From contig JAFSPG010000008.1 of assembly GCA_017443025.1 (NCBI GenBank), forward strand, positions 1 through 54,124: 54,124 nucleotides of DNA, in the 5' to 3' direction. The position numbers and the translations under genes are program-made. How positions within the stretch are numbered: the stretch's first letter is position 1; every line of letters begins with the position of its first letter. This document shows, piece by piece, positions 1 to 54,124 of this stretch. This DNA is from Bacteroidales bacterium. Lineage in GTDB: Bacteria; Bacteroidota; Bacteroidia; Bacteroidales; UBA932. Below the pieces are notes generated by a model that worked only from the letters and a program-made list of their open reading frames with translations, searched no databases and was not told where the DNA came from.

Positions 1-1
1 C

Positions 2-583
2 TTACTTTTCTTTACGAACTTTCTTGACAGAATGCTTTAGTTTGCCAATTATGAAATTGATCTCCAAAGATGATTCCGTTTCGGACGTTTCCATATCAGG
101 CATCACAATATCGGAAAGAACTTCACCAAAGTGTTTCATCTTTTGATTCTGAACTTCTTTGTCAGGTTCACTATGCAACTCCAACAACTCCCTTTTCAAA
201 CTGCGAACCTTATAGAAGGTCTCAATGATAGCAAAAGTCACTTCACGGGCCCTATCGCCACGAAGAACCGTGGCTAACATATACAATCCACGCTCAGTGA
301 AAACTTTGGTAGTTTTGCGGTTCTTCGATGAAACATTTGTGGTCAAAAATTTTGACCGCAAATCTTGTAACTCATTCATACTCAATTCAAACATATAGCC
401 TGGTGGAAACTTGTCAGGATTGTTGTATACGGCTTGATTTACCTCCTTCGTCTTAACTCCATAAAGCGCTGCGACGTCAGCGTCTGCAATAACAGGAATG
501 CCACGAATTACGGCAATCTTGTTCTCGACTTCTTCGATACCAATTGGGAGCACCCCGGTTTTCGTTTTTGTTGAATTACTCAT
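2..583 (-). CDS. ORF6N-domain DNA-binding-like protein
   Basis: A 193-residue protein. Residues about 15-110 match the ORF6N domain, found in phage and mobile-element proteins and often coupled to other domains. The recognisable pattern is IRG-PVI-D-DVA-LYGV-TK-VNQAV-NN-KFP, followed by F-L-T and F-TERGLYMLAT. The C-terminal half is charged and helical, with no recognised domain. I chose the ATG at 583 because a TAnnTTTG promoter motif lies at 614-621, inside a possible longer frame. The role is unknown; ORF6N is thought to bind DNA. It lies downstream of dapF on the same strand but is separated by 132 bp holding its own promoter and three TTACGATT boxes, so it is probably a separate unit. 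It is AT-richer than the dap genes, which suggests acquisition. Confidence 0.8.
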   Translation of the reverse strand: MSNSTKTKTGVLPIGIEEVENKIAVIRGIPVIADADVAALYGVKTKEVNQAVYNNPDKFPPGYMFELSMNELQDLRSKFLTTNVSSKNRKTTKVFTERGLYMLATVLRGDRAREVTFAIIETFYKVRSLKRELLELHSEPDKEVQNQKMKHFGEVLSDIVMPDMETSETESSLEINFIIGKLKHSVKKVRKEK

Positions 584-613
584 AATTACATTTACGTTAA
601 GGAATAACTCCAA

Positions 614-621
614 CAAAAGTA
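614..621 (-). promoter_or_regulatory. Bacteroidota -7 promoter motif for ORF6N gene
   Basis: On the minus strand this reads TACTTTTG, a match to TAnnTTTG, 30 bp before the chosen ATG. No clear TTTG -33 box is seen at the right distance. Confidence 0.45.
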
Positions 622-662
622 TACGAAAAGACTATCGAACGAATTTGCTCGAATTCAAGTTT

Positions 663-703
663 TTACGATTCTTATGATTTTTTTACGATTTTTAGAATCG
701 TAA
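663..703. promoter_or_regulatory. Three TTACGATT boxes upstream of ORF6N gene
   Basis: TTACGATT occurs at 663-670 and 683-690 in direct orientation (20 bp apart) and inverted at 696-703. The first and third form a 10-bp perfect inverted repeat (TTACGATTCT / AGAATCGTAA). No T-tract follows on the strand that would end dapF, so an operator is more likely than a terminator. Binding by the adjacent ORF6N protein is inference. Confidence 0.4.
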
Positions 704-715
704 GGAGATTACCGG

Positions 716-1597
716 TCAGAGTTCTTCGGCGGGGCCGGTGAGGTAGACGTCGGTGAAACGGCCGTCGCCAGGGGTAAATTCCACCCTCAGCCTGTCTATT
801 CGGGCCTGAATGTTATATGCAACCCCATGCATGAGGCTCCCGTTGCCTTCCGCTTCGCTCCATCCCTCCCAACCGGAGGTTGGGCCCCTCCCATTCATGT
901 GGCCATGGGCGGCCACAGGCCCGGGAGCCTCACGCATGGGGTTGCCGGACAGATAGGCGGCGAGGGCGGAGGCGGTGATGCCCGTGCCGCAGGCGAGGGT
1001 TTCGCCCTCCACGCCCTTCTCGAAGGTGCGCACGCGGAGAGTTCCATCGAGGTCGACGGAGACAAAATTCACATTTGCGCCGATGGGGGCGAAAGCTTCG
1101 TCCCAGCGGAGACGGCGGCCCTCGGACTCGACATCGACGACATCGGCGTCAGGAACGAATTTCACGAAATGACGAGTGCCTGTATTAACAAACCATCCGT
1201 CAAGGACGGGATAGAATTCGTGAACATCTATCATCTTAAGACGCACGGTCAGGCGGCCGTCACTGCGCGAAAGAATTTCAGCCTCGTGAGGGCCGTCGGG
1301 GGCGCGGAAACGGTAGAGCTTTCCGTCGGCGGGCCGGATGCCGAGCGAGTCGACGAAAGCGACGATGCAGCGTCCGCCGTTGCCGCACATCATTCCGCCC
1401 GTGCCGTCGGGGTTATAGAACTCCATCGAAAAATCCGCCTCCGCATCGGCGCCCAAAATCATCAAGCCATCTGTACCGAAGCGTTTGCAGAGGTCGGAGA
1501 TGACCGAAGGGCGTTGGAAGGACGAGACGTCCTCGCTGCGCCCGTCCAGCACCACGAATGTGTTTCCAGCACCAGAATATTTATGAAGTTCTATCAT
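716..1597 (-). CDS. dapF: Diaminopimelate epimerase with an in-frame repeat insertion
   Basis: Converts LL- to meso-diaminopimelate, the last step before lysine and the source of the peptidoglycan cross-linking residue. The two catalytic cysteines are visible: C71 in MMCGNGGR and C203 in LACGTG. The N-terminal HKYSGAGNTFVVLDG motif and the C-terminal FTDVYLTGPAE motif are also present. At 293 residues it is longer than usual for this family, because residues about 219-259 form a Gly/His/Met-rich stretch encoded by a 125-bp element with terminal inverted repeats (820-944). Domain sequence resumes at YNIQARIDRLRVEF. The insert sits in the second lobe between the Cys203 helix and the next strand, so a surface loop is plausible and activity may be kept. 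It is the last gene of the murB-dapF operon, 77 bp after dapD. Confidence 0.93.
   Translation of the reverse strand: MIELHKYSGAGNTFVVLDGRSEDVSSFQRPSVISDLCKRFGTDGLMILGADAEADFSMEFYNPDGTGGMMCGNGGRCIVAFVDSLGIRPADGKLYRFRAPDGPHEAEILSRSDGRLTVRLKMIDVHEFYPVLDGWFVNTGTRHFVKFVPDADVVDVESEGRRLRWDEAFAPIGANVNFVSVDLDGTLRVRTFEKGVEGETLACGTGITASALAAYLSGNPMREAPGPVAAHGHMNGRGPTSGWEGWSEAEGNGSLMHGVAYNIQARIDRLRVEFTPGDGRFTDVYLTGPAEEL
820..944. repeat. 125-bp MITE/REP-like element inside dapF
   Basis: The ends are a 23-bp inverted repeat with one mismatch (820-842 against 922-944, CAACCCCATG... and ...CATGGGGTTG). Inside are two hairpins: CCCAACC-gga-GGTTGGG at 868-884 and GTGGCC-atgggc-GGCCAC at 899-916. The CCCAACC/GGTTGGG core with flanking CCCTCCC recurs in reverse orientation at 41718-41748. 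There is no coding capacity of its own, so any movement would need a transposase supplied in trans. Confidence 0.75.
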
Positions 1598-1611
1598 TAA
1601 TTCTTTTTAAA

Positions 1612-1672
1612 AGATTTCTCCACTCGCTTCGCTCGGTCGAAATGACATGGGCGAACTCGGTCGAAATGACAT
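1612..1672. repeat. AGATTTCTC...CGAAATGACAT repeat between dapD and dapF
   Basis: Starts AGATTTCTC, then a short palindromic segment, then CGAAATGACAT twice (1638-1648 and 1662-1672). The same arrangement occurs inside hutU at 14248-14315. It fills nearly all of the 77-bp gap between dapD and dapF. Confidence 0.7.
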
Positions 1673-1674
1673 TT

Positions 1675-2448
1675 TTATCTCAACAAATCCTCGAGGGTGA
1701 TTGAGCCGGCGGTTTTGGAGTCGCGGTACTTGATGATGACGGGGCAGTAGAGCGAGACACCGCTGCCGGCGGCGGGGCCGCGGCTCAGCGGTTTGCTGCC
1801 AGACACGACCACTGCACCCTTCGGCACCACTACCCTGCCATCGGCGGTACGAGGAACGAACTCACCCACTGTAGCATCGAACAGAGGAGTCGAAGAAGTG
1901 ATAATGACGCCAGAAGCAATCACGGCACCCTCCTGCACGATCGTACCCTCATAAATGCCACAGTTACCTCCGATAAAAGCCCCATCCTCGATAATCGTAG
2001 GAAGAGCACCGGCAGGCTCGAGCACACCGCCAATCTGGGTGGAAGCCGAAATATGGATATTCTTTCCGACCTGGGCACAGGAACCGATGGTAACGTGGCT
2101 GTCGACCATCGTACCCGAATCCACATAAGCACCCACATTTATATATGCAGGAGGCATCACGATAGCCCCAGGAGCAACATATGCGCCCCTGCGGATGCTG
2201 GAGCCACCAGGCACGATGCGGACACCATCCTCGGCCGAGAATTTCCTTACCGGGAAAGTATCCTTGTCGAAAAAGGAAAACTGTCCCTGGGACATATCTT
2301 TAACCTGACCGAGACGGAAGCCCGCAAGGATGGACTCCTTCACGGAAGAATTAACTCTCCACTCGCCGCCAACCTTCTCGGCCACGCGAAGCCGACCGGC
2401 CTCGAGGTCGGCGAGAACCTCTTCAAACTGCTGTCTGTTTAATTCCAT
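1675..2448 (-). CDS. dapD: Tetrahydrodipicolinate N-succinyltransferase
   Basis: Transfers succinyl from succinyl-CoA to tetrahydrodipicolinate, committing the pathway to the succinylated DAP branch. The 257-residue sequence has the left-handed beta-helix hexapeptide pattern from about residue 85 to 210 (AYVAPGAIVMPPAYINVGAY, then GTMVDSHVTIGSCAQVGKN) and the family signature IEDGAFIGGNCGIYEG. The C-terminus VSLYCPVIIKYRD closes the active site in this family. It overlaps dapA by 10 bp. Its presence implies that a DapE-type desuccinylase is needed; the M20 peptidase three genes upstream fits that role. The aminotransferase step is not encoded in this window. Confidence 0.95.
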   Translation of the reverse strand: MELNRQQFEEVLADLEAGRLRVAEKVGGEWRVNSSVKESILAGFRLGQVKDMSQGQFSFFDKDTFPVRKFSAEDGVRIVPGGSSIRRGAYVAPGAIVMPPAYINVGAYVDSGTMVDSHVTIGSCAQVGKNIHISASTQIGGVLEPAGALPTIIEDGAFIGGNCGIYEGTIVQEGAVIASGVIITSSTPLFDATVGEFVPRTADGRVVVPKGAVVVSGSKPLSRGPAAGSGVSLYCPVIIKYRDSKTAGSITLEDLLR

Positions 2449-3326
2449 AACTCATCCAAAACTTTTGACATTATATCTGCAGTCGTAGCCGAAGCCTCCG
2501 AAAGCGGAAGACGGACAGTCGCTCCCATAAGCCCCATCTGAGCAAGAGCAGCCTTGGCAGGAACCGGATTAGATTCCACGAAACAAGCCTTGAACAGAGG
2601 GAATAATTTATGATGCAAGGCCCTTGCAGAAGGGATATCATCCTTCATAAGCGCGTGGACCATGGCAGAAACCTCCTTCGGCGCGATATTCGACGCAACG
2701 GAGATGACACCATGCGCACCGGTAGCCATGAAGGCGAAAGTCATATCATCGTCGCCGCTAAGGACAGTAAAATCTTTAGGAGCACGCCGCAGGATTTCGC
2801 TCACCTGCGAATAATTGCCCGAAGCCTCCTTGATCCCCTTGATATTAGGCACATCCTCAGCCAGACGGATTACCGTATCAGGAAGCATATTCGCTCCTGT
2901 CCTTCCTGGAACATTATAGATGATGACGGGAAGAGACGTTTCAGAAGCCACAGCCTTGAAATACTCGTACTGTCCCTGCTGAGTAGGCTTATTATAGAAA
3001 GGAACCACAACCAGCAAGGCCTTCGGAGCAAGCGGCTCCATAAGACGGATATTGGCGATAGTCCCCGGCAGATTGTTGGCCCCTACCCCGGGCATCAGCG
3101 GAAGTCCGCCGGCATTGGCACGCACAGTCTTGAAGACTTCAACCTTCTCCTCCGGTGACAAGGCAGGAGTCTCTCCTGTAGTACCCAGAGGAACGAGAAA
3201 ATCCACTCCTGCAGCTACCTGACGGGCAGTAAGCGCTGCGAGCGCCTCAAAATCTACCGAGCCGTCGGGCTTGAAAGGAGTTACCATAGCAGTGCCGCAG
3301 CCCTGCAAAACAAGGTTTTTTGACAT
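2439..3326 (-). CDS. dapA: 4-hydroxy-tetrahydrodipicolinate synthase
   Basis: Condenses pyruvate with aspartate semialdehyde, the first step dedicated to DAP and lysine. The 295-residue TIM-barrel protein shows GTTGETPALSPEEK near residue 48, the catalytic tyrosine region YNVPGRTGANM, and the Schiff-base lysine in IKGIKEASGN. Length is normal for the family. It lies 2 bp after dapB and overlaps dapD by 10 bp, so translation is probably coupled. Confidence 0.96.
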   Translation of the reverse strand: MSKNLVLQGCGTAMVTPFKPDGSVDFEALAALTARQVAAGVDFLVPLGTTGETPALSPEEKVEVFKTVRANAGGLPLMPGVGANNLPGTIANIRLMEPLAPKALLVVVPFYNKPTQQGQYEYFKAVASETSLPVIIYNVPGRTGANMLPDTVIRLAEDVPNIKGIKEASGNYSQVSEILRRAPKDFTVLSGDDDMTFAFMATGAHGVISVASNIAPKEVSAMVHALMKDDIPSARALHHKLFPLFKACFVESNPVPAKAALAQMGLMGATVRLPLSEASATTADIMSKVLDELWN

Positions 3327-3328
3327 AT

Positions 3329-4006
3329 CTACAGTATAAGGTCTTTAAATTCGTGAATACCGGAAACCCCGCCGTCTATCATCAAGGCAGCGGCGACGGC
3401 ACCTTCGGCGAAGCCCTCCCTGGAGAAGGCCTCGTGCCTGAACTCCAGGCGGTCGGCGCCGGAGAGGAAAGTCGCCACGTGCGTCCCTGGCACCTCCCCG
3501 ATTCGTTCGGAAGTAATCTCCGGCTTAAGTCCGAGAGAACTCTCCACAATTCCACCAAGAGCGATAGCAGTGCCGCTCGGGGCATCCAGTTTATGTACGT
3601 GATGCACCTCGTGGATTGAAGGAGTGTATCCGTGCCCGGCAAGCACCTTCCCGGCCCGCTCTACGGCAGCAAAAAGAGAATTTACACCAATTGAAAAATT
3701 GGAAGCCCACACAAGAGTGGTTCCCTTGGCCGCAAAAGCCGCGAAAACATCATCTTTGATGTCGTACCAGCCGGTAGTCCCTACTACAACAGCCTTGAAC
3801 TTCAAGGCAAGCGTCGGATAATTGGCCCGGAAAGCCTCAGGCGTGGTGAAATCTATGCAAATACACTCGGAAGCCACATCCGCAGGTACGGCGCAAACAT
3901 CTTCCGTCGCCAGCACAGGCTCAATCCCCTGCCGGTGAAGAGCCGCCTCAACCATATGTCCCATACGGCCGTAACCGCTGATGATTATTTTAGGTTTATC
4001 GCTCAT
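3329..4006 (-). CDS. dapB: 4-hydroxy-tetrahydrodipicolinate reductase
   Basis: NAD(P)H-dependent reduction in the DAP pathway, acting on the DapA product. The N-terminal Rossmann motif GYGRMGHMVE and the catalytic region HEVHHVHKLDAPSGTAIA are intact. I chose the ATG at 4006 (225 residues, starting MSDKPK) because it places the glycine motif about 10 residues from the start, as is usual; an in-frame ATG at 4021 would add five residues. Either start overlaps the upstream M20 peptidase gene. This is a compact version of the family. Confidence 0.94.
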   Translation of the reverse strand: MSDKPKIIISGYGRMGHMVEAALHRQGIEPVLATEDVCAVPADVASECICIDFTTPEAFRANYPTLALKFKAVVVGTTGWYDIKDDVFAAFAAKGTTLVWASNFSIGVNSLFAAVERAGKVLAGHGYTPSIHEVHHVHKLDAPSGTAIALGGIVESSLGLKPEITSERIGEVPGTHVATFLSGADRLEFRHEAFSREGFAEGAVAAALMIDGGVSGIHEFKDLIL

Positions 4007-4979
4007 TATCAATGGTTTCAAATATTCTTACATAGGTATCTACAGCCTCTTCAAGCTCGGAGATGAGGATATGTTCGTCGCTGCGATGGGCGAAATTGAT
4101 GGAGCCCGGGCCGCAGATAATCTTCCGCTCGAAGTTACTGAGATGAGGAGCGTCGCTGCCAAAGGAAACGATGCCGGAAGGGAAGCCAGGAAGGGTAAGG
4201 TACTTTGCCGGAGTATCTCCTCCCCGCTCTTCAATCTTTAGCGAAGGCCCCGCCTGCGAACGCATCCACCGAGATACGGCCTCATCGGAGGCAAAGGTAG
4301 TGCGGAAGTATATCCTGCAGGAAAGCGAAGGACTGAGGATATTCTGAGGATTATCGCTCACGAGCTCACCCACATTGAAAGTAGTGGAGCCAAGAACTTC
4401 GTCTTCCGGGAAATGCTCGGCCCGCAGCCTGTCCATAAAATCAAGGAAAAGGTCAACTGCGCTCACTCCCCTCTCGGGATATCCCGAATGGAAAGGCTGG
4501 CCGGTAAAAGTCAGGGCGAAAGATTTGGTGCCCTTGGTAGCACTCACCATCTTACCTTCGGTAGGCTCACCCACCACAAGGACGGGTGCGAGGAATGCCT
4601 CCTTGGCGAAGGACTTGGCGCCGAAGGAGCCGGTTTCCTCGCCGCTCAGAATGAGCAGGCCGAAACCGTCCCGGCCGGAGCCGGCAAGCTTCTGGCACGC
4701 CTTGTACATCGCATAAATCTGCCCCTTGGCGTCGCAGGAGCCACGGCCGCATACCCTATCGTCCTCGAAAGTCGGAGGAATATATGGAGGCACTGTATCC
4801 ATATGGGTACAGAATACCACCTTCGGTGTGCCCCAGCTGAGGAGGACATTGACGGTGCCGTCGCCCACCTCGAAAGTCTGCACCGACGGAGCCTGGAGAT
4901 GCGAAGCCAGCCAAAGGCCCATCTCCCGCTCCCTGCCGGAAGTGGAATCGATGGAAAGTATTTCGCGGAACAGTTCCAT
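3996..4979 (-). CDS. dapE: M20 metallopeptidase, probable succinyl-DAP desuccinylase
   Basis: A 327-residue di-zinc amidohydrolase of the M20/ArgE/DapE family. Metal ligands are visible: H59 and D61 in CTHMDTVPP, D83 in GRGSCDAKG, the catalytic E114-E115 pair in SGEETG, and a C-terminal His in FAHRSDEH. Sequence alone does not separate DapE from acetylornithine or acetyl-lysine deacetylases. The position between thrA and dapB, with a succinyltransferase gene (dapD) in the same operon, argues for removal of succinate from N-succinyl-LL-DAP. It overlaps thrA by one base (TAATG). The gene symbol is inferred from context. Confidence 0.78.
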   Translation of the reverse strand: MELFREILSIDSTSGREREMGLWLASHLQAPSVQTFEVGDGTVNVLLSWGTPKVVFCTHMDTVPPYIPPTFEDDRVCGRGSCDAKGQIYAMYKACQKLAGSGRDGFGLLILSGEETGSFGAKSFAKEAFLAPVLVVGEPTEGKMVSATKGTKSFALTFTGQPFHSGYPERGVSAVDLFLDFMDRLRAEHFPEDEVLGSTTFNVGELVSDNPQNILSPSLSCRIYFRTTFASDEAVSRWMRSQAGPSLKIEERGGDTPAKYLTLPGFPSGIVSFGSDAPHLSNFERKIICGPGSINFAHRSDEHILISELEEAVDTYVRIFETIDNER

Positions 4980-7150
4980 TAGCTCAAAATATCTTTAATA
5001 ATACCGATGGCCGCCTCACGGGCTCCTTCACCCGCACCCTTTACGACAAGCGGAGATGAATTCTCGCTGTGCACCACTATCACATTCTCCGTGCCGCTTA
5101 TCCAATAGAAGGGGCTTTCGGGGCCATAGGAAACCATCTTTATCTCGGCCCTGTAGCCTTTGGCCGCCTTGGGGTCGCGGCGAAGAATGGCAGTAAACCT
5201 CTCGCGGAGGCCTTCGGCGGAAAGTTTCTTCTCGCGCAGCACGAAATCGCGCTCGGCCTTCATCATCTTGTCGTAAAACTTCTCTATCGGACAAGTGAAG
5301 AAGGATTTTACAAGCATAGGGCTTATCTTGACATCCTCCTTTTCGAGGGGGACGCCAGCCTCGCGGGCAAGAATCAGAAGCTTCCTCAATACGTCCTCGC
5401 CGCCGAGGTCAGTACGCGGATCCCGCTCGGTAAGCCCATCGGCCTGAGCCTTCTGAAGCAGCTTTGCCATAGGGACCAAACCGCCGCAGGACTCGTGCGT
5501 AGTAAGTATGAAATTCAGCGTACAGGATACCACAGCCTCGATTGATTCAACCGAATCGCTGCAATTTGCGTCGCTGGCGATGGATTCAAGAACAGGCAGG
5601 GAGTTTCCGACGGTAGTGTCGTAGCGGAAAAATACTCCGTGTCTTCTCGCATCCTGCTTGAGGGCAGTATAATTCACAAAAGGAACTGCGAGCGAGCGCC
5701 TGTTGGAAGTAACTACGTTTATTCCGTGTTCAAAAAGAGCATAATATGCATCGTTCAAAAGAGTACTTCCTGTGCAATCTACGAAGACAGAACCTTTAGG
5801 GGCTATTTTTGCAACCGTGAAGATGAAGTTGGCAGAATCTTCCTTGCTACGGGACAAACGGCTCGCCGCTTCGGACGGAAGAATTCCTTTCATATCTATA
5901 ATCTGTTTACGGCTGTTGGCAAGGCCCATTATGACAATGTCCTTTCCCCTGCGGCGGGAGATTCTTTCGGAACTCTCGCCAATCAGGCGGACAAGTTCAC
6001 GTCCCACTGCCCCATATCCGGCAATAAACACCGGAATGACAGTGTTGGCCCCTGGCTCAAAAAACTCCCGGTGGATGGCAGCAAGAGCCTGCCTCTCGAT
6101 AACGTGAAGCACAGACACGAGGCATAGTCCGGCGGACTCGCGGATTTCGCCGATATGGGAAATTCCGGCATCGGACAGCGCCGAAATGATTCTCTGGCGC
6201 GCAGAAGCAGGCCTTCCTTCGCCGACAAGAGCTATTACGGACTCTTCGGTATTAGGGTCGGACGTGCTTGTTACACCCTTCCACGAGCCTCCTTCTTTCT
6301 GGGAATGTCCCCTTACAATGGTGCCCGGCTGCCCGGGGTCAAAAGTATTTCGGATAGAGAATTCTATTCCCTCCTCCATCACGGGCCCTACCGTGGGGGC
6401 ATAGAGCACCTTGGCGCCTCGCGAAGCCAGCTCAAGCGCGGCTTCATAACTAAGCACCGGAATGGTCACGGCCTGCGGTACGACCGAAGGATTGGCTGTC
6501 ATCATGCCGGGCACATCCGTCCAGATTTCCATTACATCGGCATGAAGGGCTGCGGCATATATGGCCGCGCTGTAGTCTGAGCCGCCTCGGCCGAGATTAG
6601 TTGACGGACCATTCTTGTAAGAGGCCACAAAACCCGGAACCACGAAAAGCTGGATATCCGGACAAGCCTCTACGGCAGAACGTATATTGTTGTATGTGAC
6701 GTCTTTAAGAAGGCTCTTTCGTCCGCTGACTTTAATCAGCTCACGCGAGTCGAGCCATTTTACCTTTACCCCTTCGCAGGCAAACTTACGGGCAAGGATT
6801 CTGGTCGAGAAAAGCTCCCCGAAATTACGGTATTGCTCCGACGGGGCACTAAACAGCTTATTGAAAAGTTCATCGAGTTCCTTGAGCATTTCAGCCCTTT
6901 CAGTGCCGGTAAAAAGCCGCTGAACTATGGCCTTGTGCCTCTCATGTATCCTGTCGCGGTGATATGGAAGATTCGGATCATAACGCTCCTCTTCCATGCT
7001 TATCAGGGCGTCGGTGCAGCCTTTGATGGCGGAAGAAACCAGGATGACACGGTTGTCGCCGGCCAGGGCCTTGTGGACTATGTCAAGGACCTGCGACATC
7101 CTGGTGGCGTCGGCCACGCTGCTGCCTCCGAATTTTAGAACCTTCATCAT
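4979..7150 (-). CDS. thrA: Bifunctional aspartokinase/homoserine dehydrogenase, shortened regulatory region
   Basis: Phosphorylates aspartate and reduces aspartate semialdehyde to homoserine. The kinase domain starts with KFGGSS (residues 5-10) and has GRGGSDYSA and the EIWTDVPGMMTANP region. After RNTFDPGQPGT there is only one recognisable ACT-like segment (about residues 305-370, ending GLCLVSVLHVIE) before homoserine dehydrogenase begins at FIAGYGAVG. The dehydrogenase part has TSNRRSLA, DTTVGNSLPVL and SCTLNFIL. At 723 residues it is about 90 shorter than the usual fusion enzyme, and the missing part is most of the first ACT domain, which normally senses the end product. It heads the lysine part of the operon: a 4-bp overlap with murA upstream and a 1-bp overlap with dapE downstream. 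Confidence 0.9.
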   Translation of the reverse strand: MMKVLKFGGSSVADATRMSQVLDIVHKALAGDNRVILVSSAIKGCTDALISMEEERYDPNLPYHRDRIHERHKAIVQRLFTGTERAEMLKELDELFNKLFSAPSEQYRNFGELFSTRILARKFACEGVKVKWLDSRELIKVSGRKSLLKDVTYNNIRSAVEACPDIQLFVVPGFVASYKNGPSTNLGRGGSDYSAAIYAAALHADVMEIWTDVPGMMTANPSVVPQAVTIPVLSYEAALELASRGAKVLYAPTVGPVMEEGIEFSIRNTFDPGQPGTIVRGHSQKEGGSWKGVTSTSDPNTEESVIALVGEGRPASARQRIISALSDAGISHIGEIRESAGLCLVSVLHVIERQALAAIHREFFEPGANTVIPVFIAGYGAVGRELVRLIGESSERISRRRGKDIVIMGLANSRKQIIDMKGILPSEAASRLSRSKEDSANFIFTVAKIAPKGSVFVDCTGSTLLNDAYYALFEHGINVVTSNRRSLAVPFVNYTALKQDARRHGVFFRYDTTVGNSLPVLESIASDANCSDSVESIEAVVSCTLNFILTTHESCGGLVPMAKLLQKAQADGLTERDPRTDLGGEDVLRKLLILAREAGVPLEKEDVKISPMLVKSFFTCPIEKFYDKMMKAERDFVLREKKLSAEGLRERFTAILRRDPKAAKGYRAEIKMVSYGPESPFYWISGTENVIVVHSENSSPLVVKGAGEGAREAAIGIIKDILS

Positions 7151-8457
7151 TGTTGACGGACGATATTGGCACCGAGTGCGTTAAGGCGGCCTTCGATATC
7201 TTCGTAGCCGCGGTCTATCTGCTGAATATTATCTATGGTGGACGTGCCCTTGGCCGACATTGCTGCCAGCAGCATCGCTATACCGGCGCGGATATCGGGG
7301 GATGTCATCCTTCCGGCCTTGAGGGAGATTTTGTGGTCGTGGCCGATGACGACGGCCCTGTGAGGGTCGCAGAGAATAATCTGGGCGCCCATATCGATAA
7401 GTTTATCGACGAAGAACAGACGGCTCTCGAACATCTTCTGGTGAATCAGCACGCTGCCCTTGCACTGGGTGGCCACGACCAGCATCACGCTGAGGAGGTC
7501 AGGGGTAAGGCCAGGCCAGGGTGCATCGGCTACCGTCATGATTGAACCGTCGATGAATGATTCTATTTCATAGCAATCCTGGGCGGGGACGAAGATATCG
7601 TCGCCGCGCTGCTCAAGACGGATTCCAAGCCTGCGGAAACACTCGGGAATCATTCCCAGATTCTCCCAGGACACATTCTTGATGGTAAGTGAACTGCGGG
7701 TGATGGCGGCCATTCCGATGAATGAGCCCACCTCAATCATATCCGGCAGTATGCGTATCGAGGAGCCGTGAAGCTCCTTCACTCCGTGAATCGTAAGGAG
7801 ATTTGAGCCTATTCCTTCTATCCTGGCGCCCATCGACACCAGAAGACGGCAAAGTTCCTGGACATAAGGCTCACAGGCGGCATTGTAGATGGTAGTCGTA
7901 CCTTCGGTCAGGGAAGCAGCCATTACGATATTGGCCGTGCCGGTGACCGAGGCTTCGTCAAGGAGCATATAGCAGCCTTTCATCGACTTGCCTCCGGAGA
8001 GGAAATATGCACGGCGCTCGGGATAATACTCGCAGGAAGCGCCGATACGCCTGAAGCCGTCGATGTGGGTATCCACCCTGCGGCGGCCAATCTTGTCGCC
8101 GCCCGGCTTGGGGAAGAAGGCGCTTCCGAAGCGGGCAAGCAACGGACCTACCACCATTACAGAGCCGCGGAGCCTGGCGCACTGAGCCACGAAATCGGCG
8201 CTGGTGATATATTCAGGGTCGATGTTGGCAGCAGTGAAAATGTATTCGCCTTTGGCAGGATGTTCAACCTTGACGCCCATGTCGCGGAGCAGGCTGATGA
8301 GATTTTCGACGTCGAGAATCTCCGGGACGTTGGAAATCTTCACGGGCTCGGCTGTGAGCAGAGCCGCGCTGATTACCTGCAGGGCTTCATTCTTGGCTCC
8401 CTGGGGGACGATTTCGCCGCTTAATCTGCGGCCTCCTTCTATGATAAAACTGGCCAT
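7147..8457 (-). CDS. murA: UDP-N-acetylglucosamine 1-carboxyvinyltransferase with Asp in place of Cys115
   Basis: Catalyses the first committed step of peptidoglycan synthesis, transfer of enolpyruvate to UDP-GlcNAc. The 436-residue protein has the EPSP-synthase fold pattern throughout, including PQGAKNEALQVI near the start and the RVDTHIDGF region. The active-site loop reads KPGGDKIGRRR; D121 stands where the E. coli enzyme has Cys115. It overlaps thrA by 4 bp and follows murB by 6 bp, so wall and DAP synthesis share a transcript. Confidence 0.95.
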   Translation of the reverse strand: MASFIIEGGRRLSGEIVPQGAKNEALQVISAALLTAEPVKISNVPEILDVENLISLLRDMGVKVEHPAKGEYIFTAANIDPEYITSADFVAQCARLRGSVMVVGPLLARFGSAFFPKPGGDKIGRRRVDTHIDGFRRIGASCEYYPERRAYFLSGGKSMKGCYMLLDEASVTGTANIVMAASLTEGTTTIYNAACEPYVQELCRLLVSMGARIEGIGSNLLTIHGVKELHGSSIRILPDMIEVGSFIGMAAITRSSLTIKNVSWENLGMIPECFRRLGIRLEQRGDDIFVPAQDCYEIESFIDGSIMTVADAPWPGLTPDLLSVMLVVATQCKGSVLIHQKMFESRLFFVDKLIDMGAQIILCDPHRAVVIGHDHKISLKAGRMTSPDIRAGIAMLLAAMSAKGTSTIDNIQQIDRGYEDIEGRLNALGANIVRQQ

Positions 8458-8463
8458 CTAGTG

Positions 8464-9480
8464 TTAACTTACGTGTACAACTTCAGGTTGGAGGGTGATA
8501 CCGAACTTGTTTTCGACTTCGGAGATGATTTTACGCTCAAGGGTAAGGACTTCTTCAGGGGAAGCCTTTCCGCTGGCATTGATTATTACGAGTGGCTGCT
8601 TTTCGTGTACGGCTGCGCCGCCGTGCGATGCGCCGCGAAGGCCGCACTGGTCGATGAGCCAGGCTGCGGGAATCTTTACCATTCCGTCAGGGAGGTCGAA
8701 GTGCGGGGCCGAGCCGTCGGGCGAGATTCTTTCGAAGACCTCACGGGCCACGACGGGATTCTTGAAGAAACTGCCGGCACTGCCTGTAACTGCGGGGTCG
8801 GGGAGTTTTTCGCGGCGAATCCTGATAATGGCGTCGCGCACTTCCTGCGGAGTCTTGGGCACCGCTCCGCCGAGGGCTTCGCGGACGCCTTTGTATTCGA
8901 GTCTGGGCTTGGGCTTACGGGACAGGCGGAAAAGCACTCCGGTAACGACATAGCGGCCCTTGTTTTCGGGGCGCTTGAAGATGGAGTCGCGGTATCCGTA
9001 ATGACATTCTTCGGTAGAGAACTTAATCTTCTTGCGCTTGTGAAGGTCGTAGCAGACAACTCCTGAAATAATGTCGCAGACCTCAACTCCGTAAGCGCCG
9101 ATGTTCTGCACGGCAGCGCCTCCGACCTCTCCGGGTATGAGGGAGAGATTCTCGGCGCCCCAGAGTCCGTGGCTGCATGTCTGGGCCACGAAATCATCGA
9201 AGGTAACTCCCGCCCCGACCATCACCGGTACATCATCAAAGCCGAGGTCGACATACTTGATATAGCGGATGGCACTGTGCAGGATGGTGCCCTTGAAATC
9301 GCCGGAAAACAGGAGGTTGCTGCCTCCGCCTACGTGAAGCAACGGCGACGGGAGGGAGTCGAAATCCAGGGCTTCGAGTTCAGCCACCGACTCATACTCC
9401 AGATAACGGGCACAGGACACCTTCATTCCGAAAGTGTTATGCCCACTCAAATCATGATTGTCGAATATTCTCACCGCCAT
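8464..9480 (-). CDS. murB: UDP-N-acetylenolpyruvoylglucosamine reductase
   Basis: FAD- and NADPH-dependent reduction of the MurA product to UDP-MurNAc. The 338-residue protein starts with HNTFGMKV, and shows the FAD-binding GGGSNLLF and IPGEVGGAAVQNIGAYGVE motifs, YRDSIFK, the catalytic GSAGSFFKNP serine region, and the C-terminal domain of the long (type I, E. coli-like) form. It is the first gene of the eight-gene operon. Its start at 9480 is divergent from nhaC, with about 80 bp between them holding promoters for both directions. Confidence 0.95.
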   Translation of the reverse strand: MAVRIFDNHDLSGHNTFGMKVSCARYLEYESVAELEALDFDSLPSPLLHVGGGSNLLFSGDFKGTILHSAIRYIKYVDLGFDDVPVMVGAGVTFDDFVAQTCSHGLWGAENLSLIPGEVGGAAVQNIGAYGVEVCDIISGVVCYDLHKRKKIKFSTEECHYGYRDSIFKRPENKGRYVVTGVLFRLSRKPKPRLEYKGVREALGGAVPKTPQEVRDAIIRIRREKLPDPAVTGSAGSFFKNPVVAREVFERISPDGSAPHFDLPDGMVKIPAAWLIDQCGLRGASHGGAAVHEKQPLVIINASGKASPEEVLTLERKIISEVENKFGITLQPEVVHVS

Positions 9481-9536
9481 CTGCCGCTTAAAACGTAAAA
9501 ATCAGTCAAAGTTACTTAAAAATTATTGTTAATTTT

Positions 9537-9544
9537 TATATTTG
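9537..9544 (+). promoter_or_regulatory. -7 promoter motif for nhaC
   Basis: TATATTTG, a perfect TAnnTTTG match, 17 bp before the nhaC ATG. The predicted leader is only about 10 nt. This argues against the upstream TTG at 9526 as a start. Confidence 0.5.
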
Positions 9545-9561
9545 GCGAAATTTTTCAGGCC

Positions 9562-11004
9562 ATGAGCAACAGGGGGAAAGCCGCCATATCATGCATTCCG
9601 GTAGTTTTGCTTGTAGGGATGCTGGCGCTAAACATTCACATCTTCGGCAGCGACGCCATCCTCGGAGCAAGTCAGGTGGCACTTCTCGTGTCGGCCGGAC
9701 TTTGCATAATACTCTCGATGTGGTTTTTCAAAACCCCTTGGAAGTCATTCGAGGAGGCCATCAAGGGTAATATCGGCGATGTCACCACCGCCATCGTCAT
9801 CCTCCTGCTGATTGGCGCCATCTCCGGCAGCTGGACAGAAAGCGGAATCGTGCCCACTTTCATCTGCTACGGCATAAAAATCATCAGTCCGAAATTCTTC
9901 CTCCTTACGACCTGCACACTTTGCGCCCTTGTTTCCGTGATGATCGGCAGCTCGTGGACGACCATTGCCACCGTCGGCGTAGCCCTTATGGGAATCGGCC
10001 GTGCGGAGGGCTTCAGCGAGGGCCTGATTGCCGGAGCCATCATCTCCGGGGCCTATTTCGGCGACAAGATTTCACCTCTGTCCGACACTACCGTAATGGC
10101 ATCGTCGGTTTGCGGAGTCCCGCTCTTCCAGCATATCAAAAATATGATGAAGACGACGATTCCCTCGTTCGCAATCGCCCTTATCGCATTCGCCGTCCTT
10201 GGCTTCACCCACAGCGGCAGTGACGAGCAGAGCATTTCCCTCTACACTGAAGTCCTTCAGCAGAAATTCAACATCACGCCCTGGCTGCTGATTGTGCCTG
10301 TCATTACCGGTATAATGATAGCCAGGAGGATGCCGGCCATTATGGTCCTTGCGCTTTCTACCGCCCTTGCAAGCATCTTTGCGGTGATTTTTCAGGGTGA
10401 TATCCTCCGGGAAATCGGTTCCCAGGTATGTACAGGCAATGATGGAAAGGTCATCTTCACCGGGCTTGTCAAGTCAATCTATGATTCAGTCGGAGTTTCC
10501 ACGGGATATGCCGAAGTCGACACTCTGGTGGCCGCCCGCGGCATGACCGGAATGCTCAACACCGTGTACCTTATTATCTGCGCGATGTGCTTCGGCGCGT
10601 GCATGAGGGCGGGTGGAATGATTCAGGCCCTGACTTCCTGGCTTGTGAGCCGTCTCCGCCGCCGCTGGGCAACCGTTACGGCCACCGTCGCCACGGGTAC
10701 GGCCCTCAACGGCATCGTCTCCGACCAGTATCTTGCGATTCTGCTTACTTCTAATATCTATAAAGACGTTTACGCGGCCCGCGGCCTCGACCCTAAACTG
10801 CTGAGCCGCAGCGTGGAAGACTCCGCCACCGTCACTTCTCCCCTCTTCCCCTGGAGCAGTTGCGGCATGACTCAGGCTACCATCCTTAGCGTCTCCACCC
10901 TGGCATATCTGCCCTACTGTTTCTTCAATCTGCTCAGCCCGGTGATGAGCGTCATCGTCTCGGTCATTACCGCCCGCCGAAAAGGTTCCGGGGTGCAGAA
11001 TTAG
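9562..11004 (+). CDS. nhaC: NhaC-family Na+/H+ antiporter
   Basis: A polytopic inner-membrane protein of 480 residues with about 11-12 hydrophobic segments. NhaC-type sequence is seen around GSWTESGIVPTFICYG, SSWTTIATVGVALMGIG, GAYFGDKISPLSDTT and CGMTQATIL. The family exchanges sodium for protons, supporting sodium and pH homeostasis; some members exchange amino acids or organic acids, so the substrate is not certain. It stands alone and faces the murB operon. The following 70 bp hold the nadE promoter. Confidence 0.9.
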   Translation: MSNRGKAAISCIPVVLLVGMLALNIHIFGSDAILGASQVALLVSAGLCIILSMWFFKTPWKSFEEAIKGNIGDVTTAIVILLLIGAISGSWTESGIVPTFICYGIKIISPKFFLLTTCTLCALVSVMIGSSWTTIATVGVALMGIGRAEGFSEGLIAGAIISGAYFGDKISPLSDTTVMASSVCGVPLFQHIKNMMKTTIPSFAIALIAFAVLGFTHSGSDEQSISLYTEVLQQKFNITPWLLIVPVITGIMIARRMPAIMVLALSTALASIFAVIFQGDILREIGSQVCTGNDGKVIFTGLVKSIYDSVGVSTGYAEVDTLVAARGMTGMLNTVYLIICAMCFGACMRAGGMIQALTSWLVSRLRRRWATVTATVATGTALNGIVSDQYLAILLTSNIYKDVYAARGLDPKLLSRSVEDSATVTSPLFPWSSCGMTQATILSVSTLAYLPYCFFNLLSPVMSVIVSVITARRKGSGVQN

Positions 11005-11044
11005 ACTTATCCGAAAAGCTGTCTCTTTTTCAAAGGAAATTTCG

Positions 11045-11052
11045 TATTTTTG
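11045..11052 (+). promoter_or_regulatory. -7 promoter motif for nadE-hut operon
   Basis: TATTTTTG, a match to TAnnTTTG, 23 bp before the nadE ATG at 11075. It is the only promoter motif found before ftcD, which starts 9 bp after nadE, so it may drive the whole histidine-use operon. Confidence 0.45.
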
Positions 11053-11074
11053 TCTGGATATATAGAATTCTGCT

Positions 11075-11812
11075 ATGTTCGAGACAAAAATCGTTAAGGA
11101 CGCCTGTGTGGCGTGGATAAGGGAATGGTTTGAAGAGAACGGCCCGGGATGCAACGCCGTGCTTGGAATCTCCGGAGGAAAGGACAGCAGCGTCTGCGCC
11201 GCGCTCTGCGCCGAGGCGCTCGGCCGCGACAGAGTCATCGGAGTGACGATGCCTAACGGCGTTCAGCCTGATATAGACGATTCCCTGCGGCTCATCGCCC
11301 ATCTCGGAATCAAACACTATCAGATAAATATCGGTTCCGCTTTCGATGCCCTGATGAAAGAAGTCGAAGGCGCACTCGGAAGGGAAGCTTCGGCGCAGAC
11401 ACGCATCAATATGGCCCCGCGCCTGAGGATGACCGCCCTGTATGCCGTTTCCCAGTCGAACAACGGACGAGTGGTCAACACCTGCAATCTTTCTGAAGAC
11501 TGGGTTGGCTACAGCACCCGCTACGGCGATGCCGCCGGCGATTTTTCCCCTCTAGGAGGCCTGACGGTGCAGGAAGTCGTAGCAATAGGCAAGCTGCTTG
11601 GCCTGCCTCTCGACCTCGTTGAGAAAGCCCCGTCCGACGGACTTACAGGCAAGACCGACGAAGATAATCTGGGCTTTACCTATGCCGTGCTCGACCGCTA
11701 TATCCGTACCGGCATCTGCGAGGACCCGGCAACAAAGGAACTAATCGACCGCAAACATAAAATGAATCTCTTCAAACTGCAGCCGATTCCTCATTTCGAA
11801 CCACAAATTTAA
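11075..11812 (+). CDS. nadE: NH3-dependent NAD+ synthetase
   Basis: Makes NAD+ from deamido-NAD+ with ATP and ammonia. The 245-residue protein has the PP-loop GISGGKDSS (residues 31-39) and the downstream SEDWVGYSTRYGDAAGDFSPLGGLT and DGLTGKTDEDNLGFTY signatures. It lacks a glutaminase domain, so it should use free ammonia. It lies 9 bp upstream of ftcD and is likely the first gene of the hut operon. Histidine ammonia-lyase and the cyclodeaminase both release ammonia, and urocanate hydratase uses tightly bound NAD+, so the pairing makes metabolic sense; that link is inference. Confidence 0.94.
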   Translation: MFETKIVKDACVAWIREWFEENGPGCNAVLGISGGKDSSVCAALCAEALGRDRVIGVTMPNGVQPDIDDSLRLIAHLGIKHYQINIGSAFDALMKEVEGALGREASAQTRINMAPRLRMTALYAVSQSNNGRVVNTCNLSEDWVGYSTRYGDAAGDFSPLGGLTVQEVVAIGKLLGLPLDLVEKAPSDGLTGKTDEDNLGFTYAVLDRYIRTGICEDPATKELIDRKHKMNLFKLQPIPHFEPQI

Positions 11813-11821
11813 TTTCACCAT

Positions 11822-13546
11822 ATGGCGCAAATCATTGAATGCGTTCCCAATTTCAGCGAAGGACGCGACAAAAAGGTTATAGACGCGATTGTTTCTGCGA
11901 TTGCAGGTGCCAAGGGCCCCGGCGGCAAGAGCGTGAAAGTCCTGAATGTCGATCCGGGCGAGGCCACAAACCGCACGGTGGTAACCTTCGTAGGAGAAGT
12001 TGATGCCGTGCTTGAAGCAGCATTCCAAAGTGCCAAAAAGGCTCAGGAACTGATAGATATGAGGCAGCATCACGGCGCCCATCCGCGCAGCGGGGCCACC
12101 GACGTACTGCCACTGATTCCCGTAGCAGGAATCACTCTTGAGGAGTGCGCCACCCTGGCACGCGGCCTGGCCGAAAGGCTTTTCAAGGAGCTCGGAATAC
12201 CCTGCTACTGCTACGAAGCCGCGGCGCTCAGGCCCGAGCGGAAAAACCTTGCTGTATGCCGCGAGGGCGAGTATGAGGCACTGCCGAAGAAGTTCGCAGA
12301 TGATGCCTTGAAGCCGGATTTCGGCCCCGATGAGTTCAACGAAACTGCCGCCCGTTGCGGAGCTACCAACGTAGGCGCCCGCAACTTCCTGGTGGCCGTT
12401 AACTTCAACCTCAACACCACATCCACCCGCAGGGCGATGGCGGTAGCATTCGACGTTCGAGAGAAAGGCCGCAAGGCCCGCGAAGGCGGAAAGCTCGACG
12501 GAAAATTGCTCAAGGATGCCAATGGAGAACAGCTCTGGATTCCCGGCACGCTCAAGGGCTGCAAAGCGATAGGCTGGTATATTGATGAATACGGCATCGC
12601 ACAGGTATCGATGAACATAACCGACATCACGCTCACTCCCCTGCACATAGCCTTCGAGGAAGTCTGCCGGGCCGCCGCGGCCCGCGGTCTCAGGGTGACG
12701 GGAGCGGAGATTGTCGGACTCGTGCCCAAGTGCGTCCTCATTGACGCCGGACGCTATTATCTTGAGCGTCAGCAGCGTTCGCTCGGCATCTCCGAGGATG
12801 AGATTATTAAAATCGCCGTTAAATCCATGAGCCTTGATGATTTGAAGCCCTTCAATCCTCAGGAAAAAGTAATAGAATATCTTATGGAAGATAAAGAGAA
12901 ACAATCTGCCGCCGAGCGGCTGGTACGTATGAGCGTCAAAGACTTTGCCCGGGAGACAGCATCCGAGTCGCCGGCCCCGGGAGGCGGCTCGGTGTCGGCT
13001 GCGATGGGCGCTTTCGGCGCGGCTCTGGCCACTATGGTCGCCAACCTTTCGGCACACAAGAGAGGCTGGGATGAGCGCTGGAAGGAGTTCTCCGATGTTG
13101 CCGAAAAGGGGCAGGAAGTGATGGAAGAATTACTCTCGCTCGTTGACGAAGATACTGCCGCCTTCAACGCAATAATGGATGCCTACGGCCTTCCGAAAGG
13201 CACCGAACAGGAGAAAGCGCGCAGGACGGCAGCTATACAGGAAGCCACATTATACGCAGCTCAGGTGCCGCTGAGAACGATGGAGGCTGCCTTGAAGGCG
13301 CTTCCGCTGGCTCTCGAGATGGCGCAGAAAGGCAATCCCGCCAGCGCCTCGGACGCCGGCGTCGCCGCTCTCGCCGCCGTCGCCGCCATTCGCGGCGCCC
13401 GCCTCAACGTCCGCATCAACTGCGCCGGCCTTCAGGACAAGAACGCTTCACTGCCTCTGATTCAAAGGTCCGACGCCATAGTCGCGGAAGCCCTTAAACT
13501 CGAAAGTCAAATCCTCGCCGCCGTCGAAAATAATATTGAGCAATGA
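11822..13546 (+). CDS. ftcD: Fused glutamate formiminotransferase / formiminotetrahydrofolate cyclodeaminase
   Basis: Moves the formimino group from formiminoglutamate to tetrahydrofolate, then deaminates it to methenyl-THF. The 574-residue fusion has the transferase at about residues 1-330, with EC-PNFSEGRD at the start and the catalytic His region QHHGAHPRSGATD (H83/H84). The cyclodeaminase is at about 360-574, with ESPAPGGGSVSAAMGA and NPASASDAGVAALAA. The same fused architecture is known in animals and in Bacteroidota. It overlaps hutU by 4 bp (ATGA). Confidence 0.95.
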   Translation: MAQIIECVPNFSEGRDKKVIDAIVSAIAGAKGPGGKSVKVLNVDPGEATNRTVVTFVGEVDAVLEAAFQSAKKAQELIDMRQHHGAHPRSGATDVLPLIPVAGITLEECATLARGLAERLFKELGIPCYCYEAAALRPERKNLAVCREGEYEALPKKFADDALKPDFGPDEFNETAARCGATNVGARNFLVAVNFNLNTTSTRRAMAVAFDVREKGRKAREGGKLDGKLLKDANGEQLWIPGTLKGCKAIGWYIDEYGIAQVSMNITDITLTPLHIAFEEVCRAAAARGLRVTGAEIVGLVPKCVLIDAGRYYLERQQRSLGISEDEIIKIAVKSMSLDDLKPFNPQEKVIEYLMEDKEKQSAAERLVRMSVKDFARETASESPAPGGGSVSAAMGAFGAALATMVANLSAHKRGWDERWKEFSDVAEKGQEVMEELLSLVDEDTAAFNAIMDAYGLPKGTEQEKARRTAAIQEATLYAAQVPLRTMEAALKALPLALEMAQKGNPASASDAGVAALAAVAAIRGARLNVRINCAGLQDKNASLPLIQRSDAIVAEALKLESQILAAVENNIEQ

Positions 13547-15600
13547 GTTTCAAGGAAGATATATTGGCTGGGATTCCGGAAGTGCTGCCGGAGGTAAAGC
13601 CGTACGACAATAGCGTAAACCACGCGCCGAGGCGCAAGGACATTCTCAGCGACAGAGAAAAGAAACTTGCCCTCGCCAATGCCCTGAGGTACTTTCCGCC
13701 GCAGCATCACAAGCTGCTGGCCAGGGAATTCGCAGAGGAACTGAAAGCCTACGGGCGCATATATATGTACCGCTTCAGGCCGGAGTATCCGATGTACGCC
13801 CGCCCGATTGAAGAGTACCCTGCCAAATCGAAGCAGGCCGCCGCGATAATGGCGATGATACAGAACAATCTCGACCCTCGCGTGGCCCAGCATCCCCACG
13901 AACTGATAATATACGGAGGCAACGGAGCCATCTTCCAGAACTGGGCCCAATACCGCCTCACTATGCAGTATCTTGCCACGATGACCGACGAACAGACTCT
14001 GGTAATGTACTCCGGTCATCCCCTGGGCCTCTTCCCTTCGCATAAAAATGCGCCGAGGGTGGTAGTAAGCAACGGAATGGTCATTCCCAACTACTCCAAG
14101 CCTGACGACTGGGAGCGTTTCAACGCCCTCGGAGTATCGCAGTACGGGCAGATGACGGCAGGTTCCTATATGTATATTGGCCCGCAGGGTATCGTCCACG
14201 GCACCACCATCACCGTGATGAACGCCGCCAGGAAAGTGTTACGGAGGAGATTTCTCGACTCCGGCCTTACGGCCTCCGCTCGAAATGACAATGAAGGAGC
14301 ATCTCGAAATGACATGAAGGGAATGCTCTTCGTGACCGCCGGACTGGGTGGAATGTCAGGGGCCCAGCCCAAGGCCGGCAACATTGCAGGAGTAGTAAGC
14401 GTAACCGCCGAAATCAATCCCCTCGCTGCAGAAAAGCGCCACTCTCAGGGCTGGGTGGATGAACTCCACTACGACCTCCCGGAGCTAGCCTCCCGCATAG
14501 AGAAAGCCAGGAAGGAACGCGAAACTGTATCCCTGGCCTACGTCGGAAACGTAGTCGACCTATGGGAATACCTGGCGGAGCACGACATTCAGGTAGATTT
14601 GGGCTCCGACCAAACCTCCCTGCACAATCCCTGGGCCGGAGGATATTACCCTGCCGGTCTCAGCCTTGAGGAATCCAAACGGATGATGGCCCAGGAACCG
14701 GAAAAGTTCAAGGCTGCCGTCCAGGCCTCGCTCCGCCGTCAGGTGGCGGCGATCAATCGCCTTGCTGCAAAGGGAATGTATTTCTTCGACTACGGCAATG
14801 CCTTCCTTCTGGAGAGCTCCCGCGCCGGAGCCGATGTACTTAAGGAAGACGGCTCATTCAAATATCCATCTTACGTCCAGGATATCATGGGCCCGATGTA
14901 CTTCGACTATGGTTTCGGTCCCTTCCGCTGGGTATGCATGAGCCAGAAGCCAGAAGACCTTGCAAAGACCGACGCCATAGCGGTAAAGGTTCTGCAGGAA
15001 ATAGCAGAGACCGCCCCCGAAGAAATAAAGGGCCAGATGCACGACAACATCCTCTGGATAAAGGAAGCCGGAAGAAACAATCTTGTGGTAGGCTCCCAGG
15101 CCCGAATCCTATACGCCGACTGCGAGGGCCGCACAAAAATCGCCCTGGCCTTCAACGAAGCCATTGCCAGCGGCGAAATATCAGCCCCAATCGTACTCGG
15201 CCGCGACCATCACGACGTCTCCGGCACCGACTCGCCCTTCCGTGAGACTTCCAACATTTACGACGGTTCCCGCTTTACCGCAGACATGGCAATCCAGAAC
15301 GTCATAGGCGACTCCTTCCGCGGCGCCACCTGGGTATCCATCCACAACGGAGGAGGCGTAGGCTGGGGCGAAGTAATCAACGGAGGCTTCGGCATGGTAA
15401 TCGACGGCTCGCAGGCCGCGGCCGGCAATATCAGAAATATGCTCTTCTGGGACGTCAACAACGGCATCACCCGCCGCAGCTGGGCCCGTAACGAGGGCGC
15501 CATCTCCGCCATCAGGCGTGAGATGCAGCGTACTCCGGAACTCCGGATAACCATCCCGAACATCGCAGAAGAATCCATCATAGAATCAGCACTAAAATAA
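13543..15600 (+). CDS. hutU: Urocanate hydratase with an in-frame repeat insertion
   Basis: Converts urocanate to imidazolonepropionate with NAD+ as an electrophile. The 685-residue protein belongs to the long urocanase form; visible landmarks are LIIYGGNGAIFQNWAQY, TLVMYSGHPLGLFPSH, FVTAGLGGMSGAQPKAGN, DYGNAFLLESSRAGAD and IVLGRDHHDVSGTDSPFRET. Between the helix ending NAARKVL and the conserved FVTAGLGG strand, residues about 234-257 (rich in Arg, Asn and Ser) are encoded by a 68-bp repeat at 14248-14315. The reading frame is kept and the repeat reads through without a stop. The insert lies just before the NAD-binding domain, probably on a loop. It overlaps ftcD by 4 bp and is followed 6 bp later by hutH. 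Confidence 0.95.
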   Translation: MSFKEDILAGIPEVLPEVKPYDNSVNHAPRRKDILSDREKKLALANALRYFPPQHHKLLAREFAEELKAYGRIYMYRFRPEYPMYARPIEEYPAKSKQAAAIMAMIQNNLDPRVAQHPHELIIYGGNGAIFQNWAQYRLTMQYLATMTDEQTLVMYSGHPLGLFPSHKNAPRVVVSNGMVIPNYSKPDDWERFNALGVSQYGQMTAGSYMYIGPQGIVHGTTITVMNAARKVLRRRFLDSGLTASARNDNEGASRNDMKGMLFVTAGLGGMSGAQPKAGNIAGVVSVTAEINPLAAEKRHSQGWVDELHYDLPELASRIEKARKERETVSLAYVGNVVDLWEYLAEHDIQVDLGSDQTSLHNPWAGGYYPAGLSLEESKRMMAQEPEKFKAAVQASLRRQVAAINRLAAKGMYFFDYGNAFLLESSRAGADVLKEDGSFKYPSYVQDIMGPMYFDYGFGPFRWVCMSQKPEDLAKTDAIAVKVLQEIAETAPEEIKGQMHDNILWIKEAGRNNLVVGSQARILYADCEGRTKIALAFNEAIASGEISAPIVLGRDHHDVSGTDSPFRETSNIYDGSRFTADMAIQNVIGDSFRGATWVSIHNGGGVGWGEVINGGFGMVIDGSQAAAGNIRNMLFWDVNNGITRRSWARNEGAISAIRREMQRTPELRITIPNIAEESIIESALK
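14248..14315. repeat. AGATTTCTC...CGAAATGACAT repeat inside hutU
   Basis: Starts AGATTTCTC, contains a GGCC-ttac-GGCC hairpin, then CGAAATGACA and CGAAATGACAT separated by a short spacer. This is the same order and wording as the intergenic copy at 1612-1672. It lies in frame in a coding sequence. Confidence 0.75.
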
Positions 15601-15606
15601 GCAAAA

Positions 15607-17103
15607 GTGACACATCAAATTTCATCCGCCCGCCTTTCGCTTGAAAGGATAAAGGAAATAATCGACAATAAGGAGAAACTTGAACTTTCGCCCGAAAGCG
15701 TCAAGGCCATAGAAAAATGCCGTAAATATCTCGACGACAAGATGGCCGACATCGACCGTCCGGTGTATGGTATCTCCACCGGCTTCGGTTCGCTCTGCAA
15801 CATCACCATTCCCGAAGAGGACCTGAGCCAGCTGCAGTATAATCTTGTGGTTTCGCACGCCTGCGGCACAGGTGAGACAGTCCGCCCGGAAATCGTCAAG
15901 ATAATGCTCCTGCTGAAGATTCAGAGCCTGTCTTACGGCCACTCCGGCACACAGCTTATCACAGTGCAGAGGCTGGTGGACATGTTCAACGCCGACATAA
16001 TACCGGTAGTGTACCAGCAGGGCTCCCTCGGTGCCTCAGGCGACCTCGCCCCTCTGGCCCATATGAGCCTTCCGCTCATAGGCCTTGGCGAAGTCCTCTA
16101 CAAGGGAGAAGTCCGGCCGAGCGCCGAAGTGTGGAAGGAATTTGGCTGGAAAGCCATCAAGCTCCAGTCCAAGGAAGGTCTGGCCCTTCTCAACGGCACC
16201 CAGTTCATGAGCGCTCACGCCGTGTGGTCGCTGATTAAATGCGAGCGCCTGACAGCCTGGGGCGACGTTATCGGAGCCCTTTCGCTCGACGCATACGACG
16301 GACGCATAGAGCCTTTCCTGCCTCTGACTCATCAGCTCCGCCCCCACAGAGGGCAGATAGAAACCGGCAAAATCTTCATCAAACTGCTTGAAGGCAGCAA
16401 ACTTATAAGCAGGGAAAAAGAGCACGTTCAGGACCCTTATTCCTTCCGCTGCATCCCTCAGGTTCATGGAGCCGTCAAGGATAATCTCCGCTACGTCCGT
16501 TCCGTTATCGAAGCTGAAATCAACAGCGCCACCGACAACCCGAACATCTTCCCAGACGAGGATATGATAATATCCGCTGGTAACTTCCACGGAGAGCCTA
16601 TCGCCATTCCGATGGATACCCTTGCCATAGCGATGTCGGAGCTGGCAAATATCTCTGAACGAAGGATTTTCCGCCTGATTTCCGGACATCGCGGCCTGCC
16701 CAAGTTCCTGGTCGCCGAACCCGGCCTCAACAGCGGATTCATGATTCCGCAGTACACGGCCGCCTCGATAGTGAGCCAGAACAAAGGCCTCTGCTGGCCG
16801 GCATCCGCCGATTCGATTCCTTCTTCACAGGGCCAGGAAGACCACGTGAGCATGGGCTCGAACGCAGCCACAAAACTCGTCCGCGTAGTCGATAACGTAG
16901 AGACGGTTCTGGCAATCGAACTTTTCAATGCAGCCCAGGCCCTGGATTTCCGCAAACCGGAAAAGACTTCTCCCCAGCTGGAAAAGATTCTGAACGACTA
17001 CCGCAAGGAGGTCCCGTTCATCGACAAGGATACATATATGCATCCGCTCATAATGAAATCTGTTGATTTCCTCCGCAACGAACCCTGCCCCGTCAGCATA
17101 TGA
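15607..17103 (+). CDS. hutH: Histidine ammonia-lyase
   Basis: Removes ammonia from L-histidine to give urocanate. The 498-residue protein carries the Ala143-Ser144-Gly145 triad in GSLGASGDLAPL, which cyclises to the MIO electrophile. Other family sites are YGISTGFGSL, NGTQFMSAHA, QDPYSFRCIPQVHGA and ITNSATDNPN-like text near SATDNPNIF. The start is a GTG at 15607, 6 bp after hutU; no ATG is better placed. It overlaps hutI by 4 bp. Confidence 0.96.
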   Translation: MTHQISSARLSLERIKEIIDNKEKLELSPESVKAIEKCRKYLDDKMADIDRPVYGISTGFGSLCNITIPEEDLSQLQYNLVVSHACGTGETVRPEIVKIMLLLKIQSLSYGHSGTQLITVQRLVDMFNADIIPVVYQQGSLGASGDLAPLAHMSLPLIGLGEVLYKGEVRPSAEVWKEFGWKAIKLQSKEGLALLNGTQFMSAHAVWSLIKCERLTAWGDVIGALSLDAYDGRIEPFLPLTHQLRPHRGQIETGKIFIKLLEGSKLISREKEHVQDPYSFRCIPQVHGAVKDNLRYVRSVIEAEINSATDNPNIFPDEDMIISAGNFHGEPIAIPMDTLAIAMSELANISERRIFRLISGHRGLPKFLVAEPGLNSGFMIPQYTAASIVSQNKGLCWPASADSIPSSQGQEDHVSMGSNAATKLVRVVDNVETVLAIELFNAAQALDFRKPEKTSPQLEKILNDYRKEVPFIDKDTYMHPLIMKSVDFLRNEPCPVSI

Positions 17104-18434
17104 TTATCAAGAACATAGGAAGCCTTTGCGGCATTCTGCCCGAAGGCGTGGCCCGTAAGTGCGGCGCCGAAATGGACAAAGTCGAATGCCTCGAAAACGC
17201 CTGGCTGAAAGTCGATGACGGCAGAATCATCGACTTCGGCATGATGGATTCCTGCCCTGCGCCGGAAGAAAAGCACTGCGATGGAGACGGCTGCCATCAC
17301 GACGGTGGTTGCCAGGGCGGAGGTGGACATTGCGGGGGCGGGGGCTGCCACGGTGGAGGAGGGTGCCACGGAGGTGGCTGCCATAATCACGATGGCGAGG
17401 AAGTAGTTGATGCCGCCGGAGGCTTCGTGCTCCCAGCCTTCTGCGACAGCCATTCACACATAGTCTATGCCGGCTCGCGCGAAGGAGAATTCCTCGACAA
17501 GCTCCGCGGCCTGAGCTACGAAGAAATCGCGGCCCGTGGCGGCGGCATCCTGAATTCCGCCGACCGCCTGCACGAGTGCCCGGAAGAAGAGCTCTACGCC
17601 CAGTCGTTGGATCGGGTACAGGAAATGATGTCTTTCGGAAGCGGAGCCATAGAGATAAAGAGCGGTTACGGACTCTCTACAGAAGATGAGCTCAAGATGC
17701 TGCGCGTAATCAGGCGCATAAAGGCATCCGTTCCGGCACAAATCAAGGCCACCTTCCTCGGAGCCCACGCGGTTCCCCGCGGAATGTCCCGAGATGAGTA
17801 TGTCGATAAGATAATTTCCGAGATGCTTCCGCTCGTCGGGGAAGAAGAACTCGCTGATTACGTGGATGTTTTCTGCGACAAAGGATTCTTTACTTCCGAA
17901 GATACCGCACGCATACTTGAGGCAGCGGCGAAATACGGGCTTCGCCCGAAAATCCACGCCAACGAGCTCGCCGTCAGCGGCGGAGTTCAGGTAGGAGTGC
18001 AGCACGACGCTCTCTCCGTCGATCACCTCGAACGTACCACCGACGCTGAAATCGAGGCGCTCAAAGGCAGCGCGACAATGCCTGTAATGCTGCCGGGGTC
18101 GTCCTTCTTCCTCGGACTCCCCTACGGCCGTGCGCGTGATTTCATCAGCGCCGGCCTTCCCCTGGCCCTCGCCTCCGACTACAATCCCGGTTCATCGCCC
18201 AGCGGCGACATGCGCTTTGTAATGGCCCTCGGCTGCATCAAGATGAGAATGACACCCGCCGAGGCCTTCAACGCCTGCACCATCAACGGAGCTTATGCCA
18301 TGGGAGTGGAAAAAGAAGTTGGCTCAATTACACGTGGTAAAAGAGCCAACCTCATTATAACCTGGCCGCTACCGTCACTGACTCAGATAGTCTATCAGTA
18401 TCGTAAGCCTTTTATTCGCTGGATACTTCTATAG
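17100..18434 (+). CDS. hutI: Imidazolonepropionase with a Cys/His/Gly-rich insertion
   Basis: Hydrolyses imidazolonepropionate to formiminoglutamate, completing the path feeding FtcD. This 444-residue amidohydrolase has metal ligands in H118-S-H120, KIHANELA and ALASDYNPGS. In the family only about 15-20 residues separate the first strands (DGRIIDFG, residues 40-47) from the DSHSH motif region; here residues about 52-101 insert a low-complexity tract with seven Cys (60, 65, 71, 78, 83, 89, 94) and eight His, mostly as CHGGG units. The frame is intact on both sides. The tract could bind or donate metal to this metalloenzyme, which is inference. It ends 1 bp from mscL, which converges on it. 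Confidence 0.93.
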   Translation: MIIKNIGSLCGILPEGVARKCGAEMDKVECLENAWLKVDDGRIIDFGMMDSCPAPEEKHCDGDGCHHDGGCQGGGGHCGGGGCHGGGGCHGGGCHNHDGEEVVDAAGGFVLPAFCDSHSHIVYAGSREGEFLDKLRGLSYEEIAARGGGILNSADRLHECPEEELYAQSLDRVQEMMSFGSGAIEIKSGYGLSTEDELKMLRVIRRIKASVPAQIKATFLGAHAVPRGMSRDEYVDKIISEMLPLVGEEELADYVDVFCDKGFFTSEDTARILEAAAKYGLRPKIHANELAVSGGVQVGVQHDALSVDHLERTTDAEIEALKGSATMPVMLPGSSFFLGLPYGRARDFISAGLPLALASDYNPGSSPSGDMRFVMALGCIKMRMTPAEAFNACTINGAYAMGVEKEVGSITRGKRANLIITWPLPSLTQIVYQYRKPFIRWILL

Positions 18435-18435
18435 C

Positions 18436-18876
18436 TTATTTCTTTGCTTTAAGAAGGTCGCGGATTTCTTCGAGGAGAACTACATCGTCGGGCTTGGGTG
18501 CGGGTGCCTCAGGCTCTGCAGGAGCGGCTTCCTTTTCTTTCTTGCGGAGATTTGCAGCCTTGTTGATGGCCTTGATCATCACGAAGATACTAAGAGCGAT
18601 GATGATGAAGTCGACGGTAACCTGGATGAAGTTGCCGTAGTGCAGGACAACAGCCTCTTTGACGACTGCTCCCTCTTCAACGACAGCCTCCCTGAGGACA
18701 GCCGTAAGTTCGGTGAAATTGACATTGCCGATAAGGCCGCCGATGGCAGGCATCAGGATGTCGTTGACCATAGAAGAAACGATTTTTCCGAAGGCGCCGC
18801 CGATGATCACACCGACTGCCATGTCAAGGACGTTGCCCTTCATTGCAAACTCCTTGAATTCTTTCAAAAATCCCAT
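18436..18876 (-). CDS. mscL: Large-conductance mechanosensitive channel
   Basis: A homopentameric inner-membrane channel that opens on osmotic downshock. The 146-residue protein has the N-terminal amphipathic helix and first membrane segment ([27 protein letters not shown]), a periplasmic loop with a repetitive [13 protein letters not shown] stretch, the second membrane segment ([18 protein letters not shown]) and the charged C-terminal bundle ending [13 protein letters not shown]. The C-terminal linker is rich in Ala, Pro and Glu. It lies 18 bp after a secreted-protein gene and is probably the third gene of a three-gene unit. Confidence 0.95.
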
Positions 18877-18894
18877 AGTGTAAAGTATTAAATG

Positions 18895-19884
18895 TTAAAG
18901 AATTGCTATTGTCTGGAGAGAATTGTACAGCGTGCCGATGGCCTTTGCGAGTATGTTGTCGGGGAGGACGATTGACACCTCTCCACCAATAGTCTCCATA
19001 CTAACCTTGACTACGCCCTCAGCGAGACGCTTTATCTGCGAAGCATCGGGATAGCATATGACGTAGCCCTCGGAAAGGTCTTTTTCCTGCTTCAGGCGGA
19101 TATATTCACCTGCTGATGTCACGAAGGTGACGGCAGAGCCGAGAGCAAGGGTTTTACCGGGCACAAGCAACACAAGGTCATAGCTCTCGGAGTTATTCTC
19201 CGGTGAATAGATATAGCTCATATAGACACTGAGGCCGGCTCCGGCGTCGAGGGTTTCGGTGGAAGCCAGACGAGAGCCTGCTGCCGTATCATTGACACCC
19301 GTAAGATGCTTACCCAGTTCGATGGCAGGGACAGGCGCATCCTTGATGGCATCGAACGCCCTGGCAAGAGCCTTGGAGAAGGCATTGTCCTTGAAAGAAA
19401 GCTTTACGTGTCCGCTGGCCGACATCCTTCTGGCAGCGTCGATGGAAGTGACTCCTGAAATGAGTTTTTTCATATCCCTTTCTTCAAGATAATACTCACC
19501 GAAGTTCCAGTAGCGCTTGTCGCTGCCACTGCCGATTCCGTTCGGAGCCACGAGATTGGCCGACGAGGATGAATGCTTTGAAACTACCGAAGAGCCATCG
19601 GACAGGTCGAAGGTAATCGAGGCGCCCTTTGGCATCTTCCACGCGAATTCGCTTTCGAAGTCGAGGCGGAGGACGTATACCGGAACTCCGTCGGGGAAGG
19701 CAATCTTCCCGAGCTTGATATATACGGGAGATGATGCTGATTCGGCTTTCACGCGCTCTGCGCCTGTATAGACGTAGCCGTTGCGCTTGTAATTATACTT
19801 CAGCATATCCGGCTGTGCGGCCTGCAGCGAAGCCGAGAAGAGGACGATGGCCGAGAATGCGGCAAATATGCATTTTTTTGTCAT
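18895..19884 (-). CDS. Secreted protein of unknown function
   Basis: A 329-residue protein with a clear N-terminal signal peptide (FAAFSAIVLFSASLQAAQ, cleavage near residue 24). No family recognised. The mature part has two regions of similar layout: a strand-rich half followed by a VKLSFKDNAFSKALARAFDAIKDA segment and then, near the C-terminus, VKVSMETIGGEVSIVLPDNILAKAIGTLYNSLQTI. This suggests an internal duplication of a beta-rich domain. It starts 2 bp after the upstream membrane-protein gene and precedes mscL. Envelope location is likely; no enzymatic motif was seen. Confidence 0.75.
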   Translation of the reverse strand: MTKKCIFAAFSAIVLFSASLQAAQPDMLKYNYKRNGYVYTGAERVKAESASSPVYIKLGKIAFPDGVPVYVLRLDFESEFAWKMPKGASITFDLSDGSSVVSKHSSSSANLVAPNGIGSGSDKRYWNFGEYYLEERDMKKLISGVTSIDAARRMSASGHVKLSFKDNAFSKALARAFDAIKDAPVPAIELGKHLTGVNDTAAGSRLASTETLDAGAGLSVYMSYIYSPENNSESYDLVLLVPGKTLALGSAVTFVTSAGEYIRLKQEKDLSEGYVICYPDASQIKRLAEGVVKVSMETIGGEVSIVLPDNILAKAIGTLYNSLQTIAIL

Positions 19885-19886
19885 AA

Positions 19887-20372
19887 TTAAATGTCTTTCA
19901 GATTCAGAAGAGCCTCTTTAAGGGCAGGGATTTTCTTTTTCCCGGCCGGACGGCTGCACAGGGCATAAACCATGCCGGCGAGGGCTGCGCCGCCGGCGAG
20001 GGCGACGTAGTGGAGCGGCTCCGGTGCAGGATTGAGAACCTTTGTCAGTCCCCACAGAGCCGCCAGGCCGAGAACGGCCATAATGGCATCGGCGATGTAA
20101 CTGATTTTCCGGGCAGTACTGAAAGAAACAGCATAGACGTGTTCTTCGGCGGCAGCATCAGACTTCTCCGAAATGTCGCAAATAACGTAACTAACCCTTA
20201 AAGCATCGGAGAAATCAAGCCAGAACTGGGTGCCGCCCATCTGTCCGATGTTCTTGCAAAGGGGTTGAAGGGTATCCCATACCTTCTGGCAGAAAGGTTC
20301 CAGGGCGAGGGAGGAGTGAATCTCCGCTTCCGCCACCTTCCCGGATATATTGATATTGGTTTCGAATTCCAT
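19887..20372 (-). CDS. Small membrane protein of unknown function
   Basis: A 161-residue protein. Residues 1-100 are soluble-looking; two hydrophobic segments follow (ISYIADAIMAVLGLAALWGL and YVALAGGAALAGMVYALC), then a basic tail. No family recognised. It begins 22 bp after a TAnnTTTG motif on the minus strand and is 2 bp from the next gene, so it heads a unit with the secreted protein and mscL. Confidence 0.7.
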   Translation of the reverse strand: MEFETNINISGKVAEAEIHSSLALEPFCQKVWDTLQPLCKNIGQMGGTQFWLDFSDALRVSYVICDISEKSDAAAEEHVYAVSFSTARKISYIADAIMAVLGLAALWGLTKVLNPAPEPLHYVALAGGAALAGMVYALCSRPAGKKKIPALKEALLNLKDI

Positions 20373-20394
20373 ACGGACAGTATTTACCTAAACG

Positions 20395-20402
20395 CAAATA
20401 TA
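20395..20402 (-). promoter_or_regulatory. -7 promoter motif for the 20372-18436 unit
   Basis: Reads TATATTTG on the minus strand, 22 bp before the start at 20372. Confidence 0.5.
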
Positions 20403-20425
20403 CTTATTTTTTTGTATCTTTTTCG

Positions 20426-20433
20426 TATATTTG
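20426..20433 (+). promoter_or_regulatory. -7 promoter motif for the dicarboxylate transporter
   Basis: TATATTTG, 30 bp before the ATG at 20464. It forms a divergent promoter pair with the motif at 20395-20402, in an AT-rich 91-bp gap. Confidence 0.5.
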
Positions 20434-20463
20434 ACGAATCGATAATTAAAACACTGACTCGAT

Positions 20464-21849
20464 ATGACCTTTGCGATGATTATCCAGCTGCTGATTGTGC
20501 TTGCGGCGCTTTACGTAGGCTCACGCTACGGCAGCCTTGCGCTTGGAGCCATCTCCGGAATCGGACTGGCCGTCCTCGTCTTCGGCTTCGGCCTCAAGCC
20601 CGGCACTCCCCCCACCGACGTCATTTACATAATCGTAGCCGCCGTAACCTGTGCCGGTATGCTTCAGGCATCGGGAGGCATGGACTGGATGATTCAGATT
20701 GCAGAAAAGATGTTGCGCAAGCATCCCGATTCCATCACTTTCCTCGCACCGCTCTGCACTTTCTTCCTGACGGTGCTCGTCGGTACCGGCCACGTGGTCT
20801 ACACGCTGATGCCGATTATCTGCGACATCTCCCTCAAGAAAGGAATCCGCCCGGAGCGTCCCTGCGGCGTTGCCTCCATCGCCTCGCAGGTCGGTATCAC
20901 CTGCTCGCCGATTGCCGCCGCCGTTGTATCCTTCGTCGCAATCTCAAATGCCAACGGCTATAATGTAGCCATTCCCCAGGTCCTGATGGTAACCCTTCCG
21001 GCCTGCATCATCGGCATCCTGCTGGCCTCCACCGCATCCTATCGTCGCGGGAAAGACCTCGACAAGGATCCCCTCTTCCTGGACAGAGTCGCCGACCCCG
21101 AGGTCAACAAATATATGTACGGCGAATCAGTCACCACCCTCGACAAGAAAATTGACGGCCACGCAAAGGCCTCCGTATATGTCTTCCTCTTCTCCCTGCT
21201 GTGCATCGTCGGCTTCGCTTTCTGCCAGATGATTCACGTTGATGTCGACGGAGCGAGCGTTCCGCTTGCAAAGGCGATGGGCATTCCCAAGATGAACATC
21301 ATCATCCAGATAATAATGCTGATGGCGGCCGCTTTCATCATCATCTTCTGCAAGGCGCAGCCCAAAAAGGCCGTCGGCGGAGCAGTATGGCAGAGCGGAA
21401 TGGTCGCCGTAGTAGCGATTTACGGAATCGCCTGGCTGGCAGATACTTACTTCGGCAACTATCTTGAAGAGCTGAAGCTCATGCTGACCGATCTGGTATC
21501 GGCATATCCCTGGAGCATAGCATTCGTATTCTTCCTGGTATCGGTTCTCATCAACTCCCAGGGAGCTGTCGTCGTGGCCATGCTGCCACTCGCCTATAAG
21601 CTCGGCATCCCCGGTCCGGTACTTCTGGGCGTCCTCCCGAGCGTTTACGGATACTTCTTCATCCCCAACTATCCTTCGGATATCGCCACCGTGAACTTCG
21701 ACCGCTCAGGCACCACCGTCATCGGCAAATACCTCCTGAACCACAGTTTCATGATGCCCGGCCTCGTCAGCACCTTCACAGCCACCATCATCGGCTACCT
21801 CATCACGACCGTTTTATTCCCGGGCTACTTCGGAAGTTTCACGCTGTAA
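20464..21849 (+). CDS. DcuA/DcuB-family anaerobic C4-dicarboxylate transporter
   Basis: A 461-residue inner-membrane carrier with about 11-12 hydrophobic segments. The conserved DcuA/B block GTGHVVYTLMPIICDISLKKGIRPERPCGVASIASQVGITCSPIAAA is spread over residues about 106-155, and PNYPSDIATVNFDRSGTT lies near the C-terminus. The family exchanges fumarate, malate or aspartate for succinate during anaerobic growth. Whether it is DcuA-like (aspartate) or DcuB-like (fumarate/succinate) cannot be told here. It is a single gene, followed by tRNA-Ser. With pckA at the end of the window it fits succinate-forming fermentation. Confidence 0.9.
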   Translation: MTFAMIIQLLIVLAALYVGSRYGSLALGAISGIGLAVLVFGFGLKPGTPPTDVIYIIVAAVTCAGMLQASGGMDWMIQIAEKMLRKHPDSITFLAPLCTFFLTVLVGTGHVVYTLMPIICDISLKKGIRPERPCGVASIASQVGITCSPIAAAVVSFVAISNANGYNVAIPQVLMVTLPACIIGILLASTASYRRGKDLDKDPLFLDRVADPEVNKYMYGESVTTLDKKIDGHAKASVYVFLFSLLCIVGFAFCQMIHVDVDGASVPLAKAMGIPKMNIIIQIIMLMAAAFIIIFCKAQPKKAVGGAVWQSGMVAVVAIYGIAWLADTYFGNYLEELKLMLTDLVSAYPWSIAFVFFLVSVLINSQGAVVVAMLPLAYKLGIPGPVLLGVLPSVYGYFFIPNYPSDIATVNFDRSGTTVIGKYLLNHSFMMPGLVSTFTATIIGYLITTVLFPGYFGSFTL

Positions 21850-21911
21850 ACATTTTTTGCACAAAGCTGTCGGAATTCCGGCAGCTTTTATTATATTTGC
21901 AGTCCCAAACT

Positions 21912-21996
21912 GGAAGGTTGGCCGAGTGGTCGATGGCGGCAGTCTTGAAAACTGTTGGGCGGCAACGTCCCGGGGGTTCGAATCCCTCACCTTCCG
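21912..21996 (+). tRNA. tRNA-Ser(UGA)
   Basis: An 85-nt gene with a 7-bp acceptor stem (GGAAGGT / ACCTTCC), a D arm starting TGGCCGAGTGGT, an anticodon loop CTTGAAA with anticodon TGA, a long variable arm as in class II tRNAs, and the T-loop GGTTCGAATCC. No CCA is encoded; the discriminator base is G, as expected for tRNA-Ser. A strong hairpin follows at 22002. Confidence 0.95.
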
Positions 21997-22001
21997 CATC
22001 A

Positions 22002-22024
22002 ATGCCGGCAAATGCCGGCATTTT
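22002..22024 (+). terminator. Hairpin with T-tract after tRNA-Ser
   Basis: ATGCCGGCA pairs with TGCCGGCAT (22002-22010 and 22013-22021), followed directly by TTTT. Likely the rho-independent end of the tRNA transcript. Confidence 0.7.
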
Positions 22025-22031
22025 CGCTTCA

Positions 22032-22149
22032 GGTGAGGGATTCAGCGCTTCGCGCTAATCCAATTCCTAGGGGCTCTGCCCCTATCATACCCCGGCACCT
22101 CCGGTGCTATTTGCCCACGCACATTTGGAATCCCGGAAGGTGAGGGATT
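22032..22149. repeat. Hairpin cluster with inverted copies of the tRNA-Ser 3' end
   Basis: Holds three hairpins: AGCGC-ttc-GCGCT (22044-22056), TAGGGGC-tct-GCCCCTA (22068-22084) and GCACC-tcc-GGTGC (22095-22107). GGTGAGGGATT is repeated directly at 22032-22042 and 22139-22149. The right copy extends to 16 bp, CGGAAGGTGAGGGATT (22134-22149). This is exactly the reverse complement of the last 16 bases of tRNA-Ser, discriminator included. Confidence 0.7.
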
Positions 22150-22151
22150 GC

Positions 22152-23369
22152 CTAAATTTCCGGCACCCACACAACCCCATGCAGTAACAAATCAAATGCG
22201 ATCTGGAGCACAAGCGACGTGGCGAACGCACGTGCGCCGAACTCGTGATACGGCTCCACTGAACCATCGGCGGCCGGTTCGGACTCGCTGTCATTTATAT
22301 ACAGGCTGACATTACTTTTCGACAGCCCCTTCTCATCAACCAGGAAATTATAGAGGTTCTCGGAGCACACAACAGGCACGGTAATGTCCTTCCGGTGATG
22401 ATACAGCGAAATCTTTTCGTCCCCTCGCGGAGTCCAGCCCTTGCAGAGGTTCTCATTTTCCATCGCATCAGCCAGCTTTATTGCAATTTCCGACTCCGGA
22501 TTCAGGATTTCATCGGTAGCGAATGAAGAGAAGGCCAGCGAGCCTATATGCTTGTCGATTTGGGTACGGGTGTATTTCTTACTTAGAATCCATTTGCCGA
22601 TATCCCCCAACACAGGCTGTTTGAACATCCTGTTCAAAGGAATTCCCAGACGATAGAATTCATTGCATGCGATGATGACGCTAATCACGGTAGATGGCAT
22701 CCCGGTAAGATCCTGCTTAAGGAACTCCTTATACGTAGCAACCACATCGTAGGAGCCGGCCCCGGCAAAAGTATGGGAGATTTTAATGTCAGGATACTCC
22801 TCGGCGATTATTTTCACTACCCCGATGGATGTCTGACCGCCCTCGGAATAACCTATATTGTAAAGAATGTCTTCCGTTCCACTCCGGAAAGACAGCCCCA
22901 GCGTAGGAATCAGTTCTCTGGCGCCGAGCAAGGCATCTACGCTGGCACGGGCGTTGGCGGAAGCGAGGCAGTATGCCTGCGGCTTCGACTGAGTGACACC
23001 GAAGCCGTAATAATCGGCCGATACGGTAATAAGTCCGCTCCCGGAGGCCACATACTGCATATCCAGCTCTCCCCTGCTCGGACATTCATTTGCCTTGAAA
23101 ATGGTATAATGGTTAATCAGGGCTATCCCGTTTGCCTTTTTTTCATCGGCCGCCTTGCTATCGACGGTAAATGTCCCCGACAGCATCACAGGCTGTCCGA
23201 AAGGATCGGTCGACGGGTACACGAAGTTGTAAGCTGTTACCTTATGGTCGGGATGAGGGATGATGGCGGTGATACGGGCGTCACCGTATTCGACAGGGCC
23301 CGAATCTGTTCCGGACTTGCTGCACGCAGCAAATCCAAGCACCATCATCAAAAGAATGACTCTCCTCAT
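22152..23369 (-). CDS. Secreted alpha/beta-hydrolase lipoprotein, lipase-like
   Basis: A 405-residue protein starting with a lipoprotein signal (RRVILLMMVLGFAACSK, lipobox FAAC), so it is probably anchored to an envelope membrane. The body resembles secretory lipase/esterase proteins: YVASGSGLITVSADYYGFG near the oxyanion region, the nucleophile elbow GYSEGG, and late Asp and His candidates in RKDITVPVV and EPYHEFGA. I chose the ATG at 23369 because it puts the signal peptide at the N-terminus; an in-frame ATG 39 bp upstream would add charged residues ahead of it. The substrate is unknown; lipid or ester hydrolysis is inferred. It converges on tRNA-Ser. Confidence 0.8.
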   Translation of the reverse strand: MRRVILLMMVLGFAACSKSGTDSGPVEYGDARITAIIPHPDHKVTAYNFVYPSTDPFGQPVMLSGTFTVDSKAADEKKANGIALINHYTIFKANECPSRGELDMQYVASGSGLITVSADYYGFGVTQSKPQAYCLASANARASVDALLGARELIPTLGLSFRSGTEDILYNIGYSEGGQTSIGVVKIIAEEYPDIKISHTFAGAGSYDVVATYKEFLKQDLTGMPSTVISVIIACNEFYRLGIPLNRMFKQPVLGDIGKWILSKKYTRTQIDKHIGSLAFSSFATDEILNPESEIAIKLADAMENENLCKGWTPRGDEKISLYHHRKDITVPVVCSENLYNFLVDEKGLSKSNVSLYINDSESEPAADGSVEPYHEFGARAFATSLVLQIAFDLLLHGVVWVPEI

Positions 23370-23455
23370 ACGGTCGCGAAGATAGCATTTTTTAACAACA
23401 AACATCAATAAAAATTATTAACTTCGCGTTTACTTGCGAGTAAGAAGATTCAGAT

Positions 23456-24895
23456 ATGTTTTCTTTCATCCTTTGTCTGTTTGCCCTGATTGCGGGTTAC
23501 GCCATTTACGGAAAGTTTGTAGATAAGGTGTTCGGCTCCGATTCGTCGCGGGTTACTCCTGCAGTGAGCAAGGCCGACGGCATAGACTTTATCGCGCTGC
23601 CGTCATGGAAGGTATTCATGATACAGTTCCTGAATATCGCGGGCACGGGGCCCATCTTCGGCGCCATCATGGGCGCCAAATTCGGCCCTTCATCCTATCT
23701 CTGGATTGTTCTGGGCTGTATTTTCGCGGGTGCAGTGCACGATTACTTCACCGGAATGCTTTCGCTCCGTAACGGCGGAGCCTCCCTTCCGGAGCTGATT
23801 GGAAAATATCTCGGCAAGACTACCCGCGGCGTGATGCTGGCCTTCAGCGTTCTTCTGCTCCTTCTGGTCGGGACTGTCTTTGTCTATTCCCCGGCCGAAA
23901 TCCTCAAGACTCTTGCCGGCGACGGCTCCGACCTTTCGTTTATGCTGTGGGTGGGGATTATCTTCATTTATTATATAGTAGCCACGATGCTGCCTATCGA
24001 CAAAATCATAGGCAAGATATATCCGGTATTTGCCTGCGCCCTGCTGTTTATGGCCGCCGGGCTGATGGTTGCATTGTTTGTCAAGTGGCCTGCGCTCCCT
24101 GAAATCTGGGATGGACTTGCCAACCGCACCAGCGCGGCTACGCCAATCTTCCCCTGCCTCTTCATCACCATAGCCTGCGGCGCAATAAGTGGCTTCCACG
24201 CCACTCAGAGCCCTCTTATGGCCCGCTGCCTCAAGGACGAAAAGCTCGGCAGGCCGGTATTTTACGGCTCGATGATTACTGAAGGTCTTGTCGCCCTCGT
24301 ATGGGCTGCCGTAGCCTCGTGGTTCTTCTATGGCGGAGGCGCCGCCGAGACCGGCGGAGCGCTCTCCTCTTCTGCGCCGCGCGTAGTTGAACTCGTGTCC
24401 GGCAACTGGCTGGGGGTCGTAGGAGGCATCCTTGCCATTATGGGCGTCGTAGCGGCTCCTATTACCAGCGGCGATACCGCTTTCCGCAGTGCCCGCCTTA
24501 TCATCGCCGATGCAATGAATTTCGGGCAGAAGCCTATCCGCAACCGCCTTGCCATCAGCATCCCTCTTTTCGCTTTCGCCGGTATTCTGCTGTGGTTCAA
24601 CTTCTCCGACAAGAACGGCTTTGAAAACATCTGGGGATACTTCGGCTGGGCCAACCAAACCCTGGCCGCCATTACTCTCTGGGCGGCGACTGCTTACCTG
24701 GTCTCTGCAAAGAAAGGTGTATATTACCTTCTGACCTTGCTTCCGGCCTGTTTTATGTCGGCCGTCTGCCTGGTTTATCTGTTCGTGGTCAAGCTCCCGA
24801 TTATGCAGGCCGGGCTTTCGGCTCCTGTAGGAATCAGCATTTTCATGCTCTGCCTCGGAGGCTTTTTCCTGCGACTCAGAACACTTCGCCGATAA
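23456..24895 (+). CDS. cstA: CstA-family carbon starvation protein (peptide or pyruvate transporter)
   Basis: A 479-residue polytopic membrane protein. Family text is clear: IDFIALPSWKVFMIQFLNIAGTGPIFGAIMGAKFGP, GAVHDYFTGMLSLRNGG, GFHATQSPLMARCLKDE, and GDTAFRSARLIIADAM. It is shorter than the roughly 700-residue E. coli CstA; such compact forms are common in Bacteroidota and anaerobes. CstA proteins carry peptides or pyruvate during starvation. Single gene. Confidence 0.92.
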   Translation: MFSFILCLFALIAGYAIYGKFVDKVFGSDSSRVTPAVSKADGIDFIALPSWKVFMIQFLNIAGTGPIFGAIMGAKFGPSSYLWIVLGCIFAGAVHDYFTGMLSLRNGGASLPELIGKYLGKTTRGVMLAFSVLLLLLVGTVFVYSPAEILKTLAGDGSDLSFMLWVGIIFIYYIVATMLPIDKIIGKIYPVFACALLFMAAGLMVALFVKWPALPEIWDGLANRTSAATPIFPCLFITIACGAISGFHATQSPLMARCLKDEKLGRPVFYGSMITEGLVALVWAAVASWFFYGGGAAETGGALSSSAPRVVELVSGNWLGVVGGILAIMGVVAAPITSGDTAFRSARLIIADAMNFGQKPIRNRLAISIPLFAFAGILLWFNFSDKNGFENIWGYFGWANQTLAAITLWAATAYLVSAKKGVYYLLTLLPACFMSAVCLVYLFVVKLPIMQAGLSAPVGISIFMLCLGGFFLRLRTLRR

Positions 24896-24911
24896 ATTTC
24901 TTGCCAAAATG

Positions 24912-24943
24912 TTTGGAAAGGTCACTGGCATAAAATATATTTG
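24912..24943 (+). promoter_or_regulatory. Complete Bacteroidota promoter for small secreted protein
   Basis: TTTG at 24912-24915 and TATATTTG at 24936-24943, spaced by 20 bp, a full -33/-7 match. It leaves a leader of roughly 43 nt before the ATG at 24994. Confidence 0.75.
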
Positions 24944-24993
24944 CTAGTGAATCAAGCCATTAACGTAGCACTAATCCATAAATTTCTGATATT

Positions 24994-25251
24994 ATGAAAA
25001 AGTTATGCATCATTCTCGCCCTCCTTTTCATGGGCTCCGCCGCGTGGTCACAGAACACCACCGCACCCGCTGATCTGCAAGTTGCTCAGAAACAGCTGAA
25101 AACTAAAGATGCCAAGCAGGACAAAGGCAATGTCAAGGTCGAAAAAGGCAAAGACGCTTCAATCTCCAAGCCCAAAGGCAAAGAAGTAAAAGAGACCAAG
25201 TCCAGCGGCTCCAAGACCAAAGCCAAAGATCAAGGCAAAAAACAGAAATAA
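24994..25251 (+). CDS. Small secreted lysine-rich protein
   Basis: An 85-residue protein with a textbook signal peptide (KKLCIILALLFMGSAAWSQ). The mature part of about 66 residues is almost entirely polar and very rich in Lys (KDAKQDKGNVKVEKGKD, then KGKEVKETKSSGSKTKAKD). It has no Cys and is probably disordered. No family recognised. It has its own strong promoter and terminator, so it is likely highly expressed. Possible roles, all inference, are binding anionic surface polymer or nucleic acid outside the inner membrane. It marks the left border of the accessory island. Confidence 0.75.
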   Translation: MKKLCIILALLFMGSAAWSQNTTAPADLQVAQKQLKTKDAKQDKGNVKVEKGKDASISKPKGKEVKETKSSGSKTKAKDQGKKQK

Positions 25252-25274
25252 TTCTCAGCCGAATATACATTTAA

Positions 25275-25301
25275 GAGGGTGACCACGCCACTCTCTTTTT
25301 T
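25275..25301 (+). terminator. Rho-independent terminator after the small secreted protein
   Basis: GAGGGTG pairs with CACTCTC (one G-T wobble) around a 7-nt loop and is followed by six T. Confidence 0.7.
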
Positions 25302-25433
25302 AATACTTTGCTAAATCTCGCTTTTTAGGAGACTTTTAGCAGAAAATGATTTCTACGCAAAGAGATCGTCCATCACCACCTGGGACTGCACTGCGTCGGA
25401 GTACATATCTCCTTCCCGTGTATGTAGTAACTG

Positions 25434-25470
25434 AAAAGTGTACCAGATTCTCGTTCAAAAGTATACCAGA
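25434..25470. repeat. Two direct copies of AAAAGTRTACCAGA, possible IS21-family end remnant
   Basis: AAAAGTGTACCAGA at 25434-25447 and AAAAGTATACCAGA at 25457-25470, a 23-bp period. IS21-family ends carry short internal repeats of this general kind, but no transposase gene is present. The rest of the 250-bp gap (25252-25503) shows only the terminator. Confidence 0.35.
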
Positions 25471-25503
25471 AGAGTACGCTTCAAAGTGAATTCATTTAGG
25501 TGG

Positions 25504-26481
25504 CTAAAAAAGAGTATCTTTCGTAAACAATGCCTTGAAATCATCAAGCTGCTTTTCCGCAACACCTAACTCTTTTGCTGAACACTTATCTGCTAACGCC
25601 GCGAAATCCAGGCGCATCAGAAGATCTTTGTTGATCACTCTTTTAGCATCGCTGAACATCAAGGAATGTAGTAGGCGCTGAGCGTGTTCGCCATTGAGAA
25701 TCTTCAAGGTTACGCGTGCTGCCTCTTCTGATTCCATCCCAATAAGATAGCATGTATCATCCAGCATTGCCGGCTTTCCTTCTATGGGAGAAATCATTGA
25801 AAAACAGGCGTGCTTATACAAACCAGAAACGGCTATCTTATACGGCGCAAAGGAATAAGGTCCTATCCCAAAAATAGAAAACCGTGGACGCTTCTTATAA
25901 ATGACGCTTTTGCGACCATCAAGCTCTTTTGAATGTGAGTTTAGATATGCGTACGCTTTGGGGTATTTGATTTTGATATAATCAGTTCTTTCAGACGCGT
26001 TATGTTGCGTTATAATTACATATCTGGAGGCTTCCGCTATATTCTCATCTCCGATATGAGAACTCTTCAAAAGAGGATATATGAGATCGTCTTCTATTTC
26101 AACAATCTCCCCAAGAGCATTAAAATACCTACCGGAAGAATCCTTACGTAACTCCATAACTTTAGAGCAATCATGTTTTACTCCAGACCACCACTCAAAA
26201 GGACAAACTCCATCACAATCTCGAGTCTCATAATAGTCCTCTATGTTAGACACAAACGAATTGTTTGCCCATCCATAGTTATGAAGGTGAGCCAGCGTAT
26301 AGAAGTCATAAACAGAGCAAACAGTTGCAAAGGGGCCACCAAAGTTACACGTCAATAATGAGGCGGATACACTTACATTGAACTCTTTTGTGGCGTTAAT
26401 ATTCCACTGCCTTACATCTGATATGGCAATATGCGCTTTGGGCTGCTCAAATACGATTGTTTCCTTCGAACAACTATTGCG
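25504..26481 (-). pseudogene. C-terminal fragment of a DNA methyltransferase (target-recognition part)
   Basis: The frame is open for about 325 codons from 26481 to the stop at 25504, but has no ATG or GTG near its 5' end; the first usable start is a TTG at 26355. The text resembles the C-terminal region of SAM-dependent DNA methyltransferases: DVRQWNINATKEFNVSV-ASLL, CPFEWWSGVKHDCSKVMEL, GRYFNALGE-VEIEDD-IYPLLKSS, and RPRFSIFGIGPYSFAPYKIAVSGLYK. The catalytic N-terminal domain, with its SAM-binding and NPPY motifs, is absent. Homologous text runs upstream of the TTG right up to the stop codon of the E2-E1-JAB gene, with an 8-bp overlap of frames. This indicates a 5'-truncated gene whose front was replaced, probably by recombination. 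A separately translated recognition subunit is less likely. Confidence 0.7.
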
Positions 26482-28693
26482 CTATTCCACAAATTACTGT
26501 CAGTTTCTTTTTCCCTGTAATAATCATCACGACAGGAAGGCCATCTGGTGCCATATGTTCAGTAAGATGTACAAGAAGTTTCATGTCTAATGAACTTGGC
26601 TTTGTAGGACATCTATCCGGATGTGAGTGCCATTCTCCGACATAGCATATTTGCCCATCAGTCACTTCACGATATTCTTCATACTGCTTTAAAACAGTCT
26701 TATCACCTCGTATGAAATACTCTCGCTCGTTTACACTATTCTCGGCATATATGCTATCAAATATGTATATTTTCTTTCTAGGGATATCAATAGATCCTAT
26801 CAGTACCCCTCCAGTTTCATTTGGTAAGTATTTACTACGTTCGGCCTGAATCTCATTAATCAACCTATCGCAGATATAAACTGAATATCCATTAGTTGAG
26901 AAACGTGTCCAAGAACTTGGGGCTTTGTGATAAAACTTGGTTGTACACGACTCATCATCAATTTGCCATAAGGAGATGCTTGCCTCTTGAGAATGAATTA
27001 TTGAAGGAAGCACCTTGGCAGCAATGGCGGCACACTGAGCCACGTCCGCATTATTGATTTTTACGGATAACTCCCGGCAACTATTCCTCCTGTATCTTAT
27101 TTTAGAGTCTTTCTTGAGGAAAAGATGGTCGTGAAGTTCAGGAGTTTCATTAATCATTCTGTAATATTCCATCTCAAGCAAATCAAGTTTGTGGACTCTT
27201 GCTGTGTCTTCTGCAAGGATTATTAGACTTTTGCCTGACGGGTTCAGGAAAGTGGAGATTCTTCTTGTCTTGATTTTCTTGTCAACGTCTGATGCAAGGA
27301 TGCGTTCTACAGCTATGGAAGTGGAAATGTCGATAATTGCCTTTGAATTTGCGAAAGCTTCAAGGATTTCAGAATCAGACACTGTTTCTTCCGATATTTT
27401 TTTACAAATAGGTTTACACAATGAGTTGTCCCCCAAAAGATTATTCATATCGAAAGCAACGCTCAAAGCCTTGTTGAATCCAATACAGGCACGGTTGAGC
27501 TCGTGCCTTGCCAAATTGTGTGGGCATAATGTATCATCGTCAATGACGATCCATTTGCCAAAACCGGTTCGACATAATAGATTCAATACTTGCGAGCCAA
27601 GAGCCCCTGCTCCAATAAGAGTGTGTAAGCAAGTGTCCTCTATTGCTCCGTTACATTGTGCAGCAAAAGAATGGCTAAAGTCTTCCATACACGACAACAG
27701 TTGAATTGGACGTTCAAGAATATAATTTTTGATAGCTGGGGTAATAGGGTTAACGATGTATCCGGAATTGCCTTTGGTCCATAATCCTGACTTCACAGCC
27801 AGGTCTCTAAGTGTTTCAACGGTGTTGACAAAGAAAGTGTCAACCTTCTCTGCTATCGATGCATTTGAACGTTTCAGAGGGATATCACACAGAAACAGAA
27901 TTGTGACATCCGAGTATGAATCTCCATCGGAAGCGATATCCTGATTGCAAAGGATGTTTGATAGCAAGGAAAATAGAGTGCAGCCATTATTATATTTGAG
28001 GCTGCTATCCAGATTTAATAAAGAAGAAAAATCCCAATTGATATCACCATGGACAACAGGATCAGCAATTATCCGAAGAGAAACATATTTGGTTTTTGCT
28101 TCTTTATCTGAAACAAGTTTGAATAAATGCTTGCCGGAATAATCATTGTATGGCTTGAGGCCGAAGCTTGTAATCTCTTCCTGAAGACTCTCTTTGCTTA
28201 CAACAACAGACTTTGATGTTGATAAGAACGGCTCTAATTCTTGGTCATCTTTGTGGAGCTTCCCTTTGGCTGTAAGGTTAAACCACTCTCTAATTTGGTA
28301 AAGGAACTGGGATGCTGTAAATCTGTGCTTGACTTCATCAAACGAATCTTCTGTAATGCACAACCATACAGGGCGCATCCTGATATTCGTATGTGGAATT
28401 CCTTGCGGAAAGTCAGGCCGCAAAGCATGCACTATGGGAAAGTCGGTTTCTATTTCGTCGAAAACAATGGCAATATCTTCGTATTCTCTAATATCTATTA
28501 CTGGGTATTGAGGCTTGTCAACAGCAATAGTAAGAAATAGGTATTCGGTATTTCCGTGACGCTTTGCTCCTGTGACATTGTAAATCTCAGAATCATAACT
28601 AGCTGCACGTACAAATTCCTTTGCACGTGGAAAGCGTAAATCAGAGATAGCTATATCTTCGTAAGTCGCTAAATCTATTTTGATTTCATCCAT
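26474..28693 (-). CDS. E2-E1-JAB triple-domain ubiquitin-like conjugation protein
   Basis: A 739-residue fusion. Residues about 50-160 look like the prokaryotic E2-like domain of Cap2-type proteins: PVWLCITED with candidate catalytic C112, followed by LYQIREWF and LHKDDQELEP. Residues about 350-570 are an E1/ThiF-type adenylation domain: nucleotide loop GAGALGS (361-367), acidic IDDD (384-387), CPHNLARHEL, and candidate thioester cysteine C539 in RRNSCREL. Residues about 600-739 are a JAB/JAMM isopeptidase: E626 in NETGGVLIG, H689 and H691 in WHSHP, S700 and D703. Conjugation and deconjugation activities are thus in one chain. It is the last gene of a five-gene operon and overlaps the metallo-beta-lactamase gene by 19 bp. 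No ubiquitin-like protein gene is visible. Fusions of this kind linked to MBL-fold genes are known from comparative genomics of bacterial ubiquitin-like systems. Confidence 0.88.
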   Translation of the reverse strand: MDEIKIDLATYEDIAISDLRFPRAKEFVRAASYDSEIYNVTGAKRHGNTEYLFLTIAVDKPQYPVIDIREYEDIAIVFDEIETDFPIVHALRPDFPQGIPHTNIRMRPVWLCITEDSFDEVKHRFTASQFLYQIREWFNLTAKGKLHKDDQELEPFLSTSKSVVVSKESLQEEITSFGLKPYNDYSGKHLFKLVSDKEAKTKYVSLRIIADPVVHGDINWDFSSLLNLDSSLKYNNGCTLFSLLSNILCNQDIASDGDSYSDVTILFLCDIPLKRSNASIAEKVDTFFVNTVETLRDLAVKSGLWTKGNSGYIVNPITPAIKNYILERPIQLLSCMEDFSHSFAAQCNGAIEDTCLHTLIGAGALGSQVLNLLCRTGFGKWIVIDDDTLCPHNLARHELNRACIGFNKALSVAFDMNNLLGDNSLCKPICKKISEETVSDSEILEAFANSKAIIDISTSIAVERILASDVDKKIKTRRISTFLNPSGKSLIILAEDTARVHKLDLLEMEYYRMINETPELHDHLFLKKDSKIRYRRNSCRELSVKINNADVAQCAAIAAKVLPSIIHSQEASISLWQIDDESCTTKFYHKAPSSWTRFSTNGYSVYICDRLINEIQAERSKYLPNETGGVLIGSIDIPRKKIYIFDSIYAENSVNEREYFIRGDKTVLKQYEEYREVTDGQICYVGEWHSHPDRCPTKPSSLDMKLLVHLTEHMAPDGLPVVMIITGKKKLTVICGIAQ

Positions 28694-29820
28694 AAACCTG
28701 CACGCGGAGTGGAACTGCCCAGTATCGTTGTCGTACCCGTATATGAAAGAGCACGTTTAAATGTAATTCCGTCTGAGTCAAATTCATAGACTATAGGCTG
28801 AGGCTTTTTCTCCCCACCATTGATGGCTGTATTCTTGAACCTTTCAGCAGTTACCGTTTTGATGTATTGCTTGCGGGCTTGGAAATGAGGAGGGTTGTTG
28901 TCATTATCTTCTATCTTGTTCGATGATGATACGATGTGAGCTCCTTCATTTGCATATCCCAAAAATTTTGACGCGGAGTCGACGACATCAGGATGATCTT
29001 TTTGGGGCGTGTCGTTGAAGAAAGACCAGGAACAATGATGGGGAGCAAGCAAAATATCCCATTTGAGGGCATCCTCGTTGGATTTTGCTTCAGAGATATC
29101 CATTATATGCTCAAACACATAATGGTCGGCATCTCCACAAATAAATACTCTCGAAACGCGTTGTCCTGAATTTATATTCAACTGCATAACAATGCTGGCA
29201 ATGTTTTCATCTTTATCCGCCCAACTTGTTTGAATGTCGCTCTTTAATGGTGCATGGATGAAAATATTCAATCCAGATAAGTATTTGCCGTTTATCTTGT
29301 AGATGGTTGAGCCTGGGATATAGTGGATACCTTCCTCAATCTTGTCCTCGTCATTGTACCCGATGATATGAATTCTGTTGCCGAGTTTGTCGGCTTTGGC
29401 ATCGCCGGATCGAAATAATCTGAGACGGCGGTTCGCTTCATTCCTGATGGCATTGGCATCATCACACAGATTAAGTTGGAAAACCTTTTGAGTCACCCAA
29501 AGCTCGCCGATTATGATTTCTTCATTTTCCTTGTTGGTGTCACCATAGTCATCAGGATCTCCGTGATAAAAATTGGCATCATATCCAAGGCAGTGGTCCT
29601 CGTGGGGATGAGAGTTGACAAACAAGTCAACAAATGGTTTACCGTTGACTGTTTGAAGTTCTTCCATAAGGTCCTTCTTCACATCGTACACTTCAGTGCC
29701 ATCATCTTTTTTCTCTGGTTTGCGTATCTGGCAATCAAACATTGCAGTGAACCCATCAGTGAGTTTCAGCAAAACATTGTCCCCATTTCCTACAGGGTAA
29801 AACTTTATCTTATGGCTCAT
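28675..29820 (-). CDS. Metallo-beta-lactamase-fold hydrolase of the conjugation operon
   Basis: A 381-residue MBL-superfamily protein. The metal-binding motif is intact: H71-P-H73-E-D75-H76 in NSHPHEDHCLG, then ICGDADH and the late His in LLAPHHCSWS. Such proteins act on phosphodiesters, RNA, DNA or small molecules; the substrate here is unknown. The C-terminal tail after the domain is Ser/Thr/Gly-rich and ends SSTPRAGLWMKSK, and the last six residues are encoded in the overlap with the E2-E1-JAB gene. That tail could be a modification or JAB-processing site (inference). It overlaps the RloB-like gene by 4 bp. Confidence 0.85.
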   Translation of the reverse strand: MSHKIKFYPVGNGDNVLLKLTDGFTAMFDCQIRKPEKKDDGTEVYDVKKDLMEELQTVNGKPFVDLFVNSHPHEDHCLGYDANFYHGDPDDYGDTNKENEEIIIGELWVTQKVFQLNLCDDANAIRNEANRRLRLFRSGDAKADKLGNRIHIIGYNDEDKIEEGIHYIPGSTIYKINGKYLSGLNIFIHAPLKSDIQTSWADKDENIASIVMQLNINSGQRVSRVFICGDADHYVFEHIMDISEAKSNEDALKWDILLAPHHCSWSFFNDTPQKDHPDVVDSASKFLGYANEGAHIVSSSNKIEDNDNNPPHFQARKQYIKTVTAERFKNTAINGGEKKPQPIVYEFDSDGITFKRALSYTGTTTILGSSTPRAGLWMKSK

Positions 29821-30413
29821 ACTTTTTTACTGTTTTTATCTTCTAAGATTTCAATTGCTCTATAAACATTTGTATATGAATGCGTTTCTTTGTCGCACAC
29901 TTTTGCGTTAGCAGTTGCGAAGCTTATCCTATTATCGGCGCAGAGTTCTTGTACCCATTTTTCCTTCTCTAAATATTCAGTGCTTTTCTTGTAAGAGGTA
30001 AGATGCTTTCTCAATGCATCTTCTGCTGATTTCGAATCCCTGAAATAAGAATGGTTGTTCTCAAAATGAAGAAGGAACCAGTATTCAATGGATGGTAAAC
30101 TGCTGCAAATCAAGACGTTTTTCTTGTCTTTGTGCTTCTTAATGAAGGCAGCAAGTCTTTTATTTTCAGCATCATCTCTAACAGAGACATCGGCATCAAA
30201 CACGCAAATTACATATACTCTATTCGACAGCAACTCTTCAACTTTTTTCTGGATTTCTTTGATGCTTGTGTTCCCGAAGAACCTTGGTCGTATAGTACAT
30301 CGATATCCCATTATCTGACGCAGATGCGTGAAATAGAACTGCTCAGTAATACCTTCTCCGACAATATATATACTATCGGTCAGATTTCTGGTTTGTAATT
30401 GACGTTTCGGCAT
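29817..30413 (-). CDS. RloB/AbiLii-like TOPRIM-family protein
   Basis: A 198-residue protein matching the RloB family: an N-terminal VGEGITEQFYF with the acidic E20, a central CVFDADV with D73 and D75, and the family signature LPSIEYWFLLHFE near residues 104-117. The acidic set resembles a TOPRIM-like metal site, so nuclease activity is plausible. RloB partners with RloA ATPases in restriction-linked loci, and the homologous AbiLi/AbiLii pair acts as a phage-defence system. It lies 3 bp after the ATPase gene and overlaps the MBL gene by 4 bp. Confidence 0.85.
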   Translation of the reverse strand: MPKRQLQTRNLTDSIYIVGEGITEQFYFTHLRQIMGYRCTIRPRFFGNTSIKEIQKKVEELLSNRVYVICVFDADVSVRDDAENKRLAAFIKKHKDKKNVLICSSLPSIEYWFLLHFENNHSYFRDSKSAEDALRKHLTSYKKSTEYLEKEKWVQELCADNRISFATANAKVCDKETHSYTNVYRAIEILEDKNSKKV

Positions 30414-30416
30414 AGA

Positions 30417-31706
30417 CTATATATTAGGAATTGCACCAAATTGCCCGAAACGATAGGCCTTCTGTAAGGATGTTATTCGATTGATGCCTTTGAAATCAAT
30501 GAGAGAATATAGCTCCGTAGCACCATTTTCTTTTTTGCTCGTGAACCAAATGCTATCGTTGCGAAGCAAATCATCGGCTTCCAATAAACCATCATAATGT
30601 GTAGTGACAAGCATCTGGGATTCTCCTTTGTGCTTCAGGAAATCCTCCACAATGAATTCAATGAGGGCGGGGTGAAGTGAATCCTCAATCTCATCTATTG
30701 TTATAAAGGAATTGCTTTCTACCGCATGATCGATAACTCCGGAGAGTCCAAAAGTTCTTATTGTTCCATCAGACTGAAGATTTTTGGGTAGTTTGTAGTA
30801 TTCTTTTTCACCGTTCTCGTTTGTGATACAATGCTCAAAATCAACTTTGTTCATAGTGATTGTCTTGTCTCTTTTGAGACGTTCAATCTCTGACACAGGA
30901 ACGCCTTCAGAACTCTTTATGAGTAATGGAATCAATTCATCTGGAACTTTTCTCTCAATTTGCTGGATGTCTATACCTGTTATATTATAATCAGCCCTTT
31001 GCAAGAAATTGAGAATCGCTCCCTTTTTGCTCTCGTCACGAGATATTATGCTTTCGGTATATGCCACATTGTCTTCCAGTCCCATTCGATGTTGGAAGGT
31101 AAAATGAGCTTTAGCCCAGTTCATAACTGTGTCCATTTCCTCTGCACCGACATTTACTTTGTTGTATGCGGCAAAAACAGAGACATTCTGGAGGCAATAT
31201 AACGAAATTTGCTCCTTCGCTGCCTGTACTAGTTTAACTCTCTTGGGATTGAAGGTAATTTGTGATATACCGTCCACGGTAACCCGTTCATAAATAGTGG
31301 CAGGCTGCTGTGACGGATATGTCAGTAATTTCTCGTTCAATACGACATTGTTGCTAACAGTGAGATTGTAAACATATTTTTTCTGGCCGATGTAAAATCC
31401 TATTGAAAACTCTGATGGTTGATTGGGCATCTCACTTGAAAGAAGGAACGGGATAGCTCCGGTAGGTTGATCTTTATTTTCAAGATATTGAAACCAGAAA
31501 TTTCTCAGGAATTCAATTGCAGATACAAGATTTGTCTTTCCAGATGCATTTGCCCCATATACAACGGCTATGCGGAGAATTCTCACCCCTGGCGCGATTT
31601 CTACAACCTGATAGTCTTCGTATTTTTTATCTTTTGTGGCTTCGAAATTAAATACAACTTCGTCTTTGAAAGATAAGAAGTTTTTAATCTTAATGTACTG
31701 TATCAT
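30417..31706 (-). CDS. RloA/AbiLi-like AAA ATPase
   Basis: A 429-residue ATP-binding protein of the ABC/SMC-like AAA_15 group. It starts with IKIKNFLSFKDEVVFNFE, typical of the group. Walker A is GANASGKT (51-58), and the C-terminal block has a signature-like LSGVIDHA and Walker B with SFITIDEIEDSLHPALIEFIVEDFL, followed by the switch region MLVTTHYDGLLEAD. Such ATPases act as sensors or regulators of a partner nuclease. It overlaps the membrane-protein gene by 4 bp and is followed by the RloB-like gene. Confidence 0.88.
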   Translation of the reverse strand: MIQYIKIKNFLSFKDEVVFNFEATKDKKYEDYQVVEIAPGVRILRIAVVYGANASGKTNLVSAIEFLRNFWFQYLENKDQPTGAIPFLLSSEMPNQPSEFSIGFYIGQKKYVYNLTVSNNVVLNEKLLTYPSQQPATIYERVTVDGISQITFNPKRVKLVQAAKEQISLYCLQNVSVFAAYNKVNVGAEEMDTVMNWAKAHFTFQHRMGLEDNVAYTESIISRDESKKGAILNFLQRADYNITGIDIQQIERKVPDELIPLLIKSSEGVPVSEIERLKRDKTITMNKVDFEHCITNENGEKEYYKLPKNLQSDGTIRTFGLSGVIDHAVESNSFITIDEIEDSLHPALIEFIVEDFLKHKGESQMLVTTHYDGLLEADDLLRNDSIWFTSKKENGATELYSLIDFKGINRITSLQKAYRFGQFGAIPNI

Positions 31707-32431
31707 AATTGTTTATTGTTATTTGCGTCCAATGTTTCAAGTAATCTTTCGGCATATCTGAATGCGTGTATCTTTATTATCCTTTCTCTTACGACAAAAC
31801 TTTGAAAGGCGATTTCGCATAACGACAGAGCTAGTCCGAAACTGGAAAAAGGATATGTCATCACACCCAAAATCATAAGAGTAACATATATGGGAATAGC
31901 TAATGCTGCAATCCAGATAGATATACACTTCAATCCATAAATGTTTCGCCACATTCCATAATCTTCGTTCTCACATTTAAGAAGTTGGTGTTCCGCGCCT
32001 CGGGTGTTGGCACGAAGATATTTGGATACGCTGTCATAGATTTCATCACATTTCTCCAAATTTGCCTCTTCATCTGATTTCGTGGGTAAACGAAGATCAG
32101 GCAAAAGGTGCAGAATTACTGAATAATAACGGGTCTTCGTTTGGCAGTCAATAATCGCATTTGTTTGCCTGAGTAGCACACTTGTCGGTTTTCCACCCCA
32201 GGATTTGAACATTTTCTTTTCTTTATCGCGCCCCAACGTTCTGCAAATTGAGGCTAATATATATAGCAGTGCAGAAATGATGATTAATGGGAAAGCGAAA
32301 TCCGTTATAGAGTTTATGCCAGGAACACAGTTAAAGAGAATAGGGAACAATGGAAGCAAGGTGACTATAGCCGGCGTTAATCCTGCTTTCAACTGATAAG
32401 AATCCAATATAACCATACTTTTGTTTTCCAT
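31703..32431 (-). CDS. Four-helix membrane protein heading the defence operon
   Basis: A 242-residue protein. Two hydrophobic segments lie near the N-terminus (AGLTPAIVTLLPLFPILFNC and FAFPLIIISALLYILASI) and two near the C-terminus (CISIWIAALAIPIYVTLMIL and YPFSSFGLALSLCEIAFQSF). They flank a polar helical middle of about 100 residues. This 2+2 layout recalls predicted membrane effectors of bacterial conflict systems (S-4TM or SLATT-like), but I do not recognise a specific family. I chose the ATG at 32431 because the promoter motif at 32448-32455 lies inside any longer frame. It could be the killing effector or a membrane sensor; both are inference. Confidence 0.75.
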   Translation of the reverse strand: MENKSMVILDSYQLKAGLTPAIVTLLPLFPILFNCVPGINSITDFAFPLIIISALLYILASICRTLGRDKEKKMFKSWGGKPTSVLLRQTNAIIDCQTKTRYYSVILHLLPDLRLPTKSDEEANLEKCDEIYDSVSKYLRANTRGAEHQLLKCENEDYGMWRNIYGLKCISIWIAALAIPIYVTLMILGVMTYPFSSFGLALSLCEIAFQSFVVRERIIKIHAFRYAERLLETLDANNNKQL

Positions 32432-32447
32432 ATTTGCAATTTTTCTG

Positions 32448-32455
32448 CAAATATA
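32448..32455 (-). promoter_or_regulatory. -7 promoter motif of the five-gene defence operon
   Basis: Reads TATATTTG on the minus strand, 16 bp before the ATG at 32431, predicting a leader of about 10 nt. It is the only promoter motif found for the operon. Confidence 0.5.
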
Positions 32456-32559
32456 CAAAACTAAATTCAAATATTCGTTATTCGGTTGCAAAAATTCTGT
32501 AATACCAACAGGTCACTCTGAACCATCTCAAAAGTATATTCGTTCATATCAGAAAGGTT

Positions 32560-32935
32560 TTCGCAAAGGTCGGAGCATTTGCCGATATAATCAAAGCGGT
32601 CAAAGCCAGTTCGCTACGCTAAAGCTACGCTCACTCGCTTTGGCTGCGCCCTCCGGGGCACTATCGCGCCCCTCCGAATTCCGCTTATGGCAGCTCCACT
32701 GCGAGACTCTGCCCGCCGCGCCAAGGTGCTTTGGTCAGAGACTCGCGGCCGCTCCACGCCGCGCTTCGCGCATATAAGAGAAAAAGGTCACGGCCAGCAG
32801 TCGGTTGTTCCGCTCGCTGCGCCCCCTCCACAACCGCCAGCTCGCCGTGCTGGTCAGTCCCCCCGACCCCTTGTCCGGGGATGGACAAGCCCCCGGCAGT
32901 GTCTTCCCTTTCCACCACAGCATCCAGCATAATAT
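32560..32935. other. GC-rich block between defence operon and abiE genes, no supported gene
   Basis: This 557-bp gap (32432-32988) is AT-rich at both ends, but about 375 bp in the middle are sharply GC-rich. The block holds short palindromes such as CCCCTTGTCCGGGG and repeated CTCGCTGCG-like strings. Open frames cross it in several phases but none has a convincing start or family text. Its composition matches neither the AT-rich island nor ordinary core genes. I suspect a remnant of a conjugative or mobilisable element end, at low confidence. Confidence 0.4.
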
Positions 32936-32944
32936 CGAAAAAGA

Positions 32945-32975
32945 TTTGTTATTCTAAATATTATTCGTACTTTTG
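32945..32975 (+). promoter_or_regulatory. Complete Bacteroidota promoter for the abiE pair
   Basis: TTTG at 32945-32948 and TACTTTTG at 32968-32975 with a 19-bp spacer, matching TTTG-N19-TAnnTTTG. Confidence 0.75.
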
Positions 32976-33003
32976 TGAACTGAAAGTAATGCGTAGAACT
33001 ACT

Positions 33004-33573
33004 ATGAGTTTACAAAATCGACTTCTCCTGAACCTGTACAAGGATAAAGCAAGTGTTTTCACTATGCAGGGGATTGCCTTGGCTTATGGCCTGGAGCGGG
33101 ACCGGGATATATTGAAGAGCAGGATGAACAGCTATGTCAAGAAGGATGAGATTCTCAATCCCCGGAAAGGAATCTATGCCAAACCGGACTATGATGAAAA
33201 GGAACTTGCCTGCCTGCTCTATACCCCGTCCTACATCTCCCTGGAGTATGTGCTTCAACGTGCCGGAATTATCTTCCAGTACAGCGATGAGATTACCTCC
33301 GTGGGGAATCTGAGCAGGAGCGTTGAAATCGACGGCAAGGTGTACCGGTATCGGAAAATCAAGGGCGAAATCCTGGTTGATACGACAGGCATAATCCGCG
33401 AAGGCAATGTCAATATAGCGTCTCCGGAAAGAGCCTTCCTCGACACTTTATACCTTGACAGCAATTATTATTTCGATAATCCATCCTCCCTGGACAAACA
33501 AAAGGTGCTTTCTCTCCTCCCTATCTATAATAGCAAAACGCTCGAGCAACGTGTTTCAAAAATTCTCGGATAA
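33004..33573 (+). CDS. AbiEi-like antitoxin
   Basis: A 189-residue protein with an N-terminal winged-helix region (about 1-60), in which MQGIALAYGLERDRDILKSRMNSYVKKDEILNPRKGIYAKP resembles AbiEi-type antitoxins. LAC-LYTPSYISLEYVLQRAGI then leads into the C-terminal domain, with ASPERAFLDTLYL near the end. Such proteins repress their own operon and neutralise the AbiEii nucleotidyltransferase (type IV toxin-antitoxin). An in-frame ATG at 32989 is possible but would leave almost no leader after the promoter. It overlaps the toxin gene by one base (TAATG). Confidence 0.82.
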   Translation: MSLQNRLLLNLYKDKASVFTMQGIALAYGLERDRDILKSRMNSYVKKDEILNPRKGIYAKPDYDEKELACLLYTPSYISLEYVLQRAGIIFQYSDEITSVGNLSRSVEIDGKVYRYRKIKGEILVDTTGIIREGNVNIASPERAFLDTLYLDSNYYFDNPSSLDKQKVLSLLPIYNSKTLEQRVSKILG

Positions 33574-34268
33574 TGGATACGAACAAACACAAATTCTTCA
33601 TGCTGCAGCTGCTGAAGGACATCTTCTCCGACTCGCTGCTATCCTCCGTCCTGGCATTCAAGGGCGGCACTGCCACCATGTTCTTTCACAATCTGCCGCG
33701 CTTCTCGACTGACCTGGACTTCAAGCTGCTGAATCCGGAAAAGGGAACCGAAGTTTATGAGAGAGTCCGTAATATTGTCCTTAAATATGGCAAGATCTAC
33801 GACGAAGCATTTAAGCACTACGGTATTATTATCGTACTCGATTACGGAATCGGCGAACGGAAGCTTAAGATTGAGATATCCAACAGGCTGTTCGACAATC
33901 ACTATGAAATCCTGAATTATCTCGGCCTCCAGATGCGAGTCTTGGTTAAAGAAGATATGTTCGCACATAAATTGTGCGCGCTCCTTGACAGGACCGAGAT
34001 TACCGGCCGAGACGTATTCGACTGCTGGTTCTTCCTGAAAGAACGTACATCTGTCAATAAAGAAATCGTTGAATCCCGCATGGGAATGCCCATTGAAGAA
34101 TATCTGGACAAATGCATCGCAAATGTGCAGAATATCTCAGAAAAGAGCTTGATTAGCGGTTTGGGAGAGTTAACCGAAGGCGAGATGAAGGATTTCGTTC
34201 GCCATGGTCTGAAAGACGAACTCATCTCACTTATGACCATGTTCAAGACCTTCCCTTCTTTTGTGTAG
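33573..34268 (+). CDS. AbiEii-like nucleotidyltransferase toxin
   Basis: A 231-residue protein of the AbiEii/AbiGii family. The nucleotidyltransferase motif is present: KGGTATMFF, then RFSTDLDFKLL, where the two Asp bind metal. EDMFAHKLCALLDR and GRDVFDCWFFL follow, as in the family. AbiEii toxins transfer nucleotides to RNA targets and stop growth on phage infection. It pairs with the gene upstream and ends 3 bp from rsmD, which converges on it. It marks the right border of the accessory island. Confidence 0.88.
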   Translation: MDTNKHKFFMLQLLKDIFSDSLLSSVLAFKGGTATMFFHNLPRFSTDLDFKLLNPEKGTEVYERVRNIVLKYGKIYDEAFKHYGIIIVLDYGIGERKLKIEISNRLFDNHYEILNYLGLQMRVLVKEDMFAHKLCALLDRTEITGRDVFDCWFFLKERTSVNKEIVESRMGMPIEEYLDKCIANVQNISEKSLISGLGELTEGEMKDFVRHGLKDELISLMTMFKTFPSFV

Positions 34269-34271
34269 CGT

Positions 34272-34817
34272 CTATTCGCTTGTAGCCTCAAAGAATGAGA
34301 AGTGGACGTGGCCGTATTTGCGTTCCTTGACGAAGGCGGGGTGGGAGGAGAAGGAGTGCTCGCTGCCGTGCTCGAGGATGAAGTACGCGCCGGGGTGCAT
34401 TATGCCGGCACCGAGGACGAGGTCAGGGAGCCTCTCGAGGCCATCGAGGGCGTAGGGAGGGTCGGCGAAGACGAGGTCGAACTTTTCCTTGCAGAGCGGA
34501 ATGAAATCAAAGACATTGTGGCGGACCATGGTGATTTTCTCGGCGACGCCGAGTTCCTTTGCGGCCGAAGAAATGAAGGCCGCATGGGCGGGAGCCATCT
34601 CCACGCACCATACGTGTCCGACTCCCCGCGAAATGAATTCAAATGAAATGGCGCCCGTGCCTCCGAAGAGGTCGAGCACTTTCAGGTCGTCGAACTCGTA
34701 TTCGTTGTCGAGGATATCAAAAAGGGCCTCACGTGCAAAATCCGTCGTAGGCCGGGCCTTGTACCCTGCCGGCGGGAATACACCCTTACCTTTGAGAAAT
34801 CCGGAAATTATCCTCAT
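34272..34817 (-). CDS. rsmD: 16S rRNA (guanine966-N2)-methyltransferase
   Basis: A 181-residue Rossmann-fold methyltransferase that modifies G966 in the 30S subunit. It starts MRIISG-LKG, then RPTTDFAREALFDIL, VLDLFGGTGAISFEFISRG (SAM binding) and the catalytic DPPYAL. Length is normal. It overlaps the DUF3822 gene by 4 bp, a pairing often seen in Bacteroidota. Confidence 0.95.
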   Translation of the reverse strand: MRIISGFLKGKGVFPPAGYKARPTTDFAREALFDILDNEYEFDDLKVLDLFGGTGAISFEFISRGVGHVWCVEMAPAHAAFISSAAKELGVAEKITMVRHNVFDFIPLCKEKFDLVFADPPYALDGLERLPDLVLGAGIMHPGAYFILEHGSEHSFSSHPAFVKERKYGHVHFSFFEATSE

Positions 34818-35503
34818 AATGCCTCGACGGCCTTGAAGTAGCGGTAAAGCGACATCTCCTGATCCGGGTCGAGGGCAGTGCGGAAGCAGATGGTCGAGAC
34901 CTCGGGATTAAGCTGCAGATTCTTCATCGCCAGGAAGATGAAATACTCGGCAGTAGTGAAATCCTCGGCGGCGAATACATTGCAGAGCCTGAGGCTCTTG
35001 CCCTGAGCGATAGCCATATAAAGATAGCCGTCGCGCCAGGAGCACACAATCTTATTGTATTCGGGGCATCGGGGAAGGTCGGCCAGCACGAAATGAATCT
35101 CGGGCAGAATCCTGGAAGGATTGCCGGAAGTATCCATTACGGTGGCGGCGACAGTCCTGGAGAGCGACTCCCCTATCGAATTGGAGAAAACCAGTACGGC
35201 TCCGAATGCAGGCTCATCGACATATTCAACCTGGTCCTCATCGCGGAGCTTAACTACGTCGGACAGAGCCGATGCAGCCTCCTGCGGATTGAAGAAGGTT
35301 TTTGGAACAAGGACAAACTTCGGGGTAAAAAGCGAGATGCCGACCTGCCCGTAACGACGCTGGAATTCCGGCGTTGTAAAGATGCGGTCGGCGCCAAGCC
35401 AGCCGGAAGAACGGCGCTCACCGCCCTCCGAAACAGAAAAAGAATATCCACTCAAGGAAACTTGAATGGATATCGAAGAACTATTATTCCCAGTTACCGG
35501 CAT
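34814..35503 (-). CDS. DUF3822 family protein
   Basis: A 229-residue protein matching the Bacteroidota-specific DUF3822 family, with an actin-like or ASKHA-like layout: SIQVSLSGYSFSV at the N-terminus, FTPKFVLVPKTFF in the middle, and NVFAAEDFTTAEYFIFLAMKNLQLNPE near the C-terminus. The function is unknown. It sits between a membrane-anchored protein gene (20-bp overlap) and rsmD (4-bp overlap), so the three form one unit. Confidence 0.8.
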   Translation of the reverse strand: MPVTGNNSSSISIQVSLSGYSFSVSEGGERRSSGWLGADRIFTTPEFQRRYGQVGISLFTPKFVLVPKTFFNPQEAASALSDVVKLRDEDQVEYVDEPAFGAVLVFSNSIGESLSRTVAATVMDTSGNPSRILPEIHFVLADLPRCPEYNKIVCSWRDGYLYMAIAQGKSLRLCNVFAAEDFTTAEYFIFLAMKNLQLNPEVSTICFRTALDPDQEMSLYRYFKAVEAL

Positions 35504-36176
35504 TGTTGTTAGGAGCGGTAACGCTGCCCACCTGCAGGCCTTTGTAGCGGTTCATAACCTCGCAGTCGGCCTTGAGGTTGATGATCAGCTGACGGTCCAG
35601 GCCCTTGAGAAGAGCATCGTAAGGCATGCGGGCCTCGAACAGAGGAACATCGACGCCGGAAACTTTCTTTACGATTGCTTCCATCTCGACCTCCTGACCA
35701 CCTGAGAAGGGGATGTACTTGAGCGAATCAACTACGAAATCGTTGCGGTGGTTGAACAGAGTGTCTTTAACGTCGATTTTGGTGGTGATGGTAGCGATAA
35801 CTCTCTCGCCCTTGAGATAAAGGTCGTAGAGCTGCTCCTGGGTAATCTTGCGGTTTTTCTTCCTGATGCGGTCGGTGTTAACTACGGCAAGGGAGTCGTC
35901 GCGGGAACCAACCTGGAGGATAACTTCCATCTTGCCCTCGTTGTAGAAGAGGATGAGGGAATCGATGGTGGATGCGAACTTGTTGTTCACGCTCTTATAG
36001 GCGACCTGAAGCTCGCGGATATCCTTAAGACGCTGAATGCCCACTACGGAGCGCTGATCTTTGGCCTTGTCGAAATTAACCGGCTTCTGTACTCCGGAGA
36101 TGATGAGATACACAAGGAGGACAATCAAAAGAGGAAGTACACAGAGTGTTAAAACTTTTTTAAGTGTTCCGTTCAT
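35484..36176 (-). CDS. Membrane-anchored protein of unknown function
   Basis: A 230-residue protein with one N-terminal membrane segment (VLTLCVLPLLIVLLVYLIISG) and a soluble, probably periplasmic body. The body has a helical stretch (QRLKDIRELQVAYKSVNNKFAS) followed by strand-rich sequence. Similar hypothetical proteins are common upstream of DUF3822 genes in Bacteroidota, but I know no function. It is divergent from the nrnA-like gene. Confidence 0.75.
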   Translation of the reverse strand: MNGTLKKVLTLCVLPLLIVLLVYLIISGVQKPVNFDKAKDQRSVVGIQRLKDIRELQVAYKSVNNKFASTIDSLILFYNEGKMEVILQVGSRDDSLAVVNTDRIRKKNRKITQEQLYDLYLKGERVIATITTKIDVKDTLFNHRNDFVVDSLKYIPFSGGQEVEMEAIVKKVSGVDVPLFEARMPYDALLKGLDRQLIINLKADCEVMNRYKGLQVGSVTAPNNNAGNWE

Positions 36177-36252
36177 TATCGTAATATTTTATTTTTTCGA
36201 ACAAATGTCGGACAAAGTTAGAAAAATGATTTATCAAATGCAATATAATTTG

Positions 36253-36260
36253 TATTTTTG
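36253..36260 (+). promoter_or_regulatory. -7 promoter motif for the 36.3-41.6 kb unit
   Basis: TATTTTTG, 16 bp before the ATG at 36276. It overlaps an in-frame TTG at 36258, which therefore cannot be the start. Confidence 0.5.
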
Positions 36261-36275
36261 CAATCGCGAACATTT

Positions 36276-37319
36276 ATGATGAAGACGAGATTGACGGAAA
36301 AAGCGGCCTGCCTGCGCAGGATTATGGATAACTGCCACAAAATCGTGACGGTCACCCATACCCACCCCGACGGCGATGCCATCGGCAGCAGCATAGGCAC
36401 GGCCTGCTGGTGCGAGAGCCTGGGCAAAGAAGTAACCTGCATCTTCCCCGACCCCGTACCTGACACCATTTCCTTCATTTTCCGCCCGGAGAGGCAGGCC
36501 AAATGCCTCACTTTCTCCAAGCAGAGGGCCCAGGCCGAAAAAGCCCTCGAGGAATGCGACCTTATTATCGCCCTCGACTTCTCGGAATTCTCGCGCACCG
36601 AAGAGATGGCTCCTATACTTAAGGCATCTCCGAAGAGAAAGGTCCAGATTGACCATCACCTCAACCCTGCCGCTGAAGATTTCGATCTGAGCGTAAGCGA
36701 AATCAACATATCATCGGCATCCGAACTGTCATACCAGCTGCTGAAGATTCTCGTCGGTGAAGGATATGGTTCTTTCAGCATGGAGGCCTGCGAGGCCTTT
36801 ATGACCGGCATGACCACCGACACCAACAACTTCGCAAATTCCACCTTGCCCTCAACCCTCGAGATGGCCTCTGAGTTACTCGAAGCCGGTGTCAACCGCG
36901 ACAAAATCATTGATAATCTCTACTGGCACTACGCCGAAGGCCGCCTTCGCGCCCTCGGCCTGCTTTTGAAAGATAAGATGACCATCACCCCCGAAGGCGC
37001 CGCATATATGGTGCTGCGAGATGCCGAAGTAAAGCATTTCAATCTCGGCGACGGAGACACCGAAGGTTTCGTCAACATTCCCCTGGCCATCGAAAAAGTC
37101 AGGATGAGCATCTTCCTGAAAGAGGCAGATGGCCACTTCCGCGTATCAATCCGTTCAAAGAAAGGCACCTCCGCATCGATATTTGCAAATAAATATTTTC
37201 ACGGCGGCGGCCACGAAAACGCCTCCGGAGGCAAGCTCCATTTCCCGGGCGACATTCCGAGCCCGGATGAAGCCGAAGCCTTCCTTGCCAAAGTCACCGA
37301 AGAATACCTGAGCGAATGA
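36276..37319 (+). CDS. DHH-family phosphoesterase, NrnA-like oligoribonuclease/pAp phosphatase
   Basis: A 347-residue DHH/DHHA1 protein. Metal-binding motifs are in order: THTHPDGDAIGSS (motif I), IIALDFSE (motif II), VQIDHHLNP (the DHH motif) and GMTTDTNNF. The C-terminal DHHA1 RNA-binding domain has SIRSKKGTSASIFANKYFHGGGHENASGG. NrnA proteins degrade short RNAs and pAp; some homologues cleave cyclic dinucleotides, so the exact substrate is open. It overlaps the first FKBP gene by 4 bp. Confidence 0.9.
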   Translation: MMKTRLTEKAACLRRIMDNCHKIVTVTHTHPDGDAIGSSIGTACWCESLGKEVTCIFPDPVPDTISFIFRPERQAKCLTFSKQRAQAEKALEECDLIIALDFSEFSRTEEMAPILKASPKRKVQIDHHLNPAAEDFDLSVSEINISSASELSYQLLKILVGEGYGSFSMEACEAFMTGMTTDTNNFANSTLPSTLEMASELLEAGVNRDKIIDNLYWHYAEGRLRALGLLLKDKMTITPEGAAYMVLRDAEVKHFNLGDGDTEGFVNIPLAIEKVRMSIFLKEADGHFRVSIRSKKGTSASIFANKYFHGGGHENASGGKLHFPGDIPSPDEAEAFLAKVTEEYLSE

Positions 37320-37873
37320 AAAGAAGTCTCCTCATAGTACTTGCCCTAATCTCGGCGGCGGCACTCTCCTGCACCAAGGAGAGCCTTAAAATCACATACG
37401 CCAACCAGGAGAAGTACATCGAAGACTTCATCAACGACAAGATAAGCGCCGACGAAACCGGCACAGTTCACGCCGTCAGCAACGGCGGAGTCCAGCGCCT
37501 CGTAATGGTCGAAGGCGAGGGCGAAGAACTGGCTTCCGGCGGAACGGTAACCTTCTACTACGCAGGATACGTACTCACTTCCAAAACTATCACCAGCAGC
37601 AATCTGTTCGCCACGAACATAAAGGACATAGCCGAGGCGGCAAGCTGGTTCTTATCATGGGAAGACTATTTCGAGCCCGTGGTCGAAGACCTTTCCGACG
37701 GCAAACTCGTATCCGGACTCAAGAAAGGAATCAAGGGAGTCAAGGCAGGTGAAGTATGCTTTATCCTCTTTTCCGGCAAATATGGTTACGGCGACAAGCA
37801 GTACGGCACGATTCCTGCAAATGCGGCCCTGGCTTATTACGTAGAAGTCGTGGATGTCAACAATAACGAATAA
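37316..37873 (+). CDS. FKBP-type peptidyl-prolyl isomerase lipoprotein
   Basis: A 185-residue protein with a lipoprotein signal peptide (LLIVLALISAAALSC). The C-terminal part is FKBP-like: GGTVTFYYAGYVL, then LVSGLKKGIKGVKAGEVCFILFSGKYGYGDKQYGTIPANAALAYYVEVVDV. The active-site core deviates from canonical FKBPs, so isomerase activity is uncertain. It lies in a row with a second FKBP-like lipoprotein, 17 bp downstream. Probably a periplasmic folding factor. Confidence 0.85.
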   Translation: MKRSLLIVLALISAAALSCTKESLKITYANQEKYIEDFINDKISADETGTVHAVSNGGVQRLVMVEGEGEELASGGTVTFYYAGYVLTSKTITSSNLFATNIKDIAEAASWFLSWEDYFEPVVEDLSDGKLVSGLKKGIKGVKAGEVCFILFSGKYGYGDKQYGTIPANAALAYYVEVVDVNNNE

Positions 37874-37890
37874 GAGCATTGAACGAGAAT

Positions 37891-38889
37891 ATGAACACAA
37901 CTAAAATATTGACGATTGCAGCGGCGGCTTTGATTCTGGCCGGCTGCGCAAAGAGCACTTCGACTGATACCAATCAGGATTTACGCGATTATTTCGAGGC
38001 CTGGATGGCAGCCAACTACCCCGATGTCATTCCTGACGAACACGACATTTACCTGATTAGCGAGACTGAAGGCCAGGGAGAGCCCCTGATTGACCAGTCG
38101 TATATGTACGTGAGATATAACGCCGCCGACATTGAAGGTAACATATCCTACACTACCGATGAAAAAGTTGCCAAGCAGCTCGGAACCTATGCGAAGGGCA
38201 ATTATTACGGACCCATCGTCGTTGCTACCGATGGCCTGATGACTGGCCTCGGATACATGGTGGTAGGAATGAATATCGGCGGCTCCCGCAAGGGCATAAT
38301 TCCGTTCTGGATGAATACATATTCAGTTTACGACACCCAGAAGGAATATTTCAAGAAGGCCTCCAGCACCACTTCCGTGATGTACGACCTGACACTCATG
38401 GATACCATCGACGACATAAACAAGTGGGAAATCGACTCCCTCGAGACACATCTTACCAGAGTGTATAAGGCCAAGCCCGATTCACTGTCGTACGGATATT
38501 ACTATTATCAGAAGACTCCTCCGGAGAGCGAAGATGAATTCCCGAGAGACACCACCATCTATATCAACTACACCGGACGTCTCCTCAACGGACAGGTATT
38601 CGACACCACTATCAAGGATACGGCCATCGTTCACGGCATTTATTCCACATCCAAGACATATTCCCCGGTGAGCGTGACCTGGGGCACCGAAGAGTCCAAA
38701 CTTGAGATGAACCAAAGTTCCCTGATTTCCGGTTTCGCCAAGGCCCTTTGGAATATGCATGCTTTTGAAAAGGGCAGAGCGTATTTCATTTCGTCGCTCG
38801 GATATTCTTACAGCGGAAGCGGAGACCAGATTCCGGCATATTCTCCCCTCGACTTTGAAATTGAACTCGTAGAAAAGCCTGAATCCTAA
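37891..38889 (+). CDS. FKBP-type isomerase lipoprotein with two FKBP-like domains
   Basis: A 332-residue lipoprotein (signal ILTIAAAALILAGC). Two FKBP-like domains appear: about residues 60-150, ending GYMVVGMNIGGSRKGIIPFWM, and about 190-330, with TTIYINYTGRLLNGQVFDTTIKDTA and LISGFAKALWNMHAFEKGRAYFISSLGYSYSGSGDQIPAYSPLDFEIEL. I chose the ATG at 37891 because it starts the signal peptide; the TTG 12 bp upstream is not needed. It ends 1 bp before the MATE gene. Confidence 0.87.
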   Translation: MNTTKILTIAAAALILAGCAKSTSTDTNQDLRDYFEAWMAANYPDVIPDEHDIYLISETEGQGEPLIDQSYMYVRYNAADIEGNISYTTDEKVAKQLGTYAKGNYYGPIVVATDGLMTGLGYMVVGMNIGGSRKGIIPFWMNTYSVYDTQKEYFKKASSTTSVMYDLTLMDTIDDINKWEIDSLETHLTRVYKAKPDSLSYGYYYYQKTPPESEDEFPRDTTIYINYTGRLLNGQVFDTTIKDTAIVHGIYSTSKTYSPVSVTWGTEESKLEMNQSSLISGFAKALWNMHAFEKGRAYFISSLGYSYSGSGDQIPAYSPLDFEIELVEKPES

Positions 38890-38890
38890 T

Positions 38891-40285
38891 ATGGCCGGAG
38901 CAAGGATTCCCACGGAGCTGGGAACCAAGAAGATAAGCACCCTGTTAAGAGAGTATGCAGTCCCCGCAATCATCGCGATGACTGCATCTTCTCTGTATAA
39001 CATGGTGGACAGCATCTATCTGGGGCATATCGAGGGCATCGGGCCTATGGCAATTACCGCCCTGGCGGTGACCTTCCCGCTGATGAATCTTTCCGCCGCC
39101 CTGGGCACCCTTGTAGGAGTTGGCGCGGCCACGATGATTTCGGTACTCCTCGGGCAGAAGAATTACGACACTGCAAGCAAGGTCCTGACCAACGACGTCA
39201 CCCTCAATACCATCATCGGAATCATCTTCGCTGCGGTATCCTTGACATGGCTATCGCCCATCCTTCGCTTCTTCGGGGCCAGCGACGTCACCCTCCCCTA
39301 CGCATCCGACTACATGAGGATACTCCTGATTGGAAACGTAGTGACTCATATATATTTCGGGCTCAATGCGGTGATAAGGGCCGCCGGAAATCCTAAGCTG
39401 GCGATGAAGCTGACGCTCTTTACCGTCATCTCGAACAGCATCCTCGACCCTATTTTCATCTTCACTCTGGGAATGGGAATTCAAGGCGCCGCACTCGCCA
39501 CGATGCTCTGCCAGACGCTCGCAATGTGCTACTCGCTGGGATATTTCATGGACAGCAAGAAGTTCATGCATCTGCCGAAGAAGATTTTCGGCCTGTACTG
39601 GAAGCTGGCAAAGGAGTCACTCGCAGTTGGGCTGGGCCCCTTCCTGATGAATGCCGCCAGCTGCATAGTAGCCCTTTTCATCAACCAGCAGCTGAGCCGC
39701 TATGGCGGCGACCTTCATATCGGGGCCTACGGCATTGCCAACAGGGTTACTTTCATGTTCATAATGATAGTATTCGGCCTCAACCAGGGGATGCAGCCCA
39801 TTGCCGGATATAATTTCGGGGCCCGGCAGTATTCAAGGGTAAAGGAGGTATTCTTCCTTACCGCGAAATGGGCTACTCTGGTAATGGTCCTGGGCTTCAT
39901 AGTGTCCGTAATCTTCCCTGATATCGCCGCTGCTGCGTTCACCGACGACCCCGAGCTCCGAAGCCTCGCCGACAAGGGCCTCAGGCTGATGAACATAATC
40001 ATCCCGATAATCGGATTCCAGATGGTGGCCACCAACCTCTTCCAGAGCCTCGGAATGGTGGGCAAATCCGTCACCTTGTCGCTCTCGCGCCAGCTGCTCT
40101 TCCTCGTTCCGAGCGTATACGTCCTGCCTCTGTTCTTTGGACATCTGGGCGTATGGCTGAGTTTCCCCGTCTCCGATGCTATGGCCTGCATCCTTACGCT
40201 GATATTCATGATATCGCTGGTGCGCAAGCTGTCGCGCCTTAATGACGGCGACGATCCTTCAATCCTTGGAAGTACAATTAAATGA
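38891..40285 (+). CDS. MATE-family efflux transporter
   Basis: A 464-residue membrane protein with 12 hydrophobic segments in two halves. MATE text includes PAIIAMTASSLYNMVDSIYLGHIEG, GVGAATMISVLLGQK, NAVIRAAGNPKLAM, and in the second half NQGMQPIAGYNFGARQYSRVKEVF. The family exports cationic drugs or metabolites using Na+ or H+; the substrate is unknown. It overlaps the following serine hydrolase gene by 4 bp. Confidence 0.93.
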   Translation: MAGARIPTELGTKKISTLLREYAVPAIIAMTASSLYNMVDSIYLGHIEGIGPMAITALAVTFPLMNLSAALGTLVGVGAATMISVLLGQKNYDTASKVLTNDVTLNTIIGIIFAAVSLTWLSPILRFFGASDVTLPYASDYMRILLIGNVVTHIYFGLNAVIRAAGNPKLAMKLTLFTVISNSILDPIFIFTLGMGIQGAALATMLCQTLAMCYSLGYFMDSKKFMHLPKKIFGLYWKLAKESLAVGLGPFLMNAASCIVALFINQQLSRYGGDLHIGAYGIANRVTFMFIMIVFGLNQGMQPIAGYNFGARQYSRVKEVFFLTAKWATLVMVLGFIVSVIFPDIAAAAFTDDPELRSLADKGLRLMNIIIPIIGFQMVATNLFQSLGMVGKSVTLSLSRQLLFLVPSVYVLPLFFGHLGVWLSFPVSDAMACILTLIFMISLVRKLSRLNDGDDPSILGSTIK

Positions 40286-41568
40286 TGGCAAGAGGTGTAC
40301 GCATGATACTTTCCCTGCTTTCGGCTGCGATGGTGACGATTTCGTCCTGCGCTGCCGGGGCGCCGGCGGATTCCCTGCCTCTACCTGTCCTTCCGCTCAA
40401 CGAGACTCTCACGAATGCCACCTGCGACACTTCTGTGCTGCGGCCGATGGAGCGTCAGATAGAGAGGTATATGGAGCATTGGCATCTTCAGGGTGTTTCG
40501 CTTTCCATAGTGAGGAACGATTCTCTCATATACGCCAAGGGCTTCGGATGGGCCGATAAAGAAAAGGGTCTGAAGATGGAGCCGCGCAACCTACTGCGCC
40601 TGGCATCGATTTCCAAACTCATTACTGCCGTAGGAATCATGGTGCTCAAGGAGAGAGGGCAGCTTTCACTCCAGAGCAAGGTATTCGGGCCCGAGGGAAT
40701 CCTCAAGGATTCGACATATTGCTCCGTCATCCGCGACAAGAACTACTACGATATTACCGTGGAGCACCTCCTTCGCCATAAGGCAGGCTTTACCGCCCGC
40801 TACGGCGACCCTATGTTCTCCACCCGTACCATAATTCTCCAGAACCATCTTTCGGAAGCCCCTGACCATAAGACTCTGCTCCGCTGCATGCTCCGAAAGA
40901 GACTGCATTTCAAGCCAGGAACATCTCAGGAGTATTCCAATCTCGGATATATGATTCTCTCGGAGATAATTGAGCAGGTCAGCGGACAGAGTTACGAGGA
41001 CTTTATCCGTGATAATGTTCTTACCCCGGTGGGATGCCGCGAATTCAAGATTGCAGGTAATTATTACAAGGACCGTCACGAGAACGAGGTCAGGTATTAT
41101 GTTCAGGCCAACGACCTTCCCGTTCCGGAATACAACAACAGCGGCGATTCCGTTGTCCGCTGCTATGGTGGCAATGATATAAAATCTCTTGCAGGAGCCG
41201 GTGCATGGGTGGCATCGACGCCGGAGCTGGCCCTGCTGGTCTCGGCGATCGACGGCCGCGAGGGTATTCCGGACATAATCAGCAAGGAGAGCGTGGATGC
41301 GATGACGGAGTATTTCGACCAGGATACCTATTCTCTCGGATGGAACGACACCAATCCTGAAAAGGGCTGGGTGCGTTCCGGTACTTTCTCCGGCACCAAT
41401 GCTCTTATCAAGTATTTTCCGGACGGGGAATGCTGGGTATTCGTCTCCAATACCAGCACATGGAAGGGCCCGGGGCTGGCCCGCAAAACAGCCTTTCTGA
41501 TGTCTCAGCTCCGTATGCAATACGGCAGCTTGCTCCCCGCCCGCGACCTGTTTCATTCTGCGGAATAA
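40282..41568 (+). CDS. Serine beta-lactamase-family hydrolase, exported
   Basis: A 428-residue protein with an N-terminal lipoprotein-like signal (ILSLLSAAMVTISSC). The beta-lactamase/class C motifs are visible: S109-I-S-K112 in RLASISKLI, and Tyr-Ser-Asn in SQEYSNLGYMILSEI; the third motif is less clear, with VRSGTFSGTNALI as a candidate. Such proteins are usually D-aminopeptidase-, esterase- or penicillin-binding-like rather than true lactamases. It overlaps the MATE gene by 4 bp. It is the last gene of the unit before a hairpin-rich element. Confidence 0.85.
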   Translation: MMARGVRMILSLLSAAMVTISSCAAGAPADSLPLPVLPLNETLTNATCDTSVLRPMERQIERYMEHWHLQGVSLSIVRNDSLIYAKGFGWADKEKGLKMEPRNLLRLASISKLITAVGIMVLKERGQLSLQSKVFGPEGILKDSTYCSVIRDKNYYDITVEHLLRHKAGFTARYGDPMFSTRTIILQNHLSEAPDHKTLLRCMLRKRLHFKPGTSQEYSNLGYMILSEIIEQVSGQSYEDFIRDNVLTPVGCREFKIAGNYYKDRHENEVRYYVQANDLPVPEYNNSGDSVVRCYGGNDIKSLAGAGAWVASTPELALLVSAIDGREGIPDIISKESVDAMTEYFDQDTYSLGWNDTNPEKGWVRSGTFSGTNALIKYFPDGECWVFVSNTSTWKGPGLARKTAFLMSQLRMQYGSLLPARDLFHSAE

Positions 41569-41582
41569 AATCGCCACTAACC

Positions 41583-41796
41583 AATAAAAATGTTTGGTGG
41601 TCTGTTTTAGGACTGTGGCCGCCCGTGGCCGCATGAACCGACGCACGAGTGAGTAAAGAGTAAACTGGTTTACTCTTTCGAGCGAGAAGGAGGAAAAGGT
41701 CGAAGACCTTAACATTCGGGAGGGGCCCAACCATCGGTTGGGAGGGATAGCCCCGAAGGGGCGTAGTCAATAAAACAGACCGCCATACTTTTTATT
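41583..41796. repeat. 214-bp element made of hairpins with imperfect terminal inverted repeats
   Basis: The ends are imperfect inverted repeats of about 26 bp (41583-41609 and 41771-41796, sharing AATAAAAA and GGTCTGTTTTA). Between them lie four perfect hairpins: AAAGAGTAAAC/GTTTACTCTTT (41655-41678), AAGGTC-gaa-GACCTT (41697-41711), CCCAACC-atc-GGTTGGG (41726-41742) and GCCCC-gaa-GGGGC (41750-41762). The third hairpin and its flanks match the core of the dapF element. It fills the gap between the convergent serine hydrolase and comEC-like genes, so it may also end transcription from both sides. Confidence 0.7.
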
Positions 41797-41798
41797 TT

Positions 41799-42854
41799 CT
41801 ATGATGCGATGATTTTCAGGACGCCGATGAGGAGGGAGGAGAGGGTGTCGGCCGCGTGGGTGAGGGCGGCGGGGCACCAGCCGCCGGCGGCGAGCAGCGT
41901 AAGCGTCATGGCCAGCCCGGTGAACAGAGTGGCCAGCGGAAGCGCGAGTATGTTCGCCAGCAGGAAGCTGCCCGGCAGGGTGCCGAAGTGCAGCCAGGCC
42001 GCCGGCGCCGTGAACAGCTGGCAGGAAATCGCCAGGCTCACCGCCTGCCAGACGCGCCGCAGCGGGTCGAATCGCCCGCCATCCGAGGGATACCAGGCCT
42101 CCATTTTCGGATACAGAAATGCTATCCCGCATAGGGCCAGGTACGACAGCTGAAAGCCCGGCGACCGAATCTCAAGAGGACTTATGATAAGATGAATTAA
42201 CAGCGATGCGAAGAGTATCCGCACAAGGTCCGCGCGTCGGTTCATAATGGCCGCGCTCTCCCTCAGGATGATGAAGATAAGGGCCCTGACAAGGGACGCA
42301 GAAGCGCCGGCGAGGAGCACGTAGGCCGCGGCGAAGGCCATGATGAGGACGGACTTGCACGTCCTCACGGCAGGGCCGCGGCCAAGCGGCCAGAGCAGCT
42401 TCGAGAGGCAGAGATAGAAGATGCCGAGATGGAGCCCCGAGAGGGCCAGGATGTGGGCCGTTCCGCTTTCGCGGAAGGCGGCCACCACATCCCGGCCGAG
42501 GCCGCCGCGCTCGCCCAGCACGAGCGCCTCGACAAGAGGCGCCGTGCCGCTGCGGGCGACGCCAATGGCTTCGAGCCTGGCGCAACGCCTGGCTCTGGCC
42601 CCGGCGAAAACGCCGGGGCCGCCCGGCAGCGGATACAGCGCGGCCGACGCACCGACAAAGAGCCCTGTGGCAAGAAACAGGACCATGTATGCGGAAGGCT
42701 TGCGTGTGCGCGAAAGAATGCAGTACCACAGCACTGCCAGAAGCATGGCAGCGCAGCTTAATGCAAGTAAATGGGATGCCGGTATCAGGACCCCGACGGC
42801 AACTCCGGCGGTCAATGGCAGCGACAACCTCACAATATCTCCGTGCGGTGCCAT
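41799..42854 (-). CDS. Short ComEC/Rec2 competence-domain membrane protein
   Basis: A 351-residue polytopic membrane protein matching only the central competence domain of ComEC: LVEALVLGERGGLGRDVVAAFRESGTAHILALSGLHLGIFY, then AYVLLAGASASLVRALIFIILRESAAIMNRRAD and SPGFQLSYLALCGIAFLYP. The N-terminal OB-like domain and the C-terminal metallo-beta-lactamase domain of full ComEC (over 600 residues) are missing. ComEC carries single-stranded DNA across the inner membrane; whether this short form does is unknown. It converges on the serine hydrolase gene and is divergent from ackA. GC is high for the window. Confidence 0.85.
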   Translation of the reverse strand: MAPHGDIVRLSLPLTAGVAVGVLIPASHLLALSCAAMLLAVLWYCILSRTRKPSAYMVLFLATGLFVGASAALYPLPGGPGVFAGARARRCARLEAIGVARSGTAPLVEALVLGERGGLGRDVVAAFRESGTAHILALSGLHLGIFYLCLSKLLWPLGRGPAVRTCKSVLIMAFAAAYVLLAGASASLVRALIFIILRESAAIMNRRADLVRILFASLLIHLIISPLEIRSPGFQLSYLALCGIAFLYPKMEAWYPSDGGRFDPLRRVWQAVSLAISCQLFTAPAAWLHFGTLPGSFLLANILALPLATLFTGLAMTLTLLAAGGWCPAALTHAADTLSSLLIGVLKIIAS

Positions 42855-42894
42855 CGTACTGGACTTTATTGTTGCTAAATTAGCTATTATTCTT

Positions 42895-42902
42895 TATCTT
42901 TG
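42895..42902 (+). promoter_or_regulatory. -7 promoter motif for ackA-ptb
   Basis: TATCTTTG, 27 bp before the ackA ATG. A partial -33 box (TTG at 42872-42874) lies 20 bp upstream. Confidence 0.55.
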
Positions 42903-42929
42903 TCAAGATTTCATCATATTTTTTACAAA

Positions 42930-44141
42930 ATGATTATTCTTGTCATCAACTGCGGCAGTTCATCGATTAAATATCAGCTCCTTGATATGAAGAGCGACGA
43001 CAACTACCGTCTCATCGCAAAAGGTATCGTAGAAAAAATCGGCCTGCCTACAGGATGCTTCCAATATGCTCCCGCCGGAGGAGAAAAACTGGTAAGGGAG
43101 CTTCACGTGCCCGACCATAAAGTAGGAATGGGCCTCGTGCTCGACGCCCTCACCGACAAAGAGCACGGAGTGCTTTCCTCCATTGAAGATATCCAGGCAG
43201 TAGGCCACCGCATAGTTCACGGCGGAGAATTCTTCTCCTGCAGCGCCCTCGTCGACGAAGACGTCCTGAAGAAGATTGAAATCTGCTGCGATTTCGCACC
43301 TCTGCACAATCCCGCACACCTTCTGGGCATTCGCGCAGTCCAGCACGTTCTCCCCAAGGTGCCTCAGGTGGTAACCTTCGACACCGCCTATCACCAGACC
43401 ATGCCGGAGCACGCCTATATGTACGCCCTCCCCTACAAGTATTACGAGAAGTACCGCGTACGCCGCTACGGTGCCCACGGCACCAGCCATCAGTTCGTGT
43501 CCCGCAAGGGAGCTGAATTCTGCGGAGTCGATCTCAATAATTCCAAAATCATCACTTGCCACATCGGCAACGGTTCATCCGTTTCGGCCATCGTCAACGG
43601 CAAGGTCGTCGATACTTCGATGGGCTTCACCCCTCTCGAGGGAATGATTATGGGAACGAGGGTAGGTAATGTCGATGCCAACGTGATTCCCTACATAATG
43701 AAAAAGGAGAATCTCACCCCCGACCAGATGACGGAAATCATCAACAAGAAGAGCGGTTTCCTCGGCCTGAGCGAAAAGACCTCCGACATGCGCGAGATGG
43801 TGGAGCTTTCCAAGAAGGGCGATGCCCGCGCAAAGCTCGTCGTCGACAAGCTAGTGCTTGATCTGGTAAAGAACGTTGGTATGTACATCGCCGAGATGAA
43901 CGGCGTCGACCTCATCATCTTCACCGGCGGCATCGGCGAGCACAACGACTGGCTCCGCGAGAGAGTATGCGCCCAGCTCGGCTTCCTCGGCGTTAAGATT
44001 GACCTTCAGGCCAATACCGCCTGGGGCGTGGATACAATTCTTTCCACTCCCGAATCAAAGGTCAAGGTCGCCCTCATCACCACCGACGAAGAACTCGTCA
44101 TCGCCCGCGACACAATGCACATCGTTGAAAAACTCAATTAA
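42930..44141 (+). CDS. ackA: Acetate kinase
   Basis: Converts acetyl phosphate and ADP to acetate and ATP. The 403-residue ASKHA-fold protein has the N-terminal VINCGSSSIKYQLL, VGHRIVHGGE, HNPAHLLGI, VTFDTAYHQTMPEHAYMYALP, GAHGTSHQFVS and the phosphate loop TCHIGNGSSVSAI. Near the end it has IIFTGGIGEHNDWLRE. The length fits acetate kinase rather than butyrate kinase (about 355). I chose the ATG at 42930 since the family motif begins at once. It is 2 bp before ptb. Confidence 0.95.
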   Translation: MIILVINCGSSSIKYQLLDMKSDDNYRLIAKGIVEKIGLPTGCFQYAPAGGEKLVRELHVPDHKVGMGLVLDALTDKEHGVLSSIEDIQAVGHRIVHGGEFFSCSALVDEDVLKKIEICCDFAPLHNPAHLLGIRAVQHVLPKVPQVVTFDTAYHQTMPEHAYMYALPYKYYEKYRVRRYGAHGTSHQFVSRKGAEFCGVDLNNSKIITCHIGNGSSVSAIVNGKVVDTSMGFTPLEGMIMGTRVGNVDANVIPYIMKKENLTPDQMTEIINKKSGFLGLSEKTSDMREMVELSKKGDARAKLVVDKLVLDLVKNVGMYIAEMNGVDLIIFTGGIGEHNDWLRERVCAQLGFLGVKIDLQANTAWGVDTILSTPESKVKVALITTDEELVIARDTMHIVEKLN

Positions 44142-44143
44142 CT

Positions 44144-45052
44144 ATGATAGCTAAATTCTCAGACGTATTTGCAGAACTCAAGGAAAAGGGAATATGCAAA
44201 AGAATGGTCGCAGCCTGGGCTGTTGACTCACACACCATCGAGGCCGCCAGCAAAGCCGTCGACCTTGGCATCATCAAGGCTACCCTCGTGGGCGATGACG
44301 CCCTGATTACCGAAGTCTGCGCCAAGGAAGGCATAGACAAAGCCAAATTCGAGATTGTCCACGAGCCCGTGGAGATGAAAGCGGTCGCAAAGGCCGTTCA
44401 GATGGTCCACGACGGGCAGGGCGACATCCTGATGAAAGGCCTCTGCTCTACGGATAAATTCCTCCGCGCCATCCTCAACAAAGAGACCGGCCTTCTCCCG
44501 CCCAAGGGCCTTCTCAGCCACGTCGGCATCATCGAGAATCCGGGCTATCACAAGCTGATGTTCCTTACGGACATGGCGGTAATCCCCCAGCCTGACTTCC
44601 GTCAGAAGGTCAAGATTACAGGTTTCGTCACCGATGTCGCCAAGTCTTTCGGAATCGCAAAGCCCAAGGCAGCTTTCATCGCCGCTTCCGAGCAGATGCT
44701 TGATTCAATGCCGGCTTGCATCGAGGCTGCAATGCTCGCCAAGATGTGCGACCGCGGCCAGATCAAGAGCGTAATCGGCGACGGTCCCCTCGCCCTCGAC
44801 GTAGCCATCGACGAAGAATCCGTAAGAATCAAGAAGCTCGTCAGCCCCGTTGCCGGCGACGCCGACTGCCTTATCTTCCCGAACATCGAGTCAGCCAATG
44901 TCTTCTGGAAGGCCAACTCCAAGCTCTGTCCCGGAGTCAAGCAGGCCGGAATGCTCGTAGGCACCACAGCCCCCTGCATCCTCGCCAGCCGCGCCGACAG
45001 CGCCGACACCAAGCTCAACTCCATCGCCGAAGCCGTAATGTTCGTGAAATAA
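44144..45052 (+). CDS. ptb: Phosphate acetyl/butyryltransferase family enzyme
   Basis: A 302-residue PTA/PTB-family protein that makes acyl phosphate from acyl-CoA. Family text: VGDDALITEVC, GQGDILMKGLCSTDKFLRAIL, LLSHVGIIENPGY, and DCLIFPNIESANVFWKAN. The length and pattern fit the short Ptb form rather than the classic Pta. Next to an acetate kinase it may serve as the phosphotransacetylase, or handle butyryl- or branched acyl-CoA. No other butyrate genes are in the window. A terminator follows. Confidence 0.88.
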   Translation: MIAKFSDVFAELKEKGICKRMVAAWAVDSHTIEAASKAVDLGIIKATLVGDDALITEVCAKEGIDKAKFEIVHEPVEMKAVAKAVQMVHDGQGDILMKGLCSTDKFLRAILNKETGLLPPKGLLSHVGIIENPGYHKLMFLTDMAVIPQPDFRQKVKITGFVTDVAKSFGIAKPKAAFIAASEQMLDSMPACIEAAMLAKMCDRGQIKSVIGDGPLALDVAIDEESVRIKKLVSPVAGDADCLIFPNIESANVFWKANSKLCPGVKQAGMLVGTTAPCILASRADSADTKLNSIAEAVMFVK

Positions 45053-45073
45053 ATTCTTTCAACCAGATACCAC

Positions 45074-45112
45074 TGCGCCACACGACATATTCCTGTCAGG
45101 TGGCGCATTTTT
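45074..45112 (+). terminator. Terminator after ptb
   Basis: TGCGCCAC (45074-45081) pairs with GTGGCGCA (45100-45107) across an 18-nt loop, followed by TTTTT. A second hairpin, CAGGTG/CACCTG, lies about 50 bp downstream. Confidence 0.6.
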
Positions 45113-45131
45113 AGACCCAACTGTTGAGAAA

Positions 45132-45263
45132 ATGGGCGTTTTCCCGGCAGGTGGAACATTTTTTGGCACACCTGACATCCAAGACAATGCCAAAGCTCAG
45201 TGCATGGCTATAGCCTTCGGAATGGTACGCGCCACTGGCAAAATGCCTCCGGCAGTTTTATAG
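45132..45263 (+). CDS. Possible 43-residue peptide or gene remnant
   Basis: An ATG-initiated frame of 43 codons ending at 45263, with gene-like composition (AGGTFFGTP, then DNAKAQCMAIAFGMV). The same frame is open upstream through SGGAFLDPT, which repeats the AGGTFFGTP pattern 17 codons earlier. No family recognised. It overlaps the terminator region of ptb and the end of the convergent exonuclease gene by 6 bp. It may be a decayed gene or chance. Confidence 0.25.
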   Translation: MGVFPAGGTFFGTPDIQDNAKAQCMAIAFGMVRATGKMPPAVL

Positions 45264-45752
45264 AAGTTTCAGGGCGATGCGGGCGCAGGCTTCGGCATCG
45301 GCGAGAGCGTGATGATGCTGCGTGAGGTCATAGCCGCAGGCAGCCGCAACGGTCTGCAACTGATGGTCCGGAAGAGAACAGCCGAAGTGCCGGCGCGACA
45401 CCGCAAGCGTATCGTAGAACTCATAATCCGGATAATCCATCCGATACACGCTGAACACTTCCCTCAAACAGCCCTCATCAAACGGGCTGTTATGCGCCAC
45501 AAGCGGCAGCCCTTCAATCATCGGGGCAATTTTCTCCCACACACGCGGAAATACAGGGGCATCCTCCGTATCATCAGCACAAAGTCCGTGTACCCTTTGG
45601 CAGAACCGCTGATAATACTCCGGCTCCGGATGAATCAGAGAGTAGAAACGGTCTACAATCACCCCGTCGCGCACTACCACCACCCCCACGCTGCACACGC
45701 TCGAACGGCACTCGTTCGCCGTCTCAAAATCTATCGCCGCAAAGTCTTTCAT
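45258..45752 (-). CDS. DnaQ-like DEDDh 3'-5' exonuclease
   Basis: A 164-residue RNase T/DnaQ-fold protein. ExoI is DFETA (D8, E10), ExoII is LVAHNSPFDEGCL, and ExoIII has HHALADAEACA with the DEDDh His and Asp. It lacks extra domains, so it is a stand-alone exonuclease such as those used in DNA repair or RNA trimming. Single gene, facing ptb. Confidence 0.9.
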   Translation of the reverse strand: MKDFAAIDFETANECRSSVCSVGVVVVRDGVIVDRFYSLIHPEPEYYQRFCQRVHGLCADDTEDAPVFPRVWEKIAPMIEGLPLVAHNSPFDEGCLREVFSVYRMDYPDYEFYDTLAVSRRHFGCSLPDHQLQTVAAACGYDLTQHHHALADAEACARIALKLL

Positions 45753-45906
45753 AATCTGTAGTTTGCTGACATCTCATCGATACAGAGCAAAGATAATATT
45801 ATATAACATTTATTCCTACTATAGCCGTGTTTGCTGGAGCAAAGATATATGAGAATTTGGGCTGGTGAATGTCGAAGTAGCCAGCGAAAGATGACGCATT
45901 GAGCTC

Positions 45907-46026
45907 TTGCGCGACACAAAAACGCGTTATTTGGGCTCCGACCCCGAAAAATAACCCGGTGCGCGACCATATTTGGTCGATTATGGGCTCCGACCCCCAC
46001 GGAAAACGGCTTGCGCGACACAAAAG
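45907..46026. repeat. 52-bp-period repeat, two full units and part of a third
   Basis: GCGCGAC occurs at 45909, 45961 and 46013, exactly 52 bp apart; GGGCTCCGACCCC occurs at 45933-45945 and 45985-45997, also 52 bp apart. The sequence between the conserved boxes differs from unit to unit. TTGCGCGACACAAAA is shared by units 1 and 3. The rest of the 320-bp gap (45753-46072) holds nothing else I can support. Confidence 0.7.
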
Positions 46027-46072
46027 CCGCCAAAACGGACGCGCAAGGATTGAGAGGAGAGGACCTGGGGTG

Positions 46073-46756
46073 TTAGATTACACTTTTGGCAGCCTCAAGC
46101 AAGCGCACTTGATTTATGATATCAATTTTTATGATATCCCAGTCTTTGCCTTCGAGGCATTTCGGATCAGGTTGCAAGTCGGCTTTCGAAAAATCCACAA
46201 GCGCCTCCATAAGTTTGGCTTGGTCGTATGTCCATGGCTGCCATTTCTCATATAGCCTAAACATCTGTTCAAGAGAGTACTCTTCCAGTAATTTGTGTAC
46301 ATCCCACCAATCCTTTTTCCTTCCTCCAAGGCTGATTGCCGAAAGTTTCATCGCGGCGATTTGATCAATTGACGCGAACCGAATACCGTCTATTGTCTCA
46401 GGCTCTGAAAGGAACTTATCGGTGTACATAAGGTCAAGTTTAACAGCATTATCTCTATTTAGCCCGACATAATACATTCTACCAAAGCCAATAAGCCCCG
46501 ACCTGTCCGGACTGTCAAAGAATGGGAACTTAACGGACAGTATTTTTTCAAGACTCGAAAAGTCAATGCTGCCATAATCACTATCCGTGAATAAATCGAT
46601 ATCATCGGATTGTCTGTGTCCAAAACGCAGACTCAGATTAGTCCCTCCGACAAGCCTGAAGGGATTAAATGCCTCATCGTTCATTAAGAATGACAATACA
46701 TTCGCGAGGATAGGCGTGACTGTTTCGTAATGTAAAGTGTCCTTAATCTTTCCCAT
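46073..46756 (-). CDS. AbiEii/AbiGii-type nucleotidyltransferase, probable toxin
   Basis: A 227-residue nucleotidyltransferase. FNPFRLVGGTNLSLRFGHRQSDDIDLFT carries the GG and D-x-D metal site (here DDID). VKLDLMYTDKFL and ASIDQIAAMKLSAISLGGRKKDWWDVHKLL follow, typical of the AbiEii family. It overlaps the upstream HTH gene by 14 bp. The pair fits a toxin-antitoxin module, although the antitoxin is not AbiEi-like. AT-richer than its neighbours. Confidence 0.85.
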   Translation of the reverse strand: MGKIKDTLHYETVTPILANVLSFLMNDEAFNPFRLVGGTNLSLRFGHRQSDDIDLFTDSDYGSIDFSSLEKILSVKFPFFDSPDRSGLIGFGRMYYVGLNRDNAVKLDLMYTDKFLSEPETIDGIRFASIDQIAAMKLSAISLGGRKKDWWDVHKLLEEYSLEQMFRLYEKWQPWTYDQAKLMEALVDFSKADLQPDPKCLEGKDWDIIKIDIINQVRLLEAAKSVI

Positions 46757-47156
46757 AATATTTATCTATCGCTTTGATTTCAGAGGCGTTACCGCGTTCA
46801 TATACACGCTGAATTATGAACTCTTTGTTCTTGGACCAGTCAAGCTTTTCCGGGTCTATATCCCAAAATACATACTTTCTAATATGAGGAGTTCCCTTGC
46901 GAGTTGACCTGACTTCATTCTGACCAATCAGATAATAAGTCTGAATTACTGCAAAGAACCCCTGCTCAAAATTAAGTGCTTTATCGAGCTTCAGAGAAAC
47001 AGGTATTGTCATCGCTCTCTTGCCCTTAATTATAGCATTTATCGTTTGAAAATGCTCACCAATAGTATTCGCCAAATCCCTTTGCGTGATATTAGTATTC
47101 CTCAGGCAAGAAGCAATGATTTTCCCGGGAGCAATCCCCTTATATGCATTTATCAT
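46743..47156 (-). CDS. HTH-domain antitoxin-like regulator
   Basis: A 137-residue protein with an XRE/HigA-type helix-turn-helix at about residues 10-60 (IIASCLRNTNITQRDLANTIGEHFQTINAIIKGKRAM). A C-terminal region of about 70 residues follows, with RKYVFWDIDPEKLDWSKNKEFIIQRVYERG, as in antitoxins linked to AbiEii-like genes. I chose the ATG at 47156 over 47162 because the -7 motif at 47167-47174 predicts transcription starting near 47160. An 18-bp perfect palindrome overlaps its -33 box, which suggests self-repression. Confidence 0.82.
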   Translation of the reverse strand: MINAYKGIAPGKIIASCLRNTNITQRDLANTIGEHFQTINAIIKGKRAMTIPVSLKLDKALNFEQGFFAVIQTYYLIGQNEVRSTRKGTPHIRKYVFWDIDPEKLDWSKNKEFIIQRVYERGNASEIKAIDKYYGKD

Positions 47157-47166
47157 GTTCATATCG

Positions 47167-47197
47167 CAAATATAGCACGTTTTTAGAAATAAACAAA
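47167..47197 (-). promoter_or_regulatory. Complete promoter of the HTH/nucleotidyltransferase pair
   Basis: On the minus strand, TTTG (47197-47194) and TATATTTG (47174-47167) have a 19-bp spacer. Predicted leader of only a few nucleotides. Confidence 0.75.
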
Positions 47198-47206
47198 TTT
47201 GTTTAT
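47189..47206. promoter_or_regulatory. 18-bp perfect palindrome, likely antitoxin operator
   Basis: ATAAACAAATTTGTTTAT reads the same on both strands and covers the -33 box of the promoter just upstream of the HTH gene. This is the expected place for an autoregulatory operator. Confidence 0.65.
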
Positions 47207-47232
47207 CGTAAAATGCATGAAAAGATAATACA

Positions 47233-47270
47233 CAAAAAACGCCCCGAAGGTCAGAGCAACTTTCGGGGCG
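47233..47270 (-). terminator. Terminator of the phosphodiesterase-LamG gene
   Basis: CGCCCCGAA (47240-47248) pairs with TTCGGGGCG (47262-47270); on the minus strand a T-tract follows at 47239-47233. Confidence 0.8.
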
Positions 47271-47288
47271 CAATTATTTCAGAAGAGA

Positions 47289-48992
47289 TTATCTGGGCTG
47301 ATAGTAGGTTTTGAGCGAGGCGACGTCGGACTCGGTCAGAACGTCCCTCGTCATGATGAACTCGTCCATCTGGGCGGGAAGCTTGTATGACAGCTTGCCC
47401 GTGCCGTCCTGGCCGAGGTTGAGGGTCAGGGAATCGAAGGAAGTAGAAGCGAGAACATCGGGGATTTCGGCCTCTTCGCCTTCGAAGACAAAGTCGTAGT
47501 AGATGCGGACCTTGCGGTTCTCACGGTCGACTGTAAGGATAACGTGCATCCAGCCCTCGTCATAATTGCTCGGGAGAATCCTGGTGTAATCCATCCTGCC
47601 CTTGCTTCCGTTGCCAACATTGAACTTGGTATCCTTAGAGCCCCTGTACGACAGGATGAAGCCCTTGTAAACACCCTCCTGCCAGTTCTTGTTGGAGATA
47701 ATAGAAGGATCGGCATCAACCGGGGTAATAGGAGAAGCCTTCAGCCATAATGCCACGGAGAAAGAACCCGTACCGACCTTAACGTCCTTGAGCGTGACGT
47801 ATCCGTTGTTAAGGACAATACCCTTTCCGAAGTAAGCATCCTCATACTGGATAGTACCCGACTGCGAAGTCTCGATATTGCCGTATGCATCATCGATGCT
47901 TTCATCAAAAGGAAGATATGCAATCACATCGTGCTGTCCGAAAACAGCCTGGATGATGCTGATATCAGGAGTATCCTCGTGATGCTGACGGTATTCAGTT
48001 CCGGGAAGATCCTGCTCCTGATGCTCATCTGCCACCGGCACATCCTTGAAAACGCCGCCCGGGAGACGACCCGTCCAGGTCTCAGGATTGTCAAGACCAA
48101 GCGCATAAGCGGCGATAGCCGCGACGTCACGGCCTTCTGCGCCAACGATGGTGCTATGATCGACAGTCTTTCCTGCGACACCCATAAAGACATATTTTTC
48201 CAAATCGGAATCGCCGCCGTGAGTCTTGTTGATTCCACCGTGGTCGGCGGTAACGATAAACAGAGTTTCGTCGAGAATTTCCTTCTGCTTCAGCTTGTCA
48301 TAAATACCGCCGACAAGAGCATCCACAGTACTGAGGGTAGCCAGGTAGATGTCGGAGCCAAAACCCTTGGACTCACCCACGTCGTCAGGCGAAGAAAGCT
48401 GGACAAACATCAACGTAGGAGTCTTGGAATTCAGATAATTGAGAATCTTGCCAATCACTTCTGCGTCGCCGTTACCGGTTTGCTTTTCAACGCCGAAACC
48501 ATCCTCTACGATACCGATGTTGATAGGATTCCACTCGACGAAGGAAGCCAGTTCAGCATCAGGCATAGCCTCCCTTACAACCCTGAAAATCGAAGGATAT
48601 CGGCTGTTCTTGGGATAAGGATTGGCAGCGATGATGTCATTCGTGCACCCGTGGAACTTAGGAAGAACACCGTGAAGAATCGATGCCCATCCCTGTGCGC
48701 TCATAGTAGGGAGAGCCATCAGAGACTGATAAGTAGTGGCCTGATGCATGAAAATTTCGTCACAGCGAGGCGTATTAGTCTCCCTGAAGTAGGCACCTCC
48801 ACCATCCACGCCAATGATGAAAACGTGCTTGTAGGCGCCCTTGGATACAACGACCTCAGGAGGAGTCGGTTCAGGTTCCGGCCCCGGTTCAGGGGGATCC
48901 ACAGGCGTCGGAGCGCTATCCTTTGATGAACAAGCCGCAAAAAAGAACAGCAGAGATGCAAGAAGCAATGATGATGTCGATTTTATACTCAT
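47289..48992 (-). CDS. Lipoprotein with phosphodiesterase/alkaline phosphatase and LamG domains
   Basis: A 567-residue surface or periplasmic lipoprotein (signal LLLASLLFFFAAC, acylated C21). A Pro/Glu-rich linker (about 27-46) is followed by an alkaline-phosphatase-superfamily domain (about 54-335): metal ligand D63 in IIGVDGGG, nucleophile region PTMSAQGWASILHG (Ser or Thr near 96-98), and TADHGG. Residues about 365-560 form a concanavalin-A-like LamG domain, with GSFSVALWLKAS and WMHVILTVDRENRKVRIYYD. It probably cleaves a phosphoester on a bound glycan or nucleotide outside the cell; the substrate is unknown. Single gene with its own terminator. Confidence 0.88.
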   Translation of the reverse strand: MSIKSTSSLLLASLLFFFAACSSKDSAPTPVDPPEPGPEPEPTPPEVVVSKGAYKHVFIIGVDGGGAYFRETNTPRCDEIFMHQATTYQSLMALPTMSAQGWASILHGVLPKFHGCTNDIIAANPYPKNSRYPSIFRVVREAMPDAELASFVEWNPINIGIVEDGFGVEKQTGNGDAEVIGKILNYLNSKTPTLMFVQLSSPDDVGESKGFGSDIYLATLSTVDALVGGIYDKLKQKEILDETLFIVTADHGGINKTHGGDSDLEKYVFMGVAGKTVDHSTIVGAEGRDVAAIAAYALGLDNPETWTGRLPGGVFKDVPVADEHQEQDLPGTEYRQHHEDTPDISIIQAVFGQHDVIAYLPFDESIDDAYGNIETSQSGTIQYEDAYFGKGIVLNNGYVTLKDVKVGTGSFSVALWLKASPITPVDADPSIISNKNWQEGVYKGFILSYRGSKDTKFNVGNGSKGRMDYTRILPSNYDEGWMHVILTVDRENRKVRIYYDFVFEGEEAEIPDVLASTSFDSLTLNLGQDGTGKLSYKLPAQMDEFIMTRDVLTESDVASLKTYYQPR

Positions 48993-49026
48993 GACGTAAA
49001 ATGATTAGAAATTCAATATAAGAAAT

Positions 49027-49830
49027 TTACCACGAGCCGGAAGCGCCACCGCCACCGAAGGAGCCGCCGCCAAAGCCGCCGAAGCCTCCTCCGCCACCCC
49101 ATGAGGAACCTCCCCCGGATGAAGAGCTGTTGCTGAGAGACGAAAGCAGCATCGCAGCAAAAATGGAGTTTCCGATAGAGACTTTGTCTCCTCCACCGCC
49201 ACTGCCTCCATTTCCGGCGTGCCTGGAAAAAAGAATAAAGAAGAAAATGAAAAGCAGGACGGAGAAAATCTTGACATAAAAGTCGAAATCCACTTCCGTC
49301 TTTTCACGAATCTCGGATATCTCGCCGCTGGCGAGGGCCATCAGTTTCTCGCAGCCGGCACGAACCCCGCCATAATAATCACCGCTCTTAAAATGAGGAA
49401 TTATCTCCTGGTTGATGATGCGCGAGGCATAAACGTCAGGAATGGCGCCCTCAAGGCCGTAACCAACCTGTATTGAAACTTGCCCCTTACCGGAAGACGT
49501 CTTGGGCTTTACAAGCAGCACCACTCCGTTATTCTTCTTTCCGCCGACACCCCACTTGATACCGAGCTCGGCAGCATACTGGTTAGGGTCCATACCCTCA
49601 AGGTCGGAGATGGTAACGACAGTTATCTGGTTAGTAGTTGAATCGTCGAAAGCAACGAGCATCGACTCAAGTTTGCGGACCTCCCGGGCGGAGAAGATGC
49701 CGGCGAAGTCGTTGACGAGCCGCTGCTGGAAGGGACGCGAAGGGATGGCGGCGGAGGCGGCGGAAGAAATGACCGCCGCGAGAAGCGCCACGAGCACAAT
49801 TATACGCGATATGCTACTCCTGATTCTCAT
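49027..49830 (-). CDS. TPM-domain membrane protein with Gly-rich tail
   Basis: A 267-residue protein: signal peptide (IIVLVALLAAVISSAASA), a TPM domain at about 30-165 (RLVNDFAGIFSAREVRKLESML, then GYGLEGAIPDVYASRIINQEIIPHFKSGDYYGGV), one membrane segment (YVKIFSVLLFIFFFILF), and a Gly/Ser-rich C-terminus ending GGGGASGSW. TPM proteins are linked to envelope quality control in several phyla. It overlaps the upstream TPM gene by 17 bp and belongs to the lemA unit. Confidence 0.9.
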   Translation of the reverse strand: MRIRSSISRIIVLVALLAAVISSAASAAIPSRPFQQRLVNDFAGIFSAREVRKLESMLVAFDDSTTNQITVVTISDLEGMDPNQYAAELGIKWGVGGKKNNGVVLLVKPKTSSGKGQVSIQVGYGLEGAIPDVYASRIINQEIIPHFKSGDYYGGVRAGCEKLMALASGEISEIREKTEVDFDFYVKIFSVLLFIFFFILFSRHAGNGGSGGGGDKVSIGNSIFAAMLLSSLSNSSSSGGGSSWGGGGGFGGFGGGSFGGGGASGSW

Positions 49831-50269
49831 CGCAGCTGCCGAAAGAAATATCGTCTGGGAGTTCGTTGACGTCGTCGGACTGATAAGGGAAGAAAGCCTT
49901 AAGCTTCTCGCCTATCATACGGATACCTTCGCTGATACCCTCGGCAAAACGCCCCTCCGAGAAAGCCGCACCGATTGCATTCACCACATCCTGCCAGAAA
50001 TCATCCGGCACGACATTGTTGATTCCTTCGTCGCCTATAACTGCAAACTTGTGCGAGACGCAGGCAACGTAAACCAGAACGCCGTTACGCGCCGCCGTCT
50101 TATGCATCTTCAATTTACGGAAAGCGCGCAGGGCCCCGATTCTCGGATCGGCCCCGCACCTATCCTCGATATGCACGCGAATCTCTCCGGACGTAGCTTT
50201 CTCGGCCGCAACAATTGCGGCTACTACATCCTTAATCTCCTGAGGAGAAAGAAAGCTGCGTGCCTTCAT
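49814..50269 (-). CDS. TPM-domain protein, cytoplasmic-type
   Basis: A 151-residue protein with a TPM domain only (EIRVHIEDRCGADP, AARNGVLVYVACVSHKFAVIGDEGINNVVPDDFWQDVV). It has no signal peptide or membrane segment. The second TPM protein in a lemA-TPM-TPM row is usual for Bacteroidota. It starts directly after the lemA stop codon. Confidence 0.88.
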   Translation of the reverse strand: MKARSFLSPQEIKDVVAAIVAAEKATSGEIRVHIEDRCGADPRIGALRAFRKLKMHKTAARNGVLVYVACVSHKFAVIGDEGINNVVPDDFWQDVVNAIGAAFSEGRFAEGISEGIRMIGEKLKAFFPYQSDDVNELPDDISFGSCDENQE

Positions 50270-50854
50270 TTAAAACTCAACTTTGGGAGCAACCTCTGCG
50301 CCCTCGGCGGCAGTGAAGTAACCCTTCATCTCAAATCCGAAGATAGAAGCAAGGATATTCGAAGGGAACCTGCGGGTAGCCACGTTGTACGCACGAACCG
50401 TCTCGTTGAACTTGTTGCGCTCTACGGCGATACGGTTCTCGGAGCTTTCGAGCTGGGCCTGAAGATCGCGGAAGTTATCGCTGGCCTTGAGGTCGGGGTA
50501 AGCCTCGCCGATGGCGATGAGGCGGCCAAGAGCCTGTCCGAGGCCATCCTGAGCCTTCTGGAACTTGGCGATTTCGTCTTTTGAAAGATTCTCGACCTTG
50601 ATGGAGGTGGCATTGTTGCGGGCCTCGGTGACGGCGAGGAAGGTCTCGTTCTCGTGGGCGGCATAGCCCTTGACCGTAGCGACGAGATTAGGAATGAGGT
50701 CAGCGCGACGCTGATATACGTTCTCTACCTGAGCCCAGGCGCTGGTGGCCTTTTCTTCCTTGGACACAAGGCTGTTATATCCGAGCCATACAAAGAGGAT
50801 AAGTCCGGTAACGACTATCCCCAGGATCATTTTACTATTCAATTTGAAGTCCAT
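50270..50854 (-). CDS. lemA: LemA family protein
   Basis: A 194-residue protein with an N-terminal membrane helix (MILGIVVTGLILFVWLGYNSLVS) and the LemA helical domain: VSKEEKATSAWAQVENVYQRRADLIPNLVATVKGYAAHENETF, YPDLKASDNFRDLQAQLESSENRIAVERNKFNETVRAYN. The C-terminus has FGFEMKGYFTAAEGAEVAPKVEF. The function is unclear; the family is membrane-anchored with a curved helical bundle. First gene of the lemA-TPM-TPM unit. Confidence 0.95.
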   Translation of the reverse strand: MDFKLNSKMILGIVVTGLILFVWLGYNSLVSKEEKATSAWAQVENVYQRRADLIPNLVATVKGYAAHENETFLAVTEARNNATSIKVENLSKDEIAKFQKAQDGLGQALGRLIAIGEAYPDLKASDNFRDLQAQLESSENRIAVERNKFNETVRAYNVATRRFPSNILASIFGFEMKGYFTAAEGAEVAPKVEF

Positions 50855-50882
50855 TTCTGTATTATTTAATTGTTAAACCTAG

Positions 50883-50890
50883 CAAATATA
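50883..50890 (-). promoter_or_regulatory. -7 promoter motif for lemA
   Basis: Reads TATATTTG on the minus strand, 28 bp before the lemA ATG. Confidence 0.5.
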
Positions 50891-50917
50891 CAATTTTTAC
50901 CCCTATTTTCCAAGAGA

Positions 50918-52804
50918 TTAACCTTTAGGAGCCGGGATGGCGCCGGAGTCAATCAGCCGGCGAAGGACCGCGAGCCAGGGGGTGTCGCTGTATGGCGAAG
51001 GAAGGGCGAAGTGAGCCTTGATTTCGTCAAGGGAATAATCGCCCCCGCGGGAAGCGACGAAGTCGCGGACTGCAGTCTCGATCTGACTTCCGTCCGCCTC
51101 CCCTGCCCTGCGCTTGCGGCATACGTCGCAGGAGCCGCAGTCGGAGGATTCAGTCTGGCCGAAATAAGCGAGCAGCTTGCGGGAACGGCAGCATTCATTA
51201 TCGCTGACATAATCAATCATGGCATCGGTGCGCTCGCGATAGGTATCGCGCAGAAGGCCGTATCTCCCGGCAGACAGGGCTACATTTCCAGGCTGAAGCC
51301 GGGGATGCATCAGGACAATGATGTCACTCCGGTCCTCGGGCACATAATTGATGATATGCCTTACGGAAAGGTCATACAGGACCTGACACAGATAAGGTAC
51401 GCCTATGCCAAGGTGGCGGGCCAGGGCATCCTCCTCTATGGCCACCGACCACGAGAATACTCCTTCGCGATGCCGCATCAGCCACTCTATCAGATTGGCC
51501 TGAAGAGGGCCGCCCAAGTCGATGTCGTACAATTCCTGACGGGGTACGTTGATACGCACCCGCAGAGGAGTCTCCATATCCTCGGAATACACCCAGTGCC
51601 CTTCGCGGCCAATATATTTGATGGCGTAGAACACGGAGCGTTCCTGCAGGGAGAAATGCTTGCAGAACTCCTTGAGGTTGAACTTCAGCGTGCGCCCCTC
51701 CCCTGCCTCGTAGGGAATCTGGAAGAAAGCGTGTACCTTATGGTATATATCCTCGATGAATTCCAGATCAGGAAAAGAAACCGTCTCGAGCTGATGCAGC
51801 CTTTTGATGTCGTTGGAATTCCACAGCAGGACTGCATAGGAGCGGAGGCCGTCACGGCCTGCACGGCCGGCCTCCTGGAAGTAGGCCTCGGGGCTGTCGG
51901 GAATATCAAGATGCACCACAAAGCGTACATCCGGCTTGTCGATGCCCATTCCAAAGGCGTTGGTGCACACCATCACCCGAATCGCGCCTGAACGCCAGGC
52001 CTCCTGGCGCTCGCTTCGCAGCGAGTGGCCAAGGCCGGCGTGGTAGAACGATGCCCCCACACCATTGTCAGTAAGAAGTTTGGCGACCTCCTCCGTGCGG
52101 GCACGGTTGCGCACATACACGATGCCGGTACCTGAAACTCCACGGCATACAGCCAGAAGCTGACCTGTTTTGTCATCGGCCTTACGGACGATATAACTGA
52201 GATTCGGGCGTTCGAACCCGCTCTTTATCAGGCATTTCTGCTTGAAGCGGAGCTTATCCATTATATCGTCGGCCACCTTCGGCGTAGCCGTGGCGGTAAG
52301 GGCTATGATAGGAGCGTCAACACCCTCGCGAAGCTTTCCTATCTCAAGATAATCAGGCCTGAAATCATAACCCCACTGCGAGATGCAATGAGCCTCGTCG
52401 ACGACGATATAACTCACCTTCATCTGAGGAAGATAACTCCGGAACAGGAAAGTCGAGAGCCTCTCGGGCGATACGTACAGGAACTTGAAGTCGCCGTAGC
52501 AGGCATTATTGAGAATAAGGTCCACCTCATTGCGGCCCATTCCGGAATGCACGGCCAGTGCCTTGATTCCAAGCTCCTCAAGATGCCGGACCTGGTCCTT
52601 CATCAGGGCAATCAGCGGAGTGACGACAATTGCGATACCCTCCCGCATCATCGCGGGCACCTGGAAGCAGATTGACTTGCCTCCTCCAGTGGGGAGAATT
52701 GCCAGCACATCCTTGCCATCCGCCGCCGCGGAGATGATTTCCTCCTGCATAGGACGGAAGGCCGGATAGCCCCAATATGCATTTAAAACCTCAAGTGCCG
52801 TCAT
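50918..52804 (-). CDS. recQ: RecQ-family ATP-dependent DNA helicase
   Basis: A 628-residue 3'-5' DNA helicase for recombination and fork repair. Motif I is LPTGGGKS, motif II VVDEAHCISQWGYDFRPDY, motif III LTATATP, and motif VI QEAGRAGRDG. The RecQ-Ct zinc site has NECCRSRKLL and DCGSCDVCRKRR. It lacks a normal HRDC domain; instead about 55 residues with SLDEIKAHFALPSPYSDTPWLAVLRRLIDSG follow, a form common in Bacteroidota. I chose the ATG at 52804 because the promoter motif at 52812-52819 lies upstream of it and the longer frame adds only low-complexity hydrophobic text. The leader is nearly absent. Confidence 0.93.
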   Translation of the reverse strand: MTALEVLNAYWGYPAFRPMQEEIISAAADGKDVLAILPTGGGKSICFQVPAMMREGIAIVVTPLIALMKDQVRHLEELGIKALAVHSGMGRNEVDLILNNACYGDFKFLYVSPERLSTFLFRSYLPQMKVSYIVVDEAHCISQWGYDFRPDYLEIGKLREGVDAPIIALTATATPKVADDIMDKLRFKQKCLIKSGFERPNLSYIVRKADDKTGQLLAVCRGVSGTGIVYVRNRARTEEVAKLLTDNGVGASFYHAGLGHSLRSERQEAWRSGAIRVMVCTNAFGMGIDKPDVRFVVHLDIPDSPEAYFQEAGRAGRDGLRSYAVLLWNSNDIKRLHQLETVSFPDLEFIEDIYHKVHAFFQIPYEAGEGRTLKFNLKEFCKHFSLQERSVFYAIKYIGREGHWVYSEDMETPLRVRINVPRQELYDIDLGGPLQANLIEWLMRHREGVFSWSVAIEEDALARHLGIGVPYLCQVLYDLSVRHIINYVPEDRSDIIVLMHPRLQPGNVALSAGRYGLLRDTYRERTDAMIDYVSDNECCRSRKLLAYFGQTESSDCGSCDVCRKRRAGEADGSQIETAVRDFVASRGGDYSLDEIKAHFALPSPYSDTPWLAVLRRLIDSGAIPAPKG

Positions 52805-52811
52805 ACGAGAA

Positions 52812-52819
52812 CAAATATA
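52812..52819 (-). promoter_or_regulatory. -7 promoter motif for recQ
   Basis: Reads TATATTTG on the minus strand, only 7 bp before the recQ ATG, so the transcript may be leaderless. Confidence 0.5.
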
Positions 52820-52827
52820 AGCAAAAT

Positions 52828-52850
52828 TATACTTCTTTTGTAGAAGTATA
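52828..52850. promoter_or_regulatory. Perfect dyad between recQ and pckA
   Basis: TATACTTCT (52828-52836) and AGAAGTATA (52842-52850) form a 9-bp perfect inverted repeat with a 5-nt spacer. It sits between the divergent recQ and pckA promoters, where a regulator could act on both. Confidence 0.5.
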
Positions 52851-52872
52851 TAGCCAAATCCAAAAATATTTG

Positions 52873-52880
52873 TAAATTTG
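52873..52880 (+). promoter_or_regulatory. -7 promoter motif for pckA
   Basis: TAAATTTG, a TAnnTTTG match, leaving a leader of about 33 nt before the pckA ATG at 52920. Confidence 0.5.
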
Positions 52881-52919
52881 TGGATGCTAAGAAAAGTCAA
52901 ACTAAAATAATATAAAATT

Positions 52920-54124
52920 ATGCCTAATCTCGATTTGCGCAAGTACGGTATCAAGGCTGTGAAGGAAGTCCTTTACAACCCCACCTATGAAGTCCTTTAC
53001 AACGAAGAGACCAAACCCGGTCTTGAGGGTTTCGACAAAGGTCAGGTTACTGAACTCGGCGCCATCAACGTTATGACCGGCGTATATACCGGCCGCTCTC
53101 CTAAAGACAAATACATCGTCTACGACAAGACCACCAAGGAAGGCGCTCCCGGCGAAATCTGGTGGACCACCGAAGGTTATCCCAACGACAACCACAAGAT
53201 GACCGAAAAGACCTGGAAGAGCGTAAAGAAACTCGCCCAGCAGCAGCTCAGCGGCAAGAGGCTCTTCGTAGTCGACGGTTTCTGCGGCACCCACGCCGAC
53301 ACCCGCATGAAGGTACGCTTCATCATGGAAGTTGCCTGGCAGGCACACTTCGTCACCAACATGTTCATCCGCCCGAAAAACCAGAAGGAATTCGACCAGG
53401 AGCCCGACTTCGTAGTTTACTGCGCAGCTAAGGCCAAAGTCGACAACTACGCTGAACTCGGCCTCCGCAGCGAGACCTGCGTTGCTTTCAACGTTACTTC
53501 ACGCGAGCAGGTTATCCTCAACACCTGGTACGGCGGCGAAATGAAGAAGGGTATGTTCTCGATGATGAACTACTACCTGCCGCTTAAGGGCATCGCGTCC
53601 ATGCACTGCTCCGCGAATACGGATATGCAGGGTAAGAACACCGCGATCTTCTTCGGCTTGTCCGGAACGGGTAAGACCACGTTGTCCACCGATCCCAAGC
53701 GTTTGCTTATCGGTGATGACGAGCACGGCTGGGACGACAACGGCGTCTTCAACTTCGAGGGCGGCTGCTATGCGAAGGTCATCGACCTCGACAAGGAATC
53801 CGAGCCCGACATCTACAACGCGATCAAGCGCAACGCGCTTTTGGAAAATGTCACGCTTGATGCTGCCGGTAAGATCGACTTCCATGATAAGAGCGTCACG
53901 GAAAACACCCGTGTCTCCTATCCGATCAACCATATCAAGAACATCGTGCTGAACGTCAATCCGGTCAGTGCAGGCCCTGCTGCCGACAACGTGATCTTCC
54001 TTTCGGCGGACGCGTTCGGCGTGCTGCCGCCGGTCTCGATCCTGACACCGGAGCAGACGCAGTACTACTTCCTCTCCGGCTTCACGGCGAAGCTTGCGGG
54101 TACGGAGCGCGGCATCACGGAGCC
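52920..54124 (+). CDS. pckA: Phosphoenolpyruvate carboxykinase (ATP), cut by the window end
   Basis: Interconverts oxaloacetate and PEP; in Bacteroidales it usually fixes CO2 toward succinate. About 401 codons of an expected 530 or so are present. Visible motifs: [25 protein letters not shown], the kinase loop GLSGTGKT (246-253), [25 protein letters not shown], and [34 protein letters not shown]. Codon use changes abruptly near 53595 (residue 226). The first 225 codons appear to use no GCG and no ACG, while the rest uses many. The protein reads continuously through the change. Divergent from recQ. Confidence 0.95.

Follow-up and report, generated by a model that had tools for sequence, protein, structure and literature searches.

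Which protein is conjugated by an E2-E1-JAB fusion whose gene is packed together with those of an MBL-fold enzyme, an RloA-RloB pair and a membrane protein, and do these five genes form one unit? The question is raised by a stretch of 54,124 nucleotides from a Bacteroidales bacterium (assembly GCA_017443025.1, contig JAFSPG010000008.1, positions 1-54,124), here called the window. The genes follow each other on the minus strand in the order mem, RloA, RloB, MBL and E2-E1-JAB, with mem, the gene of the membrane protein, at the head. A sequence-only reading of this DNA had described them as joined by short overlaps and one 3-bp gap, and the coordinates agree. mem and RloA share 4 bp (31703-31706), RloB and MBL 4 bp (29817-29820), and MBL and E2-E1-JAB 19 bp (28675-28693); 3 bp (30414-30416) separate RloA from RloB. 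Genes were called as longest open reading frames, so some starts will be too early; for mem an alternative TTG reading extends to 32491. Of the promoter previously assigned to the head, the -7-like box TATATTTG is present at 32448-32455 (minus strand) and is kept in all three known copies of the cassette, but a full match to TTTG-N18-23-TAnnTTTG is absent there. An imperfect 20-nt inverted repeat (85% complementary in a repeat search) spans the start codon of mem; its core ATTTGCA...TGCAAAT was found in all three cassettes. An AbiEii nucleotidyltransferase is encoded nearby, on the other strand and outside the cassette.

Table 1. Features of the five-gene cassette in the window.
Feature	Position	Strand	Basis
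Mobile cassette	26455..32511	-	extent common to the window and two other genomes of the genus
Four-TM membrane protein (mem), 242 aa, predicted effector of the 6A-MBL half	31703..32431	-	ATG start
RloA / AbiLi-type ABC ATPase, 429 aa	30417..31706	-	PADLOC AbiLi, Pfam AAA_21
RloB / AbiLii-type protein, 198 aa	29817..30413	-	Pfam RloB, PADLOC AbiLii
MBL-fold enzyme, 381 aa, ComEC-like; predicted conjugated protein	28675..29820	-	NCBIfam NF058524, Foldseek
Disordered C-terminal tail of MBL, residues 359-381	28678..28746	-	low pLDDT
PRAG motif in MBL tail, residues 372-375	28696..28707	-	alignment of 34
E2-E1-JAB fusion, 739 aa	26474..28693	-	NCBIfam NF058523
Head region: imperfect inverted repeat and -7-like box	32419..32465	.	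repeat search

The MBL and the E2-E1-JAB fusion constitute an anti-phage system which already has a name, 6A-MBL in NCBIfam. The fusion scored 509.9 bits against NF058523 (6A-MBL_cap2_3, cut-off 320) and the MBL 348.9 bits against NF058524 (6A-MBL_enzyme, cut-off 220). The sequence-only reading had the protein families right, yet wrongly considered the system as predicted only. 6A-MBL is operon type '6a' of Iyer 2006, which the excerpt of that paper at hand describes as usually consisting of two genes (PMC1779556). Pfam placed Prok-E2_A at residues 54-165 of the fusion, ThiF at 359-467 and Prok-JAB at 611-728. All 10 aligned sequences, window included, retain C112 of the E2 domain, C539 of the E1 domain and E626, H689, H691 and D703 of the JAB domain. 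Similarly, H71, D75, H76, D230, H261 and H262 of the MBL are invariant in 34 sequences. The best Foldseek match of the MBL was the beta-lactamase-like domain of ComEC (9ic4, E 1.1e-12).

RloA matched AbiLi of PADLOC (E 4.8e-72, 240.8 bits) and Pfam AAA_21 (110 bits). Its Walker A motif reads GANASGKT, and K57 is invariant in 6 sequences; thus all active-site residues singled out beforehand (C112, C539 and H689 of the fusion, K57 of the ATPase) are conserved. RloB scored 81.6 bits against Pfam RloB (cut-off 31.5) and matched PADLOC AbiLii (E 3.6e-21); the alignment displays the motifs GEGITE and FDAD, which we take to be those of a TOPRIM domain. The RloB HMM included one out-of-frame row (L133). 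Judged by these matches, and as had been recognized before, RloA-RloB is an AbiL-type pair, of a kind usually separate from 6A-MBL.

Where does the membrane protein belong? It had been noticed at the head of the operon and is there, but it is not an extra piece. We examined 6A-MBL loci of the best 80 of at least 469 relatives, a set which includes near-duplicates (e.g. L033/L034 and L093/L095/L096). The MBL gene was adjacent to the fusion gene in 75 of these best 80 loci. A membrane-directed gene was located beside the fusion or the MBL in 70 of them, i.e. 34 patatins, 24 homologues of mem adjoining the fusion and 12 other multi-TM proteins (6 PDC-M48A, 6 others); in the remaining 10 no membrane-directed neighbour was found. 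Plasmid examples of this effector slot are from Emticicia, Sinorhizobium and Methylocystis. An iterated HMM collected 27 members of the mem family among the open reading frames of the same best 80 loci; in such an iteration drift is possible, and helix counts were taken from a simple hydropathy window. The AlphaFold model of mem is all-helical (pLDDT 92.6). PDB searches yielded no close fold, so pore formation is a guess. By its homologues mem belongs to the 6A-MBL half, as a usual third gene of that system, and not to RloA-RloB.

The five genes are present, complete and in identical order, in the window and in L211 and L212, two further genomes from its genus, as a cassette of about 6.05 kb. 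In blastn, 26457-32497 was shared with L211 (96.2% over 6041 columns) and 26455-32511 with L212 (93.3% over 6058 columns). Beyond the cassette ends blastn gave no match; the upstream contig measures 592 bp in L211 and only 66 bp in L212, so in the latter the upstream end was barely tested. In L212 a 2-bp gap replaces the overlap of mem and RloA. dN/dS ranged from 0.03 to 0.24 across all five genes with dS up to 0.39; between the window and L211 the value for RloB rests on 7 changes and that for MBL on 4. All five genes are under purifying selection. The genus was searched with the MBL, and eight weak matches at ≤31 bits were set aside as unrelated. This is a compact mobile cassette which joins 6A-MBL to a second defence pair.

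Do the two halves cooperate, or do they only travel together? Two independent defence systems may have a promoter and a mobile block in common and gain nothing but broader protection and joint transfer. 6A-MBL with its membrane effector and the AbiL pair would then each act by itself, on different phages. This explanation has a real chance of being correct, though we would bet against it. It agrees with 20 RloA regions from the window's family, in which RloB was next in 17 and MBL, E2-E1-JAB or mem was absent within about four genes. Also, of 81 6A-MBL loci flanked by enough sequence, 74 lacked RloA within 3 kb, so the system can do without it. This count set aside 24 loci with less than 3 kb upstream, G089 and G231 (1.5 kb), 13 of 18 new viral loci, three of which are the contigs of L183-L185, and L199, whose fusion scored 44 bits. 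The RloAs linked to 6A-MBL are of different lineages, positions and orientations; each runs either in the same direction or divergently, and those of L158 and L183 have no adjacent RloB. In the RloA tree several of these rows are long branches of unsure placement, and only the window and L189 fall into separate well-supported groups. Finally, an AbiE pair also adjoins the cassette. Against mere co-travel, the RloA-RloB genes are flanked by those of the effector and the MBL at junctions of 3-4 bp, and this arrangement is kept in three genomes across which RloA has a dN/dS of 0.03-0.04 at a dS of about 0.3. Moreover, in the window's family RloA was within 3 kb in 5 of 5 6A-MBL loci found, which represent three distinct cassettes, compared to 3 of 77 outside it; in total it lies beside 6A-MBL in six distinct loci. 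The query for the family was mem, which would miss any 6A-MBL locus there that carries a different effector; two matches (G416 and G690, 19-20 bits) were set aside as unrelated, as were, in a separate search, twelve at ≤29 bits, of which only G1006, G948 and G964 were examined. The background association is low: in 299 genomes RloA was within 3 kb of 0/150 and within 6 kb of 1/150 N6_Mtase places, whereas 3/3 mem-bearing 6A-MBL loci of the same genomes had RloA. This control used 150 N6_Mtase and 113 RloA places among the matches listed, one per gene, with start-to-start distances and many short contigs.

The C-terminus of the MBL suggests which protein is conjugated. In the predicted structure most of the fold has a pLDDT of about 90, and residues 359-381 are below 50. 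This tail carries the motif PRAG, conserved in 34 sequences to 25 (P), 32 (R), 31 (A) and 34 (G). A RAG-type end was present in 79 of 93 MBLs encoded beside E2-E1-JAB (53 exact, 26 with 1-12 extra residues) compared to 0 of 24 other MBLs. The 24 include the MBL of L199, which is without a RAG end though beside a distant fusion; regrouped, the counts are 79/94 and 0/23. Of the 14 exceptions 8 have a YxHG/YG variant, 2 another terminal glycine and 4 no clear motif; the MBL of G231 (L009), outside the 93, ends in HG. Cap2 offers a precedent: it conjugates a CD-NTase via a C-terminal Gly/Ala, and conservation of this residue is restricted to systems with both E2 and JAB (PMC10097602). The RAG tail of MBLs beside E2-E1-JAB is a new observation, and by analogy it points to the MBL itself as the conjugated protein, with G375 as the predicted conjugated residue. 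In the window six residues (28678-28695) follow G375, so the protein is not glycine-ended and trimming would have to come first. The sequence-only reading had proposed attachment of either MBL or RloB, and the tail favours the MBL.

Alternatively, the conjugated protein is RloB or a small ubiquitin-like protein that is encoded elsewhere and has escaped notice, and the RAG tail serves JAB or E1 as a signal for docking or sorting. Other bacterial systems of this kind, Bil and Bub, use a ubiquitin-like protein, and 26 of 93 MBLs have residues beyond the glycine. However, at a Pfam threshold of E 1 no ubiquitin-like beta-grasp gene as in Bil or Bub was found among the five cassette proteins, and the usual neighbour of the fusion is the MBL, as counted above in the best 80 of at least 469 relatives. 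A terminal glycine is also not common in the slot: 4/40 mem and 3/40 patatin proteins end in G, with no conservation like that of the MBL. We consider this alternative unlikely. Least probable by far is a chance neighbourhood in a defence island, which the drop in GC to 0.385-0.423 across about 25-33 kb and the flanking methyltransferase fragment and AbiE would allow, but which is at odds with a five-gene order kept in three genomes, similarity that stops at the cassette ends and purifying selection on every gene. The sequence-only reading would have accepted chance if the two pairs were almost always apart; they are mostly apart, yet the occurrence of the five genes as a block in three genomes, and of RloA at six distinct 6A-MBL loci, leaves chance unsupported in this lineage.

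We therefore favor, with a probability of roughly 55%, a mobile anti-phage cassette in which 6A-MBL with its membrane effector has an AbiL-type RloA-RloB pair built in. We infer all of its biochemistry as follows. JAB or another protease would first trim the six extra residues of the MBL. The E1 domain would then adenylate the C-terminal glycine of the RAG tail, which would pass to the E1 cysteine and on to the E2 cysteine. E2 would join the MBL to a target, in the way that Cap2 handles the CD-NTase of type II CBASS, and JAB would reverse this. The conjugated ComEC-like MBL might turn active or reach a site from which to gate the four-TM protein. The latter would damage the inner membrane; its slot is taken by a patatin phospholipase in related loci. 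RloA-RloB would be a second arm recruited to the operon, in which RloA, an SMC/ABC-like ATPase, may sense infection. The sequence-only reading had likewise proposed the ATPase-TOPRIM half as sensor, with the membrane protein as the part that would kill. Either RloB would act as a nuclease or RloA would gate the shared membrane effector.

A bolder version is conceivable, and we advance it tentatively and at less than even odds. 6A-MBL might be a second ubiquitin-like pathway with a modifier that lacks the ubiquitin fold. This modifier would be a ComEC-like metallohydrolase, and its disordered RAG tail would link it to a target, perhaps a lipid or the neighbouring membrane effector. ATG7/ATG3-like enzymes, which attach Atg8, are a model for a linkage of MBL to lipid. 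In this bacterial family RloA would have been recruited repeatedly as an infection sensor, up to a single mobile five-gene unit with one shared effector.

The E2-E1-JAB plus MBL operon type was defined in 2006, and the portions of its literature surveyed do not name the conjugated protein. The MBL tail provides a candidate down to one glycine, which is testable with one point mutant. In the sections at hand of a 2025 review the substrate of Cap2 is the only known non-ubiquitin protein conjugated by an E1 (PMC12355090); if the proposal is correct, the MBL would be the second. As 70 of the best 80 of at least 469 relatives have a patatin or a multi-TM protein in the effector slot, this slot provides 6A-MBL with an output at the membrane. 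Two defence systems in one mobile, selected unit are a good test of cooperation versus mere co-travel.

How does the cassette compare with known systems? Like other 6A-MBL loci it has the MBL gene directly before the E2-E1-JAB fusion, both above the family cut-offs and with catalytic residues kept; it differs by the membrane effector gene at the head and by RloA-RloB built in between. With AbiL it shares the adjacent ATPase and RloB genes with their AbiLi and AbiLii matches, yet AbiL is mostly stand-alone in the regions examined, whereas here the pair is tightly packed within another defence operon. With AriA of PARIS, RloA scored 100.5 bits compared to 240.8 with AbiLi, and AriB was not listed for RloB at E 0.01. 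PDC-M48, a PADLOC candidate of a TM protein and an MBL, is similar in pairing an MBL with a multi-TM protein. The effector slot holds a PDC-M48A-like protein in 6 of the 6A-MBL loci of the best 80 of at least 469 relatives, and for the window MBL there is a weak match to PDC-M48B (E 2.2e-6). However, mem has no PDC-M48A match in PADLOC at E 0.01, and E2-E1-JAB is not among the listed PDC-M48 names. Of the accessory membrane proteins of type VI-B CRISPR, Csx27 and tm_4, Csx27 is matched by two members of the iterated mem family (L042 and L056) but not by mem of the window, so the link runs via the iterated profile. With type II CBASS the cassette shares the E1/E2 and JAB chemistry and a separate membrane effector, a patatin in many 6A-MBL relatives, and a non-ubiquitin enzyme is predicted to be conjugated via a C-terminal glycine. 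Here the glycine belongs to the RAG-type motif and is followed by six residues in the window, E2, E1 and JAB form one chain, and the MBL stands in place of the CD-NTase. No nucleotidyltransferase was found in the five cassette proteins by Pfam at E 1 or among the PADLOC (best 25 per protein) and NCBIfam matches listed, so a cyclic-nucleotide signal is not expected; the metallohydrolase itself would take the part of the conjugated enzyme.

Pfam assigned Prok-E2_A, ThiF and Prok-JAB to the last cassette gene, RloB to the third and an ABC-type AAA_21 to the second; MBL and the 242-aa, four-TM membrane protein (mem) had no Pfam match above cut-off. MBL and the fusion both matched NCBIfam '6A-MBL', each above its own cut-off, and PADLOC identified the ATPase as AbiLi and RloB as AbiLii. 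The GC content was 0.385-0.423 across the cassette block vs 0.49-0.58 in most of the remaining window.

Features of the window and of fetched loci (L-numbers), with gene orders
Feature	Sequence	Position	Strand	Remarks
Five-gene cassette	window	26474-32431	-	overlaps of 4, 4 and 19 bp and one 3-bp gap
AbiEi/AbiEii pair	window	32731-34268	+	adjoins cassette on opposite strand; PADLOC AbiEi 3.2e-76, AbiEii 1.3e-101
TTTG/TAnnTTTG, full match	window	32945-32975		with the AbiEi/AbiEii pair
Type II/IIG methyltransferase, C-terminal fragment	window	25504-26355	-	directly downstream of cassette; looks like an older defence gene that was cut
Second GC dip	window	45000-48000		GC 0.45-0.47; perhaps another island
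RloA with 6A-MBL	L157			RloA-RloB, divergent from mem-MBL-fusion
RloA with 6A-MBL	L158			RloA, mem, MBL, fusion consecutive; without RloB
RloA with 6A-MBL	L183			viral contig; RloA divergent from mem-MBL-fusion
Second RloA-RloB pair	L183	16650-18635	+	a few kb 3' of the 6A-MBL locus
RloA with 6A-MBL	L189			RloA-RloB-MBL-fusion-PDC-M48A-like
RloA with 6A-MBL	L197			RloA-RloB-MBL-fusion-patatin-mem
Operon without E2-E1-JAB	L193	4494-8257	-	other MBL, 140-aa gene, PDC-M48A-like membrane protein, RloA, RloB
TIR-domain protein	L039	13055-14068	+	immediately 3' of membrane effector

The complete cassette was also present in two further genomes of the genus, G1250 (L211) and G1255 (L212). Similarity was 96.2 and 93.3%, respectively, over about 6.05 kb and ended with the cassette; the downstream end was compared over >8 kb, the upstream end over 592 bp for L211 and just 66 bp for L212. 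Fifteen gene comparisons between cassette copies gave dS of 0.15-0.39 in 12 cases; the other three, window vs L211 for MBL, RloB and fusion, gave 0.013-0.067. Against L211, dS of the window was about 0.3 for mem and RloA but dropped to 0.01-0.07 at 26474-30413, which spans RloB, MBL and fusion. These differences in dS show that cassettes recombine; the exchange between the window and L211 was recent. dN/dS was 0.03-0.24 for every cassette gene, with RloA at 0.03-0.04. Anatomy, conservation, recurrence as a block and selection are thereby shown.

Six distinct loci, including the window cassette, combined RloA with 6A-MBL, and RloA was 5' of MBL in all of them. Of the 81 loci with at least 3 kb upstream, 7 had RloA within 3 kb of 6A-MBL and 74 did not; the window is not in this count, the cassettes of L211 and L212 are copies of the window's, and 24 loci with too little flank are outside the 81. 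In the window's family, each of the five 6A-MBL loci detected carried RloA (G000, G1250, G1255, G498, G687); outside the family it was within 3 kb at 3/77. At other loci of the order RloA was present in G903 and absent in G906 and G968, and G1027 had too little flank; the two loci from the rest of the class were split (present in G190, absent in G025). As a background, RloA was near N6_Mtase in one contig within 6 kb and in none within 3 kb, among the matches listed for the same 299 genomes (150 N6_Mtase and 113 RloA places). In contrast, 3/3 mem-bearing 6A-MBL loci had RloA.

At E 0.001, a threshold that will also admit other AAA ATPases, RloA relatives occurred in 89/299 genomes of the family. 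RloB was next after RloA in 17 of 20 fetched regions; mem, MBL and fusion were found within about four genes in 0/20. The window RloA was 55% identical to that of L132, a separate RloA, 26% to that of L157 and 20% to that of L158. In the RloA tree, the window and L189 clustered with separate RloAs, each in a different supported group; L157, L158, L183 and L197 were long branches of unsure placement. Because the RloAs at 6A-MBL loci differ, their sequences suggest more than one joining with 6A-MBL. A single old join in which RloA was later replaced may also account for them. In L193, RloAB joins a simpler MBL + TM pair too, there on the 3' side. We put the probability that RloAB is a functionally coupled arm, not a passenger, at about 0.5.

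A scan with one genome per species yielded at least 469 E2-E1-JAB relatives, the best 80 of which were fetched together with as much as 10 kb of flank at either end. Among these 80, MBL was immediately 5' of the fusion in 75. The effector slot beside fusion or MBL (same strand within 300 bp, or a convergent gene with its start within 1.2 kb downstream) held patatin in 34, a relative of mem in 24, a PDC-M48A-like protein in 6, a different multi-TM protein in 6 and only a second MBL in 2; eight had no such neighbour. By these counts mem is a usual third gene of 6A-MBL. The commonest fillers are all membrane-directed, and mem itself is probably a membrane effector. An iterated HMM search of the ORFs of the 80 6A-MBL loci gave a mem family of 27 members. 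Where mem occurred beside the fusion or MBL in the 80 loci, it was mostly 3' of the fusion; as in the window, it was 5' of MBL in L085, and also in L157, L158 and L183. MBL, fusion and mem relative were consecutive in plasmid loci (Emticicia, Sinorhizobium, Methylocystis); Rhodococcus and Curtobacterium had MBL and mem relative without the fusion.

Eight loci (L032, L036, L037, L042, L043, L048, L055, L111) carried a second MBL adjoining a TM effector, inside or beside 6A-MBL; some were under the Pfam cut-off, and the RAG tail was absent where tested. L184, L185, L186 and L187 each had, 5' of MBL, a divergently placed protein (about 280-300 aa) whose N-terminus was common to the four and which is reminiscent of a CapW-type regulator. 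Proteins with a similar Gly/Ser-rich start (e.g. GGFSGKVGTVVGG) were near 6A-MBL in L190, L198 and L212, perhaps a phage-derived neighbourhood.

MBLs adjoining E2-E1-JAB ended in an Ala/Ser/Gly-rich stretch followed by P-R-A-G. In a set of 93 without the window MBL, R/K-[AVLH]-G was the exact end in 53 and was followed by 1-12 residues in 26; eight had a YxHG/YG variant near the end, two another terminal G and four none. The motif was found in 0/24 other MBLs, which either were the second MBL of one of these loci or had no close fusion; one, L199, adjoins a distant fusion. A terminal G was present in 4/40 mem and 3/40 patatin proteins. In a 34-row alignment G375 was invariant, R373 was conserved in 32 and A374 in 31, and the preceding residues 359-371 were weakly conserved. 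The model showed a good fold up to about residue 358, with 359-381 disordered (pLDDT <50). A disordered tail whose end is conserved would suit a handle, and conjugation of MBL by this tail is slightly favoured. Six residues, identical across three genomes, follow G375 in the window MBL; therefore conjugation would need trimming, for which JAB is a candidate. The nearest fold was the ComEC beta-lactamase-like domain (9ic4, E 1.1e-12; profile E 3.7e-7), and MBL may have a nuclease-like activity. All biochemical steps proposed for the cassette, here and above, are inferred.

6A-MBL and AbiL are already known systems. The listings and passages retrieved by literature searches, among which the paper behind the NCBIfam 6A-MBL entry did not turn up, gave no account of the welding of 6A-MBL with AbiL, the effector slot or the tail; parts of this picture may be known to the authors of that entry. 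According to a review, Cap2's was the sole E1-type substrate without a ubiquitin fold then known (PMC12355090). Operon type 6a, as defined in 2006, usually has two genes, with MBL almost always adjoining the fusion (PMC1779556).
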